This document shows, one piece after another, positions 1-62,787 of a DNA stretch of 62,787 bases. The notes below the pieces were generated by a model. That model had not been told where the DNA came from. It ran no database searches and saw only the letters and a list, made by a program, of their open reading frames with translations. A program made the translations under genes and the position numbers. Each line of letters begins with the position of its first letter. The first letter of the stretch is position 1. This stretch comes from Candidatus Siliceabacter maunaloa (GTDB lineage: Bacteria > Actinomycetota > Thermoleophilia > Solirubrobacterales > Solirubrobacteraceae), in NCBI GenBank assembly GCA_024330185.1, contig JANDLV010000019.1, positions 1-62,787 of the forward strand, in the 5' to 3' direction.

Positions 1-21
1 GAAGGTACGCCGCCTTCGTTC

Positions 22-1209
22 TCAAGCCCATCCACAACATCTGGGTATATCTCGGAGCAGGGCAGCGAGCGTGCGGGCGCGCTCGCCGATCGCGAGTTCT
101 CCCGCGATCGGCTCTCGCCAGATGCAGCCCAGGACTTCGCGATACTGGTACGGGGCGCCCGGAATCGCGTCGAGGACCGGATGGTCGCAGGTCACACTCG
201 CAACCTCGCCGAGGAAGGCGACGCGGCATTCGTCGCGCAGGTACGGGTCAGCGTCGCGGAGACGCCGCATGTACGCGGTCACGCGCGGCGCAAGCGCCGT
301 CGGTCGCTTCGGAAGTCCTCGGTAGACGGCCGTGTTAAGGACCGAGAGCGCCAGCTTCACGTGGTGGCGAAGTGGCGATGCGACGTTCGTGAATGTTCGG
401 ATCGACTGCTGCGGGAGGTAGCGATCAGGTCCCTCGCCGAGGGGCACGATCCGGCCTTCGGCGATCTCGGAAGCAAGAAGGGGCAGCACCATGCGATCCC
501 ACTGCCAAGGGTGCACGGGGAGGAGGCGGTATCGATCGGGGTCTCCTCGCTCGCGGATCGCCTCCACGAACCGCGCCCTGGTGACCGTGTCGAGCTCGAA
601 GTCGAGCAACCGGGGGTGGTCGAGGCCACACACAGCGTTGTAGGTCGAGATCTCTTCGTGGATCGCGATCCACGGTAACGGCTGCGGCCTGCGCGACTCG
701 GGCGCGTAGCGTCGCCGGTCACACTCGCCGAACCCGAGACGGCCCTTGTTGAAGACGATCCAAGGGTGTCCCGTCATCTCGCCCTCGAGCCTCGCGTAGT
801 CGAGCTCCGCGAGGACGTCGGTGGCCAGAGAGCCGCGGTCTGCGATCTCGGCGTCCGCGAGCAGGGTCGTTGCGAGTTCGTGAACGAGCCGCGCAGCGGT
901 GTCCGGAGCGATGCCAATCGCCTCGCGGGCGTCCACGACCAAGCGGAGAGGATCGTCGGCTGGACCGGCGACTCCGTCAACGATCCGCTCCACGCTCTCG
1001 GCTTCGACGCGCCAGGAGTCGAAGAGCCGCCGACGGGCCGAGAAGCGGTACGTGACTGCGTGGGGAAGCTCAAGCAGATACCGGGCGTCGCCCAGGTGCG
1101 CCGGCTGAAGAAGATCCTCGTAGGTGAGTTCCGACAGCATCTTCGCGACCAGTCGGCGACCGGCCGCCCTCCAACCGGCGGGGGCCACCTCTAACGAATG
1201 CATGGGCAT
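22..1209 (-). CDS. IucA/IucC-family siderophore synthetase, C-terminally truncated
   Basis: NIS-siderophore synthetase of the IucA/IucC type, which joins citrate or a similar carboxylate to amines with ATP. Family motifs are clear: GHPWIVFNKGRLGFG, LPVHPWQWD and QSIRTFTN followed by HHVKLALSVLNTAVYRGLP. The frame stops after 395 residues, whereas the family is usually about 550-620, so the C-terminal part (end of the palm and the FhuF-like zinc/cap region) is missing. Similarity fades over the last ~15 codons and the terminal ~60 bases are less GC-rich, so the gene is either cut by a frameshift or insertion or damaged at a contig end. An iron-box palindrome ends only 5 nt upstream of this ATG, so transcription may be leaderless or the Met at 1140 may be used. 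Family assignment is firm; activity of this copy is doubtful. Confidence 0.85.
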   Translation of the reverse strand: MPMHSLEVAPAGWRAAGRRLVAKMLSELTYEDLLQPAHLGDARYLLELPHAVTYRFSARRRLFDSWRVEAESVERIVDGVAGPADDPLRLVVDAREAIGIAPDTAARLVHELATTLLADAEIADRGSLATDVLAELDYARLEGEMTGHPWIVFNKGRLGFGECDRRRYAPESRRPQPLPWIAIHEEISTYNAVCGLDHPRLLDFELDTVTRARFVEAIRERGDPDRYRLLPVHPWQWDRMVLPLLASEIAEGRIVPLGEGPDRYLPQQSIRTFTNVASPLRHHVKLALSVLNTAVYRGLPKRPTALAPRVTAYMRRLRDADPYLRDECRVAFLGEVASVTCDHPVLDAIPGAPYQYREVLGCIWREPIAGELAIGERARTLAALLRDIPRCCGWA

Positions 1210-1213
1210 CGCA

Positions 1214-1227
1214 TTAGGGTAGCCTAA
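1214..1227. promoter_or_regulatory. DtxR/IdeR-like iron box
   Basis: TTAGGGTAGCCTAA is a TTAGG-N4-CCTAA palindrome matching the core of the DtxR/IdeR operator. It lies directly upstream of the siderophore synthetase, as expected for iron repression. Binding is inferred from sequence; no DtxR gene is in the window. Confidence 0.7.
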
Positions 1228-1293
1228 CGGTCGTCGCGTCGGCTGCGTCCCGCGAAGTGGGATGCCACCCTACCGAGGACTCGCGGGCTGCGT

Positions 1294-1659
1294 CTACAGG
1301 GTGATGACCTGGTCGGGCAGGTTCCCGGCCAGCGCGGTGTAGAGGTCGGGGAAGCAGCCGACGGTCACTCCGTCGACGGTGCCGCTCGGTGTCGCCGCCC
1401 GCGGCTCGCCCGTGGCCAGGCGGCGCTCCAGCGCGCACTGGTCGCAGAGCATGAGGAGGATGTTCTTCTGCGCGGCGACCTGCGCGAGGCGCTCGCCGAT
1501 AGGGTCTCCCTCGCGCAGGGCGTAGGTGTTGTCGTCGAAGAAGAACATCCCGACCACGTCGGCCCCGTGGTCGTCGGCCTCGAGCTGGGGCAGGATCATC
1601 TTCGCGAGCTTGTAGCTGACGTTGTGGCCGCAGGTGGCGAACACGTAGGCGATCTTCAT
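1294..1659 (-). CDS. DsrE/DsrF-like small protein (SaoD-like)
   Basis: 121-residue single-domain protein of the DsrE/DsrF/TusD fold, the sulfur-relay family. It starts MKIAYVFATCGHNVSYKLAK, typical of the family beta1-alpha1, and carries CDQCAL near residue 80 and GCFPDLY near residue 105, so three or four cysteines could act as sulfur carriers or metal ligands. It most resembles the variants labelled DsrE-related SaoD. The ATG overlaps the stop of the upstream methyltransferase gene as ATGA, making it the last gene of the Zur-box operon that begins at 5712. Fold is likely; biochemical role unknown. Confidence 0.7.
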   Translation of the reverse strand: MKIAYVFATCGHNVSYKLAKMILPQLEADDHGADVVGMFFFDDNTYALREGDPIGERLAQVAAQKNILLMLCDQCALERRLATGEPRAATPSGTVDGVTVGCFPDLYTALAGNLPDQVITL

Positions 1660-2495
1660 GGTTGCCTTTCGGTCGGTTGGAGTGCCGCGGTGATCAGGAG
1701 GTAGTCGGCGCCGATGGCGGCCCCGCGCTCGTCGCCGCGGTCGTGCTCGTGGGCCAGCGCGAGCATCGCCTGGCGCGCCTCGTCCTCGCGGCCCTGCTCG
1801 CGCGCCCCGTGGAGGATGAGGACGTAAACGGCGGAGTGGTGCTCCATGAAGGCCTGGAAGCCCTCCACGGAGGGAAAGCAGTAGTCGAGCCGGCGGCGCT
1901 CGAACCCGAGCTCGACCGGGTGGGGGGCGAAGAGGCGGCGCACATGCTCCTCGTCGCCCCAGCTCGTGGGCGCCAGCGCCCAGCGCGGGCGGGCGGGAAG
2001 GTGACGCGAGGCGATGGACGCCATTCGCCCCGCGTAGCCCTCCGGCGTCCACGCGGCCACCACGATGCGACCCCCCGGCCGGCACACCCGCACGAGCTCC
2101 GCGCAAGCCACCGCATGGCGCGGGGCGAACATCACCCCGAACACCGAGACCACCGCGTCGAAGGTGGCCGCAGCGAAGGGCAGCACCTCGGCGTCGCCCT
2201 CGACCCAGTCGATGTCGACGCCGTCGGCGGCCGCCCGGCATCGGCCCTGCTCGAGCAGGGCCGGGGTGAGGTCGAGAGCGGTCACCCGTACGCCCGCTCG
2301 TGCGAGGGCCAGCGCCGCGTTGCCCGTTCCCGTCGCCACGTCGAGCACCTCGGCGCCCGGGCTGGGGGCCAGGCGCTCGACCAGCGCGTCCGCCACGGGC
2401 TCCAGGTGCGGGGCGATGGCCGCGTAGTCGCCGGCCGAGCCCCACAGGGCGCGCTGCGCGGCGCAAAACGCGTCGAGCTCGTCCCGGGTGGTCAT
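1656..2495 (-). CDS. class I SAM-dependent methyltransferase
   Basis: 279-residue Rossmann methyltransferase. Motif I is LDVATGTGN at residues 51-59, followed by an acidic post-I strand (ALDLTPALL) and DAEVLPF, a ubiE/Methyltransf_11 layout that transfers a methyl group from S-adenosylmethionine. The substrate cannot be read from the sequence. The start overlaps the stop of the upstream CobW-like gene (ATGA) and its own stop overlaps the DsrE-like gene (ATGA), so it is translationally coupled inside the CobW operon. That position suggests a target linked to metal allocation, but this is inference. Confidence 0.85.
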   Translation of the reverse strand: MTTRDELDAFCAAQRALWGSAGDYAAIAPHLEPVADALVERLAPSPGAEVLDVATGTGNAALALARAGVRVTALDLTPALLEQGRCRAAADGVDIDWVEGDAEVLPFAAATFDAVVSVFGVMFAPRHAVACAELVRVCRPGGRIVVAAWTPEGYAGRMASIASRHLPARPRWALAPTSWGDEEHVRRLFAPHPVELGFERRRLDYCFPSVEGFQAFMEHHSAVYVLILHGAREQGREDEARQAMLALAHEHDRGDERGAAIGADYLLITAALQPTERQP

Positions 2496-3487
2496 GCCGC
2501 TGCGGCCGCGGTCCGGCAGGCGCGGAACCCGGCGCGCAGGGCGTGGGCGTCCAGGCGGCGGCCGATGATCACCAGTCGGCTGCGCCGCGGCCCGCGCCAG
2601 GGCTCGCCCAGCTCGCCGTCGCGCAGCGCGCGCACGCCCTGCACGACGTAGCGGCGGGGCTCGCCCTCCAGCGCGAGCACCCCCTTGATACGCAGGACGT
2701 CCATCCTCCGGGCCGCGACCAGGCCGCCCAGCCACGTCTCGAGGCGCTCGGGATCGACGTCCCCCGACTCGCTGATGGCCACCGACGTGAAGCCATGGGC
2801 GCCACCCTCGTCGCCCTTGGCTGCCGCGCGCGGCGGGTCCGCCGCCGGGAGGTCGCCAGTCCGATCTTCGCCCGCTGCGCTCGCCGCTCGCAGGACGGCC
2901 TCGACCCCGGCGTCGGCGCGCACCGCCCGGTGCAGCGTCGCGGTGGGGTTGCGCCTACGCAGGCGCGCCTCCACGACGGCGAGATCCTCGGCACCCAGCA
3001 GGTCGGCCTTGTTGAGCACCAGCTCGTCGGCCCAGCGCACCTGAGCCTCCCAGGCAGCCGGGACGAGGTCGGCGCAGGCCACGCTGTTGACGGCGTCAAC
3101 GACGGTCACCAGCGCGCGCAGGCGGAAGGCGTCGCGCACACTCTGCGCCTGAAAGGCGCGGATCACCGGAGCGGGGTCGGCCACGCCCGAGGTCTCCACG
3201 AGCAGCAGGTCGAGATCGCCTGCCCGCGCGGCCAGTGCGCCCAGGGCCTCGGCGAGCTGGCCCTGCACCGTGCAGCACAGGCAGCCACCGGCCAGCTCGA
3301 CGATCTGCTCGCGCGGGGCGTTCAGCAGGTCGCCGTCCAGCGGCTCGTCGCCCACCTCGTTCTCCACGATCGCCACGCGGCGGCCCGCCAGGCGCGCCAG
3401 CACGCCGTTGAGCAGCGTGGTCTTCCCGGCACCCAGGAAGCCACTGACCAGCACGGCGGGAACGGGCGCCGGCCGTCGCTCAGCCAT
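2492..3487 (-). CDS. CobW/ZNG1-type GTPase metallochaperone, copy B
   Basis: 331-residue G3E-family P-loop GTPase. Walker A is GFLGAGKTT near residues 16-24, the metal-binding CxCC motif is C69-L-C71-C72, then SGVADP, an NKAD guanine-specificity motif and a C-terminal CobW_C domain. Relatives hand zinc or cobalt to client enzymes in a GTP-dependent way (ZNG1, YeiR, YjiA). Unlike copy A, it has no acidic/His loop before the C-terminal domain. ATG 3487 is chosen because it overlaps the stop of the WD40 gene (ATGGCTGA); ATGs at 3493 and 3499 are in frame. The Zur-like operator before the operon supports a zinc role. Confidence 0.92.
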   Translation of the reverse strand: MAERRPAPVPAVLVSGFLGAGKTTLLNGVLARLAGRRVAIVENEVGDEPLDGDLLNAPREQIVELAGGCLCCTVQGQLAEALGALAARAGDLDLLLVETSGVADPAPVIRAFQAQSVRDAFRLRALVTVVDAVNSVACADLVPAAWEAQVRWADELVLNKADLLGAEDLAVVEARLRRRNPTATLHRAVRADAGVEAVLRAASAAGEDRTGDLPAADPPRAAAKGDEGGAHGFTSVAISESGDVDPERLETWLGGLVAARRMDVLRIKGVLALEGEPRRYVVQGVRALRDGELGEPWRGPRRSRLVIIGRRLDAHALRAGFRACRTAAAAA

Positions 3488-4493
3488 CGGCATCGACATC
3501 GACCATCGCCACCCCGCCGTGCGCCCCGCCGACGGCCAGCCGCCGCCCGTCGGGCGCCCAGGCCAGGACGCTGAGCGGCTCGTCCAGCGCCACGCCGCCC
3601 AGCGGGAGGTCGTCCTCGCCCACGCGCCACAGCGCGACCACGCCGTCCTCGCCGATGGAGGCCAGCAGCCCGCCCTCGGGCTGGAAGGCCAGCGCGGTGA
3701 TGCGTCCCTCGTGGCGCTCGAGCCTCGCCGGGCGCGAGCCCCTCGGCCCGCCGCGGCGCGCGAAGTCCCAGCAGATCGCGTCGGCGCCGCCGCCGGTGGC
3801 CAGCCAGCGCCGGTCGGGGCTCCAGGCCAGCTGGCGCACCTTCGTGGCATAGCCGGTCATCTCCAGCTCGCTGCGCTTGCGCATGTCCCAGAAGTGCACC
3901 GAGGAGTCCTGGTTGCCGTGGGCCAGGTAGCGCCCGTCGGGCGAAAAGGCGAGCTCGAGCACCGACCCGGTCCAGGCCAGGTGGTCGACCCCGACGGCCC
4001 CGTTGCCGCGCAGCATCCGCACGCCGCCGTAGGTGCCGGCCGCGCACAGCACGCCGCGCGGATGCCAGGCCAGGCAGCTCACGGTGGCGGGCAGGTCGCC
4101 GGAGACATCGACGGGATAGCCGCTCTCGTCGCGAAAGGTCACCCGCCGCCCCTGGGCAACGGCCAGCCGCGCCCCGTCGGGGCGCCAGGCCACGCGCTCG
4201 ACCCAGCCCCGCTGGGCGTCGCAGCGGGTCCCGCCCAGCACGACGGTCCCGTCGCGACCGCCCGAGGCCAGCACGCCGCGCGCCGACCAGTCCAGGCACA
4301 GCGTCCCTCCGTCGTGCCCCAGAGCCTCGCCCCACGGGCCACTGACCCCATCGAACAGCGCGACGCCGCCATCGTCGTCGCCGGCGGCCAGCCACGCCCC
4401 GTCGGGCCTCCAGGCCAGCGCCGCCACGTAGGCCGGGCCCTGCGCCGCCCAGGCCAGCTCCGCCCGGACGGCTTCGCCGCTCACACGAGGCAT
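3480..4493 (-). CDS. WD40 repeat beta-propeller protein between two CobW genes
   Basis: 337-residue protein made almost wholly of WD40-like repeats (units such as LAWRPDGAWLAAGDDDG, LAFSPDGRYLAHGNQD, LAWSPDRRWLATGGG), enough for one seven-bladed propeller. There is no signal peptide, so it should be a cytoplasmic scaffold. Its 3' end overlaps the downstream cobW by 8 nt and its start overlaps the end of the upstream cobW by 13 nt, so it is built into the operon rather than a passer-by. The likely role is to bind a CobW GTPase or its client; this is inference from context. Confidence 0.88.
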   Translation of the reverse strand: MPRVSGEAVRAELAWAAQGPAYVAALAWRPDGAWLAAGDDDGGVALFDGVSGPWGEALGHDGGTLCLDWSARGVLASGGRDGTVVLGGTRCDAQRGWVERVAWRPDGARLAVAQGRRVTFRDESGYPVDVSGDLPATVSCLAWHPRGVLCAAGTYGGVRMLRGNGAVGVDHLAWTGSVLELAFSPDGRYLAHGNQDSSVHFWDMRKRSELEMTGYATKVRQLAWSPDRRWLATGGGADAICWDFARRGGPRGSRPARLERHEGRITALAFQPEGGLLASIGEDGVVALWRVGEDDLPLGGVALDEPLSVLAWAPDGRRLAVGGAHGGVAMVDVDADG

Positions 4494-5464
4494 GCGCGAA
4501 AGCCGCCCTCCAGCGCGTCGCGGTCCAGGTTGCGCCCGATGAACACCAGCCGGTTGCGCCGCTCCTCATCGGGGGCCCAGGGCCGGTCGGGCCGTCCGTC
4601 GAAGAGCATGTGCACGCCCTGGAAGACGAAGCGCTCGTCGGTGTCGGCCAGGCTGAGCACGCCCTTCATGCGGAAGATGTCCGGGCCGCGGGTGGCCAGC
4701 AGCTCGCTCAGCCAGGCGTCGAGGCGATCGGAGTCCAGGTCGCCGAGCAGGTCGATGCCCACCGAGGTGACCGACTCGTCGTGCTCGTGGTCGTCGGGAT
4801 CCTCCTCCATCAGGCCGGGCTCCATCTCCAGCACCCGGTCCAGGTTGAAGGCCTGTAGGCCGACCACGCGGTCGATGGGGAGGTCGGCCTGCGTGGCGCG
4901 ATGGATCCGCGCCCCACGGTTCATGGACCGGATGCGGCCCTCCAGCGCGTCCAGCTCGGCCTCCGAGGCGAGGTCGACCTTGTTGAGCACGATCACGTCG
5001 GCGAAGGCGATCTGCTCCTGGCACTCGTGCGAGTCGTCGATGTGCTGGGTTACGTGCTTGGCGTCGACCAGGGTCACCACGCCGTCGAGGCTGAGGCGCT
5101 CCTGCATCTCGTCGTCCATGAAGAAGGTCTGGATGACCGGACCGGGGTCGGCCATCCCGGTGGTCTCCACGAGGATGTGGTCGAAGCGGTCGCGCCGACG
5201 CATCAGCGAGCCCAGGATGCGGATGAGGTCTCCGCGCACGGTGCAGCAGATGCACCCGTTGTTCATCTCGAAGACCTCCTCGTCGGCGCCGATGACCAGC
5301 TCGTTGTCGATGCCCAGCTCGCCGAACTCGTTCTCGATCACCGCGATGCGCTGCCCGTGGTGCTCGGTGAGGATGCGGTTGAGCAGGGTCGTCTTGCCGG
5401 CCCCCAGGAAGCCGGTGAGCACGGTCACCGGCACCAGGCCGTCCTTCGCTTCGGTGGTGGTCAT
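4481..5464 (-). CDS. CobW/ZNG1-type GTPase metallochaperone, copy A
   Basis: 327-residue G3E GTPase. Walker A GFLGAGKTT lies near residues 18-26, the CxCC metal motif is C71-I-C73-C74, switch II region is TTGMADPGP, the base-recognition motif is NKVD at 160-163, and an acidic/His loop (DPDDHEHDES) spans about 221-230 before the CobW C-terminal domain. The His/Asp loop is typical of metal-binding CobW proteins. Start ATG 5464 shares one base with the stop of the 82-residue gene upstream (TGATG). Under a Zur-like operator the natural reading is a zinc chaperone induced in zinc starvation; cobalt handling for cobalamin is less likely because no cob genes are nearby. Confidence 0.93.
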   Translation of the reverse strand: MTTTEAKDGLVPVTVLTGFLGAGKTTLLNRILTEHHGQRIAVIENEFGELGIDNELVIGADEEVFEMNNGCICCTVRGDLIRILGSLMRRRDRFDHILVETTGMADPGPVIQTFFMDDEMQERLSLDGVVTLVDAKHVTQHIDDSHECQEQIAFADVIVLNKVDLASEAELDALEGRIRSMNRGARIHRATQADLPIDRVVGLQAFNLDRVLEMEPGLMEEDPDDHEHDESVTSVGIDLLGDLDSDRLDAWLSELLATRGPDIFRMKGVLSLADTDERFVFQGVHMLFDGRPDRPWAPDEERRNRLVFIGRNLDRDALEGGFRACLV

Positions 5465-5712
5465 CACAGGGCCTCCAGGTCGTCGCGGGTCACGTCGGCT
5501 GCGGCTTTGAGCACCTTGTGGCGCTCGGTCTCGCCCGGGCCGCGGGCGAGCACGAACACCGTCTCGCGCGGCGGGCAGCCGGGCTTGTCGCACTCCAGCT
5601 CCTGCACGCTGACCGAGCCCTCCTCGGGGATCGTCCAGCGCTCCAGGGCCCACCCGCGCAAACGGGCGGCCACCACCGGATCGATGCGCCGGCGGGGATG
5701 GAGCAGGCTCAT
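5464..5712 (-). CDS. 82-residue first gene of the CobW operon, unrecognised
   Basis: I do not recognise this family. The 82-residue protein has a basic N-terminus, a centre reading LECDKPGCPP with a C-x4-C pair near residues 40-45, and a polar C-terminal helix. It has no membrane segment and could bind metal through the Cys pair. It is preceded by a strong Shine-Dalgarno (GGAGGAGG just upstream of ATG 5712) and by the best Zur-like palindrome of the window, and its stop overlaps the next cobW start (TGATG). Leading position and coupling argue for a real gene working with the CobW GTPases, perhaps as client or adaptor. Confidence 0.75.
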   Translation of the reverse strand: MSLLHPRRRIDPVVAARLRGWALERWTIPEEGSVSVQELECDKPGCPPRETVFVLARGPGETERHKVLKAAADVTRDDLEAL

Positions 5713-5726
5713 GCCTCCTCCCTCGG

Positions 5727-5745
5727 AATGAGAATGTGTCTCATT
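5727..5745. promoter_or_regulatory. Zur-like operator of the CobW operon
   Basis: AATGAGA-ATGTG-TCTCATT, a perfect 7-5-7 inverted repeat 15 bp upstream of the 82-residue gene. It is nearly the same as the palindrome before znuA. The pairing with znuABC and a Fur-family gene in the same island is the basis for calling it Zur-like. Confidence 0.75.
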
Positions 5746-5845
5746 ATTGAGATACTAGAGGAAGCCTTCGTTCTGCGCACCCTGCCGCTCGTCCCTGCTC
5801 GCCGCCGGGCGCTGCCCGCCGTTGACTCAATCCCGCCAAACCAGT

Positions 5846-5864
5846 AATGATTCTTGTTCCCATC
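5846..5864. promoter_or_regulatory. weaker Zur-like site before carbonic anhydrase
   Basis: AATGATT-CTTGT-TCCCATC keeps the 7-5-7 spacing with about two mismatches per half. Positions 5845-5859 match a site before the NHL gene (TAATGATTCTyGTTC) with one difference. An ATG at 5847 lies inside this site, which is one reason to prefer the start at 5889. Confidence 0.45.
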
Positions 5865-5888
5865 CGAGTTGCCACCGAAGGAGGCCCG

Positions 5889-6404
5889 ATGAGCAAGACC
5901 GAGGGGTTCCTGGCCAACGCGAGGGAGTGGGAGGCCAACTTCGCCAACGCCAGCCTGCCCATGCCCCCGGCGACCCACGTCTCCGTGGTCACCTGCATGG
6001 ACGCCCGCCTGGATCCGGCCAGGATCTTCGGCTTCGGCGAAGGCGACGCCCACGTCATCCGCAACGCCGGCGGCGTGGTCACCGACGACGTGATCCGCTC
6101 GCTGGCAGTCTCCCAGCGACTGCTCGGTACCGAGGAGATCGTCCTGCTCCACCACACCGACTGCGGGATGCTGACCTTCACCGACGAGGAGTTCCTCGAG
6201 GCCATCGAGCAGGACGCGGGCGAACGGCCAGCCTGGGCCTCGGAGGCCTTCGTCGACGTCTACCAGGATGTCCAGGATTCGCTGCGGCGCATCGCCGCGT
6301 CGCCGTTCGTGCCCAGGAAGGACCAGGTCCGCGGCTTCGTCCACGACGACCAGACCGGCCGCCTGATCGAGGTCACGCGCAAGCCGGTGGCCGTGGCCTC
6401 CTGA
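5889..6404 (+). CDS. beta-class carbonic anhydrase
   Basis: 171-residue beta-carbonic anhydrase, interconverting CO2 and bicarbonate at a zinc ion. The catalytic set is visible: Cys36 and the Asp38/Arg40 dyad in TCMDAR, and His89 with Cys92 in LLHHTDCG. Length suits the short bacterial clade. ATG 5889 is chosen because AAGGAGG lies 5 nt upstream. The gene diverges from the CobW operon across a ~175 bp region holding two Zur-like sites, so it may be induced by zinc limitation. It is followed after 20 nt by a degenerate copy of itself. Confidence 0.93.
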   Translation: MSKTEGFLANAREWEANFANASLPMPPATHVSVVTCMDARLDPARIFGFGEGDAHVIRNAGGVVTDDVIRSLAVSQRLLGTEEIVLLHHTDCGMLTFTDEEFLEAIEQDAGERPAWASEAFVDVYQDVQDSLRRIAASPFVPRKDQVRGFVHDDQTGRLIEVTRKPVAVAS

Positions 6405-6424
6405 GCACCGCGGTCCTCGCCCCC

Positions 6425-6769
6425 ATGACGCTCCGGATCCCGGCGGCCGAGGCACTCGGCCGCCGGCCGGAGGACGTCCACGTCGTCCAGAACGCCGACG
6501 GAACGGCGACCGACGACGTGCTGCGGAGCTTCGGGCTCGCCGTCCACCATCTGGGCGTCGGCGAGGTGATCGTCCTGCATCCTGGCGCCGCCCCCGACCT
6601 CGATGCGGCGCAACTCGCCCGCACCTCCGCCCGCCGGATCACGAGGGCGCTCGGGACGATCGTCCAGGTGCGGGCCGTCCTCCACGACGCGCAGACCGGC
6701 CAGCTGATCGAGCTTGCGCCGAGGGTCAGCGGCGCGCCGGAGGTCAACAGGCCGACCGGCGGGCTGTGA
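6425..6769 (+). CDS. degenerate beta-carbonic anhydrase paralogue lacking zinc ligands
   Basis: 114-residue protein that aligns with the upstream carbonic anhydrase: MTLRIPAAEALGRRPEDVHV against MDARLDPARIFGFGEGDAHV, then TDDVLRSF against TDDVIRSL, and a shared C-terminal VLHDAQTGQLIEL/FVHDDQTGRLIEV segment. The N-terminal helix and all catalytic positions are gone: Cys is replaced by Pro just before the start, the Asp of the Asp-Arg pair is Thr, and the HxxC segment reads HPGAAP. It cannot bind zinc in the usual way. The frame is intact, so it may be a retained regulatory or structural subunit, or a decaying duplicate. There is no strong ribosome site. Confidence 0.7.
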   Translation: MTLRIPAAEALGRRPEDVHVVQNADGTATDDVLRSFGLAVHHLGVGEVIVLHPGAAPDLDAAQLARTSARRITRALGTIVQVRAVLHDAQTGQLIELAPRVSGAPEVNRPTGGL

Positions 6770-6773
6770 TACT

Positions 6774-6792
6774 AATGAGACTCAGTCTCATC
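6774..6792. promoter_or_regulatory. Zur-like operator of znuABC
   Basis: AATGAGA-CTCAG-TCTCATC, a 7-5-7 palindrome with one mismatch, 25 bp upstream of znuA. It shares both half-sites with the palindrome of the CobW operon and supplies the functional anchor for the motif. Confidence 0.8.
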
Positions 6793-6817
6793 CTGTTCAC
6801 GACCGGAGTAATCACCC

Positions 6818-7765
6818 ATGCCCCGTGGCCTGCTGTCCACGCTGATCGTCGCGATCGCTGTGCTCGCCTTCGGCGGGTGCGGCGGTGATGCGCCCGAGCC
6901 CCCCGCAGGCCAGCAGCGCCCGCAGGTGGTCGCGGCCTTCTACCCCCTCGAGGAGGCGGCACGGGCGATCGGCGGCGCGCAGGCCGAGATCATCGGCCTC
7001 ACACCGCCCGGCCAGGGTCCACACGACCTCGAGCTGGGAGCGCCCGAACTGCGGGCGATCGAGGACGCCGACCTCAGCTTCTTTCTCGGCTCGGGCTTCC
7101 AGCCGCAGGTCGAGCGGGCGGGGCGAGCGAGCGACGGGCAGGCGGTCGACCTGCTCGACGCGGCGACATTGCGCCGTGTCGATGCCCCGGTGCGCGGCGT
7201 ACGCGGCGAGGTCGACGGCGAGGTGGTGGCCGGCGACCGCGACCCCCACGTCTGGGTCGACCCGGCCCTCTTCCTGCGCCTGGTGGACGCCGTCGAGGCC
7301 GCCTACGTCAGCAGCGATCCCGCAGGGCGCGACCTCTACGAGCGCAACGCACGACGCTACCGCGAGGGGATCGAGGCGCTGGACCGCGCGTTCGCACGGG
7401 GACTGGGCGCGTGCGACTCGCGCACGCTGGTCACCAGCCACGCCGCCTTCGGCTACCTGGCCGACCGCTACGGGCTCGAGCAGGCGCCGATAGCCGGGAT
7501 CTCACCCGACGACGAGCCCGACCCGCGCTCCCTGGCCGCCACCGCCCGGCGCGCCAAGGCCGACGGCGTGCGCACCGTGTTCTTCGAGTCGCTCGTGCCG
7601 CCCGACCTCGCGGAGACGGTCGCCAGCGAGATCGGGGCCGACACCAGCTTCCTCGACCCCGTGGAGGGGCTCACCCGCGAGGACCTCGAGGCCGGGAGCA
7701 CCTACACGAGCGTGATGCGGGAGAACCTGGAGCGCCTGCGTGAGGGCCTGGGATGCACGGGATAG
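6818..7765 (+). CDS. znuA: zinc ABC transporter substrate-binding lipoprotein
   Basis: 315-residue cluster A-I metal-binding protein. The N-terminus is a lipoprotein signal with lipobox FGGC (Cys21). Expected metal ligands are His69 (GQGPHDLE), His144 (RDPHVWVDP), His208 (TSHAAFGYL) and Asp280 (FLDPVEGL). It lacks the long His-rich loop of many ZnuA proteins. It captures zinc outside the membrane and delivers it to ZnuB. The reading frame overlaps znuC by 13 nt. Manganese specificity cannot be excluded from ligands alone, but the Zur-like operator favours zinc. Confidence 0.93.
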   Translation: MPRGLLSTLIVAIAVLAFGGCGGDAPEPPAGQQRPQVVAAFYPLEEAARAIGGAQAEIIGLTPPGQGPHDLELGAPELRAIEDADLSFFLGSGFQPQVERAGRASDGQAVDLLDAATLRRVDAPVRGVRGEVDGEVVAGDRDPHVWVDPALFLRLVDAVEAAYVSSDPAGRDLYERNARRYREGIEALDRAFARGLGACDSRTLVTSHAAFGYLADRYGLEQAPIAGISPDDEPDPRSLAATARRAKADGVRTVFFESLVPPDLAETVASEIGADTSFLDPVEGLTREDLEAGSTYTSVMRENLERLREGLGCTG

Positions 7766-8424
7766 GCGACGAGCCCGCCGTCCAGACCCGGAGCCTGAGC
7801 ATCCGCTACGGGCGCAGGACCGCGCTGCGCGACGTGACGCTGACGGTCCAAGCCGGCGAGCTGGTCGCCCTCGTGGGGCCCAACGGCGCCGGCAAGACGT
7901 CGCTGCTGCACGCGCTGGCCGGCGCCCTGCGCTTCGAGGGCGAGGCGGTGGTGCACGGCCGCATCGCTCTGGTGCCCCAGCGCGCCGCGCTGGATCCCGA
8001 GTTCCCGATCACCGTGGGCCAGGTGGTGGCCACCGCGTGGCGCGGGCGCGGTCGCGACCGCCAGGCGGTGCACCGGGCGCTCGCCCGTGTCGGGCTGGAC
8101 GGCCTCGAGCGCCGACCGATCGCCGAGCTCTCGGGCGGCCAACTCCAGCGCTGCCTGCTGGCCCGCGCGATCGCCGGCCAGCCGCACGTGCTGCTGCTCG
8201 ACGAGCCGCTGAGCGGCGTGGACGCCCATACCGTGGGCGCCGTCCTCGCTCTCGTCGAGGCGATGTGCGCCGTCGGCGCGACGGTCCTGGTGAGCACCCA
8301 CGACCTCGCGCTGGTCCGCGAGCGCTTCCCCCGGTGCGTTTGCCTCAGCGGCACGGTCGTGGGCGACGGCGCCCCGGACGGCGTCCTGGATCCCGCGGGC
8401 GTGGAGCGCGCGTGGACTGGCTGA
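7753..8424 (+). CDS. znuC: zinc ABC transporter ATP-binding protein
   Basis: 223-residue ABC ATPase with Walker A GPNGAGKTS near residue 43, Q-loop PQRAALD, signature LSGGQLQR, Walker B LLLDEP and the switch His in STHDLA. It energises zinc import with ZnuA and ZnuB. It starts inside the end of znuA and its end overlaps the GTG of znuB by 13 nt, so the three are translationally coupled. Confidence 0.93.
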   Translation: MHGIGDEPAVQTRSLSIRYGRRTALRDVTLTVQAGELVALVGPNGAGKTSLLHALAGALRFEGEAVVHGRIALVPQRAALDPEFPITVGQVVATAWRGRGRDRQAVHRALARVGLDGLERRPIAELSGGQLQRCLLARAIAGQPHVLLLDEPLSGVDAHTVGAVLALVEAMCAVGATVLVSTHDLALVRERFPRCVCLSGTVVGDGAPDGVLDPAGVERAWTG

Positions 8425-9266
8425 CCGACCCCTACGCCTACGCCTTCATGCAGCGCGCGCTGATCGCCTCGCTGCTCGTCGGGCTGGTCGCTCCGCTGGT
8501 GGGCGTCTGGATCGTCCTGCGCCGGCTGGCCTACCTGGGCGACGCCATGAGCCACGCCACGCTGGGCGGCGTGGCCGTCGCCTACCTCGCGGGCGCCTCG
8601 GTGACGCTGGGCGCCGTCGGTGCCGGCGTGGCCATGGCCGCCCTCATGGCCCTGCTGGCCGCCCATCCGCGGCTGCGGGCCGACAGCATCGTCGGCGTCG
8701 CGCAGGTCACGCTGTTCGCGGGCGGCGTGCTGGTCATCAACACGCGCGACGACCTGGGCGTCGATCTCTCGCACTTCCTCTTCGGCTCGGTCACCACGGT
8801 GAGCGCCGACGACCTGTGGCTCAACGGCGCCCTCGCCGTCGGTGCCCTCGCCGCGCTGGCCGTCCTGTTCTCCGACCTGCGCTGCGCCACCTTCGACGCG
8901 CCACACGCCAGGCTGACCGGGGTGCCCGTGCGCGCCGTGGACGCGGCCCTGCTGGTCCTGCTGGCCATCAGCGTCGTCCTCGCCCTGCAGACCGTCGGCG
9001 TCCTCATGGCCGTGGCCCTCTTCGTCGTCCCCGCCGCCGCGGCGCGGCTGTGGACCGCGACGATCGAGGCCATGAGCGCGGTGGCCGCGGCGCTGGGCCT
9101 GGGCGCCTCGCTGGCGGGTCTCCACCTCGCCTACCACCTGGCCACCCCGCCCGGCGCAACCGTCGCGCTGGTCGCCGTGGCGCTCCTCGGACTCTCGGTC
9201 GCCGCCACGCTGCCGCGGCGCGCGCGGCGCCCCGCCGCGCACGAGGCCGAGCTCGCCGGCGGGTGA
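8412..9266 (+). CDS. znuB: zinc ABC transporter permease
   Basis: 284-residue ABC-3 family permease with about eight hydrophobic segments; GDAMSHATLGGVAVAYLAGA near residues 45-65 is the family signature for the coupling region. The GTG at 8412 is chosen because it gives a short polar N-terminus before the first membrane helix and overlaps znuC by 13 nt. It completes the znuABC operon. The C-terminal tail is Arg/Ala-rich and cytoplasmic. Confidence 0.92.
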   Translation: MDWLTDPYAYAFMQRALIASLLVGLVAPLVGVWIVLRRLAYLGDAMSHATLGGVAVAYLAGASVTLGAVGAGVAMAALMALLAAHPRLRADSIVGVAQVTLFAGGVLVINTRDDLGVDLSHFLFGSVTTVSADDLWLNGALAVGALAALAVLFSDLRCATFDAPHARLTGVPVRAVDAALLVLLAISVVLALQTVGVLMAVALFVVPAAAARLWTATIEAMSAVAAALGLGASLAGLHLAYHLATPPGATVALVAVALLGLSVAATLPRRARRPAAHEAELAGG

Positions 9267-9333
9267 CAGAGGAGCCGCGCGACCGCGCGCACAGGGTCCG
9301 GGCCCGGGAGCTTGCGCTTCTGGCCCATCCGTA

Positions 9334-9347
9334 TAAGGTGTCCCTAA
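9334..9347. promoter_or_regulatory. iron-box-like site before imelysin gene
   Basis: TAAGG-TGTC-CCTAA, one mismatch from TTAGG-N4-CCTAA, 30 bp before the chosen imelysin start; a further GCCTAA half-site follows at 9356-9361. The spacing to the start matches that of the FG-GAP gene's proximal box. Confidence 0.55.
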
Positions 9348-9376
9348 TGAAGGGAAGCCTAACTCGGAAGGATCTG

Positions 9377-10582
9377 ATGCTCGAACCGTCGCAGCGCCCG
9401 TCTCCGCGAGCGCGTGCCGCCGCCGCGGCCGTCCTCGCAGCCCTCCTCCTCGGGGCCTGCGGCGGCTCCGACGACGACGGCACGGCGAGCAGCACGGACT
9501 CGACGCCCGCCCAGGAGGCGGACGCCACGACGGTCGCCACCACGTACGCCGACGGGGTGCTGGCCGCCTACGACGCGTCTATCGAGAGCGCGACCGCGAT
9601 GCAGGGGTCGATCGAGGCGTTCCTCGAGGACCCGACCGACGAGAGCCTCGCCGCCGCTCGCGAGGCCTGGGTGGCCGCGCGCGACGACTACGGCCCGACG
9701 GAGGCCTTCCGCTTCTACAACAGCCCGATCGACGACGCCGACGACGGCCCGGAGGGCCAGATCAACGCGTGGCCGATGGACGAGGCCTACGTGGACTACG
9801 TCGAGGAGGACTCCGACGCGGGCATCGTCAGCGACACCGAGGGCTTCCCGGAGATCTCGGCGGAGAGCCTGCGCGAGGCCAACGAGGAGGGCGGCGAGAC
9901 CAACGTCTCCACCGGCTGGCACGCGATCGAGTTCCTGCTCTGGGGCCAGGATCTGTCGGACGACGGCCCGGGCGACCGGCCGGTCCGCGACTATGCCGAC
10001 GACGCGATGGCCGACCGGCGTGCGACCTACCTGACGGTGACCACCCAGCAGCTCCTGGAGGACCTGACCGGCGTGCGCGACGAGTGGGCCACCGACGGCG
10101 GCGAGTATCGCGCGCTCTTCCTGTCCGACCCCGACCAGGCGCTGGAGAACATCATCCGGGGCATCGGCGCGCTGAACACCGGCGAGCTGGCCGGTGAGCG
10201 CATCGCCGTGGCGCTGGAGACCGGGGACCAGGAGGACGAGCACTCCTGCTTCAGCGACAACACCAACGCCGACGTCGTCAACAACATCAAGGGGGTGCGG
10301 ATGGTCTACATGGCCGAGTTCCCCGGCGTCACCGGCCCGAGCCTGGACGATCTGCTCACCGAGGCGAACCCCGAGCTCGCCGAGGCGCTGCGCACGCGGA
10401 TCGACGCCACGCTGGCCGAAGCGCAGACCTTCCCCGCGACGTTCGAGACGATGATCGCGGCGGAGGCTGACACCCCCGAGAACGAGGCGCTGGTGAGCGT
10501 CCTCACCTCGCTGGAGGATCTCGGCCCACAGCTCGCCGACGCCGCGCAGGCGCTCGAGGTGACGGTCAACTTCGAGCTCTGA
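9377..10582 (+). CDS. imelysin-family (M75/IrpA-like) iron-regulated lipoprotein
   Basis: 401-residue lipoprotein (lipobox LLGAC, Cys28) of the imelysin family, found in iron-regulated EfeO/IrpA/ICMP-type systems. The family GxHxxE motif is GWHAIEF at residues 180-186, and the rest is helical and strongly acidic. ATG 9377 is preferred over the in-frame ATG 9347 because GGAAGGA lies 6 nt upstream and 9347 falls in the iron box. The next gene, 7 nt downstream, is a DUF1111 di-heme protein, a recurrent partner of imelysins. Role: outer-surface iron binding or ferrous/heme handling; the exact chemistry is unproven for the family. Confidence 0.88.
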   Translation: MLEPSQRPSPRARAAAAAVLAALLLGACGGSDDDGTASSTDSTPAQEADATTVATTYADGVLAAYDASIESATAMQGSIEAFLEDPTDESLAAAREAWVAARDDYGPTEAFRFYNSPIDDADDGPEGQINAWPMDEAYVDYVEEDSDAGIVSDTEGFPEISAESLREANEEGGETNVSTGWHAIEFLLWGQDLSDDGPGDRPVRDYADDAMADRRATYLTVTTQQLLEDLTGVRDEWATDGGEYRALFLSDPDQALENIIRGIGALNTGELAGERIAVALETGDQEDEHSCFSDNTNADVVNNIKGVRMVYMAEFPGVTGPSLDDLLTEANPELAEALRTRIDATLAEAQTFPATFETMIAAEADTPENEALVSVLTSLEDLGPQLADAAQALEVTVNFEL

Positions 10583-10589
10583 CCCTCGC

Positions 10590-12008
<1,419 letters not shown>

Positions 12009-12017
<9 letters not shown>

Positions 12018-14543
12018 CCCTGGGGGCCCCGCCACCTGGAAGGTGTGGACCTCTCCGCGCAGGCGCTGCGGCAGGAGGCCGGTGAAGGCGATCACGGAGT
12101 CCACGGTGCCCCGCCGGTCGCCCAGCGAGGCCAGCACCTCGTCGCCCAGGGCCTCGTCCAGGCTCCAGCGGCCGTCCCCGATCTCGACCGTGCGCGCGAG
12201 CGTGCGCTCGGCGCCGTCGCGCTGGGTCCAGGTGAGGTCCAGGCGCACCACCCCGCGGGCCGCGTCGACGATGGTGCCCTCGGCCAGCAGCCGTCCGCCG
12301 TCGATGCGCGGGCGCTGGGGCTCCAGCTCGCTGGGGTTGGCCGCCGCGCGCAGGCGCACCTCCTGGGGGCGGGTGCGGTCGTTCCCGGGGTAGCGCATGG
12401 TCAGGATGCCGGTGCCCAGCTCGGCAGCGGCACGGCTGACCGGGTCGCGGAAGCGCACCCGCCGGTTCTCGCGGTCGACGTCGGTCGTGAAGGTCGACGT
12501 GCGCCCGGCGGCGCGGAAGCTGCCCACGACCGACCCGCTCGCCCGGGCGGTGATGGGCGCCAGGACGTCGAGGTCGCGGTCGTCGCGGTCGACCCGGGCG
12601 CGGGCGACCTGGAGCTTGGCGGGAAAGCGCGGGGCACCGAGGGCATCGTCCGAGGCCGGCGGGGAGGTCGCCCCAGGCTCGGAGGGCGCGGTCGACCCCG
12701 TCGGGGAGGGCGCCGGCTGGGCGGGCTGCGAGCTGGATCCGGGCGCCGGGGCCGGCTGGGCCGGCGTGCGCAGCGTGAACGGCTCGCCCGCCGTCTCGCC
12801 GGAGGCGTTGGTGGCCACCAGGCGCACCGTGTACTGCGTGTCCGGCGCCAGCCCCTGCACGCGCTCGAAGGCACCGACCTCGCCGAAGCCGTCGCCGGCC
12901 TGGCGCTGCGCAGTACGCACGATGGGCTGACCGGAGGCGGTGAGCTCGAAGAGAGTGGTGGTCTGCTCGCGGTTGGGAACCGCCCGTCCCGAGACTTCGG
13001 CACTCGACGGCGCGGTGGCCTGCCCCTCGCCCCCGCGGACGGTGGGCGGCGAGGCGACGAAGGGCACGAAGACGGCTCCCGAGCTCTCGCGCCCCAGGGC
13101 GGAGGCGCTGTCGGCCCCCAGCGCAATGTCGGGCCGCCCGGCGCCCGTGAAGGTGGACAGCCCGGCCACGTCGCGACCGAGGCGATCACCGGGCGCGGCG
13201 CCGTCCACGGTGTAGCCGTCGTCGGGCGTCAGCGCGGCGAGGTCGACGTCCGTCGCCCGCCCGTAGACCACGTAGGCCGCGCCCGCACCCTCGCGGCCCC
13301 GGGGGCTGGCGTCGTAGGCGCCGATCAGCGCTTCGGCGCGCCCGTCGCCGTCGACGTCGTCCACCGCCGCCACGGCGAAGCCCGCGTGGTCGCCGTCGGC
13401 CACGCCGTTCATGGTGTAGCCCTGCTCGACGGGCATCGTCGAGACGTCGACGGGGGTCGCGTCGGCCTTGCCGTAGACGACATGGGCCCGCCCGCTGCGA
13501 GGCGCGCCGGTCGCCGGTACGCCGTCGGCGCCGACGAGCACGTCGGCCCGCCCGTCCCCGTCGACGTCGCCCGCCGAGGAGATCGCGATGCCCAACCGCT
13601 CGCGGGACACCGGGTTGGTGATGAGGAAGCCGGCGTCGCCCAGCTCGGCCAGGCGCACGGTGTCCGGTCCGGTCCTGCCGAACACCACCGCGGCCTCGCC
13701 CGTGGTCGACTCCCCGCCGCGACCGGCGGTGTAGGAGGACACCAGCACCTCGTCGCGGCCGTCGGCATTCATGTCGCCGCCGATCGCCACGGCGTAGCCG
13801 GCGCGGTCGTTGCCCGCCGCGCCGGCGACCTTGAAGCCGCGCCCCCCCAGCTCGGCCAGCTCCACGTCGTCGCTGCCTGGTCCGCCGAAGACGACGTAGG
13901 CCGCGCCCGCCGTGGCGCCGCCCTCGTCGTTGCCCAACGCACCGACGACGACGTCGTCGAAGCCGTCCCCGTTGACATCGCCCTCACCGCCGTTCTGGTC
14001 GCCCACGCCGAGGCGGTCGCCGTCGGCCTCGGCCTCGATGCGAAAGCCGGCGCCGGCGATGTCTCCGGCCGCGATCGTTCCCGGCTCCGAGCGGCCGAAG
14101 AGGACGTACGTCGTTCCCTTGCCGTTGCGAAGCCAGGCACCGACGGTGATGTCCTCGAGCCCGTCGCCGTCGACGTCGCCGGCGCAGCCCACCGAGAAGC
14201 CGAACTGGTCGCGCGCGCTCTCGCCCTCGATGACCAACCCCTCCCCGCCCAAGTCGCCGAGATCGGCCGGCTCGACCCCCGGACGGCCGAAGACGACGTA
14301 GGCCCGCCCGTTGTTCCCGCCACGCGTGTCGCCCACCACGATGTCGTCCCGCCCGTCCCCGTTGACGTCGCAGGCGGCGATGGTGGAGCCCGCTCCGCCG
14401 CCGGCGGCCTCACCACCGACCACGACGCTGCGATCCCGGGCCAGGTCGGCGTCCTGCGCGGCGGCAGGCGCGGCGAGGAGCAGGAGGGCGCCGAGGGCGA
14501 TGAGCGGGCCGTGGACGGTCCGGCGGGCAGAACGTGTGCGCAT
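12009..14543 (-). CDS. secreted FG-GAP beta-propeller protein with novel C-terminal domain
   Basis: 844-residue exported protein. A signal peptide (LGALLLLAAPAAAQ) is followed by about seven FG-GAP/integrin-alpha repeats with calcium-type loops (DVNGDGRDD, DVDGDGLED, DMNADGRDE), a fibronectin-like segment near 500-580, a Pro/Ser linker and a C-terminal domain of ~206 residues (from RFPAKLQV, nt 12012-12629) that is also present in the NHL protein at 15098-18043. ATG 14543 is preferred to GTG 14582 because the latter lies inside an iron box. Two iron-box palindromes upstream imply expression under iron limitation. A surface role in binding iron or heme sources is speculation. Confidence 0.85.
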
Positions 14544-14572
14544 GCGGGGCTTTCTTGGTCGTCGGGGCGCTG

Positions 14573-14601
14573 TAAGGCGCACCTAAGTTAGGTCACCCTA
14601 A
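14573..14601. promoter_or_regulatory. tandem iron boxes of the FG-GAP gene
   Basis: Two palindromes, TAAGG-CGCA-CCTAA (14573-14586) and TTAGG-TCAC-CCTAA (14588-14601), sit 15 bp apart, 30 bp upstream of ATG 14543. Tandem spacing of this kind fits cooperative binding of a DtxR/IdeR-type repressor. Confidence 0.75.
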
Positions 14602-14633
14602 CACACCGCGGGTCGACCAGGCCTCCCCGTCCG

Positions 14634-15092
14634 TCACGCCGCCGCCAGCGCCGCCTCCAGCTCGCTCGTGGGCGGCGTGGGGATCACGATCGCGTGGCTG
14701 CCACAGACGCCGTCGTGCTCGAGCTGATCGAAGGCCCCTCTGGTCACCAGGCAGAGGTGAGCCGCCTGCGGTGCGTGACGGACGGCGACGCTCGTGGCCA
14801 CCGAGAACAGGACACGCACCTGCAGGCGCAAGGGCTGCCTGAACACGAGGTCGAGCCGTACCGCTCGCGGCCGCTCGCCGAGGTGGAGGATCCGCCAGCG
14901 CGCCGCGACCTCCTTCGGCGTGCCGTCACGACCCGGGGCGAGCTGGGCGAAGAGGTCGGCAAGGCGGCGCTGGCAGGTCTCGTCGACGGCCACCAGGAGC
15001 AGACGCTCCCCGTCTTTCATCCGCAGGACGAGCTCCTTCTGGGCCGGGTGGGCGCCGGCCATGAACTCCTGCAGCGCCCCCTGGTCGGCCAT
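14634..15092 (-). CDS. 152-residue conserved-looking hypothetical
   Basis: Not recognised. A soluble 152-residue protein of mixed alpha/beta character; it has a basic middle section (residues ~50-100) and cysteines at about 40, 116 and 131. No signal peptide or membrane helix. It starts 5 nt after the stop of the NHL gene, so it is co-transcribed with that exported protein, and lies before the FG-GAP promoter. Context suggests a cytoplasmic accessory of the metal-regulated surface proteins, without direct evidence. Confidence 0.6.
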   Translation of the reverse strand: MADQGALQEFMAGAHPAQKELVLRMKDGERLLLVAVDETCQRRLADLFAQLAPGRDGTPKEVAARWRILHLGERPRAVRLDLVFRQPLRLQVRVLFSVATSVAVRHAPQAAHLCLVTRGAFDQLEHDGVCGSHAIVIPTPPTSELEAALAAA

Positions 15093-15097
15093 CGCGC

Positions 15098-18043
15098 TCA
15101 GCCGTCCACCCTGAAGGTGTGAATCTCACCGCGCTGGCGCTCGGGGAGGTAGCCGGTGAAGGCGATGACCGAGTGCGCTTCCCCGGTCCGGTCGCTGGTC
15201 AGGGAGTCCAGCAGCTCCCGGCCGAGCTCCTCGTCGAGCTCCCAGCGCCCGTCCTCGATCTCGATCTGGCGCACCAGCGAGCGTTCGCGACCGCCGGAGA
15301 ACCACTCCACGCGCAGGCGGACCACGCCGCGCGCCTCGCTGGCGATGGTCCCCTCCGCCATCAGCCGACCGTCCGCGATGCGCGGGCGCTGGGGCTCCAG
15401 GTCGCTGGCGTTGCGCGCGGCGCGCAGACGTACCTCCTGAGGCCTGGTGCGCGCGTTGCCCGCGTAGCGCATGGTCAGGATGCCGGTGCCCAGGCGAGCC
15501 TGGGCCGCGAAGATCGGCTCGCGGAAGCGCAGCCGCCGCTGCTGCGCGTCGACGGGCTCGCGGAAGCGGTGGGTGCTCCCGGCGGCCTCGAAGGTCGCCT
15601 CGACGTTCCCCGACGCGCGGGCGGTGATCGGCGCGAGGACGTCCAGCTCGCGGTCCTCGCGGCGCACGCGCGCCCGCTCGACCTGGAGCTTGGCCGCGAA
15701 GCGGGGGCTCGCGTCCTCGCGCGCGCCGCCGGACGGAGCGCCGGAGGGCGGACCGGACGGCGCCGTGGGCGGGGGGCCGGCGGGCGGTGCATCGGCCGGG
15801 GGCGGGGTCCCCCCGGGCTGCTCGCCGCCCGGCTCCTCGGGCTCGGGCTCCGGCTCGGGCTCCGGCGCCGCCACCCGGCGCACGCGGTTGTTGGCGCGGT
15901 CGGCGATGAGCAGCGCGCCGTCGACCTGGGTGGCCAGCGACCACGGCTCGTTCAGCCTCGCCTGCTCGGCCGGGCCGCCGTCGCCGCCGAAGGTTCCCGG
16001 CCGGCCGGCGCCGGCCCAGGGCTCGATGATCCCGGTCACGGCGTCGACGCGGCGCACGCGGTGGTCGAAGGCGTCGGCGACGAAGAGGTTGCCGGCGCCG
16101 TCCACGGTCACGCCGCGTGGGGAGCGCAGGCGGGCGCCGGTGGCCGGGCCGCCGTCCCCGCCGCCGCCCGACTCGCCGGTGCCCACGGCGGTGGAGATGA
16201 CACCGGTGCCCGCGTCGACGCGGCGCACCCGGCGGGTCGGGCCGTCGGCGATTACCACGTCGCCGTCGGGCCCCACGGCGACCTCGGTGGGCGCGCTGAG
16301 CTGCGCATCGGTCGCCGGCGCGCCGTCGCCGCAGGGGGCCTCGGGGTCGCCGCAGTCCTCGCCCGAGCCGGCCAGCGTGCTCACGGGGTTGCCGGACGCC
16401 TCGAGGTCGATCGCGCGGACGCGGTTGTTGCCCGCGTCGCCGACCAGCAGCCGCTCGCCCCCGGCGTCGAGGGCCACGCCCTGGGCCTCGTCGAACTGGG
16501 CCTGCGCCCCGGGACCGTCGCGGAACCCGACCTCCCCCGTGCCGGCGAGGGTCGAGATGACGCCGGTCTGCGCGTCGACGCGGCGCACGCGGCGCAGGTT
16601 GTTGTCCACGAACAGCACGTCGCCGGCGGGCGTGACCGCGACGTCCCACGGGCGGGAGAGCTGGGCCTCGAGCGCGGACCCGCCGTCCCCGCAGGGCGCG
16701 CTGGGGCGATCGCGCGGCTGGCCGGCCGGCTGGCACTGCGTGCCGTCCCCGGCGACCGTGGTGATCGTCCCGTCGGCGGCGTCGATGCGCCGGATCCGGT
16801 GGTTCACGGTGTCGGCCACGAAGGCGTCGCCGTCGGGGCCCACGGTCAGCCCGAAGGGCGAGAAGAGCTGGGCGTCGGGCGCCGGTCCGCCGTCACCGCT
16901 GAAGCCGAAGGCGCCGTTGCCCGCGACGGAGTCGATGAGGCCGTCGGCCAGGTCCACAGCGCGCACCCGACGGTTGAAGCCGTCGGCGATGAACAGGCGT
17001 CCGCCGTCCAGCGCCAGGCCGGCGGGCGCCAGGAGCTGGGCCTGGTCGGCGGGGCCGCCGTCGCCGGAGAAGCCGCCGGTGCCCGTGCCCGCGACCACCT
17101 CGATGGTCCCGTCCGCGGCGGCCACGCGGCTTACCCGATGGCCGCCGCGCTCCACCACGAACAGGTCACCGGCCTCGTCGAGGGCGACGGCGACGGGCAC
17201 GTTCAGCCGCGCCCCGGTGGCCGGACCGCCGGCGGCCGGGTCAGCGGTGCCGCGACCCGCCACGGTGGCGATCGTCCCGTCCCGGGCGTCGACGCGGCGC
17301 ACGGCGTTGTTGCTGGTGTCGGCGATGAACAGGTCACCGTCGGCCGCGACGGCCACGCCGCGGGGAAGGGCCAGCTGCGCCGCGTCGGCCGGCCCGCCGT
17401 CGCCCGCGAAGCCGAAGCGCGACCCCGCGACGGTGGAGATCGTGCCGTCGGGCGCGACCCGGCGGATGCGGTGGTTGGAGGTGTCGGCCACCACGAAGCC
17501 GCCGTCGGGCAGAGCGGCGACCCCGTAGGGGGCGCCGAGGTCGGCCTCGGTCGCCGGCCCGCCGTCCACGGCCGATCCGAACGTGCCGGTGCCCGCGACG
17601 GTGGAGATCTCGCCGGTCCCGGCGTCGACGCGGCGCACCCGGTTGCTGCCGGTGTCGGCGATCAGCAGGTCGCCCTCGGGCGTGAGGGCGATGCCCTGGG
17701 GCCCGATCCCGCTACTGCTGCCGCCGAGCTGCGCGGCGGTGGCCGGGCCGCCGTCGCCCTCACGCCCCTTGGAGGCGTTGCCCGCCACGACGGTCTGCGC
17801 GCCCGTGGCCGGGTCGAGCACGCGCACCACCGCGAAGGTCTCGTCGGCGACGAACAGTCTCCCGTCGCTCACCGCCAGGCCCGTGGGCGTCTGCGCGACA
17901 TCCAGCGCCGGCCCCTGACCCGCCGAGCCCGCGAGGGTCTCGACGGGCGGGGCGCCGAGCGCGGGCGCGGGCGCGGCACAGAGCCCTGCGACCAGCAGGG
18001 CGGCGATGGTGGAGGAGAGCAGTGAGCGGCGCGCCATCGGCAT
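15098..18043 (-). CDS. secreted NHL-repeat beta-propeller protein with novel C-terminal domain
   Basis: 981-residue exported protein. After the signal peptide (MARRSLLSSTIAALLVAG...) come about a dozen NHL units of the pattern IADTxxNRVRRVDAxTGxIxTVAG, each followed by GDGGPAxxAxL; then a Pro/Glu linker and a C-terminal domain of 201 residues (from RFAAKLQV, nt 15101-15703) shared with the FG-GAP protein. ATG 18043 is chosen over an upstream in-frame start at 18082, which falls beyond the metal-site motif; ATG 18037 is also possible. A Zur-like site lies 18 bp upstream and an iron box 120 bp upstream. It is probably a cell-surface adhesion or ligand-binding protein. Confidence 0.85.
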   Translation of the reverse strand: MPMARRSLLSSTIAALLVAGLCAAPAPALGAPPVETLAGSAGQGPALDVAQTPTGLAVSDGRLFVADETFAVVRVLDPATGAQTVVAGNASKGREGDGGPATAAQLGGSSSGIGPQGIALTPEGDLLIADTGSNRVRRVDAGTGEISTVAGTGTFGSAVDGGPATEADLGAPYGVAALPDGGFVVADTSNHRIRRVAPDGTISTVAGSRFGFAGDGGPADAAQLALPRGVAVAADGDLFIADTSNNAVRRVDARDGTIATVAGRGTADPAAGGPATGARLNVPVAVALDEAGDLFVVERGGHRVSRVAAADGTIEVVAGTGTGGFSGDGGPADQAQLLAPAGLALDGGRLFIADGFNRRVRAVDLADGLIDSVAGNGAFGFSGDGGPAPDAQLFSPFGLTVGPDGDAFVADTVNHRIRRIDAADGTITTVAGDGTQCQPAGQPRDRPSAPCGDGGSALEAQLSRPWDVAVTPAGDVLFVDNNLRRVRRVDAQTGVISTLAGTGEVGFRDGPGAQAQFDEAQGVALDAGGERLLVGDAGNNRVRAIDLEASGNPVSTLAGSGEDCGDPEAPCGDGAPATDAQLSAPTEVAVGPDGDVVIADGPTRRVRRVDAGTGVISTAVGTGESGGGGDGGPATGARLRSPRGVTVDGAGNLFVADAFDHRVRRVDAVTGIIEPWAGAGRPGTFGGDGGPAEQARLNEPWSLATQVDGALLIADRANNRVRRVAAPEPEPEPEPEEPGGEQPGGTPPPADAPPAGPPPTAPSGPPSGAPSGGAREDASPRFAAKLQVERARVRREDRELDVLAPITARASGNVEATFEAAGSTHRFREPVDAQQRRLRFREPIFAAQARLGTGILTMRYAGNARTRPQEVRLRAARNASDLEPQRPRIADGRLMAEGTIASEARGVVRLRVEWFSGGRERSLVRQIEIEDGRWELDEELGRELLDSLTSDRTGEAHSVIAFTGYLPERQRGEIHTFRVDG

Positions 18044-18060
18044 CCCGTCGGAGAAAGAGC

Positions 18061-18080
18061 TAAGAACGAGAATCATTAGC
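18061..18080. promoter_or_regulatory. putative Zur-like site before NHL gene
   Basis: TAAGAACGAGAATCATTAGC; its reverse complement starts GCTAATGATTCTCGTTC, sharing 14 of 15 bases with the site before carbonic anhydrase. The second half-site is weak, so metal regulation here is tentative. Confidence 0.35.
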
Positions 18081-18163
18081 ACCTTTCTACCCTGGATGCC
18101 TCTTTCCGTGAACGAGCCCTTGCACCATTCCCACCGTTGCGGTATGGATTCAGGGGCAGCTTG

Positions 18164-18177
18164 TTAGGTAACCCTAA
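18164..18177. promoter_or_regulatory. iron box in the NHL / SirB1 divergent promoter
   Basis: TTAGG-TAAC-CCTAA, a TTAGG-N4-CCTAA palindrome 15 bp before the GTG of the SirB1-like gene and 120 bp before the NHL start. It could control either or both. Confidence 0.7.
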
Positions 18178-18192
18178 GCGCCTGGAGGCATC

Positions 18193-18843
18193 GTGCCCAT
18201 CGCCCCGTTCACCCAGCAGGCCCGCGCGCCGCGCTGCCCCGAGCACACCGATCTGCTCCTTGCGCTGGCCGCGGAGTTCGCCTCCGTCGACGAGGGGGCC
18301 TTCAGCGACGGGCTCGACGCGCTGGCGGCCCCGCTCATGGCCGTCCACGGCCACCCGCCGATCGCCCAGATGCTCGCCCTCCGAGTGGCGCTGCGCCCCT
18401 TCCGCGCCGCCACCGCGGGCTCCGACGGGCGCAGCGTCCTCCTCGTGCACGACGTCCTCGAGCGCCGCGCCGGCGACCCGACGCTGCTGGTCTGCCTGGG
18501 CGCCGAGCTCGGCCGCCGGGCCGGGATTCCGCTCGGCGTGATCGGCGACGGGCACGGGCGACACCTGCTCGCCCACCGAACGATGAATGAGCCCGTGGCG
18601 CTCGACCCGGTTGCGGATCGGCCCGTCCAGCGGGTCGACGAGTCCGGCCACTACTCGTGGCGCTGTGCGCACCAGGTCGTCTTCGTCGTCCTCGGGTGCA
18701 TCGCCGGCCACGCGCTGCTGGATACGGGCGAGCACGATGTCGCCGAGCACGCGACACGGCTGCGCCTGACCCTCCCCATCGACCACCCCACCCGCGCCCA
18801 TCTCGACCAGGAGCTGGCCGCCGTGCTGGCGGAGGCGGGGTGA
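18193..18843 (+). CDS. SirB1-family transglutaminase-like protein
   Basis: 216-residue protein with the SirB1/Transglut_core2 signature: LLVCLGAELGRRAGIPLGVIG near residues 97-118 followed by GHGRHLLAHR and an ALDPVADRP stretch. The Cys-His layout resembles a papain/transglutaminase fold, but SirB1 proteins often lack catalysis. GTG 18193 has GGAGG 5 nt upstream. The gene sits directly under an iron box, which is unexpected for this family, and upstream of the His-rich/zur pair. Its role here is unknown. Confidence 0.7.
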   Translation: MPIAPFTQQARAPRCPEHTDLLLALAAEFASVDEGAFSDGLDALAAPLMAVHGHPPIAQMLALRVALRPFRAATAGSDGRSVLLVHDVLERRAGDPTLLVCLGAELGRRAGIPLGVIGDGHGRHLLAHRTMNEPVALDPVADRPVQRVDESGHYSWRCAHQVVFVVLGCIAGHALLDTGEHDVAEHATRLRLTLPIDHPTRAHLDQELAAVLAEAG

Positions 18844-18870
18844 GCGCCGCGGCGCGACAGGCGCCGCCCC

Positions 18871-18887
18871 GGGACGCGTAGCGTCCC
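18871..18887 (+). terminator. possible hairpin after SirB1-like gene
   Basis: GGGACGC-GTA-GCGTCCC forms a perfect 7-bp stem 28 nt after the stop. No T-run follows, so it may be a factor-assisted terminator or simply a hairpin. Confidence 0.35.
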
Positions 18888-18960
18888 TGGACCGCCCGCC
18901 GCGACCGCGACTCATTCGCGCCTGCTGGCCGCATCGACCGCGTGCGCCTACGGTGGGGCC

Positions 18961-19307
18961 ATGAGCCACCATGAACATCAGGTCCACGAAACACACGATC
19001 ACGTCCACGGGCCCGAGTGCGGACACACCGCGGTCCGTCACGACGACCACGTCGACTACCTGCACGACGCCATCTGCACCACCCGCACGACGACCACGTC
19101 GACGAGCACGTGATCGCGGTGGACGCAGACCATCCCGACGGGCACACCACGGCCGCCGGCGGGCACGACGCCGGGCACGAGCACGGGCCGAGCTGCGGGC
19201 ACGAGACGGTGCCCCACGACGACCACGTCGACTTCCTGGTCGACGGGCGCCTGCACAGCCCACACCAGGACCACTGCGACGACCACGGACCGCTGGCCGT
19301 CGCCTGA
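18961..19307 (+). pseudogene. His-rich metal-binding protein, frameshifted
   Basis: Two overlapping frames together encode a His-rich protein: the ATG 18961 frame begins MSHHEHQVHETHDHVHGPEC and runs to YLHDA, and the other frame resumes HLHHPHDDHVDEHV and continues through HGPSCGHETVPHDDHVDFL to DHCDDHGPLAVA. Restoring one G near 19069 (GACGCCAT to GACGGCCAT) gives one 115-residue protein with two related halves, each with a CGH and an HDDHVDxL motif. Many His plus Cys suggests zinc or nickel binding or storage. It lies between the SirB1-like gene and convergent zur. The shift may be real or an assembly error. Confidence 0.75.
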
Positions 19308-19329
19308 GCGGGGGAGCGGCAGCGCCCGT

Positions 19330-19770
19330 TCAGGCCCGTCCGGCGCAGTCCGCGCACGCGCCGCGCAGAACGACGTCGTGGCGGTGGACGGCGAAGGGCA
19401 GCCGGTCGCTGATCCGGTCGATCGCCGCCTCGAGCTCCTCGTCGGCGAAGGTCAGCACCCGCCCACAGCGATCGCAGACCGTGTGGTGATGGTGCTCGCC
19501 CGAGTGGTCGGCCGGCTCGAAGTGGGCGACGCCGTTCCCCGTATCCACGCGTTGGACGAGGGCGAGCTCGTGGAGGAGCTCGAGCGTGCGGTAGACAGTC
19601 GCGCGGCTCACCGGCTTGCCCTGGTCGGCCAGCGTGCGCTCGAGCTCCTGGGCGCTGCGCAGGCACCCCGCCGCAGCGAGCTCCTCGAGCACGAGCTCGC
19701 GGCCGCCGCCGCTGCGCAGTCCGGCGGCCCGCAGCGCCGCGTGGGCGCGTTCGAGCCAGTGCTCGCTCAT
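19330..19770 (-). CDS. zur: Fur-family metal regulator, probably Zur
   Basis: 146-residue Fur-family repressor: winged helix at residues 10-85 (VSRATVYRTLELLHELALV is the recognition region), a regulatory His cluster HHHHTVCDRCG and a second Cys pair CADC near the C-terminus, giving the structural CxxC...CxxC zinc site. ATG 19770 is the first Met of the conserved region. A palindrome upstream with the znuA spacing suggests autoregulation, and znuABC with CobW genes nearby favours Zur over Fur. Specificity (Zn, Fe or Ni) cannot be read from sequence. Confidence 0.85.
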   Translation of the reverse strand: MSEHWLERAHAALRAAGLRSGGGRELVLEELAAAGCLRSAQELERTLADQGKPVSRATVYRTLELLHELALVQRVDTGNGVAHFEPADHSGEHHHHTVCDRCGRVLTFADEELEAAIDRISDRLPFAVHRHDVVLRGACADCAGRA

Positions 19771-19778
19771 AGTGAGGA

Positions 19779-19797
19779 AATGATAACGAGGCGCATT
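19779..19797. promoter_or_regulatory. Zur-like site before zur
   Basis: AATGATA-ACGAG-GCGCATT retains the 7-5-7 layout with AATGA and CATT outer bases intact, 9 bp upstream of the zur start. It is compatible with autoregulation. Confidence 0.5.
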
Positions 19798-19886
19798 CGC
19801 GCGATCTTTCCCCCTAGGTTCGACGGCGCTGGGCCGGCTCCTCAACGGGCGTCGTCGTGGGAGCCAACGGGGGCGGCAAGTCGGCG

Positions 19887-21071
19887 TTAGAGGTAGCCCA
19901 TCGGGTCGCGCGGCGTCCCGTTGACGCGAACCTCGAAGTGCAGGTGAGCGCCGGTGGAGTTGCCCGTGTTGCCCACGTAGCCGATGACCTTGCCCTTGCT
20001 GACGTTCTGGCCGTTGGAGACGCCGAAGCGCGACTGGTGGGCGTAGCACGTCGACAGGGACGAGCTGTGCTGGATGCACGTGTAGTTGCCGTAGCCGCCC
20101 GTGAAGGCCCTCAGCACTACCTTGCCCGAGTCGGCCGCGCGGATCGGGGTCCCGTTCGCGGAGGCGAGGTCGATGCCGGCGTGCAGGCGGCCCCAGCGCT
20201 GACCGAACGGTGAGGTGAACGCGCCGTTGACGGGGTATATGAGCTCGCCTGAGCCACGGCGGATCGGGCCGCCCGCGCGAGAGGCGCGATTGAGCTTGGC
20301 CTGGATCTTCTCCTGCTCGGCCTCCATGGCCTCGAGGTCCTCCTCGATGTTGCGGCGCTCGGAGCCCACCTCCTCCAGGGCGTTCTCCTTGCCCTCCTGC
20401 GTCTGCTCGGCGCCCACGCGCGTGCCGATCAGCTCGCCCTTGGTATCGGCGACCTGGTCGCGACGGGTGCGCACGGCGTCGCGCAGCTCGCGCTGGCGAT
20501 CCTCGAGCTCGTCGAGGCGATCCTCGGTCGCGACGGCGTCCTCGCGGGCGCGGCGCACCTCCTCGACGATCCTGCGGTCGGCATCCGAGATGCGCGCGAT
20601 GAACTCGCCGCGCTCCAGGAGCTCAGCGAATCCGTCGCTGTTGAGGACGACCTCGAGCAGGCCCGGGTCGCCCATCTTGTAGATCTCGACCATTCGGCCC
20701 GAGAGCGCCTGGCGCGTCTCCTTCAGGCGCTCGCGCAGGCGCACGAGGCGAGCGCGCTCCTCACGCAGCTCGGTCTGCGTGCTCGCGAGCTCGGCCTGCT
20801 TGGAGTCGAGGTCGCCCTGCAGGCGCTGCTGGCGGCCGCGCAGGTCCCCGATGCGCCCCTCGAGGCGGTCGATGCGCTCCGAGTAGGAGCGGATGTCGCC
20901 GCGCAGCTCGCGCTCGGTGCCCAGCCGGCTCTCCACCCGCTCGCGCGCCGAGTCGATGCGCCGATCCAGCCGCGCGGACTCCTCGGCGGGATTGCCGATG
21001 GAGACGACGGGCAGCGCTGCCCACAACAGGAGGGGCAGCGCCACGCAGAGCAGGGCGATCCGCACGCGCAT
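19887..21071 (-). CDS. secreted M23 peptidase with coiled-coil (EnvC/RipA-like hydrolase or activator)
   Basis: 394-residue exported protein: signal peptide (residues 1-25), a long coiled coil at ~30-265 rich in Glu/Arg heptads, and a C-terminal LytM/M23 domain. Zinc ligands of an active endopeptidase are present: HxxxD in LHAGID (His297, Asp301) and the HxH of HLHFE (His376/378), with AHQS His345 as catalytic base. It should cut peptidoglycan cross-bridges during growth or division. No operon partner; 116 nt separate it from zur. Confidence 0.92.
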   Translation of the reverse strand: MRVRIALLCVALPLLLWAALPVVSIGNPAEESARLDRRIDSARERVESRLGTERELRGDIRSYSERIDRLEGRIGDLRGRQQRLQGDLDSKQAELASTQTELREERARLVRLRERLKETRQALSGRMVEIYKMGDPGLLEVVLNSDGFAELLERGEFIARISDADRRIVEEVRRAREDAVATEDRLDELEDRQRELRDAVRTRRDQVADTKGELIGTRVGAEQTQEGKENALEEVGSERRNIEEDLEAMEAEQEKIQAKLNRASRAGGPIRRGSGELIYPVNGAFTSPFGQRWGRLHAGIDLASANGTPIRAADSGKVVLRAFTGGYGNYTCIQHSSSLSTCYAHQSRFGVSNGQNVSKGKVIGYVGNTGNSTGAHLHFEVRVNGTPRDPMGYL

Positions 21072-21141
21072 GGCGGCGCTGACCGTACGTCAGGGTCACG
21101 CCCCGCAGCGCAAGACCGCTTGCACCGGGAGGATTCCCGGG

Positions 21142-21519
21142 TCAGTCCCCCGACGGGCGGTAGGTGCCGAAGCTCCAGAGGTTGCCCTCGGGATCGCGGA
21201 CAGCGAACTCGCGCGAGCCGTAGTCCTGGTCGGTGAGGCCCATGGCGACATCGGCGCCCGCGCCGGTGGCGCGGGCGAACAGGCCGTCGGGGTCGGCGAC
21301 GGCCGCGTACAGCGACCCACTTCCCGCGGGCTTGCTCATCGGCCCCTCGCCGCCGAGCATGATCAGCGCGCCGCCGAAGGCAAGCTCGGCGTGGGCCACG
21401 CCCCCGTCCTCGCCGCGGTGAACGACGTGGCGGGTGAAGCCCAGCGCCGCCTCCAGCCAGTCCATCGCGGCCTCGGGATCGTGGTAGCGCAGGATGGGGA
21501 ACAACGTCTGATCGCTCAT
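21142..21519 (-). CDS. VOC/glyoxalase-fold protein
   Basis: 125-residue vicinal-oxygen-chelate protein of the PhnB/bleomycin-resistance-like type: FPILRYHDPEAAMDWLEAAL start, then GGALIMLGGEG and a closing REFAVRDPEGNLWSFGTYRP. The substrate is unknown. Start ATG 21519 is chosen because upstream residues are Arg-rich and not family-like. Confidence 0.88.
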   Translation of the reverse strand: MSDQTLFPILRYHDPEAAMDWLEAALGFTRHVVHRGEDGGVAHAELAFGGALIMLGGEGPMSKPAGSGSLYAAVADPDGLFARATGAGADVAMGLTDQDYGSREFAVRDPEGNLWSFGTYRPSGD

Positions 21520-21583
21520 GGCCGCGACACTACGGCGCGGCCGACGCGCCGTCTTGGATGGATGTGACATCTAACGTCGCCGG

Positions 21584-21670
21584 AGGTCGCCGGTTCCGGC
21601 GACGGAAGGCGAAAGACCTCATCCGAAGGTCGACCCTTGCGGCGACCGGCAGGCGAAACCTCTTCATCCG
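21584..21670 (+). repeat. tandem pair of a GC-rich structured element, copies 1 and 2
   Basis: Copy 1 (21584-21625) and copy 2 (21627-21670) share AGGTCG...GGCGAC-GG-AGGCGAAA...CCTC-ATCCG. Copy 1 holds the palindrome TCGCCGG-TT-CCGGCGA. A third copy with near-identical 33-nt core is in the pspA leader on the other strand. Possible structured RNA, protein site or REP-like repeat. Confidence 0.6.
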
Positions 21671-22512
21671 CTGACGCCGAGGCCATCTGGCAGAAGGGCG
21701 GCGGCGAAGCGGGTCGGCGTCACGCCCGCGAACGCCTTGAAGTCGCGATTGAAGTGCGACTGGTCGAAGTAGCCGCACTCGGCGGCCACGCCCGCCCAGT
21801 CGGGGCGATCGTCGCCGCAGCGCAGCAGCGCCGTGGCGCGCTCGAAGCGTAGGATCCGGGCCACCGTCTTGGGCGGCAGGCCCACCTGCTCGCGAAAGCG
21901 CGCGGCCAGGTGGCGGCGGCTGCAGCGCAGCTCGCGGGCGAGCGTCTCCACCGTGACGCACCCGTGGGAGCCCTCCAGCAGCGCCCAGGCACGCAGGACG
22001 TCCGGGGAGGCCGGCCGCGCGGCCGCCAGCCGGCCGGCGAGGAGCCGGTCCAGCAGCGCGAAGCGTGCGTCCCACCCGGGAGCCGCGGCCAGCCGCTCGG
22101 GCAGTGCGCGCCCAGCCGCCCCCAGCACGTCCTCGAGAGCTACGCAGCGGCCTGCCACCTCGTGCATCGGGACGCCGAGCACCATGTGCGCGCCCGGCGG
22201 GGAGAGGTTGACCTCGATGCCGTGCTGGTGGCCGGTGTACTCGGTCAGCGCGGCGCGCTCGTCCAGGCCGGTGACAAACGAGACGTGCGTGCCGCGCGTC
22301 GCGCCGTCGAGCACGCGGATCGGGTCGCCGAAGCTGACGATCAGGGCGACGATCCCCCTGGGCGCCTCCCGGCGGCGGAAGGGTTGCGACGACCACTCGC
22401 GGTAGCCCTGGTAGCGGCGCACCCAGGCGGCCAGCGCGGGATGCGGCGCGCGGGTGAGGACCTCCCAGTGGCCGGTGGGCGTCGTCCGGCAGGCGATGAC
22501 GGCCGCCGACAT
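21664..22512 (-). CDS. AraC-family transcriptional regulator
   Basis: 282-residue regulator with an N-terminal sensing domain (~1-150) and a C-terminal double helix-turn-helix: first HTH VETLARELRCSRRHLAARFREQ, second around WAGVAAECGYFDQSHFNRDFKAF with the AraC consensus GYxDQSHFxRxFK. The target is unknown; it diverges from htpX across 46 bp. Start ATG 22512 gives the usual length; an upstream Met is possible. Confidence 0.88.
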   Translation of the reverse strand: MSAAVIACRTTPTGHWEVLTRAPHPALAAWVRRYQGYREWSSQPFRRREAPRGIVALIVSFGDPIRVLDGATRGTHVSFVTGLDERAALTEYTGHQHGIEVNLSPPGAHMVLGVPMHEVAGRCVALEDVLGAAGRALPERLAAAPGWDARFALLDRLLAGRLAAARPASPDVLRAWALLEGSHGCVTVETLARELRCSRRHLAARFREQVGLPPKTVARILRFERATALLRCGDDRPDWAGVAAECGYFDQSHFNRDFKAFAGVTPTRFAAALLPDGLGVSG

Positions 22513-22558
22513 GCCACAAGCGTAAGGTCGCCTCACGCGCGTGACTAGACTTCCCTGC

Positions 22559-23455
22559 ATGGCTCCTTCGTCCACTCAGCGCTTCGGGCGCGATCGCGGG
22601 CTCCAGGCCCGCATGCTTCTGACCATGTTCCTCCTGGGCGCCGTCTACGTGGTGCTCGTCGGCGCGCTGTTCGCCTTCGGTGTCGGCGGCGTGCTCATCC
22701 TGATCATCGCGGGCGGCCTGTTCGCCGCGCAGTTCTTCGGGTCGGAGGCCCTCGCCCTGCGCGCGATGGGGGTGCAGCAGGTCTCCGTGCAGGAGGCGCC
22801 GGAGCTGCACGCCATGGTCGAGCGCCTGTGCCTCCAGGCCGACCTGCCCAAGCCACGCCTGGGCATCGTGCAGACCGAGATGCCCAACGCCTTCGCCATG
22901 GGCCGCTCGCAGAAGCACTCCACCGTGGTGGTCACCACCGGCATCATGGACCTGCTCAGCCCCTCCGAGCTGGAGGGCGTCATGGCCCACGAGCTCAGCC
23001 ACATCCAGAGCCGCGACGTGATGGTCATGACCGTCGCCTCGTTCTTCGCCTCGATCGCGGCGATGGTGATGCAGTTCGGCTTCTTCTTCGGCGGCGGGGG
23101 CGACGACGAGGGCCCCGGGATCCTCGGGCTGATCGCGGTCTCCTTCGTGGTCTACGTCGTCTCCTTCTTCCTCATGCAGGCCCTGTCGCGCTACCGCGAG
23201 TTCTCCGCCGACCGCGGTGCCGCCGTGATGACCGGCAGGCCCAGCGCGCTGTCCTCGGCGCTGATGAAGATCGGCGGCATGATGGAGCAGATCCCCCAGG
23301 ACGACATGCGGGCGCGCAGCGAGCTCAAGGCGTTCTACATCTTCCCGGCGGGCGCGAAGAAGTCGCTGTTCAACCTCTTCTCGACCCACCCCCCGATGGA
23401 GAAGCGCATCGCGGCGCTGTCGCAGGTCGAGGCGCAGCTCCAGGCCGGCCGCTAG
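22559..23455 (+). CDS. htpX: HtpX-like M48 membrane zinc metalloprotease
   Basis: 298-residue integral membrane protease. Two N-terminal membrane helices (~20-62), the zinc/catalytic HELSH at 144-148, two further hydrophobic segments and EFSADRGA carrying the third zinc ligand Glu. It degrades damaged membrane proteins. ATG 22559 gives normal length. PspAB follows after 16 nt, the htpX-pspAB pairing known in Actinobacteria, tying it to the phage-shock response whose PspA/PspAA genes lie 4 kb away. Confidence 0.93.
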   Translation: MAPSSTQRFGRDRGLQARMLLTMFLLGAVYVVLVGALFAFGVGGVLILIIAGGLFAAQFFGSEALALRAMGVQQVSVQEAPELHAMVERLCLQADLPKPRLGIVQTEMPNAFAMGRSQKHSTVVVTTGIMDLLSPSELEGVMAHELSHIQSRDVMVMTVASFFASIAAMVMQFGFFFGGGGDDEGPGILGLIAVSFVVYVVSFFLMQALSRYREFSADRGAAVMTGRPSALSSALMKIGGMMEQIPQDDMRARSELKAFYIFPAGAKKSLFNLFSTHPPMEKRIAALSQVEAQLQAGR

Positions 23456-23471
23456 CCGGAGAGAGAATCAG

Positions 23472-24044
23472 ATGGGCCTCTTCGACTCGCTGCTCGGGCG
23501 CCGGCAGATCAAGGGTCCGGCGCCCGACCGCCTGTTCGCGCTGTCGACGGCCTACGTCCACCTCTCGGCGGGCCACCAGATCGAGACGCGCGGCGCCGCC
23601 GCCATCGTCTTCCAGCCGCTGGGCACCTCCGACTTCGACCAGATCGCCTCGGAGGTCGAGGAGCTCGTGCGCAGCACCGGCGAGGAGACCGGCACCTCGC
23701 TGGAGAAGCACGAGGACGCCTACGGCTACCGCTGGATGATCGTGCGCGACGACGACCTCGAGGACCAGGTCGTCAACGTCAACGCGGTCGCCGACGCGCT
23801 GGGCGTCGGCGGCTACGGCGACCGCATCCTGGCCGCCGTCTTCGGCTTCCGCGACACCCGCGGCCAGGACATGTACCTCATCTACAACTACAAGCGGGGC
23901 TCCTGGTACCCGTTCGTCCCCGCCGGCGGGGACAAGCAGCGCTCCAACGAGCGCGAGCTGCAGCTCAAGGCCATCATCGGCCAGGAGCTGCCCGTCGAGC
24001 CCGAGCTCGAGCGCTGGTTCCCCCTCTGGGGCATCCCGATCTGA
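23472..24044 (+). CDS. pspAB: PspA-associated protein PspAB
   Basis: 190-residue protein starting MGLFDSLLGRRQIKGPAPDR, the typical opening of PspAB, with a YIYNYKRGSWYPFVP-like C-terminal portion. PspAB proteins occur beside HtpX or PspA in envelope-stress systems; the mechanism is unknown. GGAGAGA precedes the ATG. Its stop overlaps the probable CTG start of the next gene (CTGA). Confidence 0.85.
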   Translation: MGLFDSLLGRRQIKGPAPDRLFALSTAYVHLSAGHQIETRGAAAIVFQPLGTSDFDQIASEVEELVRSTGEETGTSLEKHEDAYGYRWMIVRDDDLEDQVVNVNAVADALGVGGYGDRILAAVFGFRDTRGQDMYLIYNYKRGSWYPFVPAGGDKQRSNERELQLKAIIGQELPVEPELERWFPLWGIPI

Positions 24045-25222
24045 GCGCGGGCCGCCGTCGGCTGGCCTTCGCCGGGGTCGTCTACGCGTTCACCCTGCTG
24101 CTGGTCGGCGCGCAGCTCCCCACGCCGCTCTACGGCGTCTTCCAGGAGGCCTTCGGGTTCTCGCCGCTGGTCCTGACCCTGATCTTCGCGTCCTACGCGC
24201 TCGCGGTCATCGCGGGGCTGCTCCTCCTCGGCCCGCTCTCGGACGCCGTCGGCCGCCGGGCGCCGCTGGTGGTGACGCTCCTGGTGGCCGCGGGGGCCTC
24301 TGTGCTGTTCGCGCTCGCCCAGGCGACGGTCGTCCTGTTCGCCGCCCGCGTGGCGCAGGGGCTGGCCGTGGGCATCGCCAGCGGGGCGGCGGTGGCCGCA
24401 CTGGTCGAGCTCGAGCCCGGCGGCGACCGCGGCCGGGCGGCGCTGGCGGCGACGCTGGCCACGGTGGGAGGGTCGGCGCTCGGGCCGCTGCTGGCCGGCG
24501 TCCTGGCCGAGCACGTCGGCGGCCGCGCGCTGCCCTTCGTGGTGCACCTCGGGCTGCTCGTCCCCGCGCTCGTCCTGATGGCCCTGCTCCCTCCCTCACG
24601 TGGGGTGCTCGCGGCGCTGGCGGGCTGGCGGCCGCGGCGCCCGACGCTGCCGCCCGAGGCGCGGCCCTTCGTCGCGGCCACGCTGGCGGCCACCGCGGGC
24701 TGGGCCGTGTCCGGACTCTTCCTCGCGGTCATCCCGTCCTACGCAGCGCTCCTGCTGGGCAGCGACGACCTCGCGCTGCTGGGCGGGATCGTGTTCGTGA
24801 TGCTCGCCGCGTCCTGCGCCGCGCAGGTCGCGGCTCGTGCGACCCCCGCGCGCAGCGCCATGCTGGCGGGCCTCGTCTCGCTCGTCGCGGGCGCCGCACT
24901 CGTGGCCCTGGCCTTCCCGACGCGGTCGCTCGCCGTGCTGCTGGCCGGTTCACTGAGCGCGGGGCTCGGGCAGGGCCTGACGTGGCTTGGCGCCACGACC
25001 ACCATCAACGCCATCGCACCGCAAGACCGCCGCGCCGAGGTCTCCTCGACCTACTTCGCCGCGATCTACCTCGGCGTCTCGCTGGCGGTGGTGGGGGTGG
25101 GCGCCCTTGCCACGGCGATCTCCCTGGAGGTCGCCGTCTACGTCTTCACCGCCGTCGTCTCCGCCGGCGCGTTGGCCACCATCCCGGTGGTCGCGCGCCC
25201 CATGGAGAGGACCACTGCGTAG
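24041..25222 (+). CDS. MFS transporter with apparent CTG start
   Basis: 393-residue 12-helix major facilitator protein. Motif A reads GPLSDAVGRR near residue 70 and the N-terminus LSAGRRRLAFAGVVYAFTLL is a typical MFS opening. No ATG, GTG or TTG lies in frame before codon 77, and starting there would delete the first helices; the CTG at 24041 sits exactly where a start is expected and overlaps the pspAB stop as CTGA. The substrate is unknown; drug/metabolite efflux is typical for the subgroup. Confidence 0.85.
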   Translation: MSAGRRRLAFAGVVYAFTLLLVGAQLPTPLYGVFQEAFGFSPLVLTLIFASYALAVIAGLLLLGPLSDAVGRRAPLVVTLLVAAGASVLFALAQATVVLFAARVAQGLAVGIASGAAVAALVELEPGGDRGRAALAATLATVGGSALGPLLAGVLAEHVGGRALPFVVHLGLLVPALVLMALLPPSRGVLAALAGWRPRRPTLPPEARPFVAATLAATAGWAVSGLFLAVIPSYAALLLGSDDLALLGGIVFVMLAASCAAQVAARATPARSAMLAGLVSLVAGAALVALAFPTRSLAVLLAGSLSAGLGQGLTWLGATTTINAIAPQDRRAEVSSTYFAAIYLGVSLAVVGVGALATAISLEVAVYVFTAVVSAGALATIPVVARPMERTTA

Positions 25223-25327
25223 GCGGCCAAGCCGAGGACCGGCAGGCCGGCTCCGTCAGCCCGCCAGGCCCTTGTCGCGCAGCTCCCTCTGCGCGGCGTC
25301 GGTCCGTGTAGATCGCGACGACCGCTG

Positions 25328-26359
25328 CTACCAGTGCACGCCGCGCATCATCTGCGCGAAGACCTGGGCGCTGCGGGTGAGCCCGTCGTCGTCGGTGTCC
25401 CCCTCGGGGTTGGCCGGCCCGACCTTCTTCTTGTCCCCCCGCGCTGCGGCCGAGTCGGGGAAGAGCTTGTAGGCCGCTCCCAGGGTGACGTCCATCGACT
25501 TCGGGTTGGCCGCGTAGAGGATCTGGCCCAGGTTGCCCAGCGGCGTGGCGACGCGCTTGGGCCGGTGGATGATCGCGTCGGTGATCAGGCCGGCGGCCTC
25601 GTCGGGCGACAGCGTGGGGAACGACTTGTACATGCCCGTCGGCGCGATCATCGGGGTACGCACCAGCGGCATGTGGATCGTCGTGATGGTGACGTTGTCG
25701 TCCATCATCTCCGGGGCGACGCAGCGCGAGAACGCGTCGAGCGCCGCCTTGGAGGCCACGTATGCCGAGAAGCGCGGCGTGTTGGTCTGCACCCCGATCG
25801 ACGAGATGTTCACGATCTGCCCGTAGCGGCGCTCGCGCATCGGGGGGACGAGGCACAGGATGAGGCGCACCGCGCCCAGGTAGTTGAGCTGGATGGTGCG
25901 CTCGAAGTCGTGAAAGCGCTCGTAGGACAGCGCCAGCGAGCGGCGGATGGAGCGCCCCGCGTTGTTGACCAGGATGTCGACGTGGCCGTGGCGCTCGAGC
26001 ACCTCGGCGGCCATCCGATCGATGTCCTCGAAGTCCGACAGGTCGCAACGGTGCACGTGCGCCTCGCCGCCGGCCTGCTCGATCGCCTCACGCGTGGACT
26101 CGAGCTTCTCGGGCGTGCGCGCGACGAGCAGCACGGTGCCTCCTGCCTGCGCGATCTTCATCGCCGCGGCCAGGCCGATCCCCGAGGACGCGCCGGTGAC
26201 CATCACGTGACGGCCCTCGATCGCGTCGCGCAGCGAGCGCCCGCCGGTCGCCCGCCGGCCCAAGCGCAGCACCTCGTCGGGCACCTGCTGGCCCACGGCC
26301 CTGGCGGCGCCGCCGATCAGCCGCGCCGCTCCCCCCACTCCGCGCACCACGCCGGCCAT
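25328..26359 (-). CDS. short-chain dehydrogenase/reductase
   Basis: 343-residue SDR: an N-terminal helical extension of ~50 residues, NADP-binding TGASSGIG, NNAG, a Ser in NISSIG and the catalytic YVASK. The extension and long C-terminal tail resemble the SDR half of mycobacterial multifunctional acyl-CoA reductases (AcrA1 type); the neighbouring gene at 26408-27487 matches the other half. It may reduce fatty aldehydes or acyl intermediates. That functional link is inference. Confidence 0.88.
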   Translation of the reverse strand: MAGVVRGVGGAARLIGGAARAVGQQVPDEVLRLGRRATGGRSLRDAIEGRHVMVTGASSGIGLAAAMKIAQAGGTVLLVARTPEKLESTREAIEQAGGEAHVHRCDLSDFEDIDRMAAEVLERHGHVDILVNNAGRSIRRSLALSYERFHDFERTIQLNYLGAVRLILCLVPPMRERRYGQIVNISSIGVQTNTPRFSAYVASKAALDAFSRCVAPEMMDDNVTITTIHMPLVRTPMIAPTGMYKSFPTLSPDEAAGLITDAIIHRPKRVATPLGNLGQILYAANPKSMDVTLGAAYKLFPDSAAARGDKKKVGPANPEGDTDDDGLTRSAQVFAQMMRGVHW

Positions 26360-26407
26360 GGAGCGAAACCTAGTGGTTCCTTCGCTGGGTCGCAGGGCGG
26401 AGGGCCA

Positions 26408-27487
26408 CTACCTCAGGTTGCGCTCCCAGTAGTCCCACAGCCGGTCGGCGTAGCCCTCCAGGGGCGGGACGGCGACGCCGCTGCCCCCCAGCGCCCGCCG
26501 GGTGGCGGCCGTGTCGAAGCGCGCGGTGAAGCCCAGGTAGGCGATGATCTCAGCGGGGATGCCCCAGGCGGCCAGCAGCCGGCGCAGCGGACCGCCGATC
26601 AGGGGCGCCCGCGTGGCCGCGGTCGTGCCCCGAGTGACAGCCCAGGCCGCGGGGCGACCGCCCATCCGCGCTGCGAGGCGCGGTGCGCCGGCCGCGCGAG
26701 CGAAGGCGTTGAGCACCTCGACCGACGGGAGGGGCTCGGGGCTGCACAGGTGGAAGGCCTGCCCGTCGAAGCCGTCGGCGTGGGCGAGGTGGTCGATGGC
26801 GTCGGCCACGAAGTCCACCGGCACGATGTTGGTGTCCCCCAGTTCGGGGCCGACGAGGGGGATCCAGGACGGCAGGCGGCTGGCGGCACGGATGGCCCTG
26901 AAGAAGTAGTAGGGGCCGTCGATCTTGTCCATCTCGCCCGTGCGCGAGTCGCCGACGACCACCGCGGGGCGGTAGACGCGCCAGGGGACGGCGGTCTCCT
27001 CGCGGACGATCTTCTCCGACGCGAACTTGGTGGCGTGATAGGGGTGCTCCAGAGGCTGGCCCTCGTCGAACATGGCCTCCGTGAACGTGCCGCGGTACAT
27101 CCCTGCCGCGGCCACCGAGGAGACGTGATGGAAGCGCCCGGCGACCAGCGCGTTGGCCAGCTCGACCGCGTTGCGCGTGCCCCCCACGTTGGCCACGCGG
27201 TTGCGCTCCTCGTCGGCGGCCATGTCGTAGACGGCGGCCAGGTGGAAGACGTGGTCGACCCCGCGCAGCGCCTCGAGGTCGGCGTCGCCCGCGCCCAGGC
27301 GCGGCAGCCCCAGGTCGCCGACCACCGCCTTGACCCGCTCGGCATGACCCCAGCGCTGCACCAGCGCGTCGAGCTTGGGCCGTGACGACGCGCGCACCAG
27401 CACGTGCACGTCGCCGTCGCGGGCCAGCAGACGCTCCACCAGGTGCTTGCCGATGAACCCGGTGGCGCCCGTGACCAGGGAGGCCAT
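26408..27487 (-). CDS. extended SDR / NAD-dependent epimerase-reductase (NAD_binding_4-like)
   Basis: 359-residue extended SDR with TGATGFIGKHL at the N-terminus, a VSSVAA Ser region and the catalytic YHATK. It resembles the N-terminal half of AcrA1-type fatty acyl-CoA reductases and dihydroflavonol-reductase-like proteins. It lies 48 bp upstream of the SDR on the same strand; together they look like a split version of the fused enzyme, probably acting in lipid or wax metabolism. Confidence 0.85.
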   Translation of the reverse strand: MASLVTGATGFIGKHLVERLLARDGDVHVLVRASSRPKLDALVQRWGHAERVKAVVGDLGLPRLGAGDADLEALRGVDHVFHLAAVYDMAADEERNRVANVGGTRNAVELANALVAGRFHHVSSVAAAGMYRGTFTEAMFDEGQPLEHPYHATKFASEKIVREETAVPWRVYRPAVVVGDSRTGEMDKIDGPYYFFRAIRAASRLPSWIPLVGPELGDTNIVPVDFVADAIDHLAHADGFDGQAFHLCSPEPLPSVEVLNAFARAAGAPRLAARMGGRPAAWAVTRGTTAATRAPLIGGPLRRLLAAWGIPAEIIAYLGFTARFDTAATRRALGGSGVAVPPLEGYADRLWDYWERNLR

Positions 27488-27514
27488 CTGCGAGAGTCCG
27501 CGGCTAGCCGACGG

Positions 27515-27793
27515 CTAGCCGGGAATCAGGCCATCGCCGGTGAAGTCGGCCGCCGCCTCCTCGAAGGAGGTGTCGGGTGGCGGCACTAGCACGTCGGAGC
27601 CCACCAGGTCGTCGTCGGGGACAGGGGTGCCGTGCTCGCGCACCAGCGCCAGGAGCTGGGCGAAGGCCACCTGGAAGCCCTCGCGGTCGCCGCCGTCCAC
27701 GGCGGCGACGCAGACGTTGTCCAGCTCGTTGAGGCGGTCCATGTCGTCGTCGGCCAGCCTGAACTGGCCCTCGGACATGATCCTGACGATCAC
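27515..27793 (-). CDS. pspAA: PspA-associated protein PspAA
   Basis: 92-residue protein with the characteristic MIVRIMSEGQFRLADDDMDR start of PspAA and an acidic C-terminus. It partners PspA in the actinobacterial/archaeal phage-shock system. Its start overlaps the pspA stop (ATGA). Confidence 0.9.
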   Translation of the reverse strand: MIVRIMSEGQFRLADDDMDRLNELDNVCVAAVDGGDREGFQVAFAQLLALVREHGTPVPDDDLVGSDVLVPPPDTSFEEAAADFTGDGLIPG

Positions 27794-28557
27794 GAGTCCT
27801 CCCCCCTGCCGATCTGCTTGCTCTCGCCGCCGCTCTCGCCCTCGCCGGAGCCCAGCTCGGCCCGCATCTTGGCCAGTTCGTCGTCGACGCCCTGGCCGGT
27901 GGACAGCTCCGCGAGCTGGCGGTCGATGTCGTCGCCGCCACCCCCGCCGATCTGGGTGAGGTCGTCGAACGTGCCGGAGGCCTCGAGCTCCTCGACGGCG
28001 CCCGCGCGGGCCTTCATCTGCTCGGTCTTGTCCTCGGCGCGCTGCATGGCCAGACCGATGTCGGCCATCTCCTCGCCCACGCCCGTGGCGGCCTCGGAGA
28101 TCTTCACCTGGGCCTCGGCGGCGGAGTACTGCGCCTTGATGACCTCCTTCTTGGTCTTGAAGGCCTCGATCTTCTGGCGCAGCTTCTTCTCGTTGTCGGT
28201 GAGCTTCTGCTGCTGCTCCTCGAGCTCGGAGACCTGCCCGTCGAGCGACTGCATCTCGTTCTGGGCGAGCTGCTTGCGCTCCAGCGCGGTGCGGGCCAGC
28301 TCCTCGTTGCCCGCGTTCAGGGCAGTGCGGGCCTGGCCGTCGAGCTTGACCACGGACTGCTCGAGCCGTTCGGCCTGCATCTGCAGGCGCTTCTTGGACG
28401 TCACCACGTCGGCGATGCCCTTCTTGACGCTCTGCAGCGACTCGAGCTGTCGCTGGTAGCTGTAGTCGAGCGTCTCCTGAGGGTCCTCGGCGCGGTCGAG
28501 GAAACTGGAGACCTTCGCCTTGATGGTGGTGGACATACGCCCAGCCAGGCCGGCCAT
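27790..28557 (-). CDS. pspA: phage shock protein A (PspA/IM30/Vipp1)
   Basis: 255-residue ESCRT-III-like coiled-coil protein: N-terminal amphipathic helix, then long coiled-coil helices to ~190 and a Gly/acidic C-terminal part. It polymerises on damaged membranes. Start 28557 has GGGAGG 6 nt upstream. The leader contains a copy (28579-28611) of the GC-rich element found in tandem at 21584-21670. It forms an operon with pspAA. Confidence 0.93.
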   Translation of the reverse strand: MAGLAGRMSTTIKAKVSSFLDRAEDPQETLDYSYQRQLESLQSVKKGIADVVTSKKRLQMQAERLEQSVVKLDGQARTALNAGNEELARTALERKQLAQNEMQSLDGQVSELEEQQQKLTDNEKKLRQKIEAFKTKKEVIKAQYSAAEAQVKISEAATGVGEEMADIGLAMQRAEDKTEQMKARAGAVEELEASGTFDDLTQIGGGGGDDIDRQLAELSTGQGVDDELAKMRAELGSGEGESGGESKQIGRGEDS

Positions 28558-28578
28558 GGGGACCTCCCGATTGAAAAT

Positions 28579-28611
28579 GGTTTCGCCTTCGGTCGCCGGA
28601 ACCGGCGAGCT
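28579..28611 (-). repeat. GC-rich structured element in pspA leader, copy 3
   Basis: On the minus strand it reads AGCTCGCCGGTTCCGGCG, then ACCGAAGGCGAAACC. It contains the palindrome TCGCCGG-TT-CCGGCGA and matches copy 1 at 21584 with about two differences up to GGCGAAA. It ends 21 nt before the pspA ATG, so it would lie in the mRNA leader or promoter. Confidence 0.6.
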
Positions 28612-28648
28612 CCGGCCACGAATGACTCTCGCTCTCGTAGCTGCGAAT

Positions 28649-30091
28649 CTAGCGGCTGCGCACAGAACGGACGTACTCGGGCTCCGCGCGCGCGTCGCCC
28701 GAGACCGCGGTCAGGCGGTACAGGCCAGGGGTGGGAAGGCGCACGCGCGCGCTCCACGTGCCGTCGGCGGCCCTGCGGGCGCCAACGCTGCGCACCCAGC
28801 GGTAGCGCCCGTCGACCTGGCGCGAGACGGCCACGCGCACCGGTGCGTCGCCGTCCACCGTGCCGCGCAGCAGCACGCCGATCCCCTTGGCGCGCACGCG
28901 CCTCGTGGCGGCCGCGCGGGCGGTGACCGCCGACGGCTCGGGGGGCGGGGCGGACGCAACGCCGCGTGCCGCCCGCGCGGCGAGCGCGCGGATCTCGCGG
29001 AGCTGGCGGTACAGCGCGCTGCCCGGGCACTCGGTCTGGTTGGCGTCGCGATGGCCGTTGATGCGCTGGAAGGTGACGGCGCGGTCCTCTGCGAAGCGGT
29101 TGGTCTCCCCGCCCGCCGATACCACCGAGACCTCCCCATCCGTGGGAACGCCGTGGCGAGCCAGCTTCCAGCCGATCAGCTCGCCCAGGGCGGCGATGGT
29201 GGCCCGGGTGGCGGGGGAGGACCCGTGAGTACCCAGCACGGCGATGCCGGTCGACTGCGCGTTCCAGCCCTGGGCCTGGGCGCCGATCACGGCGCGCTCG
29301 AGCCCGCCCGCGCGGCCCTCGAAGATCTGGCCGTAGCGGTCGACGAGGAAGTTGTAGCCGATGTCGTTCCAGTCGTTGGCGTCCAAATGGAACTTCGCGA
29401 TGGCCAGGACGATGGCGGGCGAGTCCTCGGGACCGTACGAGTTGGCGTTGACCGTGTGATGCACGAAGGCCATCTGCACCTGGCCGTAGGAGGGGTCCTC
29501 CTTCGGGGGCTCACCGTCGCCACCCCAGCCGGCTCGCAGCACGATCGGCGGGCCCCCGCCGGGCGCGGGCGCTGCGGCGGCGCGACCCCGGATGTTCCCG
29601 CGCGGGGCCGCGGCGCGACTGGCGACGAACTGGACCCGCGGCGGCGGAGCGCCGGCAGGCACGCGCAGCTGCAGCTCGTCCGCGCCGCCGAACCAGGCCG
29701 GCTCGGTGGCGCGGCGGACCTCGCCGTCGGGGGCGTGGTCGCCGCCCGCGTGGAGGGTGAGCCAGCCGCTCCAGCGCCCGCCGCGCCGGCGGGCGCGTAC
29801 CTGGGCGTCGACCGGCGGCGCGCCGGGCCAGCGCAGGCCGACGAGGTCGAAGCGCCGTGGGGCGTCCAGCACACGGCTGGTCCGGTGCCCGGCGGCCGCC
29901 CGGGCCTCGCCGCCCCCGCCGAGGTCGTCGGAGCCGAGCTGGAGCGCGAAGCCCACCGGGCGGGCGGGCGCGCCGCCAGCCAGAGCGCCCAGCGGGCGCA
30001 GCCAGGCCTGGGCGGTGCCCAGCGCCACGGTCCCGGCGCCCAGCGCGACGAGCCGGCGGCGGGTCAGGTCGTGCAGGGAGCGCTGGACCAT
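28649..30091 (-). CDS. Tat-exported PGRP/N-acetylmuramoyl-L-alanine amidase
   Basis: 480-residue exported amidase. A twin-arginine signal (TRRRLVALGAG, residues 10-20) precedes a ~150-residue N-terminal region, the PGRP/amidase_2 domain (~185-380) with zinc ligands His in FVHHTVN, His in INGHRD and Cys in TECPG, and a C-terminal beta domain. It should cleave the sugar-peptide bond of peptidoglycan. A zinc enzyme exported by Tat is consistent with folding before export. No operon partner is evident. Confidence 0.9.
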   Translation of the reverse strand: MVQRSLHDLTRRRLVALGAGTVALGTAQAWLRPLGALAGGAPARPVGFALQLGSDDLGGGGEARAAAGHRTSRVLDAPRRFDLVGLRWPGAPPVDAQVRARRRGGRWSGWLTLHAGGDHAPDGEVRRATEPAWFGGADELQLRVPAGAPPPRVQFVASRAAAPRGNIRGRAAAAPAPGGGPPIVLRAGWGGDGEPPKEDPSYGQVQMAFVHHTVNANSYGPEDSPAIVLAIAKFHLDANDWNDIGYNFLVDRYGQIFEGRAGGLERAVIGAQAQGWNAQSTGIAVLGTHGSSPATRATIAALGELIGWKLARHGVPTDGEVSVVSAGGETNRFAEDRAVTFQRINGHRDANQTECPGSALYRQLREIRALAARAARGVASAPPPEPSAVTARAAATRRVRAKGIGVLLRGTVDGDAPVRVAVSRQVDGRYRWVRSVGARRAADGTWSARVRLPTPGLYRLTAVSGDARAEPEYVRSVRSR

Positions 30092-30231
30092 GTCGGGCGG
30101 GGGAACACCGCGGCAGGTCGCAGGTTGCGCACGGCGTGCAGACCGGCGTTGGCGAGGTGTGACTTTATGGCTGCCTCAGGAGAGGGCGGGAGGCTGGCCA
30201 CCGTCCATCGCACCCGTCATCGGAGATCGTC

Positions 30232-30483
30232 ATGAAGGTGCCCATGCTTCCCACCGTCCAGCGCGACCGGCAGGACGGCAGCGAGGGTCCCCGCACCCCG
30301 GCCCCGGGCTACCGCGAGCGCCTGCTGTTGGCCGAGCTGCAGACCGGCCGCCTGAGCTCCGCGGCCGACGCCCGCGCCGCCAGCCGGGCGGCACAGCGCT
30401 GCGGCCGGCGCGACCTGGCCCGGCGTGCCGACCGGGTCCGCGCCTCGCTGGCCGCGAGCCACCGGCCCGCCCGGCCTCGCTGA
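30232..30483 (+). CDS. small basic hypothetical protein
   Basis: Unrecognised 83-residue Arg/Ala-rich protein with helical central part (RLLLAELQTGRLSSAADARA). No signal or membrane helix. It lies divergently from the amidase, without a clear Shine-Dalgarno; codon pattern is compatible with coding. Low certainty. Confidence 0.4.
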   Translation: MKVPMLPTVQRDRQDGSEGPRTPAPGYRERLLLAELQTGRLSSAADARAASRAAQRCGRRDLARRADRVRASLAASHRPARPR

Positions 30484-30591
30484 CAGCCTCCGTCGGCTCC
30501 GGGTCGACCGTTGTGACGGCGGTGGCGGCCCTGGCGCCGCGCACGCCGCGACCGGCGAGTCTGCTGCGCCCCGCCGCTAAGGTCACCCGCC

Positions 30592-31917
30592 ATGCCGCGC
30601 CGCGCCATCCCGCTCGCCGCACTCCTGGCCGTGCTCATGATGGCGCTGGGGGCGTGTGGGCGCGATGACGGACCGGGCGAGATCTTCAGCCCCGACCTCG
30701 GAATCGAGGGCACTGAGGAGAACGCCGCGCTGGAGCTGGGCTTCCCGACGTTCGCCACCAAGAACACGACGCGGGTGGGGGGCGCCGACCCGATCGCCAA
30801 CGCCGCCGCCGTGGCGCGCGCCTCGTTCCCCGGCGACCAGCAGCGTCCCGCCGCCGTGGCCCTCGTGGACGTGGGCGACTGGCGCGCCTCGATCGCCGCC
30901 TCATCCCTGATGGGCACCGACCTGAAGGCCCCGGTGCTGTTCACCGACGGCGACGACATCCCTGCGGCCACCCAGCGTGCGCTGGAGGAGCTGGAGCCCT
31001 CGGGCGCCCAGGAGGCGGGCGGCGCGCAGGTCATCCTGATCGGCGACGCACCCACTCCCTCCGGCTACGAGACCACGGAGGTGCGCGGGAGCAACCCCGC
31101 CGCCCTGGCCCGCGCCATCGACGCGCTGGCCATCGCGGCGCAGGGCAGCCCCAGCGACACCGTCGTCATCGCCACCGCCGAGCAGGCGCCCTTCGCGATG
31201 CCCGCCGCGGGCTGGGCGGCCAAGTCCGGCGACCCGGTCCTCTACGTCAACGACGACGGGGTCCCGCGCGAGACGCGGGAGGCACTGCGCAGCCACCAGC
31301 AGCCGCGCATCTACGTCCTCGGACCCACGCGCCTCATCTCTTCCAAGGTGACCAAGGTCCTGCGCGAGCTCGGCACGGTCACCCGCGTGGGTGGCCGGGA
31401 CCCAATCTCCAACGCCGTCGAGTTCGCCACGTTCAACGACGGCCAGTTCGGTTGGGGGCTCGTCGATGCGGGGCACGGCCTCGTGCTGCTCAACGGGAGC
31501 AACCCCGCGGACGCCGCCGCGGCCGCCCCTCTGTCGACGTCGGGCAAGTACGGCCCGCTGCTCCTCGTCGACGACGCCGAGGAGCTCCCCGGGCCGGTGC
31601 GCGAGTTCCTCCTGGACATCCAGCCCGGCTTCGACGAGGACCCCGTGCGCGGGGTCTACAACCACGCGTGGATCATCGGCGACGAGACCGCGCTGACCAC
31701 GACGGTCCAGGCCCAGATCGACGCCCTCCTGGAGATCGTGCCCGTGGATCCGACGCCACCCGCCGAGGAGGTGGAGGAGCCAGAGCCAGAGCCAGAGCCC
31801 GAGCCGGAGCCCGAGGAGGAGGAGCCCGACGACGAGGAGGACGACGAGGACGCTCCGTCGCCCACCGACCCGGCCCCCGAGCCGCTGCCCATCCCGACTC
31901 CCACCACACCGCAGTGA
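30592..31917 (+). CDS. cell wall-binding repeat 2 (CWB2) lipoprotein
   Basis: 441-residue lipoprotein (lipobox LGAC, Cys22) with three CWB2-like units, recognisable by TRVGGADPIANAAAVARASF near 60, an RGSNPAALARAIDAL unit and TRVGGRDPISNAVEFA near 265. CWB2 modules anchor proteins to anionic wall polymers in Firmicutes and occur in Actinobacteria. The tail is an acidic Glu/Pro repeat (residues ~388-410) and a Pro-rich end. The next gene overlaps as GTGA. Confidence 0.85.
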   Translation: MPRRAIPLAALLAVLMMALGACGRDDGPGEIFSPDLGIEGTEENAALELGFPTFATKNTTRVGGADPIANAAAVARASFPGDQQRPAAVALVDVGDWRASIAASSLMGTDLKAPVLFTDGDDIPAATQRALEELEPSGAQEAGGAQVILIGDAPTPSGYETTEVRGSNPAALARAIDALAIAAQGSPSDTVVIATAEQAPFAMPAAGWAAKSGDPVLYVNDDGVPRETREALRSHQQPRIYVLGPTRLISSKVTKVLRELGTVTRVGGRDPISNAVEFATFNDGQFGWGLVDAGHGLVLLNGSNPADAAAAAPLSTSGKYGPLLLVDDAEELPGPVREFLLDIQPGFDEDPVRGVYNHAWIIGDETALTTTVQAQIDALLEIVPVDPTPPAEEVEEPEPEPEPEPEPEEEEPDDEEDDEDAPSPTDPAPEPLPIPTPTTPQ

Positions 31918-32216
31918 GCCAGGCCGAGCACCCAGATCGACTCGGCGAGCGCCACGACGTCACCGTCGAGGACGTACGCCAGCTCATGGGCGCCTCCACG
32001 CCCCACTTCGCGCTGCAGATCCGCAACCGCATCGCGCGGCTGATCGCCCCGCTGACCGCCGGGCATCCGGCGCGGGTGGAGGGCGAGGCAGAGATCGCCC
32101 GGCTCACGGCGCTTGGCTACGCCGGGGAGCAGCGTGGCCTCGCCGCCGAGGGCGGCCTGGACACGCTGCCCTCCGTGGGCACCGGACCGGCCAGCCCGGA
32201 CAGCACGGGCTCGTAG
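31914..32216 (+). CDS. 100-residue conserved-looking hypothetical
   Basis: Unrecognised soluble protein with a helical core (DVRQLMGASTPHFALQIRNR...IARLIAPL). GTG 31914 overlaps the stop of the CWB2 gene (GTGA), which argues for coupled translation. The function is unknown. Confidence 0.65.
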   Translation: MSQAEHPDRLGERHDVTVEDVRQLMGASTPHFALQIRNRIARLIAPLTAGHPARVEGEAEIARLTALGYAGEQRGLAAEGGLDTLPSVGTGPASPDSTGS

Positions 32217-32220
32217 ACGC

Positions 32221-32245
32221 GGTTAGGCCACTCAGCTAACCTGAG
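32221..32245. promoter_or_regulatory. overlapping palindromes, probable VapBC operator
   Basis: GGTTAG-N9-CTAACC (32221-32241) overlaps CTCAG-CTAAC-CTGAG (32231-32245), ending 4 bp before the antitoxin start. Inverted repeats at this place are typical of toxin-antitoxin autoregulation. Confidence 0.5.
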
Positions 32246-32249
32246 CGCA

Positions 32250-32480
32250 ATGAGCGATCCGGTGAGCATCCACGAGGCCAAGACCCACCTCTCCCGCCTG
32301 ATCGCGCGGGCCGAGGCCGGCGAGGAGGTGGTCATCCGCCGCGGACCCACTCCGGTGGCCAAGCTCACGGCGTACGAGCCGCCGCGCGAGCCGCGCGAGC
32401 CTGGTGGCCTCGAAGGCCAGATCTGGATCGCGGACGACTTCGACGAGCCGCTGGAGGAGTTCCGCGACTACATGCCGTGA
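32250..32480 (+). CDS. VapB-like antitoxin (Phd/YefM family)
   Basis: 76-residue Phd/YefM-type antitoxin: MSDPVSIHEAKTHLSRLIAR forms the DNA-binding N-terminus, GEEVVIRRGPTPVAKL is the family signature, and the acidic C-terminus (DDFDEPLEEFRDYMP) would wrap the toxin. The stop overlaps the toxin start (GTGA). Confidence 0.88.
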   Translation: MSDPVSIHEAKTHLSRLIARAEAGEEVVIRRGPTPVAKLTAYEPPREPREPGGLEGQIWIADDFDEPLEEFRDYMP

Positions 32481-32854
32481 GCCGGCTCCTCGTGCACACC
32501 CACGTGGTGCTCTGGTGGCTGGCCGACCACCGGCGCAACTCGGCAACGGTCGACCAGCGACTGCGCGACCCGTACACCGAACCCGTTGTCAGCATCGCCA
32601 GCGTGTGGGAGACCGCCATCAAGATGGCACTGGGCAAGCTCAGCGCGCCGGTCGACCTACCGCAGCAGCTCACTGACCGCGGCTTCACCATCCTGACGGT
32701 CGACCTCGAGCACGCCTGGGCCGTGCGCGGCCTCCCCCACCACCACGGCGATCCGTTCGACCGCATGCTCGTGGCCCAGGCCCTGGTCGAGGATGTCCCG
32801 ATCGCCACCGCCGACCCCCGCTTCGCCGCCTACGGCGTCCGCGTGGTGTGGTGA
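32477..32854 (+). CDS. VapC-like PIN-domain toxin, first catalytic Asp replaced by His
   Basis: 125-residue PIN protein of the LLLDTHVLLWWL subgroup, an RNase toxin neutralised by the gene above. Here the first motif reads LLVHTHVVLWWL, so the magnesium-binding Asp is His (GAC to CAC). Other acidic positions are kept: E in SVWETAIK, D in DPFDRMLVAQA and D in TADPRF. The change probably abolishes or weakens cleavage. GTG start overlaps the antitoxin stop. It is directly upstream of the broken xseA. Confidence 0.85.
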   Translation: MSRLLVHTHVVLWWLADHRRNSATVDQRLRDPYTEPVVSIASVWETAIKMALGKLSAPVDLPQQLTDRGFTILTVDLEHAWAVRGLPHHHGDPFDRMLVAQALVEDVPIATADPRFAAYGVRVVW

Positions 32855-32857
32855 GTA

Positions 32858-33857
32858 GTGAGTAGCCTCGGCCCGACCGTGCAGGAACGCCCGGCCGGCA
32901 TCGACGGCTCACCGGCCCCTGGCCGGTCGGCGAGTACGCCCAGCGCCTGCGGGGCTGGCTGCGCGACGCGCGCGACTCCAGCTCTTCGGCGAGGTGTGGA
33001 ACCTGCGTGAGACCCGGGTTCGGGTGTACTTCGAGCTGCGCGACGCCCAGGGGGCGCTGCCGTGCGCGATGTGGGGCGACGACCTCGTCGCGCTCGGCCT
33101 CAGCCCCGGTGTGCTGACCGACGGCGCGCAGGTCGTGGTCGGAGGCGGCCTCGACTACTACCCGGGCGCCGCGACCTCCTCGCCCGCCTTCTCCTTCCAC
33201 GTCACCGACCTGCGCGTCGCCGGGGAGGGCGACTGCTCGCCCAGCTCGACCGCCTGCGCAAGCGCCTGGACGGCGAGGGCCTGTTCGCGCCCCAGAGAAG
33301 GCGCTGCGCCGCCCGGTCGTGCCACGCACGATCGGCGTGGTCACGGGCGAGGGCGGCAAGGCACGCGACGACGTGCTGGCCGGCCTGGCCCGCCGCGGCG
33401 CGCGCAGGCCCGCGAGCAGGTGCTCCGTGACGCCGAGCGGCTGGCCGTGCACGCAGGCCGCGCGGTGGTCGACCGGGGGCGCACGCTGGCCCGCCTCTCG
33501 CGGGCGCCGGGGGCGCACCTGGAGCGCGAGCGCGGCCGCCTGCACCAGAGCCTGCGCGAGATGCGCGCCGCCGCCCGACGCGGAACGCAGCGCGAGCGCG
33601 AGCGCACCGCACGTCACGCGCTCATCCTGGACCGCAAGGTGAAGGCCGCCGGGCTGGACGGGCGTCGCCGTCAGCGCCTCGACGCCCTGGCCGCCGCACT
33701 GGGCGCCCACGACCCCCAGCGAATGGTCGAGCGTGGCTACGCCCTGGTCGAGGACGCCGACGGCGGCGTGGTCACCTCCGCCGCCACGGCCCGCGAGCGC
33801 GGCGCGCTGCGCCTGCGCTTCGGCGACGGCGCCGTGGATGCGACCGTGGATCGATGA
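32858..33857 (+). pseudogene. xseA: exonuclease VII large subunit, remnant with frameshifts and core deletion
   Basis: Pieces of XseA are found in several frames: PWPVGEYAQRLRGWLRD, then LQLFGEVWNLRETRVRVYFE (OB-fold), then LLAQLDRLRKRLDGEGLF, then VPRTIGVVTGEGGKARDDVL, and finally the C-terminal coiled coil ending RMVERGYALVEDADGG. At least four frame changes occur near 32919, 32970, 33229 and 33294. After LAGLARRG the sequence jumps straight to AREQVLRDAERL, so most of the catalytic core (about 170 residues including the GGGS.EDL region) is absent. Exonuclease VII cannot be active from this copy. The xseB gene downstream is intact and overlaps it by ATGA. Confidence 0.88.
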
Positions 33858-34096
33858 GCGAGCAGGAGCTCAGCTACGAGGCCGCCACGGCGCGCCTGGA
33901 GGAGATCATCAAGCGCCTGGACTCCGCGGAGGCCGGCCTGCGCGAGACCCTGGACCTGTGCCGGGAGGGCCGCAGCCTCGTCGAGCGCTGCGCCGCCGAG
34001 CTGGAGGCCGTGGGCAAGGGGCTCGAGGAGCTGCGCCTCGACGAGCTCGTCGCCCGCCTGGCCAACGGCGCCGACGGCGCGGACCCCGCCCGGTAG
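33854..34096 (+). CDS. xseB: exonuclease VII small subunit
   Basis: 80-residue XseB with the signature LSYEAATARLEEIIKRLDS and LRETLDLCREGRSLVERC. XseB helices normally wrap the XseA coiled coil, which is still encoded in the upstream remnant. The start overlaps the xseA end (ATGA). Confidence 0.92.
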   Translation: MSEQELSYEAATARLEEIIKRLDSAEAGLRETLDLCREGRSLVERCAAELEAVGKGLEELRLDELVARLANGADGADPAR

Positions 34097-34119
34097 GCCG
34101 AGCCCTCCGGCGCTCCCGG

Positions 34120-35904
34120 TCAGCCGGCCCCGACCCCTGCCCCGGCCCCGCGCTCCCGCACGTCATCCTGCCTTTCACCGTTGGACCGGAAGCGGTGGGC
34201 CAGGGGCATGCGCCGGTCCTGGCCGAAGGCGCGTGCGCTGATGCGGATGCCGGGCGGCGCCTGGCGGCGCTTGGGCTCGGCGCGCTCGACCAGGTCGACG
34301 ACGCGCCGGACCACGTCCGGATCGTGCCCGCGGGCCACCAGGTCGTCGGGATCCTCATCCTCCTCCACGTAGGCCTGGAGGATCGGGTCGACCTCCTCGA
34401 AGGGCGGCAGGCCATCCTCGCGCCAGGTGCTCGGCCGCACGCCCCCGTGGGGATCCCCCAGGATCGCGGCGGGGATGGGCCCGGGCGCGTTCCCCTGGCG
34501 CCAGCGCGCGAGACGCACCACCGTGGTGCGCGGGACGTCCTTGAGCGGCGCGAAGCCGCCGAACGTCTCCCCGTAAAGGGTGGCGTAGCCGCAGGCCAGC
34601 TCGGATTTGTTGCCCGTGGACAGCAGCAGCCGGCCGGGTACGTTGGCCAGCGCCATGAGCACGTTGGAGCGTATGCGCGCCAGCACCCGCTCCTCGGTCG
34701 ACCCCTCGCCGGAGCTCAGCGCCGGCGTGCCCAGGGCGCACTCGTAGGCGTCGCGCAGCCCCGCGACGGGAACCTCACGCAGCTCGCAGCCCAGTGCCGC
34801 CGCCAGCTCACGGGCCGCATGCTCGGCGTCGCGGTCGCTGTCCGCCGCGGGCATGAGCACCGTGGTGACCCGGTCGGGGCCCAGCGCCTCGCAGGCCAGG
34901 ACCGCCACCAGCGAGGAGTCGATGCCGCCACCCAGGCCGACCACCGCGTGATCGAGCCCGTTCTTGACCGCCTGGTCGGCGATCCCCAGGCGCAGCGCGG
35001 TCCACAGCTCCGCGTCGGGGTCGAGCACCTCGGCGACGCGCGGCGGGCCGAGCTGGGAGGCCACGTGGGGCAGGCTGACCCGGGGCTCTGCGGCTGTGAC
35101 GTCCTGTGAGGGCGCGGTCGACTCGTCGTCGGCGTCGGCGCGTAGACGCGGGTCGCGCAGCCGCGCGGCGCGCACGAGGCGCAGGTCGAGCGACACCAGG
35201 AGCAGCTCCTCGGCGAAGGGCTCGGCGCGCGCCACCACCCGGCCACGGTGGTCGACCACCGTGGAGCCGCCGTCGAAGACCAGCTCGTCCTGGCCGCCCC
35301 AGCAGTTGGCGTAGGCGATCGGGCACACCAGCTCACGGGCGCGGTGGGAGAGCATGGCCTCGCGGTCGCGGGCCTTGCCCATCTGGAACGGGGAGGCCGA
35401 GGCGTTGAGGATCAGCTCGGCCCCCGCGCGAACCGCCGCGGTGGCCGGGCCGTCACCGATCCACAGGTCCGCGCAGACGCACAGGCCCACCAGCCGGTCG
35501 CCGATGCGCACCACCACGGGACCGCTGCCGCGGCCGAAGTAGCGTCCCTCGTCGAAGGTGCCGTAGTGGGGCAGGTGGCGCTTCTCGTAGACCGTCCGGA
35601 TCTCGCCCTCCGCGGCCACCACGAGCGTGTTGTGCAGGTCGCGCGGGCCGTTGAGGGGCACGCCGAAGGCGACCACCACATCCTGGGCCGCGGCGGCCAC
35701 CTCCTCGGCCGCCGCAGCACACGCGGCCAGGAAGTCGGAGCGCAGGAGCAGGTCCTCGGGCGGATAGCCGCACACCGCCAGCTCGGGAAAGAGCACGAGC
35801 TGCGCGCCGGCCGCTCGCGCGTCGTCGATCCGCTCGCGCATGACGGCGACGTTGCCCGGCAGGTCCCCGATCACCGGGTTGACCTGCGCGAGGGCGACGA
35901 CCAA
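34120..35904 (-). CDS. nadE: glutamine-dependent NAD synthetase with altered signature residues
   Basis: 594-residue two-domain enzyme: N-terminal nitrilase-type glutaminase (Glu in FPELAVCGYPPEDLL, Lys in YEKRHLPHYG, Cys in VCADLW) and C-terminal NAD synthetase (TGNKSELACGYATLYGE). It makes NAD from NaAD and glutamine. Several usual positions differ: the PP-loop is GLGGGIDSS rather than SGGIDS, the CED of the glutaminase is CAD, and the KPPSAELRP segment reads GDPHGGVRP. It may be lineage variation or reduced activity. It is convergent with xseB. Confidence 0.88.
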   Translation of the reverse strand: MVVALAQVNPVIGDLPGNVAVMRERIDDARAAGAQLVLFPELAVCGYPPEDLLLRSDFLAACAAAAEEVAAAAQDVVVAFGVPLNGPRDLHNTLVVAAEGEIRTVYEKRHLPHYGTFDEGRYFGRGSGPVVVRIGDRLVGLCVCADLWIGDGPATAAVRAGAELILNASASPFQMGKARDREAMLSHRARELVCPIAYANCWGGQDELVFDGGSTVVDHRGRVVARAEPFAEELLLVSLDLRLVRAARLRDPRLRADADDESTAPSQDVTAAEPRVSLPHVASQLGPPRVAEVLDPDAELWTALRLGIADQAVKNGLDHAVVGLGGGIDSSLVAVLACEALGPDRVTTVLMPAADSDRDAEHAARELAAALGCELREVPVAGLRDAYECALGTPALSSGEGSTEERVLARIRSNVLMALANVPGRLLLSTGNKSELACGYATLYGETFGGFAPLKDVPRTTVVRLARWRQGNAPGPIPAAILGDPHGGVRPSTWREDGLPPFEEVDPILQAYVEEDEDPDDLVARGHDPDVVRRVVDLVERAEPKRRQAPPGIRISARAFGQDRRMPLAHRFRSNGERQDDVRERGAGAGVGAG

Positions 35905-35912
35905 GGCGCGCC

Positions 35913-36767
35913 TCAGCCCGGCACCCCGGCCGGGCGGTCGGTCCAGCGGGCGACGTTGGCCAGCACCGGCTCAGGGTGCTCGAGCGAAGTGGTCGGGAGG
36001 TGATGGTAGAAGCACTCCTCGGGGAGCTTGAGCTGGGTGGGGATGCGCCCGGCCAGGTCGATCACGGCGTCGTCGAGGAAGGGAGGGCGCCCCTCCAGGC
36101 TGTGGGCCATGGTCATGCGATCCACGCGCTGGAGGTTGACGTCGTGCAGCGCCTGGACCGAGCGGCGCAGCTCGTCGCGCAGCACGTCGTGGTCCTCGAT
36201 CCCGGCGTGGTAGGCGTAGCCGGCGAACAGCTCGTCGGCCCCCTCGCCGGTCAGCGCGACCGTCACGTGCTCGCGGGCCAGGCGCGCCGTGAACCAGGAG
36301 GGGACGGCGGAGCGCACCAGGTCCTGGTCGAAGGACTCCAGGTGCCAGACGATCTCGGGCAGGGCGGCCGCGATCTCCTCGCGGGTGAGCACGTGCTCGT
36401 GGTGGATGGTGCCCAGGTGCTCGGCCACCACGCGCGCGGCGGCCAGGTCGCCCGAGCCCTCGAGGCCGACCGAGAAGGTGTGCAGCTCGTCGGGGTGGCA
36501 GCGCAGCAGCGCGGCCAGGATCGAGGAGTCCAGGCCGCCCGACAGGAACGCGCCCACCGGCACGTCGGACATCCGCTGGCGTGCCACGCAGTCGTCCATG
36601 GCGCTGCGCAGGCGCGCGCACCAGCCCTCCACGCTGTCCTGCTCGACGGGCGGGTCGGGGACCTCGTAGAGGTCCAGGATGGCCTCGGAGTCGCTCAGGG
36701 AGCGGAACTGGTGGCGCGCCTCCAGATCCGCGTCGGCCTGGCCCCACGCTGCTGCTATGCCGCACAT
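35913..36767 (-). CDS. asparagine synthetase (AsnB-like) with three in-frame internal deletions
   Basis: 284-residue protein, under half the usual ~600. It keeps the glutaminase nucleophile start MCGIAAAWG, then jumps to FRSLSDSEAILDLYE, then directly to VPDPPVEQDS and the synthetase core with PP-loop FLSGGLDSSILAALL, TGEGADELFAGY and EGRPPFLDDAVIDLAGRIP, and finally jumps to a C-terminal piece ECFYHHL...VLANVARWTDRP. Most of the Ntn-glutaminase domain and ~100 residues of the C-terminal lobe are missing, yet the frame is intact at every junction. A good Shine-Dalgarno (GAGGAGGG) precedes ATG 36767. Ammonia-dependent synthesis or a non-functional relic are both possible. Confidence 0.82.
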   Translation of the reverse strand: MCGIAAAWGQADADLEARHQFRSLSDSEAILDLYEVPDPPVEQDSVEGWCARLRSAMDDCVARQRMSDVPVGAFLSGGLDSSILAALLRCHPDELHTFSVGLEGSGDLAAARVVAEHLGTIHHEHVLTREEIAAALPEIVWHLESFDQDLVRSAVPSWFTARLAREHVTVALTGEGADELFAGYAYHAGIEDHDVLRDELRRSVQALHDVNLQRVDRMTMAHSLEGRPPFLDDAVIDLAGRIPTQLKLPEECFYHHLPTTSLEHPEPVLANVARWTDRPAGVPG

Positions 36768-36897
36768 GGCACCACCCTCCTCGTCGCGGGGCAGCCCCGG
36801 TATCGCCCCCGGGACAGGATGGGGCGCCGGGCGCTGCGCCATGCGGCCAAGGACGGGCCGGGGGTGGAAGCCGGACCAGGCATGGCAATATGGCGCC

Positions 36898-37959
36898 ATG
36901 GCCTCCTGGGACCTCGTCGCCGACCTCCCACTGCGCGTCGAGGTTCACGCCCTGGAGGGCCGCGAGCAGGACGTCTCCAGCGACTTCACGCGCAAGAGCA
37001 CGACGATCCACCTGCACGGGGCCGGCGAGGAGGGTCTGGGCGAGGACGTCGTGTACGAGGCGTCCGACCACGAGGCCCAGCAGGCCGCGGGGCCGGTCCT
37101 CGACCTCGCCGGCGACTGGACGCTGAGCTCGTTCAGCGCCGCGCTGGCCGCAACGGACCTCTTTCCCACCAAGGCGCCCGAGCGCGACGTCTCGCGCCGC
37201 TACCGCCGGTGGGCCTTCGAGTCGGCCGCGCTGGACCTCGCGCTGCGCCAGGCGGGCACCGGGCTGCACGAGGTCCTGGGCCGTGCGCCGGCGCCGGTGA
37301 CCTTCGTGGTCTCGCTGCGCCTCGGCGAGCCCCCGTCGCTGGATCCCGTCACCCGGCGCCTGCGCCACTACCCGTCGCTGCGCTTCAAGCTCGACCCCAC
37401 CTCCTCGTGGGACGAGGAGCTGATCGCGGGTCTGGTGGCCACGGGCGCCGTCGACTCCGTCGACTTCAAGGGGATGTACGAGGGCACGGCGGTCGACCAG
37501 CCCGCCGACCCCGTCCTCTACCGCCGGGTGGTCGAGGCATTCCCAGACGCCTGGATCGAGGACCCCAAGCTGACCGAGGAGATCGACGCCCTCCTGCGCG
37601 ACCACCGCGACGCCATCACCTGGGACGCGCCGATCCACGACATCGCCGACATCGAGGCGCTGCCCTTCCCGCCGCGCATGGTCAACCTCAAGCCCTCCCG
37701 CGTGGGCAGCGTCAAGGACCTGTTGGACACCTACGACTTCTGCGACGAGCGGGGCATCGCCATGTACGGCGGCGGCCAGTTCGAGCTGGGCGTCGGCCGT
37801 GGCCACATCCAGCTCCTGGCCTCCCTCTTCCACCCCGACACGCCCAACGACACCTCGCCTTCAGGCTTCCACGCGGCCGACCCCCCGCCGGGCCTGCCCA
37901 CCAGCCCGCTGCGCCCGGCCGCGGCGGCGACGGGCTTTCGCTGGGCGGCCGCGTCCTGA
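36898..37959 (+). CDS. enolase-superfamily protein
   Basis: 353-residue enolase-superfamily barrel, closest in layout to muconate-lactonising/o-succinylbenzoate-synthase-like enzymes. Candidate residues are Lys in LRFKLDPTSSW, metal ligands Asp in VDFKGMY, Glu in WIEDPKL and Asp in TWDAPIH, and a Lys in VNLKPSRVGS. The reaction would be an alpha-proton abstraction from a carboxylate; the substrate is unknown. It diverges from the asparagine synthetase across 130 bp. Confidence 0.78.
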   Translation: MASWDLVADLPLRVEVHALEGREQDVSSDFTRKSTTIHLHGAGEEGLGEDVVYEASDHEAQQAAGPVLDLAGDWTLSSFSAALAATDLFPTKAPERDVSRRYRRWAFESAALDLALRQAGTGLHEVLGRAPAPVTFVVSLRLGEPPSLDPVTRRLRHYPSLRFKLDPTSSWDEELIAGLVATGAVDSVDFKGMYEGTAVDQPADPVLYRRVVEAFPDAWIEDPKLTEEIDALLRDHRDAITWDAPIHDIADIEALPFPPRMVNLKPSRVGSVKDLLDTYDFCDERGIAMYGGGQFELGVGRGHIQLLASLFHPDTPNDTSPSGFHAADPPPGLPTSPLRPAAAATGFRWAAAS

Positions 37960-37983
37960 AGGCAGAGCCGGCCGCTCGGGGGT

Positions 37984-38922
37984 CTACGCCTCTCCCCCGC
38001 CCGGGCCCTCCGAGCGGGCGCCCTCCCCGCCGACCGCGACCGCCGCCTTGGCGGTCACCATCTGGTAGAGGATGAGGAGCTGCACGAGCGCGAGCGTGTC
38101 GGAGCGCTGGACCTCGCTCCCGACGGTGAACTCCCCGAGGCGCTCCGAGCGCAGATGGCTGGCGAAGTGCAGCTTTCCCCAGATCGCCTCCTGGATCTCC
38201 TCGGCGTGGCTGTGCTCCACGTCGCCGGGGATCCGGATGTAGGGGTCCGCGCCTCCCTCGATCAGCGTGATCCCCTTGTCGCCGTTGTCGAGGAACGGTG
38301 CGAGGTCGGGATGGGGCAGTGTCTCGCGCAGGACGATCTGGGCGTCGAGCTTGTCGGGGTCCCCGCCCTCGCTCTGCATGAACCTGATGACGAGGTCGGC
38401 GTGGCGCTCCTGGGGGCGGATGAACTGCGCGGAGTCCGGCTCGCGCTTGTCGAGGTCCTCCAGCACCCCGGCTTCGGTGTAGCCGCGCTTCGACGTGTCG
38501 CGCTTGACCTTCCATGCGCGACGCAACTCCTCGGGCGGCGCCAGGTAGACGCGCACGTCGTAGGTGTCGCGCAGCCCCTGCGTGTGGTAGCCGAGCAGGC
38601 CCTCCACCACGGCGAAGGGCCTCGGCGCGATGTACTCCGGCGGGCCGAAGGTGCCGTCATGGTGGTGGTAGACGGGCTTGAGGATCGGCTCGCCCTCGCG
38701 CAGGAGAGACAGGTGCTGCGCGATGATGTCCATGTAGTTGCACTCGGGGTGCAGCGGCGTGATGTCGCGCTCTTTGCGCTGCTCGCGGTCGTACTTGTGG
38801 TAGTCGTCGGTCCCGACGTGGGTCACCTGCTCCTCGCCGAGGATGTCGACGAGCGCTCCCGAGATCGTCGTCTTCCCCGCCGCCGAGTCGCCGACGATGC
38901 CAAGGATGATCGGTCGTGGCAT
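37984..38922 (-). CDS. prk: phosphoribulokinase
   Basis: 312-residue P-loop kinase of the phosphoribulokinase/uridine kinase family. Walker A is GDSAAGKTTIS at the N-terminus, followed by HVGTDDYHKYDREQRKERDITPLHPECNYMD split over the ribulose-5-phosphate site, and PFAVVEGLLGYH. It makes ribulose 1,5-bisphosphate from Ru5P and ATP. No RuBisCO is in the window, so whether a Calvin cycle exists cannot be told. Confidence 0.88.
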   Translation of the reverse strand: MPRPIILGIVGDSAAGKTTISGALVDILGEEQVTHVGTDDYHKYDREQRKERDITPLHPECNYMDIIAQHLSLLREGEPILKPVYHHHDGTFGPPEYIAPRPFAVVEGLLGYHTQGLRDTYDVRVYLAPPEELRRAWKVKRDTSKRGYTEAGVLEDLDKREPDSAQFIRPQERHADLVIRFMQSEGGDPDKLDAQIVLRETLPHPDLAPFLDNGDKGITLIEGGADPYIRIPGDVEHSHAEEIQEAIWGKLHFASHLRSERLGEFTVGSEVQRSDTLALVQLLILYQMVTAKAAVAVGGEGARSEGPGGGEA

Positions 38923-39063
38923 TGCTTCGTTCTCTCCTCCCCAGACCTCCCAGAAACCCCGCGGTATGCGGACTGACGGTACGGCCTTGGTCCGCTTTGC
39001 ATCCTACGCCCTTCTCGCCCGCTTGGAGGCTCCGGTCTCCCGCCTCGACGAGGGACCACTAGG

Positions 39064-39870
39064 ATGCCGCGCCCAATGCACGAGCGAATCGCAATCACCG
39101 GTAGCGGTGCCATCGCCTGCGGCCTGGCCACGACAGCCTCCTCCAAGGGCGCGGTGCTCCTCCTGGCGCGCTCGGACGCCTCGGCCGACCGGGCCCGCGG
39201 CATCGTCGAGAAGCTCTGCGGCCGCCTGGAGGGGGCCAGCGCCGACACCGTCACGGTCACGACCGAGATGGCCGACCTACGCGACGCCACGGTGGTCGTC
39301 GAGGCGATCGCTGAGAACCTGGAGGCCAAGAGCGCCCTCCTGGGGCAGATCGCGGGCCTGGTCGGGGAGGACACGCTGCTGGCCACCACCACCTCCTCGC
39401 TGTCCGTCGAGAAGCTGGCCGCGGCCAGCGGCCGCCCCGACCGCTTCGCGGGCCTGCACGTCTTCAACCCGGTGCCGCGGATGGACCTGATCGAGCTCGT
39501 CTTCCCCCCGGCCGCGACCCAGCGGACCCGCGAGCGCGCGCACGCGCTGTGCGCGGCGCTGGGCAAGACGGCCGTCGAGGTCCCCGACGTGCCCGGCTTC
39601 GTGGTCAACCGCCTCCTGTTCCCCTACCTCTTCTCGGCCGTGCGCCTGCTCGAGGAGACCGGCCTGGAGCCCGACGCCGTCGACGCCTGCATGACGATGG
39701 GAGCCGGCCACCCCATGGGCCCCCTGGCCCTGCTCGACCTGGTCGGCCTCGACGTCTCCCAGGCCATCGGCGAGGCCATCGGCGCCGACGTCCCCGCCGG
39801 GGTGCGCGAGCGCGTGCAGCGTGGCGACCTGGGCCGCAAGTCCGGGCGCGGCTTCCACGTCGTGGGCTGA
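39064..39870 (+). CDS. 3-hydroxyacyl-CoA (3-hydroxybutyryl-CoA) dehydrogenase
   Basis: 268-residue two-domain enzyme: N-terminal Rossmann domain (ITGSGAIACGLA), ENLEAKSALL, the catalytic His in GLHVFNPVPRMDLIE, and a C-terminal helical domain with PGFVVNRLLFPYL and GHPMGPLALLDLVGLD. It oxidises L-3-hydroxyacyl-CoA with NAD. ATG 39064 lies only 2 nt after TAGG; ATG 39076 is an alternative. It stands alone. Confidence 0.92.
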   Translation: MPRPMHERIAITGSGAIACGLATTASSKGAVLLLARSDASADRARGIVEKLCGRLEGASADTVTVTTEMADLRDATVVVEAIAENLEAKSALLGQIAGLVGEDTLLATTTSSLSVEKLAAASGRPDRFAGLHVFNPVPRMDLIELVFPPAATQRTRERAHALCAALGKTAVEVPDVPGFVVNRLLFPYLFSAVRLLEETGLEPDAVDACMTMGAGHPMGPLALLDLVGLDVSQAIGEAIGADVPAGVRERVQRGDLGRKSGRGFHVVG

Positions 39871-39912
39871 GGCCCGGGTCCCGGTCCCGACGCAGGGCGG
39901 CTGGGCGAGCCG

Positions 39913-40561
39913 TCAGTCCAACGGGCGGCCGGCGAGGTGGTCGCGCAGCATCTGATCGAAGACCGCGAGCGTGACTTGGTGGTCACCGCGCATCGAGGCC
40001 ATCGCGGCCGCCCCATAGGGATGGCCGGGGCGAGGCTTCACCGTGACGAACGGCGGCAGTCCGTAGCGAAGGGCGGCCCAGTTCGCCCATAGACGTGCCG
40101 TTCGCCCGTTTCCGTTGGCGAACGGGTGAATCCGGACCCAGACCCCGTGAAGCACCGCGCAGAAGGTCAGAACGCCGTGGAGCTCTCGGGGCTGCATCGT
40201 GGATGGGTCCATCCGTGCCGGAAGGACGCCATCGAGATTCGCCGCGCCCTGCCGGGCGGCTTGCTCGAAGTGCGCCAACGCCTCCGGCACCTGAGCCGAC
40301 GGCACGCCGAGAGCGTTGCCTACGCGGACCTCGTAGCCGATGAGGTCGGGAAAGGCCGGACCGAAGTCCCTGACCTCGCCGGCGTAGTAGGCGAACGGGC
40401 GGGGCGATGCCGTCGTAGAGCTCGCGATGCCACTGCTGTGCTTCGGCGACGCTCGGCGGGTCGCGGGCGTCCGTGGTCGCTGCGATCCCCGACAGGACCC
40501 GCGCGGCGTTCGCGGCGATCTGAGCGCCGGATCCCGGCGGGTCCTCCCAGGGCGTCGGCAT
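39913..40561 (-). pseudogene. Fic/DOC-family AMPylase toxin, frameshifted
   Basis: Two frames make one Fic protein. The first (ATG 40561) covers MPTPWEDPPGSGAQIAANAA to ELYDGIAPP; the second resumes FAYYAGEVRDFGP and carries the Fic motif HPFANGNGRTAR and ends DQMLRDHLAGRPLD. One base is missing in a C/G run near 40400. If repaired, the protein is ~216 residues with an intact AMP-transfer motif. It starts 3 nt after a ribbon-helix-helix gene, so the pair is a toxin-antitoxin module. Decay or assembly error cannot be distinguished. Confidence 0.82.
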
Positions 40562-40564
40562 GCC

Positions 40565-40900
40565 TCACGCGAAGGCGTCCACGATCCCGAACGCGTCCTG
40601 CGTGCGCGACCCCTGCACCAGGCGTGTCTGGATCGGATCGTCCTCGAAGCCCTCGGCGTGCGCGAACTCGGTGACGGCCTGGTCCAGGTGCTGCTCGCGA
40701 CGGTACCCGCGCAGCTTCTCCAGCGTGCCAGTGAGATCGCGCTCTAGAAGCAGCGCGGCAGCCCGCAGCTCGCGCTCCAGCATCTCTTCCGCGAGTTGGT
40801 TCTTCGACATCCCGAAGCGGTCCGCCAGGACTCCGAGAATCTCGTGGTTGCGGTGGTCATGGAAGCGGAGGGTGAACTTGGGGATCCTCGTGGTGCTCAT
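40565..40900 (-). CDS. ribbon-helix-helix antitoxin-like protein paired with Fic
   Basis: 111-residue protein with an RHH-type start (STTRIPKFTLRFHDHRNHEI...LADRFGMSKNQLAEEML) and a C-terminal acidic tail. RHH proteins of this size commonly autoregulate and neutralise toxins. ATG 40900 is chosen because the region upstream is poorly conserved in character. The Fic gene follows after 3 nt. Confidence 0.75.
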   Translation of the reverse strand: MSTTRIPKFTLRFHDHRNHEILGVLADRFGMSKNQLAEEMLERELRAAALLLERDLTGTLEKLRGYRREQHLDQAVTEFAHAEGFEDDPIQTRLVQGSRTQDAFGIVDAFA

Positions 40901-41007
40901 GGGCAGGCCTTCCTGTCGAGTCGAAGCGCAAGCATAGCCCGGTTGGATGCCGTCAAGAGATCCGTCTGCCGTCGCTTGACCCGGCGGCCTCCTCAGCACG
41001 TCGCACC

Positions 41008-41286
41008 TCAGACGAGCGCATCGATGCGCTCCGCCATCTGGAGGTCGTTCTCGGTCACCCCGCCCTCGGAGTGGGTGGAGAGCGTGACCCGCAGGCGCTT
41101 GTAGCCGTGGACGAGCAGGTCGGGGTGGTGGTTGGCCTCCTCCGCCAGCGCGGCGATCCGGTTGACCATCGCGATCGCCGCGGTGAAGCCCTCGAGCTCC
41201 AGGTCGCGGACGATCGCGTCGCCCTCGATGCGCCAGTCGCCGCCCTCCAGGCGCGTGGTGAGCTCGTTGTGCTCAAGCGGTGCCAT
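41008..41286 (-). CDS. 4a-hydroxytetrahydrobiopterin dehydratase (PCD/DCoH family)
   Basis: 92-residue pterin-4a-carbinolamine dehydratase: WRIEGDAIVRDLELEGF, the active-site AEEANHHPDLLVHGY and VTLSTHSEGGVTENDL. It dehydrates 4a-hydroxytetrahydropterin; many bacterial relatives act in molybdopterin or folate contexts. AGGAGAGGG precedes ATG 41286. Only 13 bp separate it from the divergent BtuF-like gene. Confidence 0.88.
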   Translation of the reverse strand: MAPLEHNELTTRLEGGDWRIEGDAIVRDLELEGFTAAIAMVNRIAALAEEANHHPDLLVHGYKRLRVTLSTHSEGGVTENDLQMAERIDALV

Positions 41287-41299
41287 ACCCTCTCCTCTC

Positions 41300-42193
41300 G
41301 TGCGGATCGTAAGCCTCGTGCCCCACGCCACGGAGCTCCTCTTCGCGCTCGGCCTGGGCGACCAGGTCGTCGGCGTGACGCACGAGTGCGATCATCCCAT
41401 CGAGGCCACCGAGCGCGAGCAGGTGACACGCGACGTGCTGCCCGCCGGGCTCTCGGCCGCGCAGATCGACGCCGCCGTGCGCGAGCGCACGCAGGCCGGC
41501 CAGTCGATCTACGCGCTGGACGAGGAGCTGCTGGGCGAGATGGAGCCCGACCTCATCGTCACCCAGGCGCTGTGCCCCGTGTGTGCGGTCTCCTACGACG
41601 AGGTCAAGGCGCTGGCCGACGCGATGCCCGCCTGTCCGCGCGTGCTCTCGCTGGACCCCAAGACCTACGGCGAGACGCTGGGCGACGTGCGCACCGTGGC
41701 CCAGGCCACCGGCGCGCGCGACGCGGCGCTGACGATTGTGGCCAGCGCCTCGCGGCGCGCCGACGCGGTGCGCCTCGCCGTACGCGACGCGCCCCGCCCC
41801 CGGGTCGTGGCGCTCGAATGGATGGATCCGGTCTTCGTGGCCGGTCACTGGACGCCACAGCTCATCGAGATGGCCGGCGGCCTGGACGTGCTGGGCTTCG
41901 CGGGCGAGAGCTCCGAGCAGTCGACCTGGGAGGCGGTGAGGGCTGCGGAGCCCGAGGTGGTCGTCGTCATGCCGTGCGGCTACGACGCGCCACGAGCGCT
42001 CGAGGAGGCCCACGCCTACGCCGACGAGCTGCGCGCACTGGACGCGCGGAAGGTCGTGGCCGTCGACGCCTCGGCCTACTTCTCGCGCCCCGGCCCGCGG
42101 CTCGTCGACGGGCTGGAGGTGCTGGCCTGGACGCTGCATCCCGACCGGGTGCCCGAGCCGTCGGTCGACCGGCCGCTGACGGTCGAGCTCTGA
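41300..42193 (+). CDS. BtuF-like cobalamin-binding protein without signal peptide
   Basis: 297-residue helical-backbone periplasmic-binding-protein fold related to BtuF: VRIVSLVPHATELLFALGLG start, GVTHECDHP and LEWMDPVF...GGLDVLGFAGESSEQ. There is no signal peptide or lipobox, so it is cytoplasmic as in a group of orphan cobalamin-binding proteins. GTG 41300 has no Shine-Dalgarno and lies 13 bp from a divergent start, so it may be leaderless. No BtuCD is nearby. Confidence 0.82.
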   Translation: MRIVSLVPHATELLFALGLGDQVVGVTHECDHPIEATEREQVTRDVLPAGLSAAQIDAAVRERTQAGQSIYALDEELLGEMEPDLIVTQALCPVCAVSYDEVKALADAMPACPRVLSLDPKTYGETLGDVRTVAQATGARDAALTIVASASRRADAVRLAVRDAPRPRVVALEWMDPVFVAGHWTPQLIEMAGGLDVLGFAGESSEQSTWEAVRAAEPEVVVVMPCGYDAPRALEEAHAYADELRALDARKVVAVDASAYFSRPGPRLVDGLEVLAWTLHPDRVPEPSVDRPLTVEL

Positions 42194-43392
42194 GCCTGCC
42201 CCGCACGGTCCTCTTCGTCCACTCCTCGGCCGGGCGCTACGGCGCCGACCGCCAGCTTCGCCTGCTGGCCACGGGGCTGGAGCCCGGCCGCTACCGCGCT
42301 GTGGTCGCGCTGCCCGAGGAGGGGCCCCTGGCCGGCGAGCTGCGCGCCGGCGGGATACTGGTGCTCGTGCGCCCGCTGGCCGTGCTGCGCCGCGCGCTGG
42401 CCACGCCGCGCGGCCTGGCCGGCGTGGCTCGGGCGGCCGGCGCCGACGCCCGCGCGTTGGGCCGGTTCGCGCGTGAGCAGGGCGTCGCGCTCGTGCACAG
42501 CAACACCTCGGTCACCCTGGGTGGCGCCGCAGCCGCGCGCGCGGCGGGGGTGTCACACGTGTGGCACGTGCGCGAGAGCTACGAGGATCTCGCGCGCTTG
42601 TGGCCCGCCTACCGGCGGGTGCTGATGACCGCCGCCGCCCTCCCGTGCGTGTCCGCTGCGGTGGCCGCGCAGTTCGCAGGGGCGGGCGGGCGGGCGCGGA
42701 CCCGGCTGCTGCACGACGGCCTGGCCATGGAGCCCTGCCGGGCACCGCGCGCCGCCGCCCGCGCGGCGCTGGGCCTCCCGGCCGACGCGTTCGTCGTCGC
42801 GGTCGCAGGCCGCCTGTCGGCCTGGAAGGGCCAGGACGTCCTCGTGCGTGCGCTGGCGCACGCGCCGCTCAGCGAAGTGCCGGCGCGCGGCAGCCCTCCA
42901 GGGGGACGGCGCGCCTACCCGCCCACGGTCGCACTCCTGGCCGGCGACGCCTGGGCCCGGGACCCACGGCCCGCCGCCGACCTGCGCGCGCTCGCCGCGC
43001 GGCTCGGCGTGGCCGACCGCGTGGCCCTCCCCGGCTTCCGGGAGGACGTCGAGACGGTCTACGGCGCCGCCGATGTCGTCGCGGTTCCCTCCACCCGGCC
43101 CGATCCGTTGCCCAACGCGGCGCTGGAGGCCGCTGCCGCGGGCTGCTGCGTCGTGGCCTGCGACCACGGCGGCCTGCCCGAGATCCTGCGCGACGGGGCC
43201 ACAGGCGTGCTCATCGCGCCCGACGATCCGGCGGCGCTGGCTCGCGCCCTGGCCGCCCTGCGCGACGCCCCCGCCCGCCGCGAGGCGCTCGGCACGGCCG
43301 CCGCCCGCGACGTCCGCGCGCGCTTCGCGCCCGACCGCCTCGGCGAGGCGGTGCAGGCCCTCTACGACGAGGTGCTCAGAGGACCGGGTTGA
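42190..43392 (+). CDS. GT4-family glycosyltransferase with apparent CTG start
   Basis: 400-residue GT-B glycosyltransferase: VLFVHSSAGRYGADRQLRLL at the N-terminus, VAGRLSAWKGQDVLVRAL linker motif, then VPSTRPDPLPNAALEAAAAG with the EX7E-type Glu and a final nucleotide-sugar site. No ATG/GTG/TTG precedes the Rossmann strand; CTG 42190 lies exactly there and overlaps the upstream stop (CTGA). The acceptor is unknown. Its end overlaps the convergent rhomboid gene by 17 nt. Confidence 0.85.
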   Translation: MSLPRTVLFVHSSAGRYGADRQLRLLATGLEPGRYRAVVALPEEGPLAGELRAGGILVLVRPLAVLRRALATPRGLAGVARAAGADARALGRFAREQGVALVHSNTSVTLGGAAAARAAGVSHVWHVRESYEDLARLWPAYRRVLMTAAALPCVSAAVAAQFAGAGGRARTRLLHDGLAMEPCRAPRAAARAALGLPADAFVVAVAGRLSAWKGQDVLVRALAHAPLSEVPARGSPPGGRRAYPPTVALLAGDAWARDPRPAADLRALAARLGVADRVALPGFREDVETVYGAADVVAVPSTRPDPLPNAALEAAAAGCCVVACDHGGLPEILRDGATGVLIAPDDPAALARALAALRDAPARREALGTAAARDVRARFAPDRLGEAVQALYDEVLRGPG

Positions 43393-44209
43393 GGGCCAGC
43401 AGGTAGGCCCCCGCGGCGGCGACCACGCCGAGGGCCACCACGATGGCCGCCGGCGCGACCCTGGACGCCGTGCGCCGCGGCAGCTCGAACAGCACCAACC
43501 CCACCACGAAGCCCATGACCAGGCCGCCCAGATGGGCACCGATGGAGATGTTGGGGTACAGGAAGGTGAAGAGCAGGTTGATGCCCAGGATGAACCCCAG
43601 CGGCGAGTTGAGCGCGTCCATCCCCTTGGCGCGCATCCCGGCGAACAGCGCCCCGAACAGACCGTAGATCGCGCCCGAGGCGCCGACCGTCACCGAGAAC
43701 GGCGACAACAGCATCACGCCCAGGGCCCCGCCCAGCAACGACACGCCGTAGATGAGCGCGAAGCGCGGGCCGCCGACCTCGCGTTCCAGCCACTGCCCCA
43801 GGAACCACAGGCCCACCATGTTCAGCGCGAGGTGGAAGATCCCGCTGTGGAGGAAGCCACTGCTGACGAGCCGCCAGACCTCGCCGTCGGCGATCAGCGG
43901 GCCGTACGTCGCGCCGTAGGCGTACACGGTCCCTCCGCCGCCGCGGATGCCACCGCCGCTGGCAAGCTGGGCCACGAAGACGATCACGTTGACGGCGATC
44001 AGGGCGCGGGTGACCTCCAGAGAGCCGGCCCCGGCACGCGCCGGGTTGCGCACCTTGGTGGTCTGCTTGGAGCACTCCGGGCAGCGCATGCCCACCGGGG
44101 TGGAAGTCATGCAGTCCGGGCAGATCGGGCGGCCGCACGACGAGCAGCTCACCCCCGTCTCGCGGTCGGGGTGGCGGTAGCACGTCGTCGCGGAGGAGGT
44201 GGTGGCCAC
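43376..44209 (-). CDS. rhomboid-family intramembrane protease with N-terminal zinc-finger
   Basis: 277-residue protein: N-terminal B-box-like Cys/His region (CYRHPDRETGVSCSSCGRPI, then CPDC and CPEC) followed by six membrane helices. Catalytic Ser is in GASGAIYG and His in GAHLGGLVMG; HLALNM carries the conserved His-Asn. It would cleave membrane substrates. The zinc-finger/rhomboid fusion is common in Actinobacteria. Confidence 0.92.
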   Translation of the reverse strand: MATTSSATTCYRHPDRETGVSCSSCGRPICPDCMTSTPVGMRCPECSKQTTKVRNPARAGAGSLEVTRALIAVNVIVFVAQLASGGGIRGGGGTVYAYGATYGPLIADGEVWRLVSSGFLHSGIFHLALNMVGLWFLGQWLEREVGGPRFALIYGVSLLGGALGVMLLSPFSVTVGASGAIYGLFGALFAGMRAKGMDALNSPLGFILGINLLFTFLYPNISIGAHLGGLVMGFVVGLVLFELPRRTASRVAPAAIVVALGVVAAAGAYLLALNPVL

Positions 44210-44278
44210 GGGATGCTGACGATAGCGGCGCGCGGGCCGCCCACCCTCAGCAGGCGCGGCCGCGTCCGACGGGATCGC

Positions 44279-45007
44279 TCAGGCGCCGCGGGGCGCGGCC
44301 GCGATGATCGGCTCGGTGGTGGGCCGCGCCTCGCTGCCGCCCGCGGGCTCGTTGGTCACGAGCACCGCCTCGACGCCGTCGAGGTTCCCTGGCACCTCCA
44401 CGGTGGCTCGGCCCTCGCCGTTGGGCATGAACAGCGCGTCGGTGGGCCGCGGCTCCTGCCCCGGCCCCGGCGCGCGCAGCCACACCTGGTAGACGCGGTC
44501 GGACGAGGGAGCGGGGAGCCCGGCCACTAGCAGCGTGCCCTTCTCCTCGTCGATGCGCAGCACCGCCTCGGTGGAGGGCAGCACCTCGGACACGGTGGCC
44601 CTGACCTCGCGCAGGCTCTCGCCCTCGCCGGCCAGCACGCCGGCGCCGATGCCCAGCGCGAGCAGCGCGCAGGCCACGGCGGCCGAGACGGCGGGGCGCA
44701 GCCCGAAGGCCCAGTCCTTCCAGCGCGCGCGGCGCGGCGCCGTGTGGTCGGCCGGCGCGCTCGCGGCGGCCAGCAGCGAGGCCTCGGAGGTCACGACGGT
44801 CATGACGCGGTCGCGCACGACGGGCGGCGCGACGACCTGGTGCACCGCCCGGGACAGCACGTCGGCGCCGGCCTGCAGGCGCGCGACCTCGTCGCGACAG
44901 CCTCCGCAGGCCTCCAGGTGCACCGCGAACGTCCGCGCGTCCTCGTCGGGCAGCGCGTCCAGGACCCAGGCGCCGGTGTCCTCGCCGCAGGGGCGGTGCG
45001 CGCTCAT
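44279..45007 (-). CDS. anti-sigma factor, RskA type
   Basis: 242-residue membrane anti-sigma factor. The N-terminal zinc-binding anti-sigma domain has HLEACGGC (HxxxCxxC), one membrane helix spans ~95-112 (AVSAAVACALLALGIGAG), and an outer RskA domain (KGTLLVAGLPAP...YQVWLRAPG) follows. It should sequester the ECF sigma factor encoded just upstream, with which it overlaps by ATGA. Confidence 0.9.
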   Translation of the reverse strand: MSAHRPCGEDTGAWVLDALPDEDARTFAVHLEACGGCRDEVARLQAGADVLSRAVHQVVAPPVVRDRVMTVVTSEASLLAAASAPADHTAPRRARWKDWAFGLRPAVSAAVACALLALGIGAGVLAGEGESLREVRATVSEVLPSTEAVLRIDEEKGTLLVAGLPAPSSDRVYQVWLRAPGPGQEPRPTDALFMPNGEGRATVEVPGNLDGVEAVLVTNEPAGGSEARPTTEPIIAAAPRGA

Positions 45008-45615
45008 GCGCCGGCCTCCGTGGCCAGGCCGCCGAGCTGGCCGCGCAGCTTCTCCAGGCCCAGGCGCATGCGGCCCTTGACCGTGCCGAGGGGGGCGCCC
45101 AGGATGTCGGCGATCTCGGTGTGCGTGTAGCCGCCGAAGTAGGCGAGGCGGATGACCTCGCCCTGCTCCTGTGGAAGCTCCTCCATGGCGCTGCGGATCT
45201 CGCTGGCCTCCTCGCGGCGGGCCACCTCGACGTCGGTGCGGTCGGGAGCCTGGAAGCGCTCCTCCAGGCCCTCGTCGCTGGCGCGCCGGCGGTCGTGGAC
45301 CGTGGCGCGGCGCAGGGCGTCGATCGAGCGGTTGTGCACGATGCCCAGCAGCCAGGTGCGCACGGAGCCGCGGCTTGCGTCGTAGCGCCCGCCGCTGCGC
45401 CACAGCGACAGGAAGGACTCCTGCAGGACGTCCTCGGCGGCGGCGCGAGTGCCGCACATGCGGTAGGCCAGCGAGAAGGCCGAGCCACAGTGGCGGTCGT
45501 AGACCACCGCAAAGGCTTGCGGGTCACCGCCGCGGATGAGGCGCATCAGCTCCTCGTCGGCCAGGCGTTGGGCGGCTTGGGCGTCGGTGTCGGCGTCCTT
45601 CTTGTGCTTGGCCAT
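45004..45615 (-). CDS. ECF RNA polymerase sigma factor, SigK-like
   Basis: 203-residue ECF sigma factor. Region 2 contains FAVVYDRHCGSAFSLAYRM and AEDVLQESFLSLWRS, region 4 contains GGYTHTEIADILGAPLGTVK. ATG 45615 is preferred to GTG 45618. It pairs with the RskA-type anti-sigma gene; signal and regulon are unknown. No matching promoter was identified. Confidence 0.92.
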   Translation of the reverse strand: MAKHKKDADTDAQAAQRLADEELMRLIRGGDPQAFAVVYDRHCGSAFSLAYRMCGTRAAAEDVLQESFLSLWRSGGRYDASRGSVRTWLLGIVHNRSIDALRRATVHDRRRASDEGLEERFQAPDRTDVEVARREEASEIRSAMEELPQEQGEVIRLAYFGGYTHTEIADILGAPLGTVKGRMRLGLEKLRGQLGGLATEAGA

Positions 45616-45665
45616 CACACCTGAGGCTAACGGCGCCCGGTCCGTGCTGGATCATTACGCGTCGG

Positions 45666-46010
45666 TCAGCGACGCAGCCGGCGCGCCTCCTCAGCGGCCG
45701 CCTTGAGCGTGCGCTGCGCGAGCTGGAGCGGGTCGCGGGAGCGCCGGCGGCGATGCGCGGAGCGCACGCGGAGCACCACGAGCGCCGCGCCGGCGCCCGC
45801 GCCGACCGTCGCGGCGGCCACGGGCCGCACCCAGTTACGCGGGTCGCGCATCGCGCCCAGCTCCCAGGTCTCCAACTCCTCGGCGGCCAGGTCACTGAGC
45901 TCCTGGAGCGTGCCCTCCAGGCGCGCGGCGAGCTCCCGCGGGGGATCGACGGGCGTCAGCGCCGCCCGCAGGGCGTGCTCGAAGCTCTCGGAGGCCGCCC
46001 CGCCGCTCAT
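45666..46010 (-). CDS. small single-pass protein beside ECF sigma gene
   Basis: 114-residue protein with an acidic N-terminal half, one predicted membrane helix near residues 65-82 (PVAAATVGAGAGAALVVL) and a basic C-terminus. It starts 4 nt after the stop of the sigma gene at 46015-46569, the usual place of a cognate anti-sigma factor. It has no zinc-binding motif, so the anti-sigma role is a guess from position. Confidence 0.65.
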   Translation of the reverse strand: MSGGAASESFEHALRAALTPVDPPRELAARLEGTLQELSDLAAEELETWELGAMRDPRNWVRPVAAATVGAGAGAALVVLRVRSAHRRRRSRDPLQLAQRTLKAAAEEARRLRR

Positions 46011-46014
46011 CGCC

Positions 46015-46569
46015 TCACCCTCGCACGATCCCCTCGAGCTGCTTGACCGCCCGGTGCAGCAGCACCTTGGTGGCCCCGTCGGTCTTGCCGATGGCGCGCG
46101 CGATCTCCCGGTTGTCCATGCCCAACGCGAAGCGCATCACCAGGGCGTCGCGGCGCTGTGTCGACAGCTCCTCGATGCCGTGCAGGATCGCGCCGAGCTC
46201 CTCGCGGCCGGCCACGAGGTCCTCCGTGGTGTGTGGTGCGGTGATCACGTGGGTGTCGTCGATCGGCGTCTGGGGCTTGCGGGCGCGGTCGCGGTAGTGG
46301 TTGGCCGCCAGGTTGTGGGCGATGCGGATGAGCCACGGGCGCAGCGGCCGACCGTCGGACTCCTGGCGCGCGCGCTCGAAGTGGCGGTAGGCCTGGAGGA
46401 AGGTCTGCTCGGTCAGATCCTCCGCGTCGTGATGGTTGCCCACCCGGTAGTAGGCGTAGGAGAAGACGTCGCGCAGGTGCGAGCGGTACAGCTCGGAGAA
46501 CGCCCGGTCGAGCTCGGCCTTCCCGCCGCGTGGCGCGGGCGCGACCTTCGACGGCTCCGGGGAGGGCAC
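46015..46569 (-). CDS. ECF-type RNA polymerase sigma factor
   Basis: 184-residue sigma-70 family protein: region 2 YRSHLRDVFSYAYYRVGNHH and AEDLTEQTFLQAYRHF, region 4 RFALGMDNREIARAIGKTDG. GTG 46569 is the start used. It forms an operon with the small membrane protein that follows. Confidence 0.9.
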   Translation of the reverse strand: MPSPEPSKVAPAPRGGKAELDRAFSELYRSHLRDVFSYAYYRVGNHHDAEDLTEQTFLQAYRHFERARQESDGRPLRPWLIRIAHNLAANHYRDRARKPQTPIDDTHVITAPHTTEDLVAGREELGAILHGIEELSTQRRDALVMRFALGMDNREIARAIGKTDGATKVLLHRAVKQLEGIVRG

Positions 46570-46595
46570 GCATGGAGGCTACCGGCCGGTCGGCG

Positions 46596-48305
46596 CTACG
46601 CCGCCCTGGCACCCCGGGGCGCTCGGGGCGCGGTGACCGCAGCCACCCAACGGTCCGGCTCCAGCTCGCCGTCGACCATCCGCGCGAGGCCGTCGAGCGC
46701 CGGCGCGCGCACGCCGGCCTCCCGCGCGGCGGCGGCCAGCAGCCCGACCGTATGCAGCGCCTCGGCCTCCTGCCCCAGCTCGTCACCGACCCGATGCGCA
46801 GGCAGCCCGCCGGCCAGCAGCTCCCCGGCGCGGCGGTTGCGGCTGCCGTGCGCCAGGAGGGTGGCCACCAGGTCGCCCGCACCGGCCAGCCCCGTGAAGC
46901 TCGCAAGCGTGGCGCCGCGGTGCACCGCCAGGGCGCCGACCTCGGCGAAGACCCTCCCCGCCGCGGCGCCCGCGGCGTTGGGTCCGCGCACCGCGGCGGC
47001 CGCGGCGGCCAGGGCGGCGGCGTTCTTGGCCGCGCCGGCCAGCTCCACGCCGGTGACGTCGGCGTCGACCTCGACGTCCAGCCCCGCCGTGCGCAGCGCT
47101 GCGCGCACCTGGTGGCCGAACGCGGCGTCGCGGGTGGCCACCACCAGCGAGGCGCCGTTGGCCAGCGCGTCGGCGGCGTGGCCCGGTCCGCCCAGGCACG
47201 CCACGGCGCCGGCGGCGGTGTGCGCGGCCACGTAGTCGGTGGGCGACTGGCCGCCGACGGGACGCCCGATGGCCGGCACGTGCGCTGCGGCCGGCGACGC
47301 GGGGGCCACGAGGCCCTTGGCCAGGACGAGCACGCCGGCGCGCGAGGGGATCCGCGCGCCGTGCGCGGCGAGCGCGGCGGGCAGCTCGCGCGAGGGGACG
47401 GCGAGGACGACGAGGTCGGCGGCGGCGAGGTCGAGCGCCTCGCAGGCCAGCGGGAGCACCCCGGCGGGGAGCGCGACCCCGGGCAGGTAGTGGTCGTTGC
47501 AGCGGGTCGCCTCCAGCCGCTGGGCCTGCGCGTGGGTCCGGCAGCCCAGCTCGACATCGATGCCCGCGCGCGCGAGCGCCACAGCCAGCGCGCTGCCCCA
47601 CGAGCCGGCGCCTACGACCGCCGCGCGGCGCAGCGGCGGGGTGCCGCCCAGCCACTCCCACTGCAGGGCGACGCAGGGCCAGATGCGCTGCGTCACGGCG
47701 GCGGCGAGCTGCGGCGAGGGCTCGTCCACGCGCGGGAAGGTGAGGGGGCGCCCGGCGCGCAGGCGCACCTTGTGGGGGCGGATGCGCCAGCCCCGGCGGA
47801 TGTCCTGGGTGCCGATGACCGCGACGGGCACCACGGGCGCGCCGGTCTCCAGCGCTAGGCGCCCGACGCCGCGGCGGGGGGTCCCCAGCCCGCCGGGCCG
47901 GGTACGGGTGCCCTCGGGAAAGATGACGACGCAGTCGCCGCGCTCCAGGATCGCACGCGCGGTGGCCATCGAGTCGCCGTCGCCGGTGCCGCGGTCGATC
48001 GGGAAGGCGCCCAGGTTGTTGAGGTACCAGGCGGCGAGCGGGTGGGAGAACAGCTCCCGCTTGGCCATGTAGTAGACGGGCCGGCGCGCCATCGTCCCGA
48101 TGACGAAGGGGTCGAGGAAGGACCGGTGGTTGGCGGCCAGGATCAGTGGCCCGTGCGCGGGGATGTGCTCGCGGCCGATACGGCTCATGCGAAACCAGAT
48201 CAGGAAGAAGGGCTGAAACAGCGCCCGCGTGATCCAGTACACGAAGTAGGCGAGCGGGTTGACGCCGCGACGGTCGACACGGTTGAGGTAGTGGTCGCGG
48301 GCCAT
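46596..48305 (-). CDS. PlsC acyltransferase - GpsA glycerol-3-phosphate dehydrogenase fusion
   Basis: 569-residue fusion in one frame. Residues ~1-222 are a PlsC-type acyltransferase: two hydrophobic helices, the HX4D motif NHRSFLD (His60, Asp65) and FPEGTR at 129-134. Residues ~226-569 are GpsA: NAD-binding VGAGSWGSALA at 231-241, the catalytic Lys region GAAKNAAALAA, and SRNRRAGELLAGG. GpsA reduces DHAP to glycerol 3-phosphate, and PlsC acylates 1-acyl-glycerol 3-phosphate, so both enzymes of phosphatidic-acid synthesis are tethered. ATG 48305 opens the PlsC part. Confidence 0.92.
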   Translation of the reverse strand: MARDHYLNRVDRRGVNPLAYFVYWITRALFQPFFLIWFRMSRIGREHIPAHGPLILAANHRSFLDPFVIGTMARRPVYYMAKRELFSHPLAAWYLNNLGAFPIDRGTGDGDSMATARAILERGDCVVIFPEGTRTRPGGLGTPRRGVGRLALETGAPVVPVAVIGTQDIRRGWRIRPHKVRLRAGRPLTFPRVDEPSPQLAAAVTQRIWPCVALQWEWLGGTPPLRRAAVVGAGSWGSALAVALARAGIDVELGCRTHAQAQRLEATRCNDHYLPGVALPAGVLPLACEALDLAAADLVVLAVPSRELPAALAAHGARIPSRAGVLVLAKGLVAPASPAAAHVPAIGRPVGGQSPTDYVAAHTAAGAVACLGGPGHAADALANGASLVVATRDAAFGHQVRAALRTAGLDVEVDADVTGVELAGAAKNAAALAAAAAAVRGPNAAGAAAGRVFAEVGALAVHRGATLASFTGLAGAGDLVATLLAHGSRNRRAGELLAGGLPAHRVGDELGQEAEALHTVGLLAAAAREAGVRAPALDGLARMVDGELEPDRWVAAVTAPRAPRGARAA

Positions 48306-48347
48306 GCTTGACGTACCCACGCATGTGACGGCCGTTACAGTGCGCAC

Positions 48348-48887
48348 ATGGTCGCTTTCGACACCGCCCGCACCGTCCGCGGGGCGCTGGCCGGAGCGCT
48401 GGCCGCGGGCGTCTGGGCGGCCCAGGAGCCTCTGGACCGCCGGGTCTTCGGTGTGCCCTACTCGGACCCCGAGCTGCTGGGCAAGGCGGCCACGCGTGGC
48501 AGCGCCTGGCCCGCCGTCGGCCTGGCGCTCCATGTCGCCAACGGGGTTGTCTTCGGCGCCCTCTACGCCAACGTCGCGCCCCGCCTCCCCCTCCCCTCCT
48601 GGCTGCGCGGCCCGATGGCCGGCGCGGCCGAGCACCTGGGCACCTGGCCGCTGGTCGGCGTGGTGCAGCGTGTCCACCCCGCGCGCAGCGAGCTGCCCGA
48701 CCTCTCGGGCGACCCGCGCGCGTTCGCCCAGGCCACCTGGCGCCACCTGCTCTTCGGGACGGTGCTGGGCGAGCTCGAGCGGCGGCTCAACGCCCCGCCC
48801 GACGAGGAGGTCCCGACCTACGAGCACGTGGTCTCCTCCAACGGTCACGGCGACCTCGAGCACGCCCTCTCCGGGCTGTCGACCTGA
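48348..48887 (+). CDS. hypothetical membrane protein
   Basis: 179-residue protein with several weakly hydrophobic segments (GALAGALAAGVWAAQ, GLALHVANGVVFGALYANV, and one near 130). Unrecognised; similar small proteins appear in actinobacteria as putative integral membrane proteins. It diverges from the PlsC-GpsA gene across 42 bp. Its stop overlaps the CTG of the next gene (CTGA). Confidence 0.7.
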   Translation: MVAFDTARTVRGALAGALAAGVWAAQEPLDRRVFGVPYSDPELLGKAATRGSAWPAVGLALHVANGVVFGALYANVAPRLPLPSWLRGPMAGAAEHLGTWPLVGVVQRVHPARSELPDLSGDPRAFAQATWRHLLFGTVLGELERRLNAPPDEEVPTYEHVVSSNGHGDLEHALSGLST

Positions 48888-49573
48888 AGGATCGCTTCTC
48901 GCGCATCCGCATCTCGGCGGTGCTCGCCGCGGCGGGGCTGGCGCTGATCGTCGCGGTGGCGCTGCTGGCGGGGGGCGGCGAGGAGGGAGCGCAGGAGGAG
49001 GCCGGCGAGCCGCCGGCCGGCGAGACGGAGCTCGAGGGCTCGGGCGAGGTGGAGGTCTGCGCGGCCCCCGAGGTGCAGCGCACGGTCGAGGAGGACATCA
49101 GCGTCACCCGCGAGGCGCGGGCCTCGGTACCGGTCGAGGTCACCGTCACCGAGGAGGCGACGGTCAGTGGCGCCGACGGCGCCGGCGCCACCGCGACCGC
49201 CACGGTGACGCTGAGCACGGACGCCGGCGCCGAGGGGTCGGCCACCGCGGACGCGACCCTCAGCGCGACCGGTGCCGCCGCGCAGCGCGTCTGCGTACGC
49301 GACGACGACCTCGAGGCCGCCGAGGAGCGCGCCGAGGAGCGCTCCCGCGAGCGCTCCGCCCCGCTGGCCCGCGAGCGCGCGCAGGCGAGCGTCGCCCAAC
49401 AGCTCCCGAGCGCCCGCGAGCGCCTCGCCGAGCAGGCTCGAGCCCGCGCGCGCAGCGGCGCCCGCGCCGAGGCCCGCGAGGCCGCCGCCGGCGCCCGTGC
49501 CGACCTGCGCGAGCGCGCGTCACGGGAGGCGCGCGAACAGGCCCGCGAGCGGGCCGAGCGGGCGCTGGAGTGA
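48884..49573 (+). CDS. exported protein with long Arg/Ala/Glu helix, apparent CTG start
   Basis: 229-residue protein when read from CTG 48884: LKDRFSRIRISAVLAAAGLALIVAVALLAGG forms (in two parts) a basic N-terminus and one membrane anchor, followed by an acidic domain with Cys pairs (VCAAPEVQ, RVCVRDDD) and a C-terminal low-complexity stretch of ~95 residues made of Arg, Ala and Glu, likely a long helix. Using GTG 48920 would cut off the basic residues before the helix. The function is unknown. Confidence 0.65.
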   Translation: MKDRFSRIRISAVLAAAGLALIVAVALLAGGGEEGAQEEAGEPPAGETELEGSGEVEVCAAPEVQRTVEEDISVTREARASVPVEVTVTEEATVSGADGAGATATATVTLSTDAGAEGSATADATLSATGAAAQRVCVRDDDLEAAEERAEERSRERSAPLARERAQASVAQQLPSARERLAEQARARARSGARAEAREAAAGARADLRERASREAREQARERAERALE

Positions 49574-49602
49574 CGGCGTAGGCTGAGCGAAGGCCTCGCG
49601 CT

Positions 49603-49675
49603 GCCCGCCTAGCTCAACTGGCAGAGCACCTCACTTGTAATGAGGAGCGTCCCGGTTCGAATCCGGGGGCGGGCT
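49603..49675 (+). tRNA. tRNA-Thr (anticodon TGT)
   Basis: Full cloverleaf: acceptor GCCCGCC/GGCGGGC, anticodon arm CCTCA-CTTGTAA-TGAGG with anticodon TGT, T-arm CCCGG-TTCGAAT-CCGGG, discriminator T. The CCA is not encoded. A hipBA pair lies immediately downstream. Confidence 0.95.
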
Positions 49676-49704
49676 CTCGCCGGCGCCGCGACAGGCTTGT
49701 CGGT

Positions 49705-50967
49705 TCAGGCGTCGGCGATCTGGTACGCGGCCGCGACGTGCTCGTTGTCGAAGGCAGGCTCCATCTGCTCCAGCGTGGCCCGGTCGATCCCAGTCTGCTC
49801 GGCGACCTCGCGCCAGCGGCGGGTCGCGTCGCTGACCTCGCGGAGGATCGCCCGGGCGGCGGCGTCGTCCAGACGGAAGTGGGGCCCGGCCCGCATGAGG
49901 AGTTCGACGCGCGCGGAGGTCTCTCCGTCGTCGATCGCCGTGCTCAGGTGCTTGGGCCCCGGTTCGGGGTTCGGGTTGAGGTCGAAGGCCGGGGCGAGCT
50001 CCCATCCGCCGCTGCTGGCGCGTAGGAAGCCGTGGTTGCGCAGGTGGTCGTCGGTGTTGGAGATCAGGATGGAGAACGCGATGCGTCGCCAGAGCTCGCG
50101 CAGGTCGTCGGTGGCGTGGGGCGACTGCTCCTCGATCACCAGCGCGATGTCCGTATAGCTGCCCTGGTCGCCGTCGATGGCCTCGAGCATCGTCATCGCG
50201 CTCGCGTACGCGATGCGGTGCGCGCCGGCCCGGTCGAAGCGGTCCACGACGAGAACGGCCTTGTCGTCGAAGACGTGCAGCTCGTGGCGGGGTACGCGGA
50301 GCCCGGCCTCGCGGGCCAGGTGCAGCGCCACGGCCTCCCAGCGGATGACGTCCCATTCGTCGGTCGACCGCCTCGGGAGCTTGGCGATCGCCACACGACC
50401 CGCGCTATCGAGGATGTGCGCCTTGGGGCGGGCGCCGCCGAGGGAGCTTCCACCGCGCAGCAACGTACGCAGCACGGTCGCGTCGACGTCGTCGCGCTCG
50501 AGCCGCTCGGCCGCGCCGAGTAGCACCGGGAGCCTCACAAGCGGCGGGACGCCCTCGTGCTCATCGGCGAGGTAGGTGCCGGTCCGCGGGTCGCGGAAGC
50601 GCAGTGCCCCCTGACGCAGGTCGTCCCGAACACCGAGCAGGTAGTCGATGTCACCGAAGCTGCGCGACGCTCCGCCTTCCTCGCCCACGCGTTGGTGTTC
50701 GGCGCGCACGATCAGCCGCCGGCCCCAGCGATCCGGCGCGCAATCGGTGAATGCTCCGAACAACGCGCGGCCGGCTGGGGTCTGCTGCTGACCGGATACG
50801 AGCGCGAGCGCCGGATCCAGCGCGTAGGCGCCCGGCCGGGCCAGGTACTCAGCGGAGTACTCGAACGTCGCGGACGCGGTTGTTCCCCGCCGGTGCGACC
50901 ACAGCCGGCCCGCGCCGACGTCCTCGCCGGCGACCTGCACGACGACGTCCACGATGCGTTCAGCCAT
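49705..50967 (-). CDS. hipA: HipA-family serine/threonine kinase toxin
   Basis: 420-residue HipA protein: N-terminal HipA_N region, CAPDRWGRRLI, an ATP-binding stretch with AHILDSAGRVAIAKLP, the catalytic loop SNTDDHLRNHGFL and the metal-binding AFDLNPNPE. HipA-type toxins phosphorylate aminoacyl-tRNA synthetases and induce dormancy. It is encoded downstream of hipB, overlapping by 8 nt. It ends 29 bp from tRNA-Thr on the opposite strand. Confidence 0.93.
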   Translation of the reverse strand: MAERIVDVVVQVAGEDVGAGRLWSHRRGTTASATFEYSAEYLARPGAYALDPALALVSGQQQTPAGRALFGAFTDCAPDRWGRRLIVRAEHQRVGEEGGASRSFGDIDYLLGVRDDLRQGALRFRDPRTGTYLADEHEGVPPLVRLPVLLGAAERLERDDVDATVLRTLLRGGSSLGGARPKAHILDSAGRVAIAKLPRRSTDEWDVIRWEAVALHLAREAGLRVPRHELHVFDDKAVLVVDRFDRAGAHRIAYASAMTMLEAIDGDQGSYTDIALVIEEQSPHATDDLRELWRRIAFSILISNTDDHLRNHGFLRASSGGWELAPAFDLNPNPEPGPKHLSTAIDDGETSARVELLMRAGPHFRLDDAAARAILREVSDATRRWREVAEQTGIDRATLEQMEPAFDNEHVAAAYQIADA

Positions 50968-51307
50968 CTCGAGCGCCCCTCAGGTCCTTCGAGCGCACAC
51001 GCTGCGGAAGCCACTCGTCGGCACGCAGCCGACCCACGTCGGTCTCGTAGGGGTCGAGCGCGCGAGTAAGGCCGTCGAGCACGCCGAGCGCGCGCAGGAT
51101 GCGCAGAAGGTTCTCCACGCTCACCCCGCCTTGGCCGTGCTCGAGACGACGAAGCGTCGTGTGGGTGACACCGGCCCGCTCGGCCAACTGCATCTGCGTC
51201 AGTCCGCGCAGCTTGCGCCAGGTCACGACATTGTCCGCGAGCTCGCGAAGCGCTCGACGAACCGGCGCGGGAACCGGACGCGGCGTTGGTGTACTTTTGT
51301 CGCCCAT
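50960..51307 (-). CDS. hipB: HipB-like XRE-family antitoxin
   Basis: 115-residue helix-turn-helix protein: LRGLTQMQLAERAGVTHTTL is the XRE motif, followed by LEHGQGGVSVENLLRILRAL and a C-terminal tail. It should repress the operon and neutralise HipA. ATG 51307 is chosen; the start at 51325 would be inside the palindrome CTATACGTCATAG at 51318-51330, a candidate operator. Confidence 0.88.
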   Translation of the reverse strand: MGDKSTPTPRPVPAPVRRALRELADNVVTWRKLRGLTQMQLAERAGVTHTTLRRLEHGQGGVSVENLLRILRALGVLDGLTRALDPYETDVGRLRADEWLPQRVRSKDLRGARDG

Positions 51308-51317
51308 ATCACAGCGA

Positions 51318-51330
51318 CTATACGTCATAG
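51318..51330. promoter_or_regulatory. candidate HipB operator
   Basis: CTAT-ACGTC-ATAG is a short inverted repeat 10 bp upstream of hipB. HipB operators elsewhere are palindromic repeats before the gene; the specific sequence here is only a candidate. Confidence 0.35.
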
Positions 51331-51422
51331 GCGCCGGTATAACGACGACACTGTCCGCGGTCTCCCGCTCGTGGCGATGCCAGGTCACCGCACCGGATGG
51401 TGCCGGCTCACAGCACCGGCGC

Positions 51423-51800
51423 TCAGGCCGGGATCCAGGCGCCCCGGTCGCGGCCGAGGCGGACCTCGTGGGTCGCTCCGTTCGCGGTGGAGGCCTGGAA
51501 GACGGCCTCATCGTCGTCGGTGCCCGGGCGGTCGATGACCTGGACGAGGACGAGGTCGGCCAGCTCCTCGCCGGGGTGGGTCGCGTGGAAGGCCTCACGG
51601 GCGGCGGTCTCGACGGTCTCGCGGTGCCAGCCCCTGTCCTCGGCGTGGGCCTCGGCGAGGCGGTGGTCGGCCTCGGCAAGACGTGCGCGCAGCTCGCCCG
51701 CGCCCGCCTCGGAGCGCCGCGCGGTCGCGATGGAGCCGCCGACGGCGAGCGCCACGACGACGATGACCACGACGATCAGGACGGTGAGGAGGGTCGACAC
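51423..51800 (-). CDS. membrane-anchored hypothetical protein
   Basis: 125-residue protein with a hydrophobic N-terminal helix (LLTVLIVVVIVVVALAVGG), a short charged coiled segment (~30-58) and a compact C-terminal beta region. Unrecognised. It sits between sigH and hipBA on the same strand. Confidence 0.65.
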   Translation of the reverse strand: MSTLLTVLIVVVIVVVALAVGGSIATARRSEAGAGELRARLAEADHRLAEAHAEDRGWHRETVETAAREAFHATHPGEELADLVLVQVIDRPGTDDDEAVFQASTANGATHEVRLGRDRGAWIPA

Positions 51801-51851
51801 GGTCCGGGAGGCTACAAGGCGATCGGACCCGGCGCAGGCGCCAGCTCAGCC

Positions 51852-52505
51852 TCAGTTGAGGACCGCCCGCGTGCCTAGGTGGGCGCCCACCTTGCGCTTC
51901 ACCCGCTGCAGCGCGTTGTCAACGGTCTTGGCGTCGACCCCGATGCGCCCGGCGATCTCCTCGTAGGGGCGGCCGTCGAGGTACAGGGCCAGCACCCGCG
52001 ACTCCAGCTCGGACAGCGCGGTCGACAGACAGCCCACCAGCGACTGGAGCTCCTCGGAGGAGATGACCTGGTTGGCCGGGTCGCGAACGGCCGGCCCGGC
52101 GATGATCTCGTCGAGCGTCGGCTCGCCCTCGCTCGTGCCCGCGGGAGTCGAGCTGAAGGAGACGTACTGGTTGAGCGGGCTGTGCTTGTTGCGGGTGGCG
52201 GTCTTGACCGCGGTGATGATCTGACGCGTGATGCACAGCTCGGCGAAGTTGCGAAAGGACGACTCGCGGTCGGAGCGGAAGTCACGCACGGCCTTCCACA
52301 GGCCGACGAGCCCCTCCTGGATGAGGTCCTCGCTGTCGCCGCCGGCCAGGAAGTACGACGACGCCTTGAGGCGGACGAAGCCCTGGTAGCGACGCACGAT
52401 CCGGTTGTACGCCATCGCGTCGCCCTGCTTGGCGAGCGCGATCAGGAACATGTCGTCGACCTGGACCTGCGCATGAGGCTTGTGGGAGAGACGTGCCACG
52501 AGCAT
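51852..52505 (-). CDS. sigH: SigH-like RNA polymerase sigma factor
   Basis: 217-residue sigma factor resembling the SigH (sporulation-type) group that also occurs in Thermoleophilia: DDMFLIALAKQGDAMAYNRI, YFLAGGDSEDLIQEGLVGLWK in region 2 and VLALYLDGRPYEEIAGRIG in region 4. ATG 52505 is used. Upstream (52584-52613) there is an ACTCACC/GGTGAGT inverted repeat around CCTCA-ACC-TGAGG. A general stress or developmental role is plausible; no sporulation genes are in view. Confidence 0.88.
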   Translation of the reverse strand: MLVARLSHKPHAQVQVDDMFLIALAKQGDAMAYNRIVRRYQGFVRLKASSYFLAGGDSEDLIQEGLVGLWKAVRDFRSDRESSFRNFAELCITRQIITAVKTATRNKHSPLNQYVSFSSTPAGTSEGEPTLDEIIAGPAVRDPANQVISSEELQSLVGCLSTALSELESRVLALYLDGRPYEEIAGRIGVDAKTVDNALQRVKRKVGAHLGTRAVLN

Positions 52506-52583
52506 TGCCTTTCCGCCCGTTGCGGGGCGTGGTAGTTGCTCGTCGGCGGACCCCTCCCCGGGCGCCGACCGTATGGGTCGATG

Positions 52584-52613
52584 ACTCACCTCAACCTGAG
52601 GTCGACGGTGAGT
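52584..52613. repeat. nested inverted repeat between rlmB and sigH
   Basis: ACTCACC (52584-52590) pairs with GGTGAGT (52607-52613), and inside lies CCTCA-ACC-TGAGG (52589-52601). It could be an operator for sigH or the end of the cysS-rlmB transcript. Confidence 0.4.
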
Positions 52614-52645
52614 GAGGCGAACCTAGCCGCTGTCACGGAGCCCTG

Positions 52646-53434
52646 TCAAGGAACTGCGCGCCGCTGCAAGATCTCGTACAGCAGGACGGCCGCCGTGGCG
52701 CTCACGTTGAGCGACGCGACCCGCCCGTGCAGCGGGAGCGCGACCAGCGCGTCGCACGCCTTGGCCACCCGCGGGCGCAGCCCGCGCCCCTCGGCCCCCA
52801 GGACGAGCACGACCCGCCCGCTGTAGTCCGGCCGGTCGTAGGCCACCCGGGCGCCCGCGGCCGCGCCGTAGCACCAGGCGCCGGCCTCCTTGGCCGCGGC
52901 GAGGAAGTCGGCGAGGTTGCGGGTGCGGGCCACCGCGAGGTGCTCCACCGCCCCCGCCGAGGCCTTGCACACGGCGGGGGTGACCTCGGCGCTGCGGTGG
53001 CGCGGGATGACCACGCCGCTCGCGCCCGCCGCCTCGGCGGTACGGCAGATCGCCCCGAGGTTCTGCGGGTCCTGCACCTCGTCCAGCGCGACCACGAGGG
53101 CATCCGGACCGGCGAGCAGGCCCTCCTCGTCGGCGTAGGGGTAGGGCGCGGCGCGAGCGCAGACGCCCTGGTGCGCCTCGCTGCCACAGCGCGCTGCGAG
53201 CGCCTCGGCGTCCAGGACTTGCACCTGCACACCCTCCAGCCACGACTCGCGCGCCGCCGAGGGCGTCGCCCACACGGGCCCGACCTCCCGGCGCCGCGCG
53301 GCGAGGGCCTCGCGCACCGGGTTGCGCCCGTAGAGGATGTCGAGTCCAGTGGGGGGCCCACCGGCTCCCGGGGCGCCGCCGGCTCCCTCTCCGCGGGGCG
53401 GACGACCGCGTGGTGGGCGTCGCCGGGCGCTCAC
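52646..53434 (-). CDS. rlmB: 23S rRNA 2'-O-ribose methyltransferase, RlmB/TrmH family
   Basis: 262-residue SpoU protein: an N-terminal Arg/Gly/Pro-rich leader, ILYGRNPVREAL substrate-binding domain, and the SPOUT knot with motif 1 NLGAICRTAEAAGASGVVIP, motif 2 VLGAEGRGL and motif 3 LPLHGRVASLNVSATAAVLL. It methylates a guanosine ribose in 23S rRNA. The GTG overlaps the cysS stop (GTGA), the common cysS-rlmB operon. Confidence 0.93.
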   Translation of the reverse strand: MSARRRPPRGRPPRGEGAGGAPGAGGPPTGLDILYGRNPVREALAARRREVGPVWATPSAARESWLEGVQVQVLDAEALAARCGSEAHQGVCARAAPYPYADEEGLLAGPDALVVALDEVQDPQNLGAICRTAEAAGASGVVIPRHRSAEVTPAVCKASAGAVEHLAVARTRNLADFLAAAKEAGAWCYGAAAGARVAYDRPDYSGRVVLVLGAEGRGLRPRVAKACDALVALPLHGRVASLNVSATAAVLLYEILQRRAVP

Positions 53435-54789
53435 TCGACGGGCACCAGCATCGCGCCCTGCGCCCCGTCGCGCACCTCCCATCCGCGGGTACGCAGCTCG
53501 TCGCGCAGCGCGTCGGCGGCCGCGAAGTCGCGGGCGCCGCGTGCGGCCTGGCGACGTTCGACCAGCGCGTGGTCCTCGGGCCCCGGCTCCCGGACGGCCG
53601 CGTCGAGCAGTCGCTCTAGGGCGAGCACGTCGAGCATCTGCGCCAGGTGGGAGCGGCCCACGCCCTCCCCGCGGCGGTTGGCCTCGCGCACCCACTCGAA
53701 GAGGTGGCCCAGCGCCGCGGCGGTGTTGAAGTCCTCGGCCAGGGCGTCCAGGAACGCGTCGCGATGGCCGGCCATGTCGGCGGGTGAGTCGCCGTCGACC
53801 AGGCGCCGGCCCGCGTCGCGCACGCGCTCCACCCGCGCTGCGGCCTCCTCCAGGGCGCGGTCGTCGAACTCCACCGGCTGGCGGTAGTGCGCGCCCACGA
53901 AGAACATGATCAGCGTGTCGCGCCCCCACCGCTCCAGGACGCCGTGCAGCGGCGCCACGTTGCCGATGCTCTTGGCCATCTTGTCGCGCCCGAGCTGGAG
54001 CATCCCGTTGTGCATCCAGATGTCGGCCAGCTCACGTCCGCGCGCGCAACGCGTCTGGGCGGCCTCGTTCTCGTGGTGGGGGAAGACCAGGTCGCTGCCC
54101 CCACCGTGGATCTCGAACTCCAGCCCGAGCAGCTCCTCGGCCATGGCCGAGCACTCGATGTGCCACCCGGGTCGCCCGCGGCCCCACGGCGCGTCCCAGG
54201 CGGTGTCCTCCCCCTCCTTGTGTGCCTTCCACAGCGCGAAGTCCAGCGGATGCTCCTTGCGCTGTGTGCCCTCCAGCCCCTCGCCCTGGTCCATCGCGTC
54301 CAGCTCGCGGTGCGACAGCCACCCGTAGCGGGCGTCGGAGCGCACGCGGAAGAACACGTCGCCCTGCACCGCGTAGGCGTGCCCGCGCTCGATCAGCTCA
54401 CCGGTCAGCTCGACGATGCGCTCGATCGTCTCCGAGGCCAGCGGCTCGTGGTCGGGGCGTCCGAGCCCGAGGCCGTCGGTGTCGGCCACGTAGGCGGCGG
54501 TCATCTCGCGGGCCAGGTCCGCGCTGGGCATCGGAGGATCGGCCCGGGCCGCGGCGTCGTAGATCTTGTCGTTGACGTCGGTCACGTTGGCCACCAGCGT
54601 CACCTCGTGGCCCTCCCGGCGCAGGAAGCGCGCCAGCAGCGCGAAGGTCACGAACGGCCGCGCGTTGCCCACGTGGATGCGCCCGTAGACGGTCGGCCCG
54701 CACGCGTAGATGCCCACGCGCCGCCCGTCGCGGGGGCGCAGCTCGCGCAGAGCGCCGGTGGCGGTGTCGTGCAGGCGGACGGGGCGCAC
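53431..54789 (-). CDS. cysS: cysteinyl-tRNA synthetase
   Basis: 452-residue class I synthetase: zinc ligand Cys in CGPTVYG, HIGH-like HVGNARPF, zinc-site CSAMAEELLG and HHENEAAQ, and KMSKS-like KMAKSIGN. It charges tRNA-Cys and needs zinc, so it is a zinc consumer outside the island. GTG 54789 is used; no ATG is better placed. Confidence 0.94.
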   Translation of the reverse strand: MRPVRLHDTATGALRELRPRDGRRVGIYACGPTVYGRIHVGNARPFVTFALLARFLRREGHEVTLVANVTDVNDKIYDAAARADPPMPSADLAREMTAAYVADTDGLGLGRPDHEPLASETIERIVELTGELIERGHAYAVQGDVFFRVRSDARYGWLSHRELDAMDQGEGLEGTQRKEHPLDFALWKAHKEGEDTAWDAPWGRGRPGWHIECSAMAEELLGLEFEIHGGGSDLVFPHHENEAAQTRCARGRELADIWMHNGMLQLGRDKMAKSIGNVAPLHGVLERWGRDTLIMFFVGAHYRQPVEFDDRALEEAAARVERVRDAGRRLVDGDSPADMAGHRDAFLDALAEDFNTAAALGHLFEWVREANRRGEGVGRSHLAQMLDVLALERLLDAAVREPGPEDHALVERRQAARGARDFAAADALRDELRTRGWEVRDGAQGAMLVPVE

Positions 54790-54873
54790 GCCCGCCAACG
54801 TAGCGGTCGGCTTCGTACGAACGAGGGCGTTCGGTGGTGCAGCGCTTCCGTCTTGTGGACCTGTATTCTGTCC

Positions 54874-56127
54874 ATGGACATGAGGTCGAACGGCGGGCAC
54901 GGACGCAGGCGGGCCGCGGTTGAGCAGGCCTTCCGCACGCTCCCCGAGCGCTACCTGGGCGCCGAGGCGCACTTCGACGCGACCTACCAGATCCGCTTGG
55001 GCGACCTCGGCCAGACCTGGGAGGTGCGGTGCACCCCGGGCCACGCCCGGGTGCACCCCAACGCGACGGCCCGGCGGCCCGACGTGGTCATCGGCACCGA
55101 TGCGCAGACGTGGCTCGATCTCCGCGAGGGTCGCCTCTCTGGCATCGAGGCCTTCTCCAGCCGGCGCCTGTACATCACCGGCGAGCTGGATCTCGCCGTG
55201 GCCTTCGAGGGCCTGTTCGAGCTCCCCGGCCACCGCCCGCCGTTGCTGCGCATGCGGATGATCGACGTCGGCGACACCAAGGTCTCCACCCTGACCATGG
55301 GAGAGGGCCCCGACGTGCTGCTCATCCACGGGCTGGGCGGCGCCAAGAGCTCGTTCCTGGACGCCGCGGCGGCCCTGAGCGCCGACTTCCGCGTGCACGC
55401 CCTCGACCTGCCGGGGTTCGGCTCCTCGGGCAAGCCGCTGCGCGCGCCCTACGACGCGGCGTGGTTCGCCGACGTCGTGCTGCGCACGATGGACGCCCTG
55501 GGGGTGCGCCGCGCCCACATCGCCGGCAACTCCATGGGTGGCCGAGTCGCCCTTGAGGTCGGGCTCTGCGCACCCGAGCGCGTCGGCGGGCTGGTCCTGC
55601 TGTGTCCGGGCGTGGCCTTCATCAAGCGCGGGCTGCACCCCATCGTGCGCCTGCTGCGCCCCGAGCTCGGCCTCCTCCCCCACCGCTTCACGCGCGGGAT
55701 GGTGGAGGGCCAGCTCTGGAGCCTGTTCGCCGACCCCGACGCGATCGACCCCGAGATCGCCGACGTGATCGTCACCGAGTTCCAGCGCATCTACGCCAGC
55801 GCCGGCGGGCGCCTGGCCTTCCTCGCCGCGGCGCGCAACCTCTACCTCGAAGCGCCGTTCGGACGCAACGGCTTCTACCCGCGCCTGAGCGAGATCCAGG
55901 CCCCGGCGCTGTTCGTCTGGGGCACTGACGACACGCTCATCCCGGCCACCTTCGCGCGCCACGTCCGCCGCTGGCTGCCCGACGCCGACCAGATCGTCCT
56001 GGAGGGGTGCGGCCACGTGCCCCAGGTGGAGCGCGCGGACCAGACGGCGGGGATCATGCGCCGCTTCTTCCGCCGGGCCGACGCGCTGAGCGCCACGGCG
56101 GACGCCGCCCCCGGGCGCGCGGCGTAG
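54874..56127 (+). CDS. SCP2-like domain fused to alpha/beta hydrolase
   Basis: 417-residue fusion. Residues ~15-115 look like an SCP2 sterol/lipid-carrier domain (QIRLGDLGQTWEVR...LYITGELDLAVAFEG). The rest is an alpha/beta hydrolase with oxyanion HGLGGAKSS, nucleophile Ser in GNSMGG, Asp in WGTDDTLIP and His in GCGHVPQVE. It would bind a lipid and hydrolyse an ester. ATG 54874 is used; 54880 is also possible. It leads a lipid operon with the acyltransferase (9 nt) and SRPBCC gene. Confidence 0.88.
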   Translation: MDMRSNGGHGRRRAAVEQAFRTLPERYLGAEAHFDATYQIRLGDLGQTWEVRCTPGHARVHPNATARRPDVVIGTDAQTWLDLREGRLSGIEAFSSRRLYITGELDLAVAFEGLFELPGHRPPLLRMRMIDVGDTKVSTLTMGEGPDVLLIHGLGGAKSSFLDAAAALSADFRVHALDLPGFGSSGKPLRAPYDAAWFADVVLRTMDALGVRRAHIAGNSMGGRVALEVGLCAPERVGGLVLLCPGVAFIKRGLHPIVRLLRPELGLLPHRFTRGMVEGQLWSLFADPDAIDPEIADVIVTEFQRIYASAGGRLAFLAAARNLYLEAPFGRNGFYPRLSEIQAPALFVWGTDDTLIPATFARHVRRWLPDADQIVLEGCGHVPQVERADQTAGIMRRFFRRADALSATADAAPGRAA

Positions 56128-56136
56128 GCTCTCCTG

Positions 56137-57111
56137 ATGCAGGAGGGCCTCACCGCGCACCCGGCGGGTCGCAACGGTCGCGCCGAGCACCCGCCCACGC
56201 CTCCGGGCGACGGTGCCGCGAGCCGCACAAGCGGCCTGGGCGCCGCCGGCCTGGGCGCCGCGCGGCTGCTCGAGCGCGCAGCGCGCTCCGTAGCCGGCAC
56301 AGTGGTCTCCCGTGCCCCCAGGGCCGATCTCGACGAGCGCGATCCCGACTACATCCGCGAGCACCTACCGTTGCTGTGGCTGGCCTGCAGCCTGTGGTAT
56401 CGCGGCGAGGTGCGCGGGCTGGGCAACGTCCCCGAGGAGGGGCCGGTGCTCCTGGTGGGAAACCACTCCGGGGGCAACATGACCCCCGACACGGTGGTCT
56501 TCACGCTCGCCTTCTCCACACACTTCGGCGTAGAGCGGCGCTTTCACCAGCTTGCCCACAACCTCGTCGTGTCCATGCCCTTCCTGTCCTTCCTGCGCAA
56601 GTACGGCATGGTGGCCGCCTCGCCCGAGAACGCCGAGCGGGGGCTGGCCGCGGGCGCCGCCGTTCTCGTCTACCCGGGTGGCGACCGGGAGGTCCACCGT
56701 CCGAGCTGGCAGGGCGACCGCATCGACTTCGGCTGGCGCAAGGGCTGGGTGCGCCTGGCGATGGACCACGACGTGCCCATCGTCCCCGTGGTGTCCATCG
56801 GCGGGCAGGAGACCGCCCTGTTCGTCACCCGTGGGGAGCGCATCGCCAGCGCGCTCATGCTCGACAGGCTCTTTCGCCTCAAGGTGCTGCCCGTCTCGAT
56901 CGGCCTGCCCTGGGTGCTCAACGTCGGCGACCTGCTCGGCCACATCCCCCTGCCCGCCAAGATCACCGTGGAGGCCCTGCCGGCCATTCACCTGCGCGAG
57001 GAGTTCGGCGCCGACCCCGACCTCGACGAGGTCTACGCCTACGTGACCCGGCTGATGCAGGACACCCTCGACGCACTGGCCGCCGAGCGGCGCCTGCCGG
57101 TGCTGGGATGA
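56137..57111 (+). CDS. glycerolipid acyltransferase (PlsC/DGAT2-like)
   Basis: 324-residue acyltransferase with a hydrophobic segment near 78-90 (PLLWLACSLWYRG), the HX4-5D-type site VGNHSGGNMTPD, and VLVYPGGDREVHRPSW in place of FPEGTR, as in the plant-type ester/DGAT2-like branch. It probably acylates a glycerolipid or fatty alcohol acceptor. The stop overlaps the next start (ATGA). Confidence 0.88.
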   Translation: MQEGLTAHPAGRNGRAEHPPTPPGDGAASRTSGLGAAGLGAARLLERAARSVAGTVVSRAPRADLDERDPDYIREHLPLLWLACSLWYRGEVRGLGNVPEEGPVLLVGNHSGGNMTPDTVVFTLAFSTHFGVERRFHQLAHNLVVSMPFLSFLRKYGMVAASPENAERGLAAGAAVLVYPGGDREVHRPSWQGDRIDFGWRKGWVRLAMDHDVPIVPVVSIGGQETALFVTRGERIASALMLDRLFRLKVLPVSIGLPWVLNVGDLLGHIPLPAKITVEALPAIHLREEFGADPDLDEVYAYVTRLMQDTLDALAAERRLPVLG

Positions 57112-57608
57112 GGACCGTGGAGGCCATCGACGTGTCCGCGCCGGCCCAGGCGGTGTGGAGGGTCATCGCCGACCCCCAGAGCTACCTCCACGTCATGGCC
57201 GGGATCACGCGCTGGGAGGTCAGCGGCGAGCAGCGCCGAGGCGTCGGCGCCCGCTACAAGATGCTCATGCGCGTGCGCTCGGCGGACATCGGCGGGCTGA
57301 TCGAGATCGTCGAGTGGGACGAGCCCACCGAGCTGGCCTGGACGTCGGTCACGGGGCTGGACCAGCGCGGGCGCTGGCGCCTGCGCGAGCGCGTGACACC
57401 GTCCCACCCACCGCGCACCCACGTCGAGCTGCGCCTTAGCTACGGCGTCGCCGGCTCAGGCCTCCCCGGCTGGCTGGCCGAGCACCTCGCCGCGCCCACG
57501 GTGGCCGGCCACCTGCGCACCTCCCTGCGCCAGCTCAAGCGCCGCGTGGAGCACGAGCAGCTCCGCACCGCCGCATCCGCCCGCCGCGAGGCCCGAGCGG
57601 CGACCTGA
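57108..57608 (+). CDS. SRPBCC/polyketide cyclase-like lipid-binding protein
   Basis: 166-residue START/SRPBCC-fold protein: VEAIDVSAPAQAVWRVIADP is the usual opening and the C-terminal helix LAAPTVAGHLRTSLRQLKRR closes the pocket. It presumably binds a hydrophobic molecule handled by the neighbouring hydrolase and acyltransferase. Its start overlaps as ATGA. It is the last gene before the change in base composition. Confidence 0.88.
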   Translation: MRTVEAIDVSAPAQAVWRVIADPQSYLHVMAGITRWEVSGEQRRGVGARYKMLMRVRSADIGGLIEIVEWDEPTELAWTSVTGLDQRGRWRLRERVTPSHPPRTHVELRLSYGVAGSGLPGWLAEHLAAPTVAGHLRTSLRQLKRRVEHEQLRTAASARREARAAT

Positions 57609-57639
57609 GCTGCCGTCCTCCTGCTGTGAGCATCCCCAG

Positions 57640-57677
57640 GGTCCCTTCTCGATCGATAGGTCCCTTCTCGATCGATC
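57640..57677 (+). repeat. 19-bp tandem repeat
   Basis: Two head-to-tail copies of GGTCCCTTCTCGATCGAT plus one base (57640-57658, 57659-57677), each ending in the palindrome TCGATCGA. They lie 31 bp after the SRPBCC gene, at the edge of the compositionally different region; a possible attachment or insertion scar. Confidence 0.7.
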
Positions 57678-57755
57678 ATGGCATCAGCACGCCCTGAGGG
57701 GACCCCGACGAAACCGCCCACGCTGTCACGCCAAGGCCGCTAATGCATCACAACA

Positions 57756-58214
57756 CTAGATCAGACCTCTGCGAGAGAGGTCACGGGCGAGGCAACCTCT
57801 GGGGCTCTTGGGGATTCGCCAGTGCCATGGCGACGCGGCATGGGCGCTGTCCGCATCAGCGCTTCCGTGAAAGGGATGGTTGGCTCGGACGGTCGCGGCC
57901 GTAAACCTCGCGTCGAGAGGGGCGATCCATTGCGACAGCTTCTCCGCAATTTCGTCCGGCGAGGCCTCGATCACCGTCTGTAGGAGCTTGCGTGCATACA
58001 AATCATTCGCGTACTCCTCGACCATCATGTGCTCCGGATACGCCCCCTCCTCGATGGCCTGTACGAGCGACCACCACTCTTGCATCAAGAACCCAGCGGT
58101 CACGAAGTCGGCCCAGCCGCGCTCAGCCTTCTCGTCCGCAACGATACTCTCGACGACAGCGGCCCCATTCGCGCCAAGAACTGTGAGGGGCGTATCCGGC
58201 TCTAAGGGGCGCAC
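57756..58214 (-). CDS. hypothetical protein of the right-end region
   Basis: Unrecognised 152-residue soluble protein, helical in character (TAGFLMQEWWSLVQAIEEG, ANDLYARKLLQTVIEASPDE). Composition is less GC-rich than the core genes. Reading-frame quality is good up to ~residue 115, and the C-terminus is Arg/Ser-rich and may be non-native. Confidence 0.55.
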   Translation of the reverse strand: MRPLEPDTPLTVLGANGAAVVESIVADEKAERGWADFVTAGFLMQEWWSLVQAIEEGAYPEHMMVEEYANDLYARKLLQTVIEASPDEIAEKLSQWIAPLDARFTAATVRANHPFHGSADADSAHAASPWHWRIPKSPRGCLARDLSRRGLI

Positions 58215-58687
58215 TACGCCGAGCCCAGCTCAGGCCCGCACTGGCCGTCGTTGCCAGCCCGTCGCGACGGTGGTTCCACGGAGGGCTCCGTTGTCTTCAA
58301 CCAGTCGATGCGCTAGCTGGTTGAAAGTCAACTCGCGACGGTCGGGACTTTGGCGATCGGTCACGGCTTCGCCAGCCAAATCCTTGTCCCTAGAGCGGCG
58401 AGCTGTTCCTGCCATTCCTCGATAGCGACGCCGCGTCTTCCAAGAGGTCTCGTCGCGGGAGTGCTCGGACGTACTCGTCACCGTTTCCGTCGTAGCCGCG
58501 GACTCGACCACCGTCAACGAGGCAGCGCTACGCATGGAAAGATGGAAAGACCTTCGGTAGCCACCCATACCGTACTGATCGTACGCAGCATTCCCGAGTA
58601 AGTAGGGGGTCCGAGTAAGCCGAGGGTGATTCGCTGCGCGTGGGCGACAGGCCCTTCCGACCAGTCTCGTAGGCCGGCTCCCCCTAA

Positions 58688-58733
58688 CGCATCCGCGTGG
58701 GCATTCTGAGTTGAGAATGCACACGTAGATGCG
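58688..58733. repeat. 46-nt imperfect hairpin, copy 1
   Basis: Arms CGCATC-GCGTG-GCATTCT and AGAATGC-CACGT-GATGCG (single mismatches between blocks) around the loop GAGTTG. It is a direct repeat of 58850-58895 and flanks a 116-nt transposase fragment. Confidence 0.7.
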
Positions 58734-58849
58734 ACCCCTGCGGGCCGGCGCTCCCTCCAGCCCGCCGAGGAAGGCCTCCCAGTCGGGCTGGGACTTGCTC
58801 GTGAACGCCTCCAGGCGCCACAGCGGCGCCCGCCCCGCCGGACGACTAA
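58734..58849 (-). mobile_element. transposase fragment between hairpins
   Basis: On the minus strand this 116-nt piece encodes LWRLEAFTSKSQPDWEAFL and GGLEGAPAR, a segment I associate with IS256/IS1249-like (mutator-type) transposases. It is only ~30 codons; the rest of the transposase is absent. The 58215-58909 interval holds no other convincing gene. Confidence 0.5.
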
Positions 58850-58895
58850 CGCATCCGCGTGTGCAATCTGAAACCAGAATGCCCACGTCGATGCG
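58850..58895. repeat. 46-nt imperfect hairpin, copy 2
   Basis: Same length and orientation as copy 1, with arms CGCATC-GCGTG-GCAATCT and AGAATGC-CACGT-GATGCG and loop GAAACC. Most changes fall in loop or mismatch positions, so the stem is kept. Confidence 0.7.
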
Positions 58896-58909
58896 TTTGG
58901 GGCGCCGGC

Positions 58910-59407
58910 TTAGCTCGTCGTCGACGTCGAGCATTCGTCTTCGAAGTATTGCCGTCCGGCGATTGGCCTGAACATATTTTCAATCCAGTTGGACGGAACA
59001 ACTAAAAACGATTCTCTCACCGGATCCCAAAACAATTCTGAGGCATAGCCGTAGTCATCTATCCGAATACAGTAATTGGGCCCCTCTGTATCGGTTTCCG
59101 CCACGACATGTTCCGCCAACTCGCAGTATCGCGGTTCGGTGAGATCAGGATATTCGGACTTGTGTTTCTCATATTTCTCGGGGCACCTCCCTGGGAGCCA
59201 CTCAGTCTCGTCGGAGCCGCCGCCGCCGAGATTGTGGCCGTCCATGTGGCAGGCGTACGCCGTCCAGCTGCCAGCGGCGACCTCGGCCCCGGCTGGGTTC
59301 TGGGACGTAGTCGGGCACAAGTGTTCGCCCTGCCCGACTCCCGCTGGCACTACAAACACGAGTAGAGCTGCCAGCAGCGCTGACAGAAGCAGCCTCTTGG
59401 TGGGCAT
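58910..59407 (-). CDS. secreted Cys-rich hypothetical protein
   Basis: 165-residue exported protein. Signal peptide LLLSALLAALLVFVVPAG is followed by a mature part with seven Cys (in HLCPTTSQ, AYACHMDGH, PGRCPEKY, RYCELAEH, NYCIRIDDYG, DECSTS and others), suggesting disulfides. AAGGGAAG precedes ATG 59407. No known family. The gene is less GC-rich than the core. Confidence 0.72.
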   Translation of the reverse strand: MPTKRLLLSALLAALLVFVVPAGVGQGEHLCPTTSQNPAGAEVAAGSWTAYACHMDGHNLGGGGSDETEWLPGRCPEKYEKHKSEYPDLTEPRYCELAEHVVAETDTEGPNYCIRIDDYGYASELFWDPVRESFLVVPSNWIENMFRPIAGRQYFEDECSTSTTS

Positions 59408-59801
59408 GTGGCTTCCCTTTAGTGAGTGCGCCGGCGCCTCTCCAGTGAGTGCTCGACGCTACTGTTAGCGTCGCGCATACTACAAGGCGGACAGGCGGTT
59501 TGCAAGCCCGCCCGCTGCTGAAAGGGGCTCGCCGGACGGAAACGAAATGCCGCACGATTCGCGATGTGCCCCCACCGATACGACATACGACGCCCGTCAG
59601 GCAAATTTCGCCTCGCTGCACTACACGCTGAGCTCTCGGTCCCCCGACGAAGCGGAGCGCGCCGGCGGGGGCACCTTCGGCCGCCGCATGAGAGCGTCGT
59701 CACGACCGCCATGGGCGGCCCGCGACCCAGCGCACCATGTCCGAGGCGCCACGTACAATCCACTACGTCAAGCCAACCTGTGTCCACCCAAACGGGGTCC
59801 A
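59408..59801. other. 394-nt stretch without a convincing gene
   Basis: Open frames here are short, Arg/Cys/Ser-rich and without ribosome sites on either strand. It separates the divergent Cys-rich and HupE-like genes and must carry both promoters; I see no clear motif. Confidence 0.5.
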
Positions 59802-60413
59802 GTGATACGTCAAATTGTACAAGACGCCTTCATGGTGGCGCACGTTGTTCGTCTTGAGGTTGCGGATTATCTCGAGCTGGGGATCGAGCATATTTTGGGC
59901 GGCCCCGACCACATATTGTTCGTGCTGTCGCTGCTCTTGGCGTTCCAGTCGATACGGAAGGTCCTGCATCTCACGCTCACGTTTACCGCGGCGCACAGCG
60001 TAACGTTGCTGTTGGCGGGCTCCGGGGTGCTGCTTGTGACGTCGCGAATTGTGGAGCCGGTGATCGCTTTCTCAATCGCGTTCATGGCGCTCACCGCCGT
60101 CTTCGCGCCCCAAGGTCGTCTACTGGTGAGGGCCCGCACCAAGGTGGGCATTGTGTTCTTCTTCGGGCTCTTTCACGGGCTCGGGTTTGCCAACGCTCTT
60201 GAGCAGAGCGAGTTGGAGCACAACCTCGTCTTGTCCCTACTCTTGTTCAACGTTGGCGTCGAGTTGGGACTAGCCGGAATCCTCGCTGTGGTGGTGCCGC
60301 TCATTCTCGTGGTCCGGCGCACGGACTGGTACGAGAGCGCTGTCCAGGTGTCGGCGCTGACCATCGGGGCGGTGGGTGTAGCGTGGGGTTTGCAAAGAAT
60401 CGGCTTGGGCTAG
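59802..60413 (+). CDS. HupE/UreJ-2-like membrane protein
   Basis: 203-residue integral membrane protein with about six helices. Family motifs: LGIEHILGGPDHILFVLSLL, FTAAHSVTLLLAG, GLFHGLGFANALEQ and FNVGVELGLAG. Conserved His and Asp in the helices fit nickel/cobalt permease-like HupE/UreJ proteins, though the HupE_UreJ_2 group is uncharacterised. Start is uncertain: GTG 59802 or ATG 59832, neither with a strong ribosome site. Confidence 0.78.
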   Translation: MIRQIVQDAFMVAHVVRLEVADYLELGIEHILGGPDHILFVLSLLLAFQSIRKVLHLTLTFTAAHSVTLLLAGSGVLLVTSRIVEPVIAFSIAFMALTAVFAPQGRLLVRARTKVGIVFFFGLFHGLGFANALEQSELEHNLVLSLLLFNVGVELGLAGILAVVVPLILVVRRTDWYESAVQVSALTIGAVGVAWGLQRIGLG

Positions 60414-60579
60414 CCCGGATCGTGCATCAAGCTGGGGCGGGAGACCGGATGACGTTAGATGTGGTGGCTTTCTGTGATCGGTCGTTCGTGTGGAAGTCAT
60501 CGCAGGGGCGGCGTGATGGTGAGCTTGCAGCAGAGGTAGCGTACGGGTGGAGATCGAAATCCGGCTCACCTTCTATCGA

Positions 60580-61137
60580 TCAATCCTCGCCGTAGAAGTT
60601 CGCGGGAATGGGTCGACATTCGCTTCGGGCGCCCCACGCATCTCGGTCCCGCTCCCGTCGAAGCCGATCGGGCGGTCTCGAGCCAGGGCGGAACTGGCGC
60701 GCACCATCCGTAACTCGCCGGTTGCCGAGCCGTTCACCGATGCGAACTTGTAAGCAGAAGTCAGTCGCTTGGGTTGTCTGTGGGTCGCTGGGGTCGGTTT
60801 GTATCACAGTCACACGTACTGTCTCAGCAGTACGCATCACCGCGACACGCTTGATATCCGCGCCACCGCCCGTGCTGGTCTCGATGCGCATTTCGCTGGT
60901 ATCGGGGCCTGCTTGCACAGTTGCGAACCGGTTGCGAAGCTCGCCGTCCGCTATGTCGGCTGACGTACTGGGGACGGTCACCAGGAGAGCGACCGCGACC
61001 AGCAGCACCGCGCTTCCCCCAATCGCCTCACCCGCCGAGCAACGTTGCAAGGCCGGCCGTGAGCCGTGGCCTTGTCGCAGATCACTCGCAAGTGGGCACC
61101 CGGTCCGTGCCGAACCGTTCAATCGGATGCGTCTCAT
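60580..61137 (-). CDS. exported single-repeat protein of the VGPDTSELR family, member 1
   Basis: 185-residue protein. A hydrophobic export segment (GGSAVLLVAVALLVTVPSTSA) is followed by one copy (60583-60927) of a ~115-residue unit: VQAGPDTSEMR, KRVAVMRT, FCLQVRIGERLGNRRVTD, RRERDRDAW, ECRPIPANFYGED. Each unit holds two Cys. I know no family for it. It lies on the same strand as two related genes that follow toward the window end. Confidence 0.7.
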   Translation of the reverse strand: MRRIRLNGSARTGCPLASDLRQGHGSRPALQRCSAGEAIGGSAVLLVAVALLVTVPSTSADIADGELRNRFATVQAGPDTSEMRIETSTGGGADIKRVAVMRTAETVRVTVIQTDPSDPQTTQATDFCLQVRIGERLGNRRVTDGARQFRPGSRPPDRLRRERDRDAWGARSECRPIPANFYGED

Positions 61138-61324
61138 CGGTCGTCCAGCGGACCGCGCGGCGAACTGGAGCCACCCGCCGACTGCTGTCTAGCCCCTGGA
61201 GGGCCCCGTTCTTCGGTCCACTGACCGTGAAAGCCGAGTAGGTGTAGGACCAGCACGGTACTCGAACCAGTATGTCGCGCGACTGTCGCGTTGGGGCGGC
61301 ACGACGTTACTCATGCTCAGTCAC

Positions 61325-62196
61325 TCAGTCCTCGCCGTAGAAGTTCACCGGCACCGACCGACATCCCGGCTCTGCGGCCCAGGCGCGTGGGTCGCGTTCG
61401 CGGCGAAAGCGCAACGTGCGGAACCCAGGGTCCGAGGCCGCATCGACGATGCGCCTGTCGCCCACCCGCTGCCCGATGCGGATATCCACACAGTGAAAGC
61501 GCGCTCCGGTGGTCTCCGCTACTCCAGGACGGACCGGACTGTTGTCGGTCGCGACGAGCTTGATTTGCACAGATGCTCTCGTGCGACGCACCGCGGCACG
61601 CTTGATCCGATCGGCGGTTCCCGTGATCGCTCCCACGCGCAACTCGCTGGTGTCCGGTCCCACCTGCGCTGTCTCAATGCTCCCCCGTGCTTCTCGTGCG
61701 CCGTCGAAGTTGGCAGGGACGCGACGGCATGCCCCGGGGGCGTTCCACACGCGCGGGTCAGGCTCACGGCGAAGCCGCCGCGGAGGCGGTGCCTCGGCAC
61801 TCAACCAGCGAGCACCGTCGTCGACGACGCGTTGGCCGAGTCGCTCGCCGATACGCACCGTCACGCAGAATGGCGCCGAATCGCGGGGCTCCCCATCCGC
61901 CGGCCTGCTCTCCACGAGGGTGATCCGTACCGCGCTGCTAAAGCGCCGCACGGCGACACGCTCGATCCGAGCGCCCGCTTGCATAGTGCCAGCGATGCGC
62001 AACTCACTTGTGTCGGGACCCACCTGCACAGTGTCGAACGTGCGAGGCGCTCCCGCTCGTGCCCGTGACCGAGTGCGCTTGGCCCCAGCACCGTCGCCAT
62101 CGCCAAGGCGGCGATGCTCAAAACGACGCTGCGCCTGGTGCAGCCACCGCGAACGCGCTGCGAGGCCCTCGCGTTCACGAACCCGCCCGCACACAA
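61325..62196 (-). pseudogene. two-repeat protein of the VGPDTSELR family, member 2, signal peptide out of frame
   Basis: The repeat frame holds two units: copy A (61700-62038, FDTVQVGPDTSELR ... CRRVPANFDG) and copy B (61328-61678, IETAQVGPDTSELR ... VPVNFYGED) joined by a 7-residue linker. A good signal peptide, RRSVVLSIAALAMATVLG, is encoded just upstream from ATG 62196 but in another frame, so one base change near 62045-62090 disconnects it. Read only in the repeat frame, the N-terminus is Arg-rich and unlikely. It may be a decayed gene or an assembly slip. Confidence 0.6.
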
Positions 62197-62329
62197 GTCG
62201 GGACGCCACTCGTGCCGCTCATCGCCGTGTCACCAACGTCAAATCGCTTCGACCTAGTGCAAAAGTGGCTATCGAAATCTGCGTGTAGGATGCGCCATCA
62301 CCTTCACGATTGCACGCCGGAGTCGCGCC

Positions 62330-62353
62330 CACCTGGGCACCTGGGCACCTGGG
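62330..62353. repeat. 8-bp tandem repeat
   Basis: Three copies of CACCTGGG in a row, just downstream of the third repeat-family gene. It is a simple slippage repeat in the spacer. Confidence 0.7.
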
Positions 62354-62376
62354 CACGGTCTGTTACTCACGCTCAC

Positions 62377-62787
62377 TCAGTCCTCGCCATAGAAGTTCAC
62401 CGGTACCGGCCGACATCCCGGCTCGGCGGCCCAGGCGCGTGGGTCGCGTTCGCGGCGAAGGCGAAACGCGCGGAACTCAGGCTCCAAGAACGCATCGATG
62501 ATGCGCCTGTCGCCCACCCGCTGCCCGATGCGGATCTCCACACAGTGAAAGAGCGCTTCGGTGGTCCTTGCTTCTCCAGGCCGGACCGGATTGTTGTCGG
62601 TCGCGACGAGCGTGATTCGCACAGCTCCTCTTGTCCGACGCACCGCGGCACGCTTGATCCGATCGCCGCCTCCCGTGATCCCTCTCACGCGTAACTCGCT
62701 GGTGTCCGGTCCCACGCGCGCTGTCTCGAAGTTGTAGGCGGTCACGGGGTGTCGTGGTCGCGCTAGGGATTCCTTTGTGTGAGTTGG
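62377..62787 (-). CDS. VGPDTSELR-family protein, member 3, partial at window end
   Basis: One full unit (62380-62730): FETARVGPDTSELRV, KRAAVRRT, FHCVEIRIGQRVGDRRIID, RRERDPRAWAAEPGC, VPVNFYGED. The frame stays open to the window edge (upstream residues include KESLARPRHPVTAYN), so more units or a signal peptide probably lie outside. At DNA level 62371-62730 is a close duplicate of 61321-61679. Confidence 0.7.
   Translation of the reverse strand, partial: PTHTKESLARPRHPVTAYNFETARVGPDTSELRVRGITGGGDRIKRAAVRRTRGAVRITLVATDNNPVRPGEARTTEALFHCVEIRIGQRVGDRRIIDAFLEPEFRAFRLRRERDPRAWAAEPGCRPVPVNFYGED

Follow-up and report, generated by a model that had tools for sequence, protein, structure and literature searches.

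The four repeat units encoded at the right end of the window, that is, the whole of contig G000:C32 (62787 bp, from a draft assembly of 3.79 Mb in 120 contigs), appear from profile comparisons to be far-diverged members of a widespread, unnamed extracytoplasmic domain of Actinomycetota and Chloroflexota. This domain behind the repeat, which has no Pfam or NCBIfam entry, is the main yield of the analysis, while the unit cluster represents nothing more unusual than a lineage-specific expansion. The cluster is probably best explained as binding modules with a beta-sandwich fold, secreted and locally expanded, that diverged from the widespread domain and are held under weak constraint.

The four related units, each of ~118 residues, lie on the minus strand and are split 1/2/1 over three open frames, with the gene order in the direction of transcription being U4, U3+U2 and U1. 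The U4 open frame (62377..62787) has its start off the contig and is cut at 62787; it contains U4 (62377..62736), a unit of the B type. The two-unit gene (61325..62209; an open frame of 294 aa from a GTG) encodes a tandem pair, with U3 (61685..62044; A type) as its N-terminal member and U2 (61325..61684; B type), a near-copy of U4, as its C-terminal one. The U1 gene (60580..61137; 185 aa from an ATG) encodes an in-frame leader followed by a single domain of the A type, U1 (60580..60933). The original prediction of four copies in three genes is thus borne out: the units could be located, all four agree at 37 of about 119 positions, and their likeness is not a matter of chance, because the local alignment score of every pair exceeds that of shuffled sequences by 32 to 78 standard deviations. 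No further unit was found in the rest of the 3.79 Mb assembly, barring a single and very remote candidate, which is a lipoprotein encoded on another contig of the host genome (L096 2376-2936, plus strand; G000:C13 near 86633; E 0.003).

In a phylogenetic tree the units form a single clade (support 99/98) that splits into U1+U3 and U2+U4. Judged by this topology, duplication within the lineage appears to have given the A type (U1, U3) and the B type (U2, U4), of which the latter was copied again recently. The by-eye estimate of ~87% DNA likeness between 61321-61679 and 62371-62730 proved close, with 320 of 361 alignment columns identical (88.6%), and the recent duplication drawn from it holds: U2 and U4 proper are identical at 315 of 357 nucleotides (88.2%) with no gaps. 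This likeness spans exactly one unit and ends sharply at both flanks. The frame directly upstream of U4 is unlike the end of U3 and, therefore, U4 does not simply belong to a duplicate of the entire U3-U2 gene.

The U1 gene carries the sole in-frame export signal visible among the three genes, a leader whose hydrophobic core, AVLLVAVALLVTV (residues 43-55), was recognized by hydropathy and is in frame with the domain. Three-frame translation and hydropathy also reveal a leader-like stretch, TRRSVVLSIAALAMATVLGPSALG, in the two-unit gene (62060..62196, minus strand), in a frame that differs from that of U3 and U2. The frame shift falls at about 62040-62075, and the codon-position GC pattern changes frame near 62040; the displacement may be either an error of the draft assembly or real. 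The 5' end of the U4 gene lies past 62787, where the contig ends. Neither the leader of U1 nor the out-of-frame one of the two-unit gene contains a lipobox. The secretion claimed by the original prediction is probable in the case of U1, as it is for the closest outside relative described below, while the products of the two-unit and U4 genes, for which no in-frame leader is visible in the contig, are presumed to be exported.

Searches of the established libraries leave the units without a name. Against Pfam they match no family at E values up to 5, and against NCBIfam, PHROGs, PADLOC and the sequences of the PDB they obtain only chance-level scores; an Rfam search was likewise negative. An NCBIfam match to ribosomal protein L23 (E 0.006) was rejected as chance, as was a match in G028 that reads through five stops. 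Single-sequence searches against relatives, plasmids and phages, together with narrow-profile scans of viral and genome contigs, yielded no convincing relative outside the genome, and a virus or plasmid origin of the units is unsupported by the phage, plasmid, viral-contig and PHROGs searches. A literature search on the host lineage returned nothing. That the family is unrecognized therefore stands in the sense that no match to a known domain exists in the family libraries searched; it does not stand in the sense of an isolated family, for the units belong to a widespread domain that is uncatalogued.

Only broader profiles reached relatives outside the host genome. A profile built from the four units, the check proposed with the original prediction, finds distant proteins in the same order; most of its matches with E over 1e-3 were, where inspected, known enzymes or non-coding frames and were discarded. 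A family profile that includes the units gives matches in 37 of the 399 genomes sampled from the class and in 59 of the 396 from the phylum, or about 1/7 of the latter, the host genome being counted and the threshold being inclusive (E up to 0.01 per genome), such that some weak matches will be chance; the domain additionally occurs in Chloroflexota. Since the units themselves helped build this profile, the reverse test was made with A3, a profile of 21 outside members and zero window sequences. Run against the whole host genome, A3 recovers exactly the four units and nothing else, with E values of 8.2e-9 (U4), 1.8e-7 (U2), 1.2e-5 (U1) and 6.4e-5 (U3), a test that is not fully independent in that the outside members were first reached through a window profile. 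Profile-profile comparison of the units with the outside members using hhalign gives a probability of 95.6 and an E value of 1.1e-8, at a low pairwise identity of about 11-33%.

The outside members carry a strong motif of their own, WSGVEPCxVLDxV...VTVTLxEG...ACIEIA...LxxPLGxRxVVDGA, and match no entry above cut-off in Pfam or NCBIfam; a match of one of them to Pfam DUF6286 (E 0.001) fell below the cut-off and was rejected as chance. Scanning the genome collection with this motif recovered 36 named loci from Microbispora, Sphaerisporangium, Planotetraspora, Streptosporangium and other Streptosporangiaceae, as well as from metagenome-assembled genomes of Actinomycetota and Chloroflexota. Most outside members are lipoproteins in which a hydrophobic leader and a lipobox cysteine precede a Ser/Pro/Gly-rich linker, and the domain itself forms the C-terminus: an automatic pattern detects the lipobox in 19 of the 36 loci, and by eye it is present in nearly all except L108 and L141. 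Outside this set, L095 also lacks one. The cysteine pair that is frequent but not universal in the family, in GVEPC and ACI, is absent from the units, whose cysteines lie elsewhere, and for this reason they are placed, on alignment, as a putative divergent branch. In five Streptosporangiaceae loci (L110, L115, L118, L123 and L128) an Hsp70/DnaK-type gene lies directly downstream of the domain lipoprotein, its identity as HSP70 being confirmed for L110, and several of these loci have an ABC-transporter ATPase-like gene on the opposite side. A profile of the domain would annotate many hypothetical lipoproteins, including this one directly upstream of dnaK. Within the host's own taxonomic family, L014, L034 and L042 (genomes G206, G138 and G012) are much larger domain-containing proteins of 523 to over 700 aa, some with several copies of the domain interspersed with other modules. 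To our knowledge, no ligand or phenotype has been described for any member of the domain.

A smaller set of outside proteins, which belong to the same order but to another of its families (G043 C1, G043 C13 and G060 C62; loci L095, L094 and L097), possesses both of the unit cysteines. These two cysteines are invariant in the four units and in these three proteins, which also share with the units an arginine-rich stretch before the second cysteine. The unit clade has its C-terminal extension and second cysteine in common with other proteins of the order. In the closest outside relative, L016/L095, a signal peptide is clearly recognizable and a lipobox is absent; the order thus includes a two-cysteine form that is secreted. 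Profile A4 scores L095, L094 and L097 with E values of 1.7e-27 to 2.1e-37, although A4 contains those three and the scores are not independent.

The AlphaFold2 models of U1 (pLDDT 89.2, pTM 0.82) and of the Sphaerisporangium domain of L110 as an outside member (pLDDT 92.0, pTM 0.82) both present seven strands in an identical order, with U1 having in addition a strand, a short helix and a further strand at its C-terminus. As the alignment used for U1 held outside sequences, and as strand order was compared without direct superposition, this agreement is supportive rather than independent. The two unit cysteines are probably joined by a disulphide. Foldseek returned no PDB match better than E 0.6 for either model, and nothing with E under 0.3 from the PDB and viral models taken together. 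In the VIA comparison 4pqx (NigD-like), 5bmt and 3nqi ranked first or close to it for each of the two models, at Z scores of 2.9 to 4.6: U1 matched 4pqx at Z 4.4 (rmsd 3.5 over 90 residues), while L110 matched 5bmt at Z 4.6 (3.2 over 79) and 4pqx at Z 4.3 (3.7 over 86). Such PDB matches, with Z under 5, are uninformative on function. The shared strand order of U1 and L110 bears on whether the units might constitute a truly isolated new family confined to the host lineage. The single-sequence searches, with no convincing score outside the host genome, would agree with such isolation; nonetheless, the recovery of all four units by the outside-only profile largely refutes it, and together with the predicted strand order leaves it barely tenable.

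The units are housed in a low-GC stretch (57500..62787; 63.8% GC versus 73.4% in the rest of the contig). Across the rest of the contig the lowest 1-kb window has 66.8% GC, whereas the last 5.3 kb are sharply lower and sparse in genes. A same-genus genome (87% complete) has neither the units nor the adjacent HupE/UreJ gene, and does have a relative of the acyltransferase encoded further inside the contig; the low-GC unit DNA is also missing from most relatives. The drop in GC and the absence from the same-genus genome fit accessory DNA, which the stretch is likely to be. At its start is a tandem 19-bp direct repeat, GGTCCCTTCTCGATCGATA (57640-57677), whose second copy has one mismatch and which occurs nowhere else in the window. 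The stretch also encodes a 165-aa secreted, cysteine-containing protein (58910-59407, minus strand; GC 57.4%), which has a strong leader and matches nothing in the family libraries, and a HupE/UreJ_2-family membrane protein (59547-60413, plus strand; E 1.7e-38) that adjoins the units.

Selection on the copies was gauged from the young U2/U4 pair, for which dN is 0.122 and dS 0.111. With dN/dS about 1, the two have diverged without strong purifying selection, under either relaxed or diversifying selection, and their replacement changes show no significant depletion at conserved columns (p 0.12). Near-neutral divergence of this kind also fits decay, in which the units would be functionless accessory paralogues drifting neutrally, with the two-unit gene already broken in frame. 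The ratio of about 1.1, a leader that is out of frame with the domains in the two-unit gene, and the lack of the low-GC stretch in one same-genus genome and nearly all relatives are as decay would have them. However, each of the four domains is encoded by a frame that stays open from end to end, the 37 invariant positions, both cysteines among them, are kept, the codon-position GC bias is maintained, and the single frame displacement may be an artefact of the draft assembly. We regard decay as a serious rival to the expansion, albeit an unlikely one.

The equal rates of replacement and silent change per site in the U2/U4 pair, and the presence of several copies, could also be read as a surface-variation locus, whose exported copies would vary or switch and thereby alter the cell surface, as the original prediction had suggested. 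The sole feature that might vary is a perfect 8-bp repeat, CACCTGGG, present in 3.4 copies (62330..62356) between U4 and the two-unit gene, upstream of the latter and unique in the assembly. Yet 3.4 copies is a small number, the genome has just the four units, no lipobox, sortase or S-layer anchor motif was seen in the three unit genes, and neither homopolymer or repeat tracts in their coding parts nor inverted repeats were found. The suggestion of surface variation consequently finds little here to sustain it, and we consider it very unlikely. Small secreted beta proteins often act as protease inhibitors, and the units might accordingly be disulphide-bound peptidase inhibitors that block extracellular proteases; at the locus of the closest outside relative the next gene encodes a subtilase (L095 3428-4852; Peptidase_S8, E 2e-52). 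This protease neighbor is, however, confined to one locus in one genome; the tested neighbors of that genome's second copy and of the G060 relative are not proteases, and no structural match to inhibitors rises above noise. The inhibitor role is no more than a lead, and a rather improbable one. A bolder combination, in which the domain, freed from its lipoprotein anchor, became a set of diversifying secreted binding domains under positive selection, possibly inhibiting extracellular enzymes of rivals or of the host itself, with the 8-bp repeat tuning expression, is highly speculative and most improbable.

The preferred reading, a local expansion of secreted binding modules, can be set out as follows. 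The widespread domain would be a seven-strand beta-sandwich of ~90 residues that usually occurs once per lipoprotein, as its C-terminal, cell-exposed portion following a Ser/Pro-rich linker. In the host lineage the domain would lack the lipid anchor and bear a C-terminal extension of ~35 residues with a second cysteine and a probable disulphide, and would have been duplicated into the A and B types within the accessory low-GC stretch. Once exported, the proteins are predicted to serve, outside the membrane, as small modules that bind a ligand, an envelope polymer or a partner protein; the strands and the disulphide would form a scaffold, and contacts would be made through the variable loops, while the copies diverge under weak constraint. 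The homology, the predicted fold, the duplication, the clade structure and the near-neutral divergence of the young pair come directly from the comparisons above; the binding role is proposed from the position of the family on lipoproteins and behind linkers.

Three points of comparison situate the units among known proteins. The closest branch is formed by L095, L094 and L097, which like the units have both cysteines at the same sites and an RRxERD-type extension, but differ in having one unit per gene, in being dispersed, and in being only about 22-33% identical to U1. Another is the unnamed lipoprotein domain proper (L107-L142), mostly in single-domain lipoproteins with the motif WWSGVEPCxVLDxV ... 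VTVTLxEG ... ACIEIA ... LxxPLGxRxVVDGA: it has seven predicted strands in an order equal to that of the units, ~80 alignable residues and a shared extracytoplasmic location, whereas the units have no lipobox, bear their cysteines at other sites, and add a C-terminal extension and tandem copies. Finally, the C-terminal sandwich of NigD-like and related lipoproteins of Bacteroides and Parabacteroides (4pqx, 5bmt, 3nqi) matches nearly the whole domain of both models, although with Z scores of only 2.9 to 4.6, an identity of 4-10% and no sequence-profile match; this resemblance between models and structures is too weak for a claimed relation and may merely reflect a common arrangement of strands.
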